IMG/VR virus record: IMGVR_UViG_3300028925_001648 | Span: 1-28,916 of that record | Strand: one strand, 5' to 3' | Source of the DNA: a virus | Length of the DNA stretch: 28,916 nucleotides | In this document: positions 1-28,916 of the stretch, piece after piece | Numbering within the stretch: position 1 is the first letter of the stretch | How the letters are laid out: each line of letters starts with the position of its first letter | Notes under the pieces: generated by a model | What the model was told of the DNA's origin: nothing | Databases searched by the model: none | What the model saw: only the letters and a program-made list of their open reading frames with translations | Translations under genes and position numbers: made by a program

Positions 1-805
1 TTGTTGCATCACTTATAAGATCTGTACCAAAGTAGCAGTTTGATTTTTGTGCAAATACCATTTGATTGTCTACCATTCCATTACAAACAACTATAGCCGT
101 TCCCTCAAACATTGGAAGATAGTCTCCATTCATATTATAAGCGTTTACATACCCTAAAGCTGAAATTGCTGAGATGTAAAATTGGTACGTTTTTTGATTC
201 ATGTAAATTGCAGCATCTTCTTTTCCTAAGATGTTTGCTGCTGTTCCTCCTGTGATATCAGTAATTAAAGTTTGAAGATTAGCAATGATGTTAGTCGCTG
301 AATACGCTCCTGATGCTGCTGACTGTACTACTGTTGCATCAACTGCTGGTAATAATAAACCTGTTACTGCTCCTAAGAATCCGTTAAATTGTCCTGCAAC
401 TGCCGTTCCTGCCCATATTGAATCTTCTGTAGCTTCTCCAATAATCTCTCCCATGTAAGAAATTACATAGTCATTGAAAGATGGTGGCGTTGGCGCTCCT
501 GCTCCTGCTCTCATCTCTAAAGCTTCCCAAGAAGATAAAAGTTCTTTTTTACAAATGTCAAGATTAACTTGAAGTAATTTTGGTTCTAATACTTTCTCTG
601 TCATTGTTAATGTACCTGCTGCTGTAAAGTCGCAAGTTGCATCTGCTACTAAACTAGCCCCCTCCATTCTTTGAATGTTAGACTTGTACTTAATGTTCTC
701 CATTACTGTTAAGTGTTCAAGAGAATTTGCTTGTCTTAAAGCTGCTGAAATATAAAATCCTGCTGCTTTTCCTGCAAAATTTGATGTTACTGTTGGTTGT
801 GCCAT
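1..805 (-). CDS. Major capsid protein, copy A (3' end cut by window edge)
   Basis: The reading frame opens at ATG 805 and stays open for 268 codons to position 1, so the C-terminus lies outside the window. The product should assemble the icosahedral head. The N-terminal segment (MAQPTVTSNFAGKAAGFY), the central 'LLSSWEALEMRAGAGAP' stretch and the C-terminal 'QKSNCYFGTDLISDA' segment resemble HK97-type capsid proteins of flavobacterial phages. I recognise this by family pattern, without a search. It follows an acidic scaffold-like gene after 27 AT-rich bases, the usual scaffold-capsid order. Its last 25 visible residues match the fragment at 28722-28916 with four substitutions, so the two are homologous but not the same gene. 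Confidence 0.85.
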   Translation of the reverse strand, partial: MAQPTVTSNFAGKAAGFYISAALRQANSLEHLTVMENIKYKSNIQRMEGASLVADATCDFTAAGTLTMTEKVLEPKLLQVNLDICKKELLSSWEALEMRAGAGAPTPPSFNDYVISYMGEIIGEATEDSIWAGTAVAGQFNGFLGAVTGLLLPAVDATVVQSAASGAYSATNIIANLQTLITDITGGTAANILGKEDAAIYMNQKTYQFYISAISALGYVNAYNMNGDYLPMFEGTAIVVCNGMVDNQMVFAQKSNCYFGTDLISDAT

Positions 806-832
806 AATTGTTTTTTTTAAATTTTTATTTTA

Positions 833-1537
833 TTAATTGTTTAAATCGTGAATGAATTTCTCTCTCCTAGAAAGATTTCTGTACTCCTTTTTAGATAAAG
901 TTACTTTTTCATTACTAAATTTATTTGTTGTTAATGGTGATTCAGCAGGTTCTTTTCCTAATTCTTCTTTTAGTTTTTCAATCTCTGCTTTTAATTCTTC
1001 TTTAGAAAATTCAACTACTTCTGTTGTCTTAGTAGTTTTACTTCTTGGGTTTTTACTTGGTGCAGACATTTCCTCCTCTTTAGGATCTTCATCTTCCTCC
1101 ATATCTCCTCCATCTTTATCTGCTTTTAATGAAGCAACGGCATCTTCTAAGTTCTGAATACGTTTCTCCATACCTTCCCAATCTCCTACATCAGCCATAT
1201 CATCTTCATCTTTTTCTTCTTCTGCTGCCTCAACTTCTTCTTTTTTATCTTCGTCTTCTGCTTCAACTTCTTCTTCTGTTTCACTTTCAATTAACTCAGC
1301 TACGATACCCTCATCTTCTACACGCACCGAAACGCCTGTGTCTAAAATATACGTTCCTGCTGGTAAAGGAATCGTTGTACCGTCTTCCGTTAGTACAGAG
1401 ATATCAACTCCTGCTTCTAATTCTTCAGCAGTAGAAACCAAAATAGTTCCATCTTCTGTTTTTGATTGCCAAGCAAGTTGTAACTCATCAGACTTATCAA
1501 GCCCTAGTGCTACCAAAATTTGTTTTTTTAATTCCAT
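833..1537 (-). CDS. Acidic coiled-coil protein, probable capsid scaffold
   Basis: This is a 234-residue protein directly upstream of the capsid gene. It has three parts. Residues 1-85 look like a small beta-rich domain (LQLAWQSKTEDGTILV...). Residues 85-160 are extremely acidic, with long runs of E and D. Residues 175-234 form a charged helix ending in a basic tail (LSKKEYRNLSRREKFIHDLNN). An acidic middle and a short basic helix at the C-terminus are typical of phage scaffolds, where the basic tail touches the capsid shell. The role is inferred from composition and position. There is no cysteine and no membrane segment. A TATTATATATTA element at 1563-1574 lies 25 bases upstream of the ATG. 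An alternative is a head decoration or maturation factor. Confidence 0.65.
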   Translation of the reverse strand: MELKKQILVALGLDKSDELQLAWQSKTEDGTILVSTAEELEAGVDISVLTEDGTTIPLPAGTYILDTGVSVRVEDEGIVAELIESETEEEVEAEDEDKKEEVEAAEEEKDEDDMADVGDWEGMEKRIQNLEDAVASLKADKDGGDMEEDEDPKEEEMSAPSKNPRSKTTKTTEVVEFSKEELKAEIEKLKEELGKEPAESPLTTNKFSNEKVTLSKKEYRNLSRREKFIHDLNN

Positions 1538-1562
1538 TTTTATTATCTTTAATTTAAGTTAC

Positions 1563-1574
1563 TAATATATAATA
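1563..1574 (-). promoter_or_regulatory. TATTATATANTA element upstream of scaffold-like gene
   Basis: On the minus strand this reads TATTATATATTA. It sits in the 69-base gap between two head genes, 25 bases before the scaffold-like ATG. It is one of five copies in gene leaders of this window (also 4018, 13501, 15125 and 27999). CAAATATA lies 13 bases upstream of it, at the same spacing as CAAATATT at the 4018 copy. A phage late promoter is the leading inference; an AT-rich translation leader is the alternative. Confidence 0.4.
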
Positions 1575-1606
1575 TGATTAATTGATTTATATTTGATTTT
1601 TAGATT

Positions 1607-1975
1607 TTATAGTATATCAATAGCAGTTAAAACTTTATTAGACGCTTTTAACATATCATCTTGAAAATCTTGCGCTTCTTTTAATCTAACTGTAAAAAGA
1701 GTTACTGCTTCATCTACTCCTAATTCTTTTGCAGCTTTTACTGCTTTTTGTGCTTTACTTGCTGCGTCTGCTAAAAACTGACTCCCCTCTCTTAATTCCT
1801 CGGCAGCTTTTCTTATTATCTTTTCACTTTTTCTTTTTTCTGCTAATCCTTTATCTAATAGTTTTTCAATATCATCTATTAAAGCCAACTCAACCTTTTC
1901 TGCTTTTAGTTCAGTTTTGTTTTCTCTTACAAGCTTATTTAAAGCACTTAGTATTTGTTCTTGTGTTGGTTTCAT
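1607..1975 (-). CDS. Coiled-coil KELG-domain protein, paralogue 2
   Basis: This 122-residue, almost wholly helical protein begins MKPTQEQIL. The next gene upstream begins MKPTQENIL, and both contain an '(A)KELG(I/V)' motif in the C-terminal half (residues 83-87 here). The shared start and motif indicate that the two genes arose by duplication. The segment 'KAEKVELALIDDIEKLL' is a typical charged coiled coil. It lies between the XkdF-type protease gene and the scaffold-like gene, so a capsid assembly or internal head role is plausible, but nothing in the sequence proves it. No catalytic motif, cysteine pattern or membrane segment is visible. A 69-base gap separates it from the next gene. Confidence 0.7.
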   Translation of the reverse strand: MKPTQEQILSALNKLVRENKTELKAEKVELALIDDIEKLLDKGLAEKRKSEKIIRKAAEELREGSQFLADAASKAQKAVKAAKELGVDEAVTLFTVRLKEAQDFQDDMLKASNKVLTAIDIL

Positions 1976-1976
1976 A

Positions 1977-2390
1977 TTATAATTTTAATTTTTCTAAGAA
2001 ATCATAAGTTTTGTATATCCTAGAATAACTATCATATTCATTGTCTGCTTTTTTAAATTCTGGTATATCATAAACATCAATTCCTAATTCCTTTGCTTGT
2101 TTTCTAATTTTTATATTTAATTTAGTTCTTTCTTCTTCATTTTTATTATAAAGCTTATATTCATTAGCAGCCCTTGATTTTAATTTACCACCTTGTTCTA
2201 TCCAATCACTATGTTCTTTTTTTGTTTTTTCGTATGCAGGAACTATTTTAGAAGAAAATTGTTTTACCAAGCTAGTTAAATCACTAATAGCACTTAACTC
2301 TAATTTTTTAACTTTTTTTTTACTTAACAATTCTTTCTTAGGCTTGTTTTCTTGTATTAATCTTAGTATGTTTTCTTGTGTTGGTTTCAT
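1977..2390 (-). CDS. Coiled-coil KELG-domain protein, paralogue 1
   Basis: I place the start at ATG 2390 (MKPTQENILRLIQ, 137 residues). An in-frame ATG at 2417 would run into the upstream protease gene, and the chosen start matches the N-terminus of the next paralogue exactly. The start follows the protease stop by one base and the stop is one base before the next ATG, so these genes are co-translated. The protein is lysine-rich and helical. KELGI is at residues 100-104, followed by 'DVYDIPEF', close to 'APNDVPDF' in the C-terminus of the XkdF-type protein upstream. This supports a shared domain. Function is unknown; a head assembly accessory role is inferred from position only. Confidence 0.7.
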   Translation of the reverse strand: MKPTQENILRLIQENKPKKELLSKKKVKKLELSAISDLTSLVKQFSSKIVPAYEKTKKEHSDWIEQGGKLKSRAANEYKLYNKNEEERTKLNIKIRKQAKELGIDVYDIPEFKKADNEYDSYSRIYKTYDFLEKLKL

Positions 2391-2391
2391 A

Positions 2392-3312
2392 TTATATCCA
2401 TTTTTTAAGTTCTTCAATATCTTCCTTTATGCTGTTTTCAAGAAAAAAATATGCCTTAACAAATTTTGCAAAGTCAGGTACATCATTTGGAGCAATACCT
2501 AATTCCTTTGCAGCACTTGATATTTGCTTGTCAGTATCTACATATATTTTAGTTATTTTTCCTAATACTGTATTTAAACTTTTAATTGAGTTTGCAGCTC
2601 TTTTTTTATTATTCTCAAATTCATCTACTAACTTATCTGCATTTGCTGAAATTTTTTCTGCAATTTTAAACATCTCTAATCTATTCTCAGTTGCTACATT
2701 AAACTCAACCTTCTGAACACTTAACAATTCTTTTAATGCAGTTCTTACTTCTTCTGTTGTAAAATCTTGCTTTTTCATTTTCTGTATTTTATCAATAAAG
2801 TACCCCTCAATACTAAGACCTTTCAATTCTCCTGATTTTATCTTACTCCAAAGTTCATCATTTTCAATTTTCATTGAAACCATCCAAGTTCCTTTTGGTA
2901 AAGAAAAACCATACAAAGCTGACTTATCCATTTTACTATCTTGAATTATCCAACTCTCAACTGTAAGGACACCTGCTACTCGTTCCTTATGCTCCTCAGT
3001 AGCTTTATGGTGGTTGTTATGCTTTAAGTATAATTCAGACGCTTGACGGACAGTTTTAGGACTAAAATAAACATAGTAGTCTTGGTCAGTATTAGGATCG
3101 TATCTAAATATTTGCTTGTTAGGTATTAGTGCAGGAGAGATTATCATTCTTTTCTCCTCATCTACTTTTGCAAAAGTTAAATTATTCTTTTCTTTTCCAA
3201 AAAAAACAAAGTCAGTTTCTATAGCAGGAGCATTTACTAAACTTATAGCGTCTATTGCTAACGCTTCGCTATCATCTTCTATTACTAATTCTACTATTTT
3301 GGTTTTTTTCAT
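2392..3312 (-). CDS. XkdF-type prohead protease with C-terminal KELG domain
   Basis: Residues 15-180 match the pattern of XkdF-like capsid proteases of Bacteroidota phages: 'AISLVNAPAIETDFVFF' near the N-terminus, 'ALIPNKQIFRYDP', 'VRQASELYLK', a histidine-rich stretch (HNNHHKATEEH, 98-108), 'LTVESWIIQDSKMDKSALYG' and 'SMKIENDELWSKIKSGELKGLSIEG'. A histidine around 101-108 and Ser120 in the ESW motif are candidate catalytic residues; I infer this by analogy. The protein should cleave scaffold and/or capsid during head maturation. From about residue 204 a helical domain is appended, with KELGI at 269-273 then NDVPDF. The two genes downstream encode the same kind of domain, which suggests fission or duplication from this tail. 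Confidence 0.8.
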   Translation of the reverse strand: MKKTKIVELVIEDDSEALAIDAISLVNAPAIETDFVFFGKEKNNLTFAKVDEEKRMIISPALIPNKQIFRYDPNTDQDYYVYFSPKTVRQASELYLKHNNHHKATEEHKERVAGVLTVESWIIQDSKMDKSALYGFSLPKGTWMVSMKIENDELWSKIKSGELKGLSIEGYFIDKIQKMKKQDFTTEEVRTALKELLSVQKVEFNVATENRLEMFKIAEKISANADKLVDEFENNKKRAANSIKSLNTVLGKITKIYVDTDKQISSAAKELGIAPNDVPDFAKFVKAYFFLENSIKEDIEELKKWI

Positions 3313-3313
3313 A

Positions 3314-4018
3314 TTAATATCCTAATTTTTTAGCTGCATTAGGAACTTCTGCATCAAAAAGTTTTATTGCAATCTCAGCTCTTTCTAATTCATCAGGCTT
3401 TTGTGATACTCCTAATTGCTTTAATTGCTGTTCAACTGATTTGATTGCTGATTTTATGTCCACTTTTAAATCCTCACCTCTAGCATAAGCATCTTTATAT
3501 TTTTCATTTCTTCCTACCAATTTATCTTCTGCTTTATTCCTTCTTCCTGCTAATTTATCTAATTTATTAAATACGTTATCATAAGATTTTTCACTAGCTG
3601 CCAAACCTTTTTTTGCAGCTTCAACATCTTCTCTAGCTAAATCAACACCATCTTTTGCTCTATCCGTTAATTCATTTTGCTCCTTTACTAAGTCCTCAGT
3701 ATTATCATAAGCATTAATAAGCATTTGAATTTGACCATAATCAGTTTCTAATTGATTTACTACCTTATCCATTTGACTAGCTAATTTTTCTAGTACCTTA
3801 ATACTATTAAATTGAAATCTTTGTGCTGAACTTAAATTATATTCTTTTAATTCTTTTGCGTATTCTTCATACGATTTCTTTCCTAACGGAGTTGGCATTG
3901 TTTTCATTTCTTTGTATTTATGATTAGCTGATTCACAGGCTTCTTTGGAGTCGTATTCACATTCTCCTTTTTCCCCCCATCGGTAGCTGTTTTTGTTATC
4001 ACATTGTTTGCATGGCAT
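3314..4018 (-). CDS. Cysteine-bearing N-terminus fused to long coiled coil
   Basis: This is a 234-residue protein. The first 45 residues hold cysteines at 3, 6, 20 and 28 (CKQC, then GECEYDSKEAC), which could bind one metal ion, followed by 'MPTPLGKKSYEEYAKEL'. Residues 60-200 are long charged helices. A KQLGV motif at 200-204 resembles the KELG(I/V) motif of the next three proteins. It follows the tape-measure gene and precedes the protease with one base between stop and start. Its ATG is embedded in a TATTATATATTATG leader. Function is unknown. A head or neck accessory role is inferred from location, and the paralogy with the downstream KELG domains is suggestive only. Confidence 0.65.
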   Translation of the reverse strand: MPCKQCDNKNSYRWGEKGECEYDSKEACESANHKYKEMKTMPTPLGKKSYEEYAKELKEYNLSSAQRFQFNSIKVLEKLASQMDKVVNQLETDYGQIQMLINAYDNTEDLVKEQNELTDRAKDGVDLAREDVEAAKKGLAASEKSYDNVFNKLDKLAGRRNKAEDKLVGRNEKYKDAYARGEDLKVDIKSAIKSVEQQLKQLGVSQKPDELERAEIAIKLFDAEVPNAAKKLGY

Positions 4019-4029
4019 AATATATAATA
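4018..4029 (-). promoter_or_regulatory. TATTATATANTA element abutting ATG 4018
   Basis: The minus strand reads TATTATATATTATG, so the last A of the element is the A of the start codon. The same overlap occurs at 13501 and 27999. The copy follows the tape-measure gene and heads the capsid-maturation block. If it is a -10-like element, the transcript would be leaderless or nearly so. Confidence 0.4.
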
Positions 4030-4053
4030 TGTTTTTAGTTAAAATATTTGTTT

Positions 4054-5943
4054 TTATAGTGTACTTTCTCGCCTGATTCCATCTAATTGGTCTTGTGAGT
4101 TTGTCATTTCATCTGTAACAACAAAGGCTTTTATAGGGTCAGGTTCTTCTCCTCCTCCTAATTCAAATTTTCCTGACATCATTCCTGCTGCTGGTGGTGC
4201 TGCTTCTGCTGCTGGTGGTGGTGGTGCTGCTCCTCCTCCTGCTCCTCCTGCTCCTCCCCCTCCTCCTCCTCCAACATCTGTTTTCATTATCTTACGAACA
4301 TTTGCCATACCAGCAAGTAAGGCTGCTCCTGCTGCTATTGGTGCTAATACAGGCCCTACTACAGGTATATTTGACATTGCTGTGAACGCTCCTGCTGCTC
4401 CTTTAAATGTATCAATAAGTGCTAAGGCTACTTGTAACTTTTTTGCTTTTTTGGCTTCAATTTTTCTTCTAGCTTCAAATTTCTTTTCTATTTTAGCCTG
4501 TTCTTTTTCATTGCCTTTAGCCAACTCCATCTCTCTGCTATATTCAGATTCTAATGCCTCTGAACGCTCATCTAAGGACTGTTGAATATTAGCAGCTATA
4601 GCATCAACCATTGCAAAGGCAACTTCAGCCTTAGCAGCAGCAATAACTTTAGCCTGTTCTAGTTCTGCCTCATCATAAGTAGCATCTATCTCGGCTTTAG
4701 CTATTCTGTATTCCTCATCAATTAAAGTAGTATCTTGTCCTGCCTTTCTAGCTAATTCTTGCTTTAAAATATACGCTTGTTCTAATTCTGCAAGTTCTAA
4801 CTCTCTGTTAGTTTTACCTACTAATGCTAATTCGTTCTCAACCTCTATAAGTTCTTTATTTAACGATACGGTATTAGTTAATTGCTCACTTCTAAGCCCT
4901 GCTATTTGCGCCTCTACTCCTGCCCTGTCGTTTAAGGTTTGCTGATAAGCTACTTGCAGTTCTATATTTTCTTTATTTTGAGCCAACTCCAATGCTGCTG
5001 CTGCAACTCTTGTATCTGCTAACTTCAGCATCTCTACCTCTTGCTTGTTAAGTATTTCTCCAAGTTCTTTATTCGCTGCTATTCTCTCTGCAAAAGTCTT
5101 AGTTTCATCATCTCTTATTTGTCTTTGTAATTCTGAAAGCCTGTCATTCTTTTCAATCAGTCCTTGTATCTGTGCTTCAGCTAATAATGCACTATTTTGT
5201 GCTGCTGTCGTTGCTTCAGCCTGTGCGTAGTTTGCTGCTATGCTTATTTCTGATATACCCTCAACTGCCATTTTACCTGCGGCAGCTATCTCTCCAATAG
5301 CATCTACTATATTATTTCCAATGTCTTTACCTGCATCAATAGCAGCAACCCCTACGGCCACGATATCATCTTTTGTTGCTTGAATACTAATGCGTAATTC
5401 TGCTATTTTACCCTCATCTCCACCACCTAAAAAACTGTTTTCCCAAGCCAACATAGCACCTTCCACTCCTAACTTGATGGCGTAAAAAGCTAACTTCAAT
5501 GGTGTTAGTGCTATTGTCATTAATCCCTTTATGACTGCGGTCATTCCATCAAATCTATCACTACTTTCTGTAACCCATTTCACGGTATCAGTAAGAACAC
5601 TTATAACCTGATTAAAGGTAGTAGATATAGTGGTCATGATTGTATTAACCAAATTCATAACCTTTTGATTACGCTCCATAGCCTCTTTAAGTGCTACAAA
5701 AATCGCTATAACAGCACCAATACCCATAGCTTTAAACGCTGTACCAACACCTTTAATGGCTTTCCCCATTACACCAAATCCCTTTTTAGATTTTTTGGCA
5801 GCCTCCCCTACTTTTTCTGTTTCATCACCTACTTCTTTAGTGTCTTTAGCTAGGTCTTTTGTTGCCTTTCCTGTTTTCTCTATTCCCTTAGCTAAGTCTC
5901 CTATGTTTGTTTTTATTTCTGCTTCTATTATTTCTGTTGCCAT
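4054..5943 (-). CDS. Tail tape measure protein
   Basis: This 629-residue protein has tape-measure architecture. A lysine-rich helical N-terminus (TGKATKDLAKDTKEVGDETEKVG) comes first, then a hydrophobic helix around residues 59-85 (MGIGAVIAIFVAL) and a second hydrophobic stretch around 140-165. Very long Ala/Glu/Leu helices cover about 230-510, followed by a second hydrophobic segment (AAGAFTAMSNIPVVGPVLAPIAAG). The C-terminus has a Gly/Ala/Pro low-complexity region around 555-595. Such proteins set tail length and line the tail tube. At the usual 1.5 angstrom per residue this implies a tail near 95 nm, which is an inference. It lies downstream of tail hub and fibre-type genes. The Gly-rich patch is coded by GGA/GGT/GGC repeats at 4194-4275. 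Confidence 0.8.
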   Translation of the reverse strand: MATEIIEAEIKTNIGDLAKGIEKTGKATKDLAKDTKEVGDETEKVGEAAKKSKKGFGVMGKAIKGVGTAFKAMGIGAVIAIFVALKEAMERNQKVMNLVNTIMTTISTTFNQVISVLTDTVKWVTESSDRFDGMTAVIKGLMTIALTPLKLAFYAIKLGVEGAMLAWENSFLGGGDEGKIAELRISIQATKDDIVAVGVAAIDAGKDIGNNIVDAIGEIAAAGKMAVEGISEISIAANYAQAEATTAAQNSALLAEAQIQGLIEKNDRLSELQRQIRDDETKTFAERIAANKELGEILNKQEVEMLKLADTRVAAAALELAQNKENIELQVAYQQTLNDRAGVEAQIAGLRSEQLTNTVSLNKELIEVENELALVGKTNRELELAELEQAYILKQELARKAGQDTTLIDEEYRIAKAEIDATYDEAELEQAKVIAAAKAEVAFAMVDAIAANIQQSLDERSEALESEYSREMELAKGNEKEQAKIEKKFEARRKIEAKKAKKLQVALALIDTFKGAAGAFTAMSNIPVVGPVLAPIAAGAALLAGMANVRKIMKTDVGGGGGGGAGGAGGGAAPPPPAAEAAPPAAGMMSGKFELGGGEEPDPIKAFVVTDEMTNSQDQLDGIRRESTL

Positions 5944-5953
5944 GTCTTATTTT

Positions 5954-6850
5954 TTAAAAAGTTGTAACTGTTGAGATTACTTCATGTAAATAAACTATTG
6001 CACTCCATTGATTTACTACACTAGGTCTGTCAGTTACCTGTAAAGAGATAGACTTAATGTCTGTAGTTGATGTATCTATCATGGCTGAAGATCCGGCAAC
6101 CCCACCTATCTCTCCAATTGTAGTTCCTATTAATGTGCTAAAGGTCATGCTATAAGCGTTATCTATATTGACTGAGCCTCTTAAATGTCTGTATGAATAA
6201 TCACCTGCCGTTCCTGCCGTTCCTCCAAGTTCTAGTCTAGTAAGGTAAACCTCATAACCTATAATGCTATTATTTCTTACAGTTATGTAATTTGTTCCGT
6301 CTCCGTTTACTGTTAATGTAGATGAATCCCTGCCACAAGTTCCTCCAGATAATTCCATTACTGACATCTGTTTATCTGTATAGATTGTTTCCGTTGCTCT
6401 ATCACAGGTAAAAGTATGTTTATTTGCTCCTCCACCTATTACAAATTCTGTTTGCCTTGTAGCCTTTCCATTGATTCCAAAGACTGCTGAGTTATTAATC
6501 CTAGTTTCTGTTATGTTTTCACTACCTGTAGTTAAATTATTACTACATTGTGATTTAATTAAGTTTGTAGAGCCACTCATAAACGTGCCTATCACTCCTG
6601 ATTCTATACGATTTCTTTCTCCTGTTATTTTATTAGTCTCCTGATTGAATTGGCTATTTAAAGATACTTGATGCTGCTGATTGAGCCTACAACTACCTGA
6701 AGCACTATCAAATGTATATCCATAAGCTTCACAGGTTTGACGATTGCCAATCAGACCTGTATTAGTTCCATCTGTAAACGTAACAAACCCTGTAATGCTA
6801 ATATTATCAGGCTGTAAATTAGCCATTCTTGATGCTTTTCCTGTAGGCAT
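5954..6850 (-). CDS. Tail fibre/spike-like structural protein
   Basis: This 298-residue protein is rich in Ser, Thr, Asn and Gly with little charge, and has the look of a surface-exposed fibre. Residues 85-140 contain repeating 'xxNSAVFGINGKATRQTEFVIGGG' units like the left-handed beta-roll of trimeric fibres (as in YadA-like heads and phage peptidase-G2-type spikes). The C-terminal 130 residues look like an all-beta cap. Four cysteines are scattered through the first half. Its ATG overlaps the last base of the upstream hub stop (shared A at 6850), which points to coordinated expression. Adhesion to the host surface is inferred. It sits between the hub and the tape measure. Confidence 0.55.
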   Translation of the reverse strand: MPTGKASRMANLQPDNISITGFVTFTDGTNTGLIGNRQTCEAYGYTFDSASGSCRLNQQHQVSLNSQFNQETNKITGERNRIESGVIGTFMSGSTNLIKSQCSNNLTTGSENITETRINNSAVFGINGKATRQTEFVIGGGANKHTFTCDRATETIYTDKQMSVMELSGGTCGRDSSTLTVNGDGTNYITVRNNSIIGYEVYLTRLELGGTAGTAGDYSYRHLRGSVNIDNAYSMTFSTLIGTTIGEIGGVAGSSAMIDTSTTDIKSISLQVTDRPSVVNQWSAIVYLHEVISTVTTF

Positions 6851-9645
6851 TATTTTATAAGTATAAATTCAACATCTGAAAGTTGATTAGGTTTGTAATT
6901 TATTTTAGAAACTCTGTAGTTGCTATTCTTGATTCTTATTCTATCACTAAAATTGAATATCACGATATCGTTAGCTGTCAATAATACTTTTAAATTTACT
7001 GTCCTAGTATCAGGATTGTAGAGTTCGTAAAAATAATCTTCATAGTAATTAGTAAATAAATTATTTACAGGTGGCACTCCTATTCCTATTAATTGACAAG
7101 CACCATAATTCAAGTCTGTATCTGCTGACGTTGAAGGATAATTATCTACATGAGAAAATATGGAGGTTTTAAAAACATTAGAGCCTGTTTGTCCGTTCTG
7201 AGGTGGTATATAATACGATACCCCAGCAGGTATTGGCTCTCCTCCTCCTGTATTTCTAGGTTCTGAAAGGTCGCCTGTAACATCATATAATATTCTTGGC
7301 TTATTATCCATTCCTTCAAATTGAGTTGCGTCTGCATTTCCTTTATATACACATGGCCCTACCCAATCTACTACTGTGTCAAAGAACGGCTTAACAATAG
7401 TGGCTGCAAATGGTTTAGCCTCTACTTTCCCTTCCCCTTTTACTTGTGTATAACTCGGAACAATCCACTCTAAACTCCCGTATAAGTAACCATTAAGTGC
7501 GTTCTTATATACTGTAAAAGGATAGTCTTTGTCTTCTGAATACTGAAACATTGTAGACTGCTTCAAGTCCATAGGCTTGAATTTCATTTGTTGCGCATCT
7601 ATCTTTTCAGTCCAATCTATTACCGTAGGGAAGGGAGCATTAAAGATATCATTATAAGGCTCTATAATTAAATTCTTAGGATTGCTGTCATCTTGTAAAG
7701 TTACTAAATTAAACATATCCATAATGCCCTTAAAAACATCCCATTGTTTTAACTTGCCTCTTTGCGTATTCATTAAAACTCCTGATACTAGCGTTGCACC
7801 TGACACTGTTCCTGACATAGCCGTTGATGGAATCTCTATGTCTACCGTTCCTGTTCCAAATCCAACGTGAGTAAGTACAACAGCTATTGTATCATTTACT
7901 AATATAGGTTGCGCTGAAGTTATACTTGTTGAAAGTGTATTTGTTGACGCAGGTTGAAGAACAATTGGGATATTTGAATCAATATCTGTAACCACTCCTG
8001 ATATAGCATCTGTATGTTGCCAACGCAAATTCTGCGAAACAGATGTTGTAGCATTATTAGTAAAGGTAACTGTTGCATTTAAGTCGTAACTTATGCCACT
8101 ATTAGGTGCTGTAAATATTCCTGTTGTTTCATCATACCCTGCTGAGATAAAGGTATTATTATCTGACATTATCACAATATTAGTACTCCATTGAGGATTA
8201 CTCTGCACAGGAAGTCCTGACGAAAAGTCTGCTCCCCCCATAGTAAATCTTTCTGCCCAATTAATTTCTTTCCCCCAATTAAAGTCCATAAACAACCTAT
8301 TAAAATATGCAGTATTTAAAAAGGTAGATGAATAAGTAAAGCCATGCCTAGCAAATAACCTATCTATTATGTATTTAATTTTAATGAAAGGTCTGAACAT
8401 AGTTTGCAATTTCTCAATAGATGGCATACCTGCTGTCGCACCATTAGATACTTGTATTAAACTTGCTTGTTCTGCTATCTGCCCATCCCAATTACATACA
8501 GGGTACTTTAAAACATTCGTTGTTAATGCTCCTGCTACTCCTGTATTGTTTGCAAATGAATTTAATGGCAATGGGTTGTCTAAGGCTAACAATCCATCAA
8601 TAGAATTGAATATATTAACTCTGTCATACGTATGTGTTAACTCGCTAAGATTAATCTCGCTCATCTTCTCTGCTTTCATGAGAGTTGCCAAAGCTACACT
8701 TTCAGAATATAAGTTTACATTATAGCTTATCTCTCCATTCTTATCCTGTACATCTATCAGCCTCATAAATCCTTGAAATATAATATGCCCGTCTTCTCTA
8801 TATACTGCCCTAGTCTGCCTGTAAGGATTGAATAAAGGCAATGTCATAGAGTCTCTTGTAAGTTCAAAGATGTTCTCAAATATTTTATTGTTATGCTTTG
8901 TGGCAGGAAGCTGAAAAGCCTTAGAATAACTCTGTTGCTTTTCTCCTGCATTTTTAAAAGTATCTACACTTAAAGTCAAAGGAATTAAATCCTCATTGTA
9001 TAAATCACAAATCAATTGCCCATCATCACTCGTAACTACTGTAGCTTTTCTTACTATTATCTCATCAATACTAAGCGGCAAGGAAGGTGATGCTGAAGAT
9101 CCGTAAGTAAAAGCTGCAATTTCTTCAGTTTGTGTTGCTACAAATGTAATGGGGTCAGTCCACCCTGCAATAGTTGTATCATTGAATAACTGCATAGGTG
9201 GATTGTTTCCTGCCATCATTTGTGGCGGGTTCACTAATCCTGCGCCTGTAATACCAAAATATAAATTATTTACATCAGCATTGTGCGCTCTAGGGATTCT
9301 AACATTTACAAGAACTTCATACGTCTGTCCTATTATTAGATTAGTTAATTTCTGATATGTACCTGAAAGATTCATAGAGCCATTGCCTCCGTAAAATACC
9401 ATATAAGCCTCTCCTAAGAAAATATTAAGAATCCATGCAGGGGCTGTAAATGTTGCCGTAGCAAAACTATTCCAATTCGTAGTCGCAGGAGTTCCATTAA
9501 CAGCAACATATCCCTGTCCGTATGTAGGAACTGCTGAAAAAAGTGATACGAAATAAACATTGTCAGATAGCTGATTGAGACTAACGACTGATGTATTTAC
9601 AAAACCCGAAAAATTCTGTGGATATAAAGTTAGTTGTACTGACAT
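6850..9645 (-). CDS. Large tail hub/tip protein with N-terminal carbohydrate-binding-like domain
   Basis: At 931 residues this is the largest protein in the window. The N-terminal 200 residues are beta-rich with 'GYVAVNGTPATTNW...FTAPAWI', then a domain with 'GNGSMNLSGTYQKLTNLIIGQTYEVLVNVRIP' that resembles carbohydrate-binding jelly rolls. From about residue 220, 'LSVDTFKNAGEKQQSYSKAFQLPATKHNNKIF' followed by 'GFMRLIDVQDKNGEISYNVNLYSESVALATLMK' is a pattern found in large tail-tip proteins of flavobacterial phages. The C-terminus (LLTANDIVIFNFSDRIRIKNSNYRVSKINYKPNQLSDVEFILIK) looks like a hub barrel. I infer a baseplate/hub role with host glycan binding. The start follows the previous stop by one base, with AAGGAG just upstream, which is unusual for this genome. 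Confidence 0.6.
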   Translation of the reverse strand: MSVQLTLYPQNFSGFVNTSVVSLNQLSDNVYFVSLFSAVPTYGQGYVAVNGTPATTNWNSFATATFTAPAWILNIFLGEAYMVFYGGNGSMNLSGTYQKLTNLIIGQTYEVLVNVRIPRAHNADVNNLYFGITGAGLVNPPQMMAGNNPPMQLFNDTTIAGWTDPITFVATQTEEIAAFTYGSSASPSLPLSIDEIIVRKATVVTSDDGQLICDLYNEDLIPLTLSVDTFKNAGEKQQSYSKAFQLPATKHNNKIFENIFELTRDSMTLPLFNPYRQTRAVYREDGHIIFQGFMRLIDVQDKNGEISYNVNLYSESVALATLMKAEKMSEINLSELTHTYDRVNIFNSIDGLLALDNPLPLNSFANNTGVAGALTTNVLKYPVCNWDGQIAEQASLIQVSNGATAGMPSIEKLQTMFRPFIKIKYIIDRLFARHGFTYSSTFLNTAYFNRLFMDFNWGKEINWAERFTMGGADFSSGLPVQSNPQWSTNIVIMSDNNTFISAGYDETTGIFTAPNSGISYDLNATVTFTNNATTSVSQNLRWQHTDAISGVVTDIDSNIPIVLQPASTNTLSTSITSAQPILVNDTIAVVLTHVGFGTGTVDIEIPSTAMSGTVSGATLVSGVLMNTQRGKLKQWDVFKGIMDMFNLVTLQDDSNPKNLIIEPYNDIFNAPFPTVIDWTEKIDAQQMKFKPMDLKQSTMFQYSEDKDYPFTVYKNALNGYLYGSLEWIVPSYTQVKGEGKVEAKPFAATIVKPFFDTVVDWVGPCVYKGNADATQFEGMDNKPRILYDVTGDLSEPRNTGGGEPIPAGVSYYIPPQNGQTGSNVFKTSIFSHVDNYPSTSADTDLNYGACQLIGIGVPPVNNLFTNYYEDYFYELYNPDTRTVNLKVLLTANDIVIFNFSDRIRIKNSNYRVSKINYKPNQLSDVEFILIK

Positions 9646-9646
9646 A

Positions 9647-9928
9647 TTACGCTCCTTGTGTTTTTATTTCAAATGACTTTTCAATGTCAAATGTGTACTG
9701 TATTAACTTATCATTTGCTACTGTCTTTTTTATATAGCTAGAAGTTTTAATAAGTACAGGCTCGTTGAATTTTCTTATTACTTCAAGACCCCCACCAACA
9801 AAATAATCTTTTAATAAAAATACTTCACTTGTAGTCATTAATTGTTCTAACCAAACAGATTCGTCCTCACTTATAAAGTCTGTATTAATTTTAATAGCTT
9901 CTTTAGTTTTTACTTTAAATGATTTCAT
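9647..9928 (-). CDS. C-terminal part of a tail protein separated by an in-frame TAA
   Basis: This 93-residue frame starts at ATG 9928 (MKSFKVKTKEAIKINTDF) after a G-rich CAGGGGGGA that could act as a ribosome site. It is in the same frame as the upstream 375-residue protein. The 24 codons between that TAA (10001-10003) and this ATG are open and read RTDYQKLDGTWNAKTFNPNV, which looks like normal coding sequence. In related phages I remember one continuous protein here, so this is probably the C-terminal domain of a split gene. It could be made by re-initiation, by stop read-through, or be inactive. Residues 60-85 (SSYIKKTVANDKLIQYTFDIEKSFEIK) form the conserved end. It is a tail structural component by position. 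Confidence 0.6.
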   Translation of the reverse strand: MKSFKVKTKEAIKINTDFISEDESVWLEQLMTTSEVFLLKDYFVGGGLEVIRKFNEPVLIKTSSYIKKTVANDKLIQYTFDIEKSFEIKTQGA

Positions 9929-10000
9929 TCCCCCCTGATTTACGTTAGGATTAAAAGTCTTTGCATTCCAAGTACCATCAAGTTTTTGGTAGTCTGTTCT

Positions 10001-11128
10001 TTAAGATGTCAAGGTGCGAACCGATTTCTTTTTGAATGTATAGTAATCCCAAGCACCATGTTTATTGAGCCACGCTAACCTAATAGGTTCATATTGGCAA
10101 TCGTGAATAATATTAATAGTGTATAAGTCTGTTTTAGCAGCAACAGAATTACTGAAACCCTGTACTGTATAGTAAAGCATATCTGTTGTTAAGGCTGCTT
10201 CAAAAGCTGCTTCAGTTGCTCTTAAATTAGCTGGGTATATACCTGCAAATAAATACCTAACTTTCGCTTCAATTGGATAGTCTAAGTCAGGAGCAACTCC
10301 ATTCCACCCTCCTGTGCTTTGTCTATTATATATTATTGCAGAACCATCTAGCCCTGCTGCATTGTACCACGTGTATTCTAAGTAATTCAATGAGTTTAAT
10401 GCAGGAGTTAATGTATTTACATAGGTTTGAAAACTATAACCTTGCTTATTTAATCCATTCAAGAGTGCTACTGTACCATAATCTTCAGGTCTTGCATAAA
10501 GTGTCTTAGGCATATCAGTCATAAATTTAGAACTTGAATCGTTATTAATGTACCCATTCAAATCAAGGTCGTAGCCATAATCAGGACTTAGCACATCTTT
10601 ATAACTTAAAGCGTCTGTCTGATATAACACTCCATTGTAAATTAAAAGACTTGGTGGTGCTGTGTACATTGCATTAAATCCAACTATATTAGGTGTCAAA
10701 GGATTCCCTCCTAAAAATTCTAATTCAAAAGAAACGGCAGCATAAGCAACTGTATTATCTCCATAGCAATACCTATCAATATTATGTAGTGCATGATAAC
10801 CAACTTCGGAGTCATAAGCAACATCATGGAATGTTGAAGCGGCAGCAGGACTTGCCGATAGTACTCCGTTGTAATCAGGTGTAACATAATTTTCTATAAC
10901 TGTTCCAAAGTCAAATATGCAGACTCCTTGCGAGTTAGGAACGGATTTATAAGTGGATTGAGATATCGTTCCTGTCTGATTAGAGTTCTCAAAAACGTGA
11001 ACCATTGCGACAATAGCTACATTTTGCTCAGTAGTTAAAAGCCCTGTGTTTTCCCCTACAACATAAATTAACTGCTGCCCTATTGGTAGGGTTTTAAATG
11101 CTGGTTTTTGCTCTACTACTAATGCCAT
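10001..11128 (-). CDS. Tail structural protein, N-terminal part (probable premature TAA)
   Basis: This 375-residue, neutral, beta-rich protein begins MALVVEQKPAFKTLPIGQQLIYVV and ends at TAA 10001-10003 with 'AWDYYTFKKKSVRTLTS'. The frame continues open past the TAA for 24 codons into the 93-residue downstream gene. The combined product would be about 493 residues. TAA differs by one base from AAA (Lys), CAA (Gln) or GAA (Glu), so a single substitution could have created the stop. The protein lies between an HK97-gp10-like connector and the tail hub, so a tail or distal-tail role is inferred. Its start is one base after the upstream stop. TAA ends many other genes here, so the code is not reassigned. 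Confidence 0.7.
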   Translation of the reverse strand: MALVVEQKPAFKTLPIGQQLIYVVGENTGLLTTEQNVAIVAMVHVFENSNQTGTISQSTYKSVPNSQGVCIFDFGTVIENYVTPDYNGVLSASPAAASTFHDVAYDSEVGYHALHNIDRYCYGDNTVAYAAVSFELEFLGGNPLTPNIVGFNAMYTAPPSLLIYNGVLYQTDALSYKDVLSPDYGYDLDLNGYINNDSSSKFMTDMPKTLYARPEDYGTVALLNGLNKQGYSFQTYVNTLTPALNSLNYLEYTWYNAAGLDGSAIIYNRQSTGGWNGVAPDLDYPIEAKVRYLFAGIYPANLRATEAAFEAALTTDMLYYTVQGFSNSVAAKTDLYTINIIHDCQYEPIRLAWLNKHGAWDYYTFKKKSVRTLTS

Positions 11129-11129
11129 G

Positions 11130-11672
11130 TTATGTTTGTTTTATTTTTGTTAACTCTGTTATTATATCTTCCTTTACAGCAGCCAACATATCTACTCCAA
11201 AATTTTCCATTGCTAAATTTAAGGGCTTGGAGAAAAAACTAATACTTTTGATTCCCTTTTGTTTAATTGACCTCGCTATTAAAAAAGCTAATGATTTCCT
11301 AGTAATAAATTGCCCACCTCTATTCCCTGCTCCTTTCCATTTTTTATCTACCCTACCTTTTATTCCTTTTTTTTTAATCCACTTTTCTATAATTCCTGAT
11401 GGTGGTTGTTTAGTCGTATAACTGTAGTCAGTTTTGCTATTCTCTATGTAATTAGACTTAGTTCCTTTTACTCCTTTATCTAAAAACGTACCATAGTCAA
11501 CCATCATTAATTGAGCCTTATAACCATCAGCAGTTTTTACAACTCTAAATTTAATTGACTTTTCTAACTCTCCACCACCTTTACCTTCGGCTTTAAGATT
11601 TGCCTTTGCTTCTTTTCTTACATATAAAGCAAAGCTACGCAAGTAATTTTGTATGGCCGTAAACTCTGCCAT
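11130..11672 (-). CDS. HK97 gp10-like head-tail joining/tail completion protein
   Basis: This 180-residue basic protein shows the gp10-like pattern: an N-terminal helix with 'LRKEAKANLKAEGKGGGELEKSIKFRVV'-type content, then 'AQLMMVDYGTFLDKGVKGTKSNY' (the YG.FLDKGVKG signature). A basic loop follows and a C-terminal amphipathic helix ends the protein. The family joins the connector to the tail tube or completes the tail. The ATG overlaps the upstream stop as TAATG, so translation is probably coupled. It is one base from the next gene. The order (tail terminator, unknown beta protein, gp10-like) resembles head-tail completion cassettes, although here it follows the tail chaperone. Confidence 0.7.
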   Translation of the reverse strand: MAEFTAIQNYLRSFALYVRKEAKANLKAEGKGGGELEKSIKFRVVKTADGYKAQLMMVDYGTFLDKGVKGTKSNYIENSKTDYSYTTKQPPSGIIEKWIKKKGIKGRVDKKWKGAGNRGGQFITRKSLAFLIARSIKQKGIKSISFFSKPLNLAMENFGVDMLAAVKEDIITELTKIKQT

Positions 11673-12127
11673 TACTCAATAGCAACAAATACTTCTACCT
11701 GTGAACTAACTGAACCCGATACAGGTTTTATAATTAAACTTGCTAAGTCTTCTAAGGTTGCAAAGCTAGGAGTTACATCTTCCTCTCCTCTTACAACCTC
11801 ATTTCCTGTAGATAAAATGAATGAACCTCCTGCCATTAATCTTACTGTTGCACTTGAAGCCGTTGTTACTACCGACAATAGAACTTTCTCAGTAGGATCT
11901 AAATTAGTAACTCTCACATATCTAACCCTAGACACATCTATTGCTACAGGGTTTGCATAAGCTGAAGTTGAGAATCTTGCAATTGTTGTTTCTTGCCCAA
12001 ACGTACAGGTAACTATTCTTTCAAATACATCTGTAATGTTATTTGCCACGTAGGCGTTAGTCGTTCCCCTTACGCTTCCGTTTAATGTAACCGAATCAGT
12101 TACCGTTGATGTTAGTGTTGCTGCCAT
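11672..12127 (-). CDS. Small beta-rich virion structural protein
   Basis: This 151-residue protein is rich in Thr, Val, Ser and Ala, nearly uncharged and without cysteine pairs or membrane segments. Phrases such as 'RYVRVTNLDPTEKVLLSVVT' and 'ATVRLMAGGSFIL' suggest beta-sandwich strands, as in phage decoration or tail tube-type proteins. It lies between the tail terminator candidate and the gp10-like protein in the tail block, and its stop overlaps the next ATG (TAATG). The exact role is unknown. The 69-base gap before it (12128-12196) has no gene and no clear signal. Confidence 0.55.
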   Translation of the reverse strand: MAATLTSTVTDSVTLNGSVRGTTNAYVANNITDVFERIVTCTFGQETTIARFSTSAYANPVAIDVSRVRYVRVTNLDPTEKVLLSVVTTASSATVRLMAGGSFILSTGNEVVRGEEDVTPSFATLEDLASLIIKPVSGSVSSQVEVFVAIE

Positions 12128-12196
12128 GTCTTTATATTTTATAAGTTATTTTTGGTGGTATTAATTGAATTATGAATCTCCATATTTTAAATTTTA

Positions 12197-12730
12197 TCAT
12201 TCTCCTATTGGTGTTATCTCCACAGGAATATTACAAGTCTGAAAATCGTTCTCCACTATTATAGAAATAGGGAACACCCAACCTGTTACTTCATTGTCAA
12301 ATCTTTCAGAGAAAGGCTCTAGGTTAAATTCGCCTTCTGCAAAATAAACAGGAGCATTTATGTCGTTTACTAAAGCCGACTGCCATTCTGAATGTCTGAA
12401 TATTCCTATTATATCTGTAGCTATTTGCAACGTATCATTAAGGACTTCCTGTTGATTTGATAAGTTATTAGCTGACGGGAAGTTTGCAGGAGTCCAATTT
12501 GCTCTTTCACTTACTAAGTCCATTATAAAGATCTGAAAATTATACGTTAAAGTAGACGGCCCTGTCTGTACATTTACAGGATTGAGGTGCATTAAAGGAT
12601 ATAAGGTGTTCTTCTCCAAGTCTATGTCAAAGATGTCTCCCGTTGTTGTGGTTGTTATCTGATTATGAGCAGCCCCCAAAGCTTTAAGGGTGTCTAATAG
12701 ATTGTTGTATGTCTTATTATTTACTGCCAT
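12197..12730 (-). CDS. Probable tail terminator/completion protein
   Basis: This 177-residue protein has the size and pattern of tail terminator (gpU/gp17-like) proteins: an N-terminal helix 'YNNLLDTLKALGAAHNQIT', then 'YPLMHLNPVNVQTGPSTLTYNFQIFIMDLV', a helix 'LQIATDIIGIFRH' and a final strand 'GWVFPISIIVENDFQTCNIPV'. These proteins cap the growing tail tube and fix its length. The gene overlaps the preceding chaperone T frame by 14 bases. The assignment comes from length, fold pattern and neighbours, not from a search. A related alternative is the neck 'tail-to-head joining' family. Confidence 0.55.
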   Translation of the reverse strand: MAVNNKTYNNLLDTLKALGAAHNQITTTTTGDIFDIDLEKNTLYPLMHLNPVNVQTGPSTLTYNFQIFIMDLVSERANWTPANFPSANNLSNQQEVLNDTLQIATDIIGIFRHSEWQSALVNDINAPVYFAEGEFNLEPFSERFDNEVTGWVFPISIIVENDFQTCNIPVEITPIGE

Positions 12731-12980
12731 CGCTTTCTAAGTTTACCTGTTTTGTTAAATTCAAATCTGTTTCATAACTTAGCCACGTTAAACATTCTAA
12801 TAAGCTAAGCTGTGTTATTCTTTCTAAGTTCACTATCTCTCCATTTGTCAATCTATACATTACGCCAAACCAACCCCACTTCTCTGCGAAGTTTCCATCT
12901 GTGATTCTTTTCCCATCTTCACTATCCTCTCCATTAAAAACGATGGCATAATCTTCAATAATTCTATCACGAAATTCCAA
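12717..12980 (-). CDS. Tail assembly chaperone, T segment expressed by -1 frameshift
   Basis: This frame overlaps the end of the 213-residue G-type protein by 121 bases and has no ATG start. The first usable codon is a TTG lying inside the end of a nine-T run. Read from that run in the -1 frame, it continues LEFRDRIIEDYAIVFNG and ends with 'LSLLECLTWLSYETDLNLTKQVN', which resembles the T domain of tail assembly chaperones. The expected product is a G-T fusion of about 261 residues that binds the tape measure during tail assembly, as lambda gpGT does. Independent initiation at TTG is less likely. It lies between the G frame and the tail terminator gene, as expected. Confidence 0.75.
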   Translation of the reverse strand: MEFRDRIIEDYAIVFNGEDSEDGKRITDGNFAEKWGWFGVMYRLTNGEIVNLERITQLSLLECLTWLSYETDLNLTKQVNLESDGSK

Positions 12981-13501
12981 AAAAAAACCATTGCACTTTG
13001 CACTTGTGTCGCAGACATCTTTTTCATTTCTTCGGCTCTCATAGTTATATCTCCATCATAAGCTTCAATCGTATACACTCCATTTTTCTTTTCAGTAACA
13101 GGTCTGTATAGGACAGCGCATAATTCAGGTAAATGTTTTTCTAGCCCATTCTTTATAAAGGTTTCAATATCAGCATATTCTCCTAATGTGATGTCATCTA
13201 ATTTAGGGTGGAAGCCATATTCTACGTCTTCAATCTTGATTATCTTTTTGTGTTGAAAGTCTGCATCTTTTTGTAGCTTAGTAAAGTGCTTCATTATTTC
13301 AGCAACATCTGTAATACCCAATTCTGATATTAAATCCTCAGGAATATTAGATAGTTTCTTAATTGTTTTTAAAGCCTCCTGACTTGCTGTATCTTTATCT
13401 ACATCAATGAGAGCCATCCAAGTGTCTAGTGTTACATCATCCCACGAAGATATTAAATCATATTCTTTTGTTTCTTTTTTCTTCTGTACCTTTACTTTCA
13501 T
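12860..13501 (-). CDS. Tail assembly chaperone, G protein
   Basis: This 213-residue protein begins MKVKVQKKKETKEYDLISSWDDVTLDTWMALIDVDKD and contains 'TLGEYADIETFIKNGLEKHLPELCAVLYRPVTEK', a pattern of phage tail assembly chaperones. Residues 172-175 (V-F-F-W) are coded by GTTTTTTTTTGG. Slippage back by one base on the nine T's gives the T frame at 12717-12980. Unshifted translation yields the short G form. These proteins coat the tape measure before tube polymerisation. The gene heads the tail block and its ATG is embedded in TATTATATATTATG, the repeated leader element. The 148-base gap upstream contains a plus-strand promoter/terminator pair. Confidence 0.75.
   Translation of the reverse strand: MKVKVQKKKETKEYDLISSWDDVTLDTWMALIDVDKDTASQEALKTIKKLSNIPEDLISELGITDVAEIMKHFTKLQKDADFQHKKIIKIEDVEYGFHPKLDDITLGEYADIETFIKNGLEKHLPELCAVLYRPVTEKKNGVYTIEAYDGDITMRAEEMKKMSATQVQSAMVFFWNFVIELLKIMPSFLMERIVKMGKESQMETSQRSGVGLA
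12979..12987 (-). promoter_or_regulatory. T9 slippery sequence for -1 frameshift
   Basis: The minus strand reads G followed by nine T's then GG, at codons 172-175 of the chaperone G frame (GTT TTT TTT TGG). T TTT TTT satisfies the X XXY YYZ rule for simultaneous -1 slippage with perfect re-pairing. The frame entered continues to a plausible T domain. A homopolymer could also be read with transcriptional slippage or be a sequencing length error, but the G/T arrangement is a standard recoding site in tailed phages. Confidence 0.7.
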
Positions 13502-13512
13502 AATATATAATA
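13501..13512 (-). promoter_or_regulatory. TATTATATANTA element abutting tail-operon start
   Basis: The minus strand reads TTTCTATTATATATTATG, ending in the ATG of the tail chaperone gene. The TTTC extension is shared with the copies at 15125 and 27999. The gap upstream of it separates the terminase genes from the tail genes, so this is a natural operon head. Confidence 0.45.
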
Positions 13513-13542
13513 GAAAAGTTGATAATTTAGTTTAGTAGTTAT

Positions 13543-13572
13543 TTTGTTGTTTAATTTATTCTTTTATATTTG
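13543..13572 (+). promoter_or_regulatory. Candidate Bacteroidota-type promoter on the plus strand
   Basis: TTTG (13543-13546) and TATATTTG (13565-13572) are separated by 18 bases. This fits the Bacteroidota -33 TTTG / -7 TAnnTTTG pattern, with a start expected near 13579. It points into the terminase-tail gap, opposite to all genes, and is followed by a good intrinsic terminator. Chance matches are possible in such AT-rich DNA. Confidence 0.35.
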
Positions 13573-13578
13573 CATCAG

Positions 13579-13651
13579 TTTGTTTCATTTTAGTTTTACT
13601 AACCCCCTGCCAATTTAATTCATTTGTCGTAAGCTTAGGTAGGGGGTTTTT
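13579..13651 (+). ncRNA. Candidate small RNA antisense to the gene direction
   Basis: A roughly 70-nucleotide transcript is predicted between the plus-strand promoter candidate (13543-13572) and an intrinsic terminator ending at 13651. No plus-strand start codon with a meaningful frame lies in it. The 3' end overlaps the terL stop codon (13650-13652) on the opposite strand. The region contains the palindrome TAAGCTTA at 13630-13637 in the terminator loop. A regulatory RNA is inferred from the promoter-terminator pairing alone. Confidence 0.3.
13601..13651 (+). terminator. Intrinsic terminator, plus-strand orientation
   Basis: AACCCCCTGCC (13601-13611) pairs with GGTAGGGGGTT (13638-13648) over 11 pairs including one G-U, with a 26-base loop, and runs into T5. 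On the plus strand the stem is continuous. On the minus strand the same position is an A-C mismatch and no T tract follows, so it best suits plus-strand transcripts. Confidence 0.5.
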
Positions 13652-14846
13652 AATATACAAAATATTTACCTGCATTAGGATTGTCTAAATGAAATATAAC
13701 ATTGTATCTGATCCCATCAATAGCATGATTGTAATTGTCTATGTATAATTTTGAAGATTTATCACTATATGCGTAATTATTCAACTCTTTAGCTATATTA
13801 GTAGATTCAGGCGTTACCACTAAATGATAGTCTTGCATACGAGTTATACCACTTTCAATAGTTCCTTTCTTTACAGGCTTTATATTAACGCCTAAGTGCT
13901 TTAAGTCTGCTATTAGTCTTGGTTCTGCGCTATCAGCTATTATCAGGCTTTGCCCTACTTTATCTAATACTAATTGCGCCAACTCATGGCTCTTCAATCC
14001 ATTCCTATATATATGCTCTTTTAAATATATCTTTTTATGCTTCTTGTCTATTGCTACTTCTGTGAGGCTATCAGGGTCAATACTAAAGCCAAAATCCATT
14101 CCACAAGAAGTCTGTAAGTTATCAGGATTAAATTCCCCTATACTCCAATTGTCAAATACGACACCTTCGGCGCGTGATAACCAACCCCCCATAATTTTGT
14201 GAGTGTACTTCTTAAAGTTATTGTGCTTTATAGTTTTAATACGCTCTAGGAAACTCTGAGAGAGGTTGTCTTTATTGTCTAGGTATGTACTATGTATGTA
14301 GCATACATTGTCTTTAACGCCATTAAAACCACCCTCTATGCCTTTGTCTTGAAAGAACCTATTGTAAATCCAATGCTCTTTTGTTACGGGGTTTAATATA
14401 AGTATGATTCTATTCTGTATATTCTTTTCCCTTATGCTCAAATCTATTGTGTCAAAAATATCTTCATCAATCAGTTCTTCTGCCTCATCTAAAATCCAAT
14501 TTGACACGCCTGTAAGTGATTTAAGTGAAGCTGTCTGATTTCCTGCTGAAGTCTTTATACCTCTAAATAAAATATCTGATTTATTCTTTCTATTTACTAC
14601 CTCTGCTTTGTTTACGCTAAACACATCATCATATCCTAATAGACTAATCTTTTCCAAGAACTCAGGAATGATTGAAAGGTGTGCAGATGTCATTGTGTAT
14701 CTTGTAAATAACACCCTTATATCTCTTGACATTGTAAGCAGCGTTAGAAAGACTGTAACAGCAAAAGACTTTCCTGATCCTCTACCCCCTGTTATAATAA
14801 AATAACGAGCGTCAGATTCAAAGAGTGGGTTGTATTTCTTACTCAG
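13650..14846 (-). CDS. terL: Terminase large subunit, probable CTG start
   Basis: This is the ATPase/nuclease that packages DNA into the prohead. The first ATG (14732) would delete the ATPase P-loop. Upstream, the same frame is open back to a TAG and encodes SKKYNPLFESDARYFIITGG then RGSGKSF, a standard terminase N-terminus with Walker A GGRGSGKS. The codon at the usual 'MSKKY' start position is CTG (14846-14844), overlapping the terS stop by eight bases. From this start the protein is 398 residues: Walker A at 20-27, Walker B 'WILDEAEE' near 117-124, and nuclease acidic residues in 'MDFGFSIDP' (about 250), 'IIADSAEP' (about 304) and 'HAIDGIRY' (about 377). Function is secure. The non-ATG start is inferred. 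Confidence 0.9.
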   Translation of the reverse strand: MSKKYNPLFESDARYFIITGGRGSGKSFAVTVFLTLLTMSRDIRVLFTRYTMTSAHLSIIPEFLEKISLLGYDDVFSVNKAEVVNRKNKSDILFRGIKTSAGNQTASLKSLTGVSNWILDEAEELIDEDIFDTIDLSIREKNIQNRIILILNPVTKEHWIYNRFFQDKGIEGGFNGVKDNVCYIHSTYLDNKDNLSQSFLERIKTIKHNNFKKYTHKIMGGWLSRAEGVVFDNWSIGEFNPDNLQTSCGMDFGFSIDPDSLTEVAIDKKHKKIYLKEHIYRNGLKSHELAQLVLDKVGQSLIIADSAEPRLIADLKHLGVNIKPVKKGTIESGITRMQDYHLVVTPESTNIAKELNNYAYSDKSSKLYIDNYNHAIDGIRYNVIFHLDNPNAGKYFVY

Positions 14847-15096
14847 TATCAGTTTCTATAAATGTTATAAGTGGCATATTAAGACTTTCTTCATTTGAAG
14901 TTACATCTACTCTTTGTTGTGGTTTACCATAAAAATACTCAAAGAATAATTTGACCGCCCATTGTTCCTTTTTTTCTAAGCCCTTTTGTAATGATTCTAA
15001 AGCCATACTATTCATAGGCGTTAGATTTTCTATTAGCTTTTGTTCTTCAGCTTTTGCCTTACGCCCTGCTCCTATTCTTTTTCCTCCATGTTCCAT
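14839..15096 (-). CDS. terS: Terminase small subunit
   Basis: This 85-residue protein begins with the basic motif 'GGKRIGAGRKAKAEEQKLIENL', typical of small terminase DNA-binding N-termini in Bacteroidota phages. An oligomerisation helix follows (SMALESLQKGLEKKEQWAVKLFFEYFYGKPQQRV). The family recognises the packaging site and regulates TerL. The stop (14839-14841) overlaps the inferred CTG start of terL, consistent with translational coupling. The leader holds a TATTATATAATA element (15125-15136) and a perfect 12-base palindrome (15108-15119), so this gene probably heads a transcription unit. It is short for the family, but complete by pattern. Confidence 0.8.
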   Translation of the reverse strand: MEHGGKRIGAGRKAKAEEQKLIENLTPMNSMALESLQKGLEKKEQWAVKLFFEYFYGKPQQRVDVTSNEESLNMPLITFIETDTE

Positions 15097-15107
15097 TTTG
15101 AAATATT

Positions 15108-15119
15108 TTGATTAATCAA
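15108..15119. promoter_or_regulatory. Palindrome TTGATTAATCAA in terS leader
   Basis: This perfect 12-base palindrome sits 5 bases downstream of the TATTATATAATA element and 11 bases before the terS ATG. That places it near a transcription start if the element is a -10 box. An operator for a dimeric regulator is possible. AT-rich palindromes also arise by chance. Confidence 0.35.
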
Positions 15120-15124
15120 GTCTA

Positions 15125-15136
15125 TATTATATAATA
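15125..15136 (-). promoter_or_regulatory. TATTATATANTA element upstream of terS
   Basis: The minus strand reads TTTCTATTATATAATATAG, 28 bases before the terS ATG. It shares TTTCTATTATATA with the copies at 13501 and 27999. It does not touch a start codon here, which argues for a promoter element over a ribosome-binding feature. Confidence 0.45.
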
Positions 15137-15141
15137 GAAAT

Positions 15142-15525
15142 CTACTTGAATTCGTTTGGCATCATTAATCTTATTCCTAACTCTGTTTGCGCCCATATCC
15201 TAATTTGGTTTGCATATACCTCAAAGTCTTTTGTGTTTAGTCTAGCGGTACTATTTACAGTTTGTAGTCCTATTTGAATCCCATTTACCTCAACACTTTG
15301 CCACTCACTTTGAAACTTAATCTTTAAAGCGTCATGCATCTCATCAGGAAAATAACCCAATTCATTTGACAGAGGTTGTACTATACAAGCCCAATAATAA
15401 TTATTTTGCATATTACTTCTATTGTTTCTTTGTTTCTTTACATCTACTAAATAGTCATTGCCTAATTCCTTTAAATAGTTTATCAGACTTTGCTTATCTT
15501 TATTGGAGTTTATTACAAACTTCAT
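15142..15525 (-). CDS. ninB: NinB-like recombination protein
   Basis: This 127-residue protein contains 'VKKQRNNRSNMQNNYYWACIVQPLSNELGYFPDEMHDALKIKF', matching the NinB (lambda Orf) signature R.R...QN..YW..I...L....G....EMH..LK..F. NinB proteins bind single-stranded DNA and help phage recombination, consistent with ERF and NinG elsewhere in this early module. The ATG overlaps the upstream stop (TAATG at 15525), and the gene is the last before the terminase leader, so it may end the early transcription unit. Length is close to the family norm of about 140. The name rests on motif memory, not a search. Confidence 0.7.
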   Translation of the reverse strand: MKFVINSNKDKQSLINYLKELGNDYLVDVKKQRNNRSNMQNNYYWACIVQPLSNELGYFPDEMHDALKIKFQSEWQSVEVNGIQIGLQTVNSTARLNTKDFEVYANQIRIWAQTELGIRLMMPNEFK

Positions 15526-15782
15526 TATTCAAATGGTTCGTCTAGCCCTCTCTCTCCTATTAATCTTTCTTTAGCACCATCCCAAAGCTTATCCCCTCTT
15601 TTCTTTTTACTTAATGACTCTTCTGTTCTTTTTAATTGTGGGAATCCCTTTTCAGGTTCGCTATCCATCCACAGTCCACAATCACACAGGGCTTGAATCG
15701 TTACCCAACTACCATCTCTTAATCCAATAGTCTGCTTTCCTATCTCTTTAGTTTCTCCGCAAGTGCATTTGTATAGTGTCAT
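15525..15782 (-). CDS. Small zinc-ribbon-like protein
   Basis: This 85-residue protein has two CxC pairs: Cys7/Cys9 in 'YKCTCGETKEIG' and Cys33/Cys35 in 'ALCDCGLWMDSEP'. The spacing is compatible with a single zinc ribbon. The rest is charged (EESLSKKKRGDKLWDGAKERL) and probably helical. It overlaps the neighbours at both ends by a few bases (ATGA with the upstream gene, TAATG with ninB), so it is part of the early operon. No enzymatic motif is visible. Nucleic-acid or protein binding is inferred from the metal-site pattern. Confidence 0.65.
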   Translation of the reverse strand: MTLYKCTCGETKEIGKQTIGLRDGSWVTIQALCDCGLWMDSEPEKGFPQLKRTEESLSKKKRGDKLWDGAKERLIGERGLDEPFE

Positions 15783-16042
15783 TGTGCTAACCCTCCTGTC
15801 CTTGTTCCACTTTTTTTATATAATCTATCTAACTCAAAGTGTAAAACATTAATAGCTTTTTGTATATCCTGTTCAGCAGGACTACCCTCTTTTTTTCCTG
15901 CTCTTAATATGTATTGAGTTGCTTGTGCTGTCCATGCGCTTAACTCAAAATCATCTACAATATTTCTAGCTGAATAACCGAATTTAGTTCCTGTATAATA
16001 ACTAGGTTCGGGTTGTTTTTTGTAATCTTCGGGCTTTATCAT
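15779..16042 (-). CDS. DUF3310 protein
   Basis: This 87-residue protein matches the DUF3310 pattern: an aromatic N-terminal segment, 'DFELSAWTAQATQYILRAGKKEGSPAEQDIQKAINVLHFELDRLY'. The helix with 'YILRAGKK' and 'D..KA...L..EL' is the hallmark. The family is common in phages of many hosts and has been called SaV-like or a nucleotide kinase-like protein, but its activity is not established. It overlaps the upstream 73-residue gene by 41 bases and the downstream gene by 4. It lies in the early operon with recombination genes. Confidence 0.75.
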   Translation of the reverse strand: MIKPEDYKKQPEPSYYTGTKFGYSARNIVDDFELSAWTAQATQYILRAGKKEGSPAEQDIQKAINVLHFELDRLYKKSGTRTGGLAQ

Positions 16043-16223
16043 TTTCTAAAATTTTAATTAATCCTTCTTGTGTGTTTAGTGTTCTTGGTTTATTTAAACC
16101 CCTATATTCTTCAGGGGAGTATATAAGCTTAACTTCTCTTATTAAATCATCATTATCATATTTTACCACCCATCTACTAGAGTGGTGCATCTTAGTCCTT
16201 TTTAAGTGTGTTAAATAACTCAT
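16002..16223 (-). CDS. Small hypothetical early protein
   Basis: This 73-residue basic protein (MSYLTHLKRTKMHHSSRWVVKYDNDDLIREVKLIYSPEEYRG...) is unrecognised. The start overlaps the previous stop by four bases (ATGA) and its 3' end overlaps the DUF3310 gene by 41 bases, a longer overlap than usual here. It contains no cysteine or membrane segment. The C-terminal basic helix 'ILENDKARRLQKTTRT' could contact nucleic acid. The overlap geometry supports it being real, but its function is unknown. Confidence 0.6.
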   Translation of the reverse strand: MSYLTHLKRTKMHHSSRWVVKYDNDDLIREVKLIYSPEEYRGLNKPRTLNTQEGLIKILENDKARRLQKTTRT

Positions 16224-16621
16224 TCTGTATATTTTTTATATAGTTTTTTTATTCCATCAAAGCTTGTAGAGATACAAGACCCACAGTTTGTTGTAGGACT
16301 GTAATTTGTTGTGTATATCGTGTTGTATAGTTCTATCATTCTATGTTTTGCTGTTACATTTTTTGCTCTCCCTGATTTAAGATCAGGCCATAAATTAATT
16401 ATCTCATCTACAATTTCCTGTGGCAAATCATCAGGCGTTTCTATATCTAAAGTTTTTAACCAATACTTCTCAGGACATTCCATAGGAGCAATTCTTGCTT
16501 TTATCTTCATAAAACATAAGCACCTTTTACATTGACCTGTTGGCTTGAAATAATAAACACAATTTTTACAAAGAGCAATTCTTTCATTATAGATTTCATT
16601 AGGTGCAAAAAATCTATTCAT
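16220..16621 (-). CDS. Cysteine-rich zinc-binding-like protein
   Basis: This 133-residue protein has cysteines at 18 and 21 (CKNC), then a second cluster CKRCLC near 31-36, and Cys49 in 'MECPEKYW', so a treble-clef or ribbon site can be proposed. The C-terminal half contains 'NCGSC' near 112-115. A helix 'DLPQEIVDEIINLWPDLKSGRAKNV' lies between them. The pattern is recurrent in flavobacterial phages, but I know of no assigned function. Its ATG overlaps the stop of a 29-residue microprotein (ATGA), and its own stop overlaps the next ATG. Confidence 0.65.
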   Translation of the reverse strand: MNRFFAPNEIYNERIALCKNCVYYFKPTGQCKRCLCFMKIKARIAPMECPEKYWLKTLDIETPDDLPQEIVDEIINLWPDLKSGRAKNVTAKHRMIELYNTIYTTNYSPTTNCGSCISTSFDGIKKLYKKYTE

Positions 16622-16707
16622 TTTCCCTTTTTTATAGTTCTATCAGGTGCAGAAAAACCAAACTGCATAATAAAGCTGTCGTGTGTTTTTGGGTTATATA
16701 TCTTCAT
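16618..16707 (-). CDS. 29-residue microprotein between sigma-like and Cys-rich genes
   Basis: ATG 16707 opens a 29-codon frame (MKIYNPKTHDSFIMQFGFSA then PDRTIKKGK) ending in TGA 16618-16620. The ATG overlaps the end of the sigma-like gene by 14 bases, and the TGA overlaps the next gene's ATG as ATGA. This fills what would otherwise be a 72-base gap in a region with no other gaps. The geometry is the only evidence, as no homologue is recognised. The C-terminus is basic. Confidence 0.5.
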   Translation of the reverse strand: MKIYNPKTHDSFIMQFGFSAPDRTIKKGK

Positions 16708-17248
16708 TTATCTTTTTTTTAATCAAAGTTCTTATTTTATCTATTGTGTTAAATAAACTATTCCTGCTAATACCTGTCTTCTCTGCTAAAGAATCTAAAG
16801 TATTCCCATCATAATAATACAACTTAAAGACACCTCTGTCGTACCAATAAACATCATCTAATATTTCGTCTATTTTATCTAGCTGAATATGTTTAATCTC
16901 AACGTCATCTTCTAAAGGTAAATTATAAATACTCTTATGAAAATTATCCGTAGATGTGTGTGTCATGTTTATTCCATACAGGTTAGTATAGTATTTTTTG
17001 TACTTATAATAGAAAGGACTCCTCTTGCTAGTCAATGCCCTTTTCAATACTACTGCTCCATACCTTATGATTCCATCCTTTCCTGAACTATCATATATTG
17101 CTTTTAAGCTGTCAGGATTCATTTGAAAGAAATATATCATAAGTTCCTGAACAGCATCATTAACATCATCATGGTCTTTTGTTAATCCGTAACACATCTT
17201 TCTAAAAAAAGAACTTAATTCCGATATCTTTAAATATATATCAGTCAT
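16694..17248 (-). CDS. Sigma-70-like factor (ECF-type)
   Basis: This 184-residue protein has the layout of a small sigma factor. Residues 10-45 (LSSFFRKMCYGLTKDHDDVNDAVQELMIYFFQM) resemble region 2 helices that bind the RNA polymerase beta' coiled coil. Residues 150-180 (NTLDSLAEKTGISRNSLFNTIDKIRTLIKK) are a clear region-4 helix-turn-helix. The central linker is long and lysine/tyrosine-rich. Proteins like this are common in flavobacterial phages and may redirect host polymerase. The repeated TATTATATANTA element before late genes is a candidate target, by inference. It overlaps the upstream gene by 8 bases. An alternative is a sigma-fold regulator without promoter activity. Confidence 0.65.
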   Translation of the reverse strand: MTDIYLKISELSSFFRKMCYGLTKDHDDVNDAVQELMIYFFQMNPDSLKAIYDSSGKDGIIRYGAVVLKRALTSKRSPFYYKYKKYYTNLYGINMTHTSTDNFHKSIYNLPLEDDVEIKHIQLDKIDEILDDVYWYDRGVFKLYYYDGNTLDSLAEKTGISRNSLFNTIDKIRTLIKKKINEDI

Positions 17249-17600
17249 TTTTTGGTTCTAAAACATCTAGTCTGTCTACTGTTTCTCTAAGCAATTGGTC
17301 TAATACTAACCGACATGCTCTTATTGATGCTGCATTGCTTTTAGTTTCTGCACCTGCAAAGAATCCATTTGTTGCAACTGAAACATTTATAGGGATTAGC
17401 ATAATCCAATCATAAAAACCTCCATCTTCCCTAACACCTTCTCCATAAGAATTAGAATACTCCATTATAACATCTATCACTTCAAGATAATTATTAAGTT
17501 TGGGTTTTGTTGTGATATCTTGAACAAACTCTTTGCACATAGAAACATAAACCCCAACTATTGACCTGTGTTCTTCACTTGAATAAATTGGCTTATGCAT
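17241..17600 (-). CDS. Hypothetical early protein
   Basis: This 119-residue protein of mixed helix and strand is unrecognised. 'HRSIVGVYVSMCKEFVQDIT' and 'YLEVIDVIMEYSNSYGEGVREDGGFYDWIMLIPINVSVATNGFF' suggest a compact globular fold. The C-terminal 'AASIRACRLVLDQLLRETVDRLDV' is helical. No metal or nucleotide motif is seen. It lies between NinG and the sigma-like gene, overlapping the latter by 8 bases, so they are probably co-expressed. A 21-base gap separates it from ninG. Confidence 0.55.
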   Translation of the reverse strand: MHKPIYSSEEHRSIVGVYVSMCKEFVQDITTKPKLNNYLEVIDVIMEYSNSYGEGVREDGGFYDWIMLIPINVSVATNGFFAGAETKSNAASIRACRLVLDQLLRETVDRLDVLEPKND

Positions 17601-17621
17601 ACGCCAAAGATACTGAAAAAG

Positions 17622-18026
17622 TTACTCTATTCCCTTTTCTTTTTTTAACTTTTTAACAGCCTCTTTGTAATAACTTATTTTTTCTTCATAATCTATCCTA
17701 GAAAGTTTTAACATTTGCCTTGATTTTTGTTGTAGTTCTTCAGCAGTTCCCTCTCCATATTCAGAATCTAAAGCCTTACTAAATTTATACTGTTCCCCTT
17801 GACCGAAAAGATTATCTGCTGCTGACTGTGGTTGTACGTTGATCTCACACCACCGAGTTGATAGGCATTTTCTAGAAATGAAATGACCTGCGTGTATGTT
17901 TTTGTAATGGTATAAACGCCCTGATGTATAGCACTTCACAAAACCCATATAATCAGCATCTCTAAGCCTTATGTAAAGGCTAAAGAATTTGTCTAGTTCT
18001 TTTTTAAGTTTACTAATTGTTTTCAT
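17622..18026 (-). CDS. ninG: NinG-like recombination nuclease
   Basis: This 134-residue protein matches NinG (Rap): an N-terminal helix 'LDKFFSLYIRLRDA', then 'GFVKCYTSGRLYHYKNIHAGHFISRKCLSTRW', 'NVQPQSAADNLFGQGEQYKFSKAL', and a lysine-rich helix at the end. The central C...H.GHF..R...  W...N..PQ...DN segment is HNH-related, and the family processes branched DNA in phage recombination. It overlaps the preceding winged-helix gene by four bases (ATGA). Together with ERF and NinB it completes a recombination module. It is shorter than lambda NinG (204 residues), but the core is present. Confidence 0.8.
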   Translation of the reverse strand: MKTISKLKKELDKFFSLYIRLRDADYMGFVKCYTSGRLYHYKNIHAGHFISRKCLSTRWCEINVQPQSAADNLFGQGEQYKFSKALDSEYGEGTAEELQQKSRQMLKLSRIDYEEKISYYKEAVKKLKKEKGIE

Positions 18027-18436
18027 ATACTCTTAATCAAATCAGCAACTAATTTCCAATCTTCAATTGTACTATTATTTTTGTTCTTATATAATTCACG
18101 CAAAGAATTTAAAGAATCACCTACTCTTTGCTTTTTTGTTTTATTAGGGTTTTTTATATTTATAGGAAGTCTGTCTGTTAAATCCCATTCAATTGATGTT
18201 CTTCCTGTAATAGTACACTTTCTGTTTTGAACCTCATAAATAACCCCAAGCTTTCTTAATTCAGTAAACCTTGTTGCTTCTTGTTTAATAACACTCATGG
18301 TTTCATATACCTCTCTAGTTGTAGATGGCTTTCCCATTGATAATAAAGCTGAATAAACTTTGAATCTCATTTTAGATAATAAGCCATTTCTTTGAATCTG
18401 ATTATAGCAGTCTATTGATGTTTGTCTTGTTTTCAT
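18023..18436 (-). CDS. Winged-helix DNA-binding protein
   Basis: I choose ATG 18436 (MKTRQTSIDCYNQIQRNGLL, 137 residues) because it forms ATGA with the upstream stop. An ATG at 18457 would lie inside the previous gene. Residues 18-80 look like a winged helix: 'LLSKMRFKVYSALLSMGKPSTTREVYETM' and 'ATRFTELRKLGVIYEVQNRKCTITGRTSIEWDL', the latter with recognition helix and beta wing. Such proteins in phage early regions act as transcription or replication regulators. The C-terminal 50 residues are charged helices. The start overlap implies co-translation with the 61-residue gene. Confidence 0.65.
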   Translation of the reverse strand: MKTRQTSIDCYNQIQRNGLLSKMRFKVYSALLSMGKPSTTREVYETMSVIKQEATRFTELRKLGVIYEVQNRKCTITGRTSIEWDLTDRLPINIKNPNKTKKQRVGDSLNSLRELYKNKNNSTIEDWKLVADLIKSI

Positions 18437-18618
18437 TGCAGATGTTTTTCTACACATTGATAAACAAAATCACTATCTTTATTTATTTCATCTAGCTGTT
18501 TGTCATTCATTTGTTTACCGTTATAATCTGCACTTACTATAAAAGCATCACAGAAATCAGGATAATCACAAGTGTCAATCCCTTCTACTTCAATATTGTC
18601 AATTTTTTTGTAGTCCAT
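18433..18618 (-). CDS. Small acidic hypothetical protein
   Basis: This 61-residue acidic protein (MDYKKIDNIEVEGIDTCDYP, DFCDAFIVSADYNGKQMND) has two cysteines near residues 17 and 23 and an 'ELDEINKDSDFVYQCVEKHL'-type C-terminal helix. I have seen similar short acidic proteins, all of unknown function, in bacterial and phage genomes. Its stop forms ATGA with the next start, and its start lies one base after the previous stop, so it sits firmly in the early operon. No further role can be supported. Confidence 0.6.
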   Translation of the reverse strand: MDYKKIDNIEVEGIDTCDYPDFCDAFIVSADYNGKQMNDKQLDEINKDSDFVYQCVEKHLQ

Positions 18619-18619
18619 T

Positions 18620-18988
18620 TTATTTCAATAGTTTTGGTTCGGGTCTATAATATAAAATTCTCTTAGGATTTTCACCACTATCAAACTGCGCCCTAGCTTC
18701 CCATATTAATGATTGATGACTTTTTAACCATCTAATATAGACAGGGATATTAAAGTGTATAAAATCAGTTTTTATGTCTGCTCTTATTCCTTCATAAAAA
18801 GCGTTTTGAGCATCTTCAAAATAAAAGTTTTTATATATTCTTTTTAAATCTTTAGCTAAGTCTTGTGCCATAATCATAATTGTATCTTCTTCTACATTAT
18901 TTTGCCCTAAACCAATATATGTTTTGCTGACTAAATCTACTGAGTTCATTAATAAATCTTCATCACTCATTGTTTTAATTGTTTTCAT
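18620..18988 (-). CDS. Hypothetical early protein
   Basis: This 122-residue helical protein begins MKTIKTMSDEDLLMNSVDLVSKTYIG. 'EEDTIMIMAQDLAKDLKRIYKNFYFEDAQNAFYEGI' in the middle and 'FIHFNIPVYIRWLKSHQSLI' near the end resemble the replication-associated helical proteins often found after a winged-helix initiator in these phages. The activity is unknown. The start overlaps the upstream replication gene by 14 bases and one base separates it from the next gene. A helicase-loader or initiator-accessory role is possible by position only. Confidence 0.6.
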   Translation of the reverse strand: MKTIKTMSDEDLLMNSVDLVSKTYIGLGQNNVEEDTIMIMAQDLAKDLKRIYKNFYFEDAQNAFYEGIRADIKTDFIHFNIPVYIRWLKSHQSLIWEARAQFDSGENPKRILYYRPEPKLLK

Positions 18989-19595
18989 TTTTTAATTTTT
19001 GTTTTAATTTTTCTTTTACGTTAATATTTTTTTGTAAATGCTGATGTATTTTACTCATTGTTTGTGGTTTCTCCCAATTCTTTAGATTTTTCTTCCAACG
19101 CAACAATCTTAATTTTATCTCAAAAGTATTTTGTTTTTGGTATCTCATTTTCTTTTTTCCCTCAGTCCAATAGTTTATAAAATCATCTAACATATCTTTA
19201 GAATAATCAAAAGTCATAACTTCTAAAATAAATTTTTCTTTAGTTATATTTATATTACTTGTATTATTATTACTTGTATTATTATCTTTCATCTTTTTAT
19301 GTATAGGGCTATCCACCTTTTTCGTGATACCTATACATCTTTTTATTATCTGTTTCTTATCATTCCTTTCTAAAATTACATTTATAAATCCTAATTTTTT
19401 TAAATCACTAATCCAACTGCTAATAGTATTTTTGCTTACTTCATACAATTCAGCAAAATAATTATTAGTTGCATAACAATACCCTAACTTTCCACTTAAT
19501 GCAGTTATCTCACCATATAGAAGCTTTGCATTAGGTTTTAAATTAGAGTATCTTACTTCAGCAGGAATAATAGCATAATAGCCAGGTTTCTCCAT
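18975..19595 (-). CDS. Winged-helix replication initiator-like protein
   Basis: This 206-residue protein begins 'GYYAIIPAEVRYSNLKPNAKLLYGEITALSGKLGYCYATNNYFAELYEVSKNTISSWISDLKKLGFINV', a clear helix-turn-helix replication domain (residues 4-75) as in phage replication O or DnaD-like proteins. A low-complexity Asn/Thr/Ser linker (about 105-118) is coded by two perfect copies of a 15-base repeat at 19254-19283. The lysine-rich C-terminus could bind DNA or the host helicase. It probably recruits host replication proteins, as no phage polymerase or helicase is seen in the window. Its ATG overlaps the preceding stop (TAATG). The role is inferred from family pattern. Confidence 0.7.
   Translation of the reverse strand: MEKPGYYAIIPAEVRYSNLKPNAKLLYGEITALSGKLGYCYATNNYFAELYEVSKNTISSWISDLKKLGFINVILERNDKKQIIKRCIGITKKVDSPIHKKMKDNNTSNNNTSNINITKEKFILEVMTFDYSKDMLDDFINYWTEGKKKMRYQKQNTFEIKLRLLRWKKNLKNWEKPQTMSKIHQHLQKNINVKEKLKQKLKNENN
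19254..19283. repeat. Two tandem 15-base repeats inside replication gene
   Basis: ATTACTTGTATTATT occurs twice head to tail with no mismatch, in the linker-coding part of the winged-helix replication gene and within AT-rich surroundings. It encodes repeated Asn-Asn-Thr-Ser-Asn. Lambda-type phages carry origin iterons inside the initiator gene, so an origin is conceivable, but two units are few. Confidence 0.5.
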
Positions 19596-20104
19596 TAAAT
19601 AATTTCTAAGTTATATTTACAATCTTGGAGGGCTAACTTACATAATTCTAATTGATTGTAGAGATCTTTATAAGAAACTTTAATATCTGCTTCAACTTTG
19701 CCTGATGTTATCCTTATTATTGTCTGATGTTTATTACTGCTTTCAACTCCTTTATCTTTTAGGTATTGTTTTAAATGATATAAGTCAGTAAATATTCTTT
19801 TTGAATCCTGAATATTAGAGTATGCATTGAATACCAAATTAAAAATCTCTCTATATTTAGGGAAAGACCTGTAATTAGATTCATGCATTTTTTCGTAATG
19901 ATATATTAAACTCCTATCTCTTTTAAGTGCTTTTGCAATAATCTCTCTCTTTGTTTCATTAACTATCCTAGATATTACACTAACCACGCTTCGGGGTATT
20001 TGATATTCGCTTTTTCTACTTCTGTATGAAAGCGCACCTTTACGCAACCCCACCAATGATGTGGTGAGGTTACATAGGTTTTTAAAGTTTTGCTCTGCTA
20101 TCAT
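19595..20104 (-). CDS. DnaA C-terminal-like DNA-binding protein
   Basis: I use ATG 20104 (MIAEQNFKNLCNL, 169 residues), one base after the upstream stop. In-frame ATGs at 20119 and 20140 lie within the DUF3127 gene. Residues 37-85 (SVVSVISRIVNETKREIIAKALKRDRSLIYHYEKM) resemble the DnaA domain IV helix-turn-helix, where the 'RDRSLIYHYEK' part corresponds to 'RDHSTVIHAIKK'. There is no ATPase domain. The rest is helical with a C-terminal coiled coil. A DnaA-box-like TTATTCACA lies at 22270-22278, a possible target. It overlaps the next gene as TAATG. The function is inferred; it may bind the origin or act as a regulator. Confidence 0.6.
   Translation of the reverse strand: MIAEQNFKNLCNLTTSLVGLRKGALSYRSRKSEYQIPRSVVSVISRIVNETKREIIAKALKRDRSLIYHYEKMHESNYRSFPKYREIFNLVFNAYSNIQDSKRIFTDLYHLKQYLKDKGVESSNKHQTIIRITSGKVEADIKVSYKDLYNQLELCKLALQDCKYNLEII
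20046..20071 (-). other. Strong hairpin inside DnaA-like gene
   Basis: The minus-strand RNA has AACCTCACCA paired to TGGTGGGGTT (10 pairs, one G-U) around a CATCAT loop, about 35-58 bases after the start codon at 20104. The plus strand would have a C-A mismatch, so the structure suits the mRNA. No T tract follows. Confidence 0.4.
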
Positions 20105-20105
20105 C

Positions 20106-20426
20106 TTAAAATGGGTCATTGTCAGAAGTAACAAAATCATTATTTACTTCAGCATTACTTTGATTTGTAAAATGATAGCCATCTATATTATGATAGTATT
20201 TGCCTTTATATTCTCTTGAATAAACATTGCACAAAATAGCTACTGTCATTCCCTCCTCTAGCATATTCATTTTTGCAATCTTATCACCAAAAGCACTAAC
20301 ACATACTAAGTTATTAAACTCCTCTCCTGTCTCAATTACAATAGATTGTTTTTGCCATTCTTTACCTGCTTTACTTGTTCCACTTTCTAGTGGTAAAATT
20401 GTTTTTAATTTTCCTTTTACTTCCAT
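20106..20426 (-). CDS. DUF3127 single-strand-binding-like protein
   Basis: This 106-residue OB-fold-type protein has 'VKGKLKTILPLESGTSKAGKEWQKQSIVIETGEEFNNLVCVSAFGDKI' and 'EGMTVAILCNVYSREYKGKYYHNIDGYHF', the DUF3127 pattern. The family is a small single-stranded DNA-binding-like group in Bacteroidota and their phages. The acidic/aromatic tail (FVTSDNDPF) ends in DNDPF, close to the SSB C-terminal tip (D-D-I-P-F) that recruits replication proteins. It follows the ERF recombinase, the usual pairing of annealing protein and SSB. The DnaA-like gene starts one base after its stop. Confidence 0.8.
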   Translation of the reverse strand: MEVKGKLKTILPLESGTSKAGKEWQKQSIVIETGEEFNNLVCVSAFGDKIAKMNMLEEGMTVAILCNVYSREYKGKYYHNIDGYHFTNQSNAEVNNDFVTSDNDPF

Positions 20427-20452
20427 GATTTTGTATTTATTTAGTTATTAAA

Positions 20453-21016
20453 TTATTTATTTATTTCTTGCTTTAACATTCTCATCAATGTGCTTTCTTG
20501 CTTTTCTGACATTGAATAGTTATTCATCTTAGACATTACAGCTGAGCCTTTTCCTGTATTAATAAATTCTAGCATAATGTTATATACATCAGTAGTCATT
20601 TTAGGTTTAGCAATTGGCTCATTTACTTTATTACTATCAGCATCTTTAGTATCATCTAGCAAAAATAGATTACCTAAAGCATACTTCTTAGCATAAGAAC
20701 TACTACTTCCAAAACTCTGTGCAATATCCATTCCTTTTCTATCAGGATTAATACCTGCCTGAGATTCTACTGATATAGTAGTTTCCCCATCAGAAATAGT
20801 AGCCTTAGAGTTTAAAACTAAGTACCCTGCAATTTCCTTTGTGGTTTCTGTAAAAGTTAAGTAACAACCATACTTCTTTAATAATGGTTTAACAGCCTCT
20901 AAGATATCTTCAGCACTTCTGTACTTATACTTGCCAAAACTGTTAAATTGGTTCTTAGGAGCTTTTAATTCGCTTTGTATAGCTATTAAATAATCCTGCT
21001 TTTTTTCTGTTTTCAT
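20453..21016 (-). CDS. erf: ERF-family single-strand annealing recombinase
   Basis: This 187-residue protein has the ERF core: 'LKAPKNQFNSFGKYKYRSAEDILEAVKPLLKKYGCYLTFTE' (18-57), 'SKATISDGETTISVESQAGI' (70-89), and the diagnostic 'GMDIAQSFGSSSSYAKKYALGNLFLLDDTKDAD' (95-127). These proteins anneal single strands for recombination-dependent genome circularisation or replication. The C-terminal 50 residues are a helical tail. The ATG overlaps the upstream stop (TAATG), and the DUF3127 SSB-like gene follows after 26 bases. Confidence is high from the conserved GxxxxxxYAKKYALxNLFxxxD(T)KD pattern. Confidence 0.9.
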   Translation of the reverse strand: MKTEKKQDYLIAIQSELKAPKNQFNSFGKYKYRSAEDILEAVKPLLKKYGCYLTFTETTKEIAGYLVLNSKATISDGETTISVESQAGINPDRKGMDIAQSFGSSSSYAKKYALGNLFLLDDTKDADSNKVNEPIAKPKMTTDVYNIMLEFINTGKGSAVMSKMNNYSMSEKQESTLMRMLKQEINK

Positions 21017-21297
21017 TATATTATATTTATTATTAATGCTTTGTTTTTATATTGTTTTTTATATTCTTTCAGTCTTTCTTTGTCCTCAAAGTCATAACCT
21101 TCATCAACATTAAGTCCTGAAACCTCACAATAGTGATTAAAGGCTTTGTCTATTTGCTTTCTAGTTCCAAAGATTCTAATCGCCTGACTGTAATCTTGTA
21201 TGTCATTATCATAACAACCAAATTGCCTATTCCATTTTGAGTTAGATACAAATTTACCATTAGGGTAAAAGTAGTATGAGTCGCATTCTAGTATCAT
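21016..21297 (-). CDS. Hypothetical early protein
   Basis: I take ATG 21297 (MILECDSYYFYPNGKFVSNS, 93 residues), just after the previous stop. A longer frame to 21366 would add a hydrophobic stretch overlapping the upstream gene. The sequence has 'WNRQFGCYDNDIQDYSQAIRIFGTRKQIDKAFNHYCEVSGL' and ends in a lysine-rich segment. No family is recognised. Its stop overlaps the ERF start as TAATG, so it probably belongs to the same operon and is early expressed. Confidence 0.6.
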   Translation of the reverse strand: MILECDSYYFYPNGKFVSNSKWNRQFGCYDNDIQDYSQAIRIFGTRKQIDKAFNHYCEVSGLNVDEGYDFEDKERLKEYKKQYKNKALIINII

Positions 21298-21299
21298 AA

Positions 21300-21530
21300 T
21301 TAATAGTTTAAGTGTAAGTGTAATAAAAAAGAAGATATAACTAAAGCGACAAGTCCTAAACAACATAAGACAAATTTTGCTTGACTTATTTCGTTAGTGC
21401 TATCATCAATAGAATAATCTTTTTCTAAGTTAATATATTCTCCTTTAGCATTTTTAGAGTAAAAGAAATCTGCTGCTCCTTTACCGCTTAGGTTAAAGCT
21501 ATGACCTGTTTTTTTGTTTGTAATTTTCAT
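21300..21530 (-). CDS. Small tail-anchored membrane protein
   Basis: This is a 76-residue protein. Residues 1-45 are polar (KKTGHSFNLSGKGAADFFYSKNAKGEYINLEKDYSIDD). Residues 52-72 (KFVLCCLGLVALVISSFLLHL) form one transmembrane helix at the C-terminus, so the protein is probably anchored with its N-terminus in the cytoplasm. There is no signal peptide. Phage proteins of this form may alter the host membrane or exclude superinfection, but nothing here proves it. It lies just downstream of a strongly self-complementary gap (21572-21658) and is separated by two bases from the next start. Confidence 0.6.
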   Translation of the reverse strand: MKITNKKTGHSFNLSGKGAADFFYSKNAKGEYINLEKDYSIDDSTNEISQAKFVLCCLGLVALVISSFLLHLHLNY

Positions 21531-21571
21531 CTAGTTTGTGCGAGTTTTGGCTCGGCTTTTTTAGTTATTAA

Positions 21572-21658
21572 AAATAGTAGCAACAGGAATTTATTTTATA
21601 ACCCTGATATCTTTGTAGATAAATTCGTACCCTGTGCTTCGTGCTTTTACTACTATTT
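21572..21658 (-). terminator. Nested inverted repeats ending in a T tract
   Basis: The gap after the 140-residue gene contains nested pairs: AAATAGTAG (21572-21580) with CTACTATTT (21650-21658), ACAGG (21583-21587) with CCTGT (21631-21635), and GAATTTAT (21587-21594) with ATAAATTC (21619-21626). On the minus strand the outer stem is followed by UUUUUAAU. This suits a large terminator or attenuator. The outer arm overlaps the stop codon of the upstream gene. Confidence 0.45.
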
Positions 21659-22075
21659 AGTTTTAGTGTTTAAGTTATCCAAAATTGATTTTCCATTTTC
21701 ATCCCCATTAATATCAAGACAAGCATCTTTTTGAGCATTAACCCAATCATCTGACTGATATTTAGCGTAATCATCTGTAATTGTTTTAATATCGCACAAT
21801 ATATCTAGTGCTTGTAGTGTGCCTTTAAATTGTGGCATTTCTCTAACCATTTTATTATCTACTAATGTAACGGATATTTCAATTTCTCTAGCTATCAAAT
21901 ATTTAGTATCACCCATAGCTGAATTTTTAAATTCAAGTATCATTTTGTTAGCATTTTCTAAATTGTTAAATCTACTAGCATCATCTAAATCTTTAGACCA
22001 AATTGTAACATCATTAGTTGATGTAGTTAAATAGTACTTGTTTCTGTTTTCGCAAAAAATTGTAAATAGTTTCAT
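21653..22075 (-). CDS. First early-operon protein, function unknown
   Basis: This 140-residue protein begins MKLFTIFCENRNKYYLTTST. The first half is beta-rich (SVTLVDNKMVREMPQ), with a helix 'NNLENANKMILEFKNSAMG' and a C-terminal helix 'YAKYQSDDWVNAQKDACLDINGDENG'. No domain is recognised. It is the first gene after the long non-coding leader and promoter candidate, so it would be among the earliest phage products; host-takeover or anti-defence functions are typical of this position but unproven here. The stop overlaps an inverted-repeat arm that may terminate transcription. Confidence 0.6.
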   Translation of the reverse strand: MKLFTIFCENRNKYYLTTSTNDVTIWSKDLDDASRFNNLENANKMILEFKNSAMGDTKYLIAREIEISVTLVDNKMVREMPQFKGTLQALDILCDIKTITDDYAKYQSDDWVNAQKDACLDINGDENGKSILDNLNTKTK

Positions 22076-22098
22076 AGTTATAAATTTAAGTTATTAAT

Positions 22099-22247
22099 TA
22101 TAAAGAAACGCTTTAAAATATTCTACTTTTGAGGGAATCTACACGTTAAATCTACTCCTTTTGTCTAGTTTCTGATGTATCTAGTTACTAAGTGATGAGT
22201 TTAACCGGCTGTCAATCTGTGGAACATTTCAAGGAGCGTTTCTTATA
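22099..22247 (-). ncRNA. Candidate structured 5' leader of early operon
   Basis: TATAAAGAAACGCT (22099-22112) and AGCGTTTCTTATA (22235-22247) are complementary over 13 pairs with one bulged base, enclosing 122 bases. In the minus-strand transcript the 5' arm starts about where the promoter candidate predicts the first base. Inside, GUUAAA (22205-22200) can pair with UUUAAC (22150-22145), and CUCCUU (22236-22231) with AAGGAG (22160-22155), an interleaved, pseudoknot-like order. The leader ends 24 bases before the first early ATG. A riboswitch-like or protein-binding element is inferred. Confidence 0.4.
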
Positions 22248-22416
22248 GTACAAAACTACACCTTTTAAGTTATTCACACAATTTCTCATAACTTTATCTG
22301 CAAAGTTATTAACAATTATAATGTTAATAGTGTTTTAACTAGATAAGCAACTTCAACTGCTGTCTAGTATATAAGTATTAAAAAAGTGTGAAAGTGCCTG
22401 AAAAGGCTAAAGGGTA
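22248..22416. other. Gene-free AT-rich region, possible origin
   Basis: With the leader, this makes up the 341-base gap without a gene (22076-22416). It holds the promoter candidate, the DnaA-box-like TTATTCACA (22270-22278), a perfect hairpin TATTAACA (22307-22314) / TGTTAATA (22322-22329) with a 7-base loop, and scattered TCTAGT/ACTAGA hexamers (also in the leader). An origin of replication or control region is plausible. Confidence 0.3.
22251..22281 (-). promoter_or_regulatory. Candidate early promoter with DnaA-box-like spacer
   Basis: On the minus strand TTG (22281-22279), 20 bases, then TAGTTTTG (22258-22251) fit the Bacteroidota TTG / TAnnTTTG promoter. The start is expected near 22246-22244, at the outer arm of the leader helix. 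The spacer carries TTATTCACA (22270-22278, plus strand), a match to the DnaA-box consensus TTWTNCACA. Confidence 0.4.
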
Positions 22417-22494
22417 CTATAAATTAAGCAATATAACAACTACTATAATAAGCAGATATATTCCAAAGACTTGCCATGTGATGTCTTTCTTCAT
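22417..22494 (-). CDS. 25-residue single-span membrane peptide
   Basis: ATG 22494 overlaps the TGA of the metallophosphatase (ATGA) and opens a 25-codon frame reading MKKDITWQVFGIYLLIIVVV then ILLNL, ending in TAG at 22417-22419. It has a short polar, lysine-bearing N-terminus and one hydrophobic helix from about residue 9 to the end. This is the form of a small membrane peptide such as a holin regulator or lysis accessory. The stop-start overlap and the clean hydrophobic pattern are the evidence. Confidence 0.6.
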   Translation of the reverse strand: MKKDITWQVFGIYLLIIVVVILLNL

Positions 22495-23216
22495 AATTCC
22501 ATTAAAAGATTAATAGGTAGTGTGCCATTATTTAAGACTACTGAGCAGCCTATGGCTTGGCGTTTAAAATTTTTAGCGTAATTTGCAGCATACGTGTCAG
22601 CATCTACACCACATCCAACCTGCATCCCAAAGACTTTAAAACGCTTTCCAACAAACCACTTACAATATGCCTCTGTATGAGTGTGTCCACAAACACTAGA
22701 CATTAGATTATTCTTTGCTTTGGCTTGTGCCTGACCACCTTCTCCATGTTCGTATAGCACATCATCATATACTACTGATTCTACCCAATTCCAAGCAGGA
22801 GTATTTAGGACTTCGTTATAAGACTTAATCCATTCTTTAGGTATTCCGCCTGAAAACGCCTTACGACTAGCCATCCTATCATGGTTTCCTATACATACAT
22901 CAGCAATAGGGAATGCTTTATACCAATCAGCTACTTTAATAATAGTCTTTTCAAGTTCTAGTCCCGCCGAATCCCCGTTCGGGTCTGGCTCATGAAAAGA
23001 ATACGCATGATTATCCAAAATATCCCCAATAAATATTACCTGATTACAGTTGTAAGTTTCATATTGCTCAATACAGAAATCTAAATATCCATCTAAACAA
23101 AATGGTTCATGAAGGTCGCCGATAACTAGGATATTCCTAGCTTCGGTTTCCCTCATTTTTTCTAGTGCCACAATCTCATGTGGCTTTAATCTAAATCTAT
23201 TATTTTGACTTTCCAA
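22491..23216 (-). CDS. Calcineurin-like metallophosphoesterase
   Basis: This 241-residue protein has all the motifs of the two-metal phosphoesterase family: GDLH at 33-36, GDILDNH at 64-70, GNHD at 110-113, an EHGE segment at 156-159, and GHTH at 177-180. The active site should hold two metal ions. The substrate is unknown; phage members may act on nucleotides, nucleic acid ends or proteins. The gene lies between a membrane protein (overlap 17 bases) and the 25-residue membrane peptide (ATGA), inside a lysis-type cluster rather than the replication block, which is unusual and could mean late expression. Confidence 0.85.
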   Translation of the reverse strand: MESQNNRFRLKPHEIVALEKMRETEARNILVIGDLHEPFCLDGYLDFCIEQYETYNCNQVIFIGDILDNHAYSFHEPDPNGDSAGLELEKTIIKVADWYKAFPIADVCIGNHDRMASRKAFSGGIPKEWIKSYNEVLNTPAWNWVESVVYDDVLYEHGEGGQAQAKAKNNLMSSVCGHTHTEAYCKWFVGKRFKVFGMQVGCGVDADTYAANYAKNFKRQAIGCSVVLNNGTLPINLLMEL

Positions 23217-23385
23217 AATCTGCTAAAGATTGTCCACCAAGCATTGCTATTAAACTCCACCAAACCTTAGAAACTGCATCTTCATCAGCACCTAATGCTG
23301 TTGCAATCATAGGAACTAAAATAGAACTGATCCCTAACCATACTTTCTTAGAGGTTAAAAGCTGTGTAATAATGTAATTTTTCAT
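23200..23385 (-). CDS. Holin candidate 2, small membrane protein
   Basis: This 61-residue protein begins MKNYIITQLLTSKKVWLGISSILVPMIATALGADEDAVSKVWWSLI. A hydrophobic helix spans 14-31 and a second weaker one about 41-54, with a charged C-terminus (DFGKSK). The size and two short spans fit a holin or antiholin. Its neighbours are DUF5675 (one base upstream) and the metallophosphatase (17-base overlap). Its identity as a holin is inferred, since holins share no sequence signature. Confidence 0.55.
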   Translation of the reverse strand: MKNYIITQLLTSKKVWLGISSILVPMIATALGADEDAVSKVWWSLIAMLGGQSLADFGKSK

Positions 23386-23386
23386 G

Positions 23387-23800
23387 TTATTTATTTTTGA
23401 TTATTAAATTAATATTTGTGCCGCCCAAATTTATGATTTCTTTCATAAGTAAATCCATTGCTAAAGTTGAATTATGAACAATATTGTGTTGGCTTCCCTG
23501 ACCTACTAGGATGCACCCCCTTGTGTCTTTAGCTGAATTTCCCCTGTGAAATAATATAAATGAACGGTCTTTTACTTCTTGAACTAATAAGTGTAAATAT
23601 TCTCTTGTTGCTGATTCTCTTGGGTATCTTATTCTTACTTTATAAATACCTATTGGAATGCAGGATATACTTCTTTGATTATCTCTATATGGTAATTCTA
23701 AAGTATCACAAAATCTTTCTCCATCAATAAACAATTCCCCAATAGTAGATTCATCAGTAAATGTATCTCTAAGAATTAAGAGATTAACGCCCTTGCCCAC
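23387..23800 (-). CDS. DUF5675 protein, possible cell-wall-acting lysis protein
   Basis: I choose GTG 23800 (MGKGVNLLILRDTFTDESTI, 137 residues), where the family pattern begins. The frame extends open to TTG 23905, but that part overlaps a well-supported small gene. The DUF5675 signature is present: 'TIGELFIDGERFCDTLELPYRDNQRSISCIPIGIYKVRIRYP' and 'DRSFILFHRGNSAKDTRGCILVG'. The H.GN....TRGC stretch resembles the His/Cys site of YkuD-type L,D-transpeptidases. It lies between two holin-like membrane proteins and no standard endolysin is present in the window, so it may supply or assist peptidoglycan cutting. The family's biochemical role is not established. Confidence 0.7.
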   Translation of the reverse strand: MGKGVNLLILRDTFTDESTIGELFIDGERFCDTLELPYRDNQRSISCIPIGIYKVRIRYPRESATREYLHLLVQEVKDRSFILFHRGNSAKDTRGCILVGQGSQHNIVHNSTLAMDLLMKEIINLGGTNINLIIKNK

Positions 23801-23888
23801 GATAGGTATTCTTATCTTGCTTTGAGTGTCTACCCTTACGCTTCTTTCTAGTGCGCTTATACACGCTCTTAACCACCTTAGAAGCCAT
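23784..23888 (-). CDS. 34-residue basic protein ending in RGQGR
   Basis: The ATG at 23888 directly follows the TAA of the 52-residue membrane protein (TAAATG), and the frame reads MASKVVKSVYKRTRKKRKGR then HSKQDKNTYRGQGR. Nearly half the residues are Lys or Arg. I recall tiny basic proteins ending in '(N/R)GQGR' at the same place in other flavobacterial phages. The function is unknown; nucleic-acid binding or a lysis role are possible. It overlaps the DUF5675 frame by 17 bases. Confidence 0.65.
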   Translation of the reverse strand: MASKVVKSVYKRTRKKRKGRHSKQDKNTYRGQGR

Positions 23889-24047
23889 TTATTTATTCTT
23901 TTCAAACTGAATGAATTTGTAAATAGTAAAAACTATTGCTAATGTCAACGACACAAGTGTTAAAATCTCGTTACAGTCTGTTATGCTGAAGCCAATAGCC
24001 GAGCCGTTAGCTAACCCTACTTGTATTGTGTCTTTTAGATTTGTCAT
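23889..24047 (-). CDS. Holin candidate 1, 52-residue membrane protein
   Basis: ATG 24047 opens a 52-residue protein reading MTNLKDTIQVGLANGSAIGF, then SITDCNEIL and a hydrophobic helix TLVSLTLAIVFTIYKFI before a charged end (QFEKNK). There may be a second, weaker span around 'GLANGSAIGFSI'. This 'GLANG.A...S.TDCNEVL' type is common just before lysis genes in flavobacterial phages, where it is proposed as a holin. The start lies inside the preceding 35-residue basic frame and the stop abuts the ATG of the RGQGR protein. Confidence 0.7.
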   Translation of the reverse strand: MTNLKDTIQVGLANGSAIGFSITDCNEILTLVSLTLAIVFTIYKFIQFEKNK

Positions 24048-24114
24048 TTTTCTTTTTCAAAAATTTCTTTAATTTTACCTTATTAACTTCTTTCACTTTA
24101 TATCTTCTCTTCAT
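24007..24114 (-). CDS. 35-residue basic protein after the connector gene
   Basis: The ATG overlaps the stop of the DUF6712 gene as TAATG. The frame reads MKRRYKVKEVNKVKLKKFLK then KKNDKSKRHNTSRVS, about half Lys/Arg. It overlaps the next gene's start by 41 bases, which lowers confidence. It has no recognised family. Its basic character and position recall the second small basic gene at 23784-23888. Confidence 0.4.
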   Translation of the reverse strand: MKRRYKVKEVNKVKLKKFLKKKNDKSKRHNTSRVS

Positions 24115-24674
24115 TATAAATTAGGAGTTAAAAAGTTTCTAATAGTTAATTTTGTTCCTTGCTGATTAGGTCTTTCTAAGTTTAGTCCTGCATAATATGC
24201 ATTACGGTCAGGATTTACATCTGCTCCAGAGTTTGTACTGTATTCAGGGAACAACGCTAAGTTGTTTGTAACGTACTCAATCATTCTTTCCATATAATAC
24301 TCTCCTGTATTTAATACCTCTGAACGTAATGCTTGTGCTTCTTCTGTACTTAAAGCATTTCCTGTTTCTGAGGTCTTAGAATATATATTCCCATTTTCAA
24401 TTTTAAATCTTAAAAAAGGTATGGCGTGGTAGAGAGCAAAATTTGGTAGCATATCTCCTATGTAAGTATCTACTAGGGTTTGGTATGCTCCTGCTAGTGT
24501 TCCTGCTATAATTTCGTTTTTTAATTTAGTCGTTAAATCAGTTCCTAGTTTAGTTTCTACATAGAGTTTTTGTGCCTGTCTTACAAAAGGTAATAATAAA
24601 TCTACATCTACATTTAAAGACATAGAGGTGCTATCCTTTAATTTTGCTTCACTTATAAATAATACGTATGACAT
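24114..24674 (-). CDS. DUF6712-type head-tail connector
   Basis: This 186-residue mostly helical protein has 'MSLNVDVDLLLPFVRQAQKLYVETKLGTDLTTKL' and 'LPNFALYHAIPFLRFKIENGNIYSK', the DUF6712 pattern of Bacteroidota phages, functionally similar to gp6-type head-tail adaptors that dock under the portal. It follows the portal gene after 5 bases. The C-terminus contains an Asn/Gly-rich loop and 'GTKLTIRNFLTPNL'. The connector role is inferred from family and adjacency to the portal. Confidence 0.65.
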   Translation of the reverse strand: MSYVLFISEAKLKDSTSMSLNVDVDLLLPFVRQAQKLYVETKLGTDLTTKLKNEIIAGTLAGAYQTLVDTYIGDMLPNFALYHAIPFLRFKIENGNIYSKTSETGNALSTEEAQALRSEVLNTGEYYMERMIEYVTNNLALFPEYSTNSGADVNPDRNAYYAGLNLERPNQQGTKLTIRNFLTPNL

Positions 24675-24679
24675 AGTTT

Positions 24680-26527
24680 CTAGTTATAATATCCGTTATT
24701 TTTCATTCGTCTTGGTGGTATTGCTACCAATTTGTCATTTTTCTTAGCTGTAAAGCCCTCTGACTTGGCTTTAGTGTAACCTATTAAATCAGCATCTTCT
24801 ATCTTTGTGGTCTTAGATTCTCCTATTACAGTCTTAAATATTCTTCTAGTCCAAAAGTGAAAACATTGTGGGCCTCCCTTATAAAGCCAAATTGAGTAAG
24901 TCGCTGCTCCATCAATACCAAAGCCTTTGTTTACAGGTTTTTTTCCCATATTGATAATGTCCTCTTTTCTGTAAAGCTTATTAGCACCCATCATCTGTCT
25001 ACAGAACTCTCTTTTAGTACCTGATTTGTTGGTTAGAAAATTATCATTTGCATAAACATATCTAACCCTGAAATAATCAGAAGTCTTTTTAGAGATTCCA
25101 TCTTGCTCTGATTTACGACTAGGCTTCGGACTTCCTGTTGATGCTAATTCTGTCTTCTCACTAGCTGCATCATTTAAAACTTCTTCAAAATCAAAGTCTT
25201 GGTGTTCTCCGTCTACAATTTCTTCTTCTATTAATTCCCAATTTTCAGGAATGTCCTCTCCATACTCTTCAATAAATAAATCTAGTTCTGTCTTTTCAAC
25301 TTTACTAAAGTCCTCCCTTACTTCTACATCTAATGGTGCTAATCCCATTTCTGCTCTTAACTCTTCTTCACTCATAATTCCTTTAAGATCTTCAGAAGTA
25401 AATTCTAAAGTTATAGGTTTTAATTGAACAAATGAAACAGGTAAGTCTATTTGATTAATCTTAAATATCTTGCTTAATGTTTTTATGATATGGTCTTGAA
25501 AAGGCATAATAACAGTATTAAGGTAAAAATTAGCAGCACTATTTAACTCATCTACATTAGAGCCTAAGCCACTATCATTTTTAATCCCCATCAGCATAGG
25601 ACTCGTAACTCTGTGAGCCGTTAAAATATTTTGTACTAATAATTCTTGTAAGCTTAAAAATAACTTATCTTGGTCTGCTACTGATACAGGAGTGATTTCA
25701 GGAGTCCTAGTCTTATCGTCTGAGAACGTTAGAATAAATTTACCTGCATTTTGTGAGCCTGTAAACTTATCTGTTAAACTCTGTTCTATCTGAAAACGCT
25801 CCTCTTGTGTTGGTACTCCATTAGCAAACGAAATAAAATAAGAGCCACTAAATCCATTCTTTATATTGTTTAGGTGAAACTCAGAAACCTTTTGGTCAAT
25901 TAGACTCCAATTGTTTCCTGCTAGATAATCAGGTACATAGTAAGCATTCATATTAGGAGAATAAGTTCCTGTATATAGTATTTGATTCGCACAAGTTCTA
26001 TCTTTTGCATTAAAAGCAGCTACTCTATGTGGTTTATTTTCCCTTACATTGCCCCAATCAGAAGAAACATAATACCCCCCTACTTTCCCTAAAGCGTCAG
26101 GCTTTTCGGCTCTAATCTTTTCTACAGGAATATGATAGATTTCAGCTATTTCAGTTCTGTCCTTACTCCATACAATATTTAAAGCGAATCCTCCCTGAAG
26201 CTTAAAGTCAAATGCTACTTTTTTAATTACTTCATGTAAGGTTTCATGGCTATTAGCGTACTCCATAAATAGCTTTAGCTTAGTAACTGTTTCTAAACTA
26301 TGTTCTTCCTCATCATTTATAATAATGTCTTGCGCAGAGATCATTTCAGCCGTAGCATTTATAATAGCAGCATTTGTAGAACTATTGTAATATAAATCTA
26401 TCAAGAATTGAGGATAGAGATTTCTCCAATTTTCAGTTCCGTACTCAATGAAATTTTCTCCATGCACTTCTGCAACTTGCGGTGAAGTCTCTGCCCCTAA
26501 ATTTATACTAATAATATTGTCTTTCAT
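24680..26527 (-). CDS. Portal protein with C-terminal extension
   Basis: This 615-residue protein forms the dodecameric ring at the head vertex. The portal core covers about residues 20-400: 'NWRNLYPQFLIDLYYNSSTNAAIINATAEMISAQDI' at the N-terminus, 'AEIYHIPVEKIRAEKPD', and 'NGVPTQEERFQIEQSLTDKFTGSQNAGKFIL'. From about residue 480 a separate domain follows, with 'YFRVRYVYANDNF', 'KREFCRQMMGANKLYRKEDIINMGKKPVNKGFG' and 'AATYSIWLYKGGPQCFHFW'. Similar domains occur fused to portals or proteases in flavobacterial phages, with unknown role. The connector gene follows. The portal lies far from the terminase, an unusual arrangement. Confidence 0.8.
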   Translation of the reverse strand: MKDNIISINLGAETSPQVAEVHGENFIEYGTENWRNLYPQFLIDLYYNSSTNAAIINATAEMISAQDIIINDEEEHSLETVTKLKLFMEYANSHETLHEVIKKVAFDFKLQGGFALNIVWSKDRTEIAEIYHIPVEKIRAEKPDALGKVGGYYVSSDWGNVRENKPHRVAAFNAKDRTCANQILYTGTYSPNMNAYYVPDYLAGNNWSLIDQKVSEFHLNNIKNGFSGSYFISFANGVPTQEERFQIEQSLTDKFTGSQNAGKFILTFSDDKTRTPEITPVSVADQDKLFLSLQELLVQNILTAHRVTSPMLMGIKNDSGLGSNVDELNSAANFYLNTVIMPFQDHIIKTLSKIFKINQIDLPVSFVQLKPITLEFTSEDLKGIMSEEELRAEMGLAPLDVEVREDFSKVEKTELDLFIEEYGEDIPENWELIEEEIVDGEHQDFDFEEVLNDAASEKTELASTGSPKPSRKSEQDGISKKTSDYFRVRYVYANDNFLTNKSGTKREFCRQMMGANKLYRKEDIINMGKKPVNKGFGIDGAATYSIWLYKGGPQCFHFWTRRIFKTVIGESKTTKIEDADLIGYTKAKSEGFTAKKNDKLVAIPPRRMKNNGYYN

Positions 26528-26537
26528 ATTTTTTGTT

Positions 26538-27221
26538 TTATAAACTAGCTAGTCTATCATTTACGTTAGAACTTAGAGAAGCATTAGAAATATTGTAAAT
26601 CTGCACCTCTGTGATTGCTCCGTTAAATGGATTGTTGGCAGGATTTCTAATACCTATTGCATCAATATCAACTGTTCCTGTCTTAGTGTCCGTGTCAGCT
26701 TGAAGAACGCCATTCCACCACATAGAGATTAAGCCACTTACTCGTGTTAAAACTAAATAGCCTGAACTCCACACACCTGAATCTAAAGTTAAATCTACTG
26801 CTGCTGTACCATCTATTTTCACCCTTAAAGTAGTAGTGTTTATTATCCTTAGCCATTCTTGATCCCCTGCTGAAACCCTAGCTAGAACAGTTCCAAATGG
26901 AGTAACAGGGCTAAGTTTTACGCCAACTGTAAAGTCTGCTGAAATACTTATTTCACTTGCAGATGATAGGTGTTCTCCTGTACCATCAAACTCTAGGTAT
27001 TCCCCTGCTACATTCCATTCAGGCATCTTAGCTGCATCTGTTTGCCTCATGTCATAAGTATTTGCAGATGAATCTGACCAAGCCGTAACATCAGCACCAC
27101 TTAAAGTGATTCCTGTATTTTTCTGATACCAAGCAACTAAACCTGTTTCGTCAACAGGACTCCACCCCCCTCCAAGACTTTTAGAAGAGACTAAACTTAA
27201 CGCTTGTTTAAGTGCTAACAT
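26538..27221 (-). CDS. LamG/concanavalin-like domain protein
   Basis: I choose ATG 27221 (MLALKQALSLVSSKSLGGGW, 227 residues), which overlaps the upstream stop as TAATG. An ATG at 27245 would lie inside that gene. From about residue 25, 'ETGLVAWYQKNTGITLSGADVTAWSDSSANTYDM', 'YLEFDGTGEHLSSASEISISADFTVGVKL' and the final 'FNGAITEVQIYNIS' are classic LamG/concanavalin-type strands that bind carbohydrates. The N-terminal 20 residues are helical and may anchor it to the virion. A head fibre or surface-adhesion protein is likely, given the head-gene neighbours. Confidence 0.7.
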   Translation of the reverse strand: MLALKQALSLVSSKSLGGGWSPVDETGLVAWYQKNTGITLSGADVTAWSDSSANTYDMRQTDAAKMPEWNVAGEYLEFDGTGEHLSSASEISISADFTVGVKLSPVTPFGTVLARVSAGDQEWLRIINTTTLRVKIDGTAAVDLTLDSGVWSSGYLVLTRVSGLISMWWNGVLQADTDTKTGTVDIDAIGIRNPANNPFNGAITEVQIYNISNASLSSNVNDRLASL

Positions 27222-27508
27222 TATAATACTTGTTCGTAATAACAAAGACCAACACCACTAGCTAAAGTTACGGCTGTTACATTTAAAAATATAGTTGTTC
27301 CTGCTGCCATTGTTTCTCCATGAAGATTTGCTATTGCACTTCCTGTTGCTGTAGTTGCATTAGCTGCTGATATTGTAGTTATTACACTCTCCACAGGGAA
27401 GTGAATACAATAATAATCTTTACCTGTCATTGCAGTTGTTTTTATTACATCACATCTGTTCTTTCCCATTTGCTCTGTCAAAAGCTGTTGTACGTTTTCT
27501 ATTGCCAT
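27221..27508 (-). CDS. Small structural protein
   Basis: This 95-residue protein has an N-terminal helix (MAIENVQQLLTEQMGKNRCDVIKTTAM) and a beta-rich rest, 'YYCIHFPVESVITTISAANATTATGSAI' and 'TTIFLNVTAVTLASGVGLCYYE'. I have seen similar sequences near capsid genes of flavobacterial phages. Its stop overlaps the next start. Nothing catalytic is visible. A head-associated or decoration role is inferred only from context. Confidence 0.55.
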   Translation of the reverse strand: MAIENVQQLLTEQMGKNRCDVIKTTAMTGKDYYCIHFPVESVITTISAANATTATGSAIANLHGETMAAGTTIFLNVTAVTLASGVGLCYYEQVL

Positions 27509-27519
27509 TTTTTAATTTT

Positions 27520-27999
27520 TTAAGGTCCTGTATATATATAATTTGTGCTTGGTGTTACTGTATGTTCTAAATATTGTACTTGCTCACTCCCTGCTTTTTC
27601 AGATAAAAATAGTTTTCCGATTCCCACAAGCCCTTGAACTACTCCGTTTGTCGGTAAAACAGGTAGTACATCTATTTCTGTTGCTGGTGCAGTTCCTAGT
27701 CCTATAGATACAAGACCCCTCCAAGATACCTCATATATTTCATATTTAAAATATCCAGCAGGTATTAAATTAGTTTCCCCTAAATACATATTAGGCGCAA
27801 CATTCCAAGTGAATCCTACTTTTGTATATCTAGGTAAAATAACCTCACTTTCTCCATAAGCATAAAATACCGCTTTATCCATATCGTTTATGAATTTAAA
27901 CAAACATCTTATCTGTGAAGAAGCTACAGAGTTATCTATTCTAGTGTCTTCTGTTGTAACGTATGCTGTGAAAGCTGTTTCTCTTACTGCCTGTATCAT
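27520..27999 (-). CDS. Virion structural protein
   Basis: I take ATG 27999 (MIQAVRETAFTAYVTTEDTR, 159 residues). The longer frame from 28020 would begin MIFLLYS within the repeated AT leader. 'SQIRCLFKFINDMDKAVFYAYGESEVILPRYTKVGFTW' and 'AGYFKYEIYEVSW' suggest a beta-rich domain. It is the first gene after a strong terminator and its ATG is embedded in TATTATATAGTATG, so it probably heads an operon. A head or neck role is inferred from position. Confidence 0.6.
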   Translation of the reverse strand: MIQAVRETAFTAYVTTEDTRIDNSVASSQIRCLFKFINDMDKAVFYAYGESEVILPRYTKVGFTWNVAPNMYLGETNLIPAGYFKYEIYEVSWRGLVSIGLGTAPATEIDVLPVLPTNGVVQGLVGIGKLFLSEKAGSEQVQYLEHTVTPSTNYIYTGP

Positions 28000-28010
28000 A
28001 CTATATAATA
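27999..28010 (-). promoter_or_regulatory. TATTATATANTA element abutting ATG 27999
   Basis: The minus strand reads TTTCTATTATATAGTATG. The element lies 27 bases downstream of an intrinsic terminator, exactly where a new transcription unit should begin. Confidence 0.45.
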
Positions 28011-28037
28011 GAAAAATCATTTAAATATTTTATTAAT

Positions 28038-28063
28038 AAAAAAAGGGGGTAAAACAACCCCCT
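28038..28063 (-). terminator. Intrinsic terminator after tail-tube-like gene
   Basis: On the minus strand AGGGGGT pairs with ACCCCCT (arms 28063-28057 and 28050-28044) around a six-base loop and is followed by a run of T's (28044-28038). It lies 34 bases after the stop of the gene at 28098-28664. Confidence 0.85.
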
Positions 28064-28097
28064 CTTTAAACTAAATATATGAAAACTTCTAATTAAA

Positions 28098-28664
28098 TTA
28101 TGATTCTACGATTGTTCCCATTGTAAACGCTGCATTATCGAACGGTACTGCCGTAAAGTCAGCCACCATAGGGAAAGGATTAGCCTCTAAGCCATCAAAG
28201 GTTAGTGTATATCCATTTCTATCTCCAAAGGCTGCTCCACTATCAGCAGAACCTGCGTTCATAGACATACCATTTGTTACTCCTAAACCAACAATTACAT
28301 CATGTCCGTTAGCTAATTGTGCGTTAAGTTGAGCAAAACATATTACTTGCGTTTGCCCTAATAATTTTATTTCATTTTGGTCTTCCTTAGTAAGCCTGTT
28401 TAAGACCATATTTACAGTAGGTGTATAGAACAATGTTCCGTTCTCAGTGCTGCCTGTAATTGCTTCATTTACTGTTGTAGAACCTCTTGGAACAGTATAT
28501 CTATAAAGAGTATTTGCTCCCATCTCAATATCTGTTATTTCTGAAGAAACCACAAGAGGTAATGGGGAAAATTGGTCATATACACCAAAGTATATATATT
28601 TCACGCCTCCACTTACTCTATTACAGTCTAAACCTCTTCCTTTACTTAATGCCGTACATGCCAT
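28098..28664 (-). CDS. Probable tail tube-like major virion protein
   Basis: This 188-residue protein begins MACTALSKGRGLDCNRVSGG. 'KYIYFGVYDQFSPLPLVVSSEITDIEMG', 'SGTLFYTP'-type strands, 'VNMVLNRLTKEDQNEIKLLGQTQVICFAQ' and 'GAAFGDRNGYTLTFDGLEANPFPMV' recur in small proteins next to capsid genes of Bacteroidota phages and look like a tail tube-type barrel. The gene lies between two intrinsic terminators directly after a capsid gene, which suggests abundant, separately controlled expression. Identity as the tube protein is an inference; a decoration protein is the alternative. Confidence 0.55.
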   Translation of the reverse strand: MACTALSKGRGLDCNRVSGGVKYIYFGVYDQFSPLPLVVSSEITDIEMGANTLYRYTVPRGSTTVNEAITGSTENGTLFYTPTVNMVLNRLTKEDQNEIKLLGQTQVICFAQLNAQLANGHDVIVGLGVTNGMSMNAGSADSGAAFGDRNGYTLTFDGLEANPFPMVADFTAVPFDNAAFTMGTIVES

Positions 28665-28683
28665 GTCTTTTTATTTTAAAGTT

Positions 28684-28710
28684 AAAAAAGAGGGGGATTT
28701 GACACCCCCT
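28684..28710 (-). terminator. Intrinsic terminator after capsid copy B
   Basis: On the minus strand AGGGGG (28710-28705) pairs with CCCCCT (28696-28691) around an eight-base loop, then C and six T's (28689-28684). It lies 12 bases after the capsid stop. It may be partly read through, as no separate promoter is evident for the next gene. Confidence 0.75.
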
Positions 28711-28721
28711 ATTTTGTGTTA

Positions 28722-28916
28722 TTACGATTGTCTTACTATATCAGCACCCACTCCTGATTGAACTCCAGCAGAGTAACGAGCAACTAATCTCATATTATCT
28801 GAACCATCTAAAGCAGCCATATCCATAAGCGTGATTCTAGTAGCATCAGAAATTAAGTCAGTACCAAAGTAAAGATTTGATTTTTGTCCGAATACTAATT
28901 GATTGTCTAACATTCC
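28722..28916 (-). CDS. Major capsid protein, copy B (5' end outside window)
   Basis: The last 64 codons of a capsid gene enter from the right edge and end at TAA 28722. The visible part reads GMLDNQLVFGQKSNLYFGTD and continues to 'DMAALDGSDNMRLVARYSAGVQSGVGADIVRQS', a typical capsid C-terminus. The first 25 residues align with the end of copy A at 1-79 (21 of 25 identical), but the DNA differs at about 18 of 79 bases, mostly silently. It is therefore a diverged homologue. An intrinsic terminator follows. Confidence 0.75.
   Translation of the reverse strand, partial: GMLDNQLVFGQKSNLYFGTDLISDATRITLMDMAALDGSDNMRLVARYSAGVQSGVGADIVRQS

Follow-up and report, generated by a model that had tools for sequence, protein, structure and literature searches.

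The locus described here raises the question of what separates the early promoter of a phage from the first gene of its early operon, and what that separating stretch might do in the early transcript. The window, that is, the whole stretch of DNA analysed, is a virus record of 28,916 bases. Its longer reading frames lie mostly on the minus strand, where the genes include those for terminase, portal, an Erf-like annealing protein, a DUF3127 single-strand binding protein, a replication initiator and NinG. The phage is a marine one. Because the nearest named relatives of its metallophosphoesterase are found in phages of Cellulophaga, Tenacibaculum, Nonlabens and Flavobacterium, the host, judging from this kinship, very probably belongs to the Flavobacteriia. 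To our knowledge, RNA regulation in marine Bacteroidota phages has been little explored. A preliminary description of the locus had placed a promoter and then a structured leader RNA before the early operon. We compared this arrangement with that of related phages, using four scans with the phosphoesterase that yielded 119 distinct downstream regions.

The early promoter

The features upstream of the predicted transcription start are as follows.

22491-23216: metallophosphoesterase gene, upstream of the leader interval
22268-22315, minus strand: degenerate 12-bp repeat array, TTGTTAATAACT / TTGCAGATAAAG / TTATGAGAAATTG / TGTGAATAACTT, overlapping the -33 region
22281-22279, minus strand: -33 element TTG, part of the early promoter candidate
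22258-22251, minus strand: -7 element TAGTTTTG, a Bacteroidota-type box; predicted +1 at A22246

The promoter proposed in the preliminary description, TTG and TAGTTTTG with a start near 22246, is well supported by comparative evidence: the place of the box is conserved, its geometry agrees with published promoters and the same box recurs in a relative. An exact TAnnTTTG stands at the homologous place in 90 of the 119 distinct related phage loci, downstream of repeats resembling TTGTTAATAAC, where the window has TAGTTTTG, and one locus (L249) has an identical TAGTTTTG box in nearly identical surroundings, before a short leader of the ordinary kind. In Flavobacterium johnsoniae (PMC6847099) and F. 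psychrophilum (PMC9723704) the box occupies -12 to -5, and its last G is at -5 in F. johnsoniae promoters (PMC6847099); the predicted +1 of the window is therefore A22246, and TAGTTTTG conforms to the Bacteroidota sigma-A pattern of TAnnTTTG at -12 to -5. The promoter of the window may nevertheless be weak, since its box has a G at -10, which is very rare among F. johnsoniae promoters (PMC6847099).

The 12-bp array that overlaps the -33 region has counterparts at the same place in relatives. In 71 distinct relatives the self-match at lag 12 is 0.61, compared with 0.25-0.44 at other lags; it is weaker in the window itself (0.47), and in L049 the array is a perfect 12-bp tandem repeat (AAAAACTTGGTG, 3.2 copies). 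Such an array is a probable operator, or set of iterons, for a phage regulator. Further upstream, after the phosphoesterase gene, a block at 22335-22420 (minus strand) is conserved in about 40 relatives (AGCCgTTTTAGGCACTTTC...CTTTTT...ACTAGACAGCACTTAAAGTYGCTTATCTAGT); it contains a terminator-like hairpin and an ACTAGA/TCTAGT dyad, and consistent covariation was not seen in it by eye. A conserved upstream hairpin at about 22365-22335 gave a first impression, by eye, of covariation, which mismatches in several relatives do not support.

An extra segment before the early operon

Downstream of the promoter, the following features can be distinguished.

22219-22247, minus strand: 5' arm of the terminal helix, which has some 26 pairs and is interrupted by a CC bulge
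22201-22227, minus strand: mini-ORF MFHRLTAG*, its start within the 5' arm and its 3' two thirds in the apical domain
22127-22218, minus strand: apical domain, about 92 nt, with weak alternative folds
22099-22126, minus strand: 3' arm of the terminal helix, from pair probabilities and duplex ranking
22076-22098, minus strand: A/U-rich translation-initiation stretch, largely unpaired, resembling the whole short leader of relatives
21653-22075, minus strand: first gene of the early operon, encoding an orphan protein of 140 aa

Between the predicted +1 and the first substantial reading frame there is a median of 23 nt in the relatives, compared with 171 nt in the window; the median 5' UTR of F. 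psychrophilum is 24 nt (PMC9723704). Most relatives have the promoter followed by a plain, A-rich leader of about 23 nt, without the structured segment of about 145 bases. Since the last 23 nt or so before the start codon of the window are similar to the entire leader of these relatives, the structured segment appears to separate +1 from an initiation region of the ordinary type, and its borders are features that the relatives keep, the promoter on one side and the A-rich leader on the other. The gene that follows is an orphan as well. No relatives of its protein were found in viral contigs, phages, Pfam or PHROGs, its predicted structure was uninformative (pLDDT 31), and the gene is missing from the fetched relatives; in the closest ones, g76 (21300-21530) directly follows the promoter. 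The long leader, the gene without kin and the position of g76 straight after the promoter in the closest relatives together give the structured segment and the orphan gene the appearance of an insertion peculiar to the window phage.

The terminal helix

The segment had been described as opening with one arm of a 13-pair inverted repeat, the other arm of which would lie about 24 bases before the first early start codon. Both arms, AAGAAACGCT (22244-22235) and AGCGTTTCTT (22112-22103), are indeed present on the minus strand, the helix begins at the predicted +1, and the distance from the 3' arm to the start codon is 23 nt. The pairing, however, is longer than proposed: the 13-pair repeat is the outer half of an imperfect helix of about 26 pairs, 22247-22219 with 22126-22099. 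Past a 2-nt CC bulge this helix goes on as UUGAAAUGUUC/GAAUAUUUUAA and two further pairs, the layout being UAUAAGAAACGCU-CC-UUGAAAUGUUC-C-AC with GU-A-GAAUAUUUUAA-AGCGUUUCUU-U-AUA. The inner helix has two substitutions, both of which read as G-U pairs in the transcript. Predicted pair probabilities are mostly 0.8-1.0, falling to 0.4-0.75 for the outermost A/U pairs.

With an energy of -23.9 kcal/mol, the duplex ranks 17th of 19,172 positions on both strands of the window, where it is the sixth distinct site and the most A+T-rich (lowest in G+C) of the top sites; exact 10-bp inverted repeats within 220 nt number nine in the window, AAGAAACGCT/AGCGTTTCTT among them. None of 5,000 mononucleotide shuffles matched its strength. 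No other of the 104 homologous promoters compared has so strong a 5'-proximal long-range helix (z of -4.8, with a median of +1.1); L294 and L004 come next. The total folding energy is modestly below that of shuffles (z of -2.0 to -2.8) and, after correction for G+C, ranks 271st among 5,754 windows of 150 nt, with 270 better. As the helix is extreme and the energy of the whole fold only modestly unusual, the signal is in the long helix, not in a compact fold.

Could the leader be no more than an AT-rich spacer between genes in which an inverted repeat arose by chance? The five other sites in the window with duplexes of equal or greater strength, and a global z of only about -2 to -2.8, are what speaks for chance. 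Such an origin is nonetheless highly improbable, given that not one of the shuffles equals the helix, that it begins at the predicted +1 and that it is the strongest of the 104 homologous sites.

Searches for homologues

Searches by blastn found no homologue of the leader in phage records, in all fetched loci or in 49 + 8 whole related records, and a covariance model of the single sequence found none over 85 sources and 48 related records; the leader is missing from every relative examined. In Rfam it had no covariance-model match at the gathering score and nothing relevant up to E = 10. The exact pattern AAGGAGTAGATTTAACG had one match, in unrelated sequence, which was put down to chance, as were the 20 matches of the pattern GACAGCCGGTTAAAC on inspection. 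The two P1 arms with a gap gave seven matches in unrelated, coding-looking sequence, and the 142-nt spacing in six of these is a coincidence. A tRNA or tmRNA identity of the leader was rejected. The structured leader is new to Rfam, and of a known general kind.

The main rival to a functional RNA is an insertion at the level of DNA, either a small, non-autonomous mobile element of MITE-like type or a recombination scar that brought in the orphan gene, in which case the inverted repeat would be a terminal repeat and the RNA fold functionless. The segment is private to the window phage and has terminal inverted repeats, as a MITE does (10 bp perfect, about 26 imperfect), with TAT on both sides (TACTAT/AAGAAACGCT...AGCGTTTCTT/TATAATTAA). 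L016 has an empty-like, uninterrupted TACTATAATTAA, against which the TAT flanks, of 3 bp in AT-rich DNA, might be a target-site duplication. Comparable long-range inverted repeats are also present in other parts of the window, where no RNA is known. Against this origin, the segment is single-copy in its own record and has no copy in the 49 + 8 related records searched by BLAST or the 48 searched with the covariance model, so that the multiple copies of a MITE were not found; nor was a transposase-associated end recognised. Moreover, the repeat begins at the predicted +1, and the two inner-helix substitutions preserve pairing on the transcript strand. We therefore consider a DNA-level origin without RNA function somewhat unlikely.

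Apical domain and initiation region

Within the leader, GUUAAA/UUUAAC and CUCCUU/AAGGAG had been proposed to interleave like a pseudoknot, and only the first of these helices held up. GUUAAA/UUUAAC (22205-22200/22150-22145) is compatible with the terminal stem, at a predicted probability of about 0.6, whereas CUCCUU (22236-22231) straddles the bulge of the long helix, and its proposed pairing competes with that helix; forcing CUCCUU/AAGGAG costs 13 kcal/mol (-17.6 compared with -30.7, nested energies only). The initiation stretch has predicted unpaired probabilities of mostly 0.5-1.0, and no terminator-like hairpin was found after the leader in the window. The apical domain also contains, at 22125-22185 (minus strand), five UAGA motifs with spacings of 16, 13, 13 and 16 nt, which could be repeated protein-binding sites, or chance.

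Aptamers usually have a terminal helix and a branched interior, and the preliminary description had compared the leader to the general form of riboswitches. A ligand- or protein-responsive cis-regulator (a riboswitch, an attenuator or a site for a phage or host protein) would use the apical domain as a sensor and control the early operon; F. psychrophilum has 64 listed structured 5' regions that are thought to be regulatory (PMC9723704). The comparison remains an analogy. The leader resembles riboswitches and the cis-regulatory RNAs of Rfam in its 5' position and terminal helix, but it has no match there even at E = 10, and no visible expression platform, with no terminator-like hairpin and a ribosome-binding stretch and start-codon region that are, in the predicted fold, mostly single-stranded already. 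Its apical fold is not stable, the pseudoknot is unfavoured, and it lacks homologues, though known riboswitch classes recur widely. A sensory role is thus quite unlikely.

Leaders of related phages

At least nine relatives deviate from the plain short leader between promoter and first gene. Short elements occupy this slot in L004, L066, L080, L277 and L294, and the remaining four are L028, L065, L250 and L071; 5'-proximal closing helices are found in the leaders of L294 and L004, and the helices of L294 and L066 end in U6, in the manner of a terminator. Together with the leaders of L028/L065 and L250, these elements are alike in the promoter and in the slot between +1 and the ribosome-binding stretch, and several have a closing helix near the 5' end, as in the window. 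They are mostly unrelated, and have no sequence similarity to the window leader; in the loci searched, none had an Rfam match at the gathering score. Because at least nine relatives have differing RNA-like leaders in the slot, the early 5' UTRs of this phage group seem, from their sequences, to be a place for exchangeable RNA elements, the window leader being one private example.

Some of these elements recur. L028 (2271-2364) and L065 (6031-6124) have a common 94-nt element with 96% identity and a closing helix, AAGATTGG/CCAATCTT, around which the 5' and other parts of the two leaders differ, as might be expected of a mosaic RNA module. In L250, an RNA-like stretch of about 400 nt (2848-3230) without a substantial reading frame directly follows the early promoter; it had no phage match, and Rfam up to E = 5 gave only weak, unrelated matches. 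It begins near GTTCATTGAAATAA, which is common to L028 and L065 and which we take to be reminiscent of the boxA antitermination signal. A conserved intergenic element of 43 nt, AAAGGCAGAAGCAACCACCTTACCAAACGGAGCAAAAGTTTAA, precedes early genes, either directly after the promoter or between genes, in L071 (3332-3376), L250 (3179-3224), L028 (2376-2422) and L150 (5196-5241). Finally, a 45-nt hairpin element, AAGAGGGGTG...CACCCCT(T/C)T, stands before different genes in L004 (5918-5962) and L149 (1271-1313), reappearing before the second gene of L149 with one change in the stem, from G-U to G-C.

Such variety might suggest that the first early transcript is a trans-acting small RNA or decoy. Its target might be a host regulator, a nuclease or a defence system, for instance, and the operon would be expressed by read-through or after processing. 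Between relatives, the first segment behind the early promoter is highly exchangeable, long non-coding RNAs are among its variants (about 400 nt in L250, and those sharing the 94-nt core in L028/L065), and the U6 ends of L294 and L066 are terminator-like. The window, on the other hand, has no terminator, and for its leader a trans-acting role is very unlikely. As a broader conjecture, the slot, which holds a 145-nt rod-closed RNA in the window and 40-nt hairpins, a shared 94-nt core or an RNA of about 400 nt in its siblings, might be reserved for structured non-coding RNA modules that are exchanged rapidly and that would act, through RNA, as early host take-over or anti-defence factors, not as ordinary leaders; we regard this as a long shot.

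Discussion

The order of promoter, structured leader and early operon outlined in the preliminary description is supported by the comparison with 119 related loci and by the statistics of the helix, and a transcribed structured leader probably exists. As for its role, the reading that we favour, tentatively and at rather less than even confidence, is that of an exchangeable, phage-specific 5'-UTR module that would act on the early transcript in cis, with 5' protection or RNase III-type processing as its likeliest means; either particular mechanism is held a little more tentatively still. The module would have been inserted between the conserved early promoter and an ordinary A/U-rich ribosome-binding leader of about 25 nt. 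Transcription would begin at about A22246, and the first 29 nt or so of the early mRNA would pair with 22126-22099, forming a rod of about 26 pairs that closes an apical domain of about 92 nt, while the start-codon region stays open. Such an arrangement, with the 5' end paired and the initiation region beyond it free, suggests that the early mRNA is protected or processed: the rod may cap the 5' end against 5'-dependent decay, or serve as an RNase III-type processing site at which the leader is trimmed, or both. Cleavage might also free the apical domain as a small RNA.

Protection and processing both have counterparts in known systems. The stem-loop of ompA is an example of a 5'-terminal structure that stabilises mRNA, and the window leader likewise has a paired 5' end followed by a single-stranded initiation region; its rod, however, is much longer, with an interior of about 92 nt in place of a short loop, and any stabilising effect is putative. 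RNase III needs a duplex of about two helical turns, for which about 26 pairs suffice, and the predicted terminal duplex (about 26 pairs, -23.9 kcal/mol) has this length. Long duplexes in the early phage leaders of lambda N, lambda cIII, T7 and T3 are RNase III targets (PMC5371410). As far as the account of Steege (1987) and of Dunn and Studier (1973) in PMC5371410 goes, the lambda N leader and the early T7 sites likewise have a long, imperfect, untranslated duplex before an early gene, whereas in the window the duplex joins the predicted 5' end to a segment about 120 nt away, the host phylum and the sequence are unrelated, and cleavage is putative. The structured 5' regions of F. psychrophilum share the promoter type, the structured 5' UTR and the bacterial phylum with the window leader; they belong to host genes and the window leader to a phage.

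If the favoured reading of a cis-acting module is right, one conserved promoter slot in a common group of phages of about 29 kb would carry a set of alternative structured leaders, and the relatives free of such a module would be natural controls for its effects on early expression, RNA processing and host defence.
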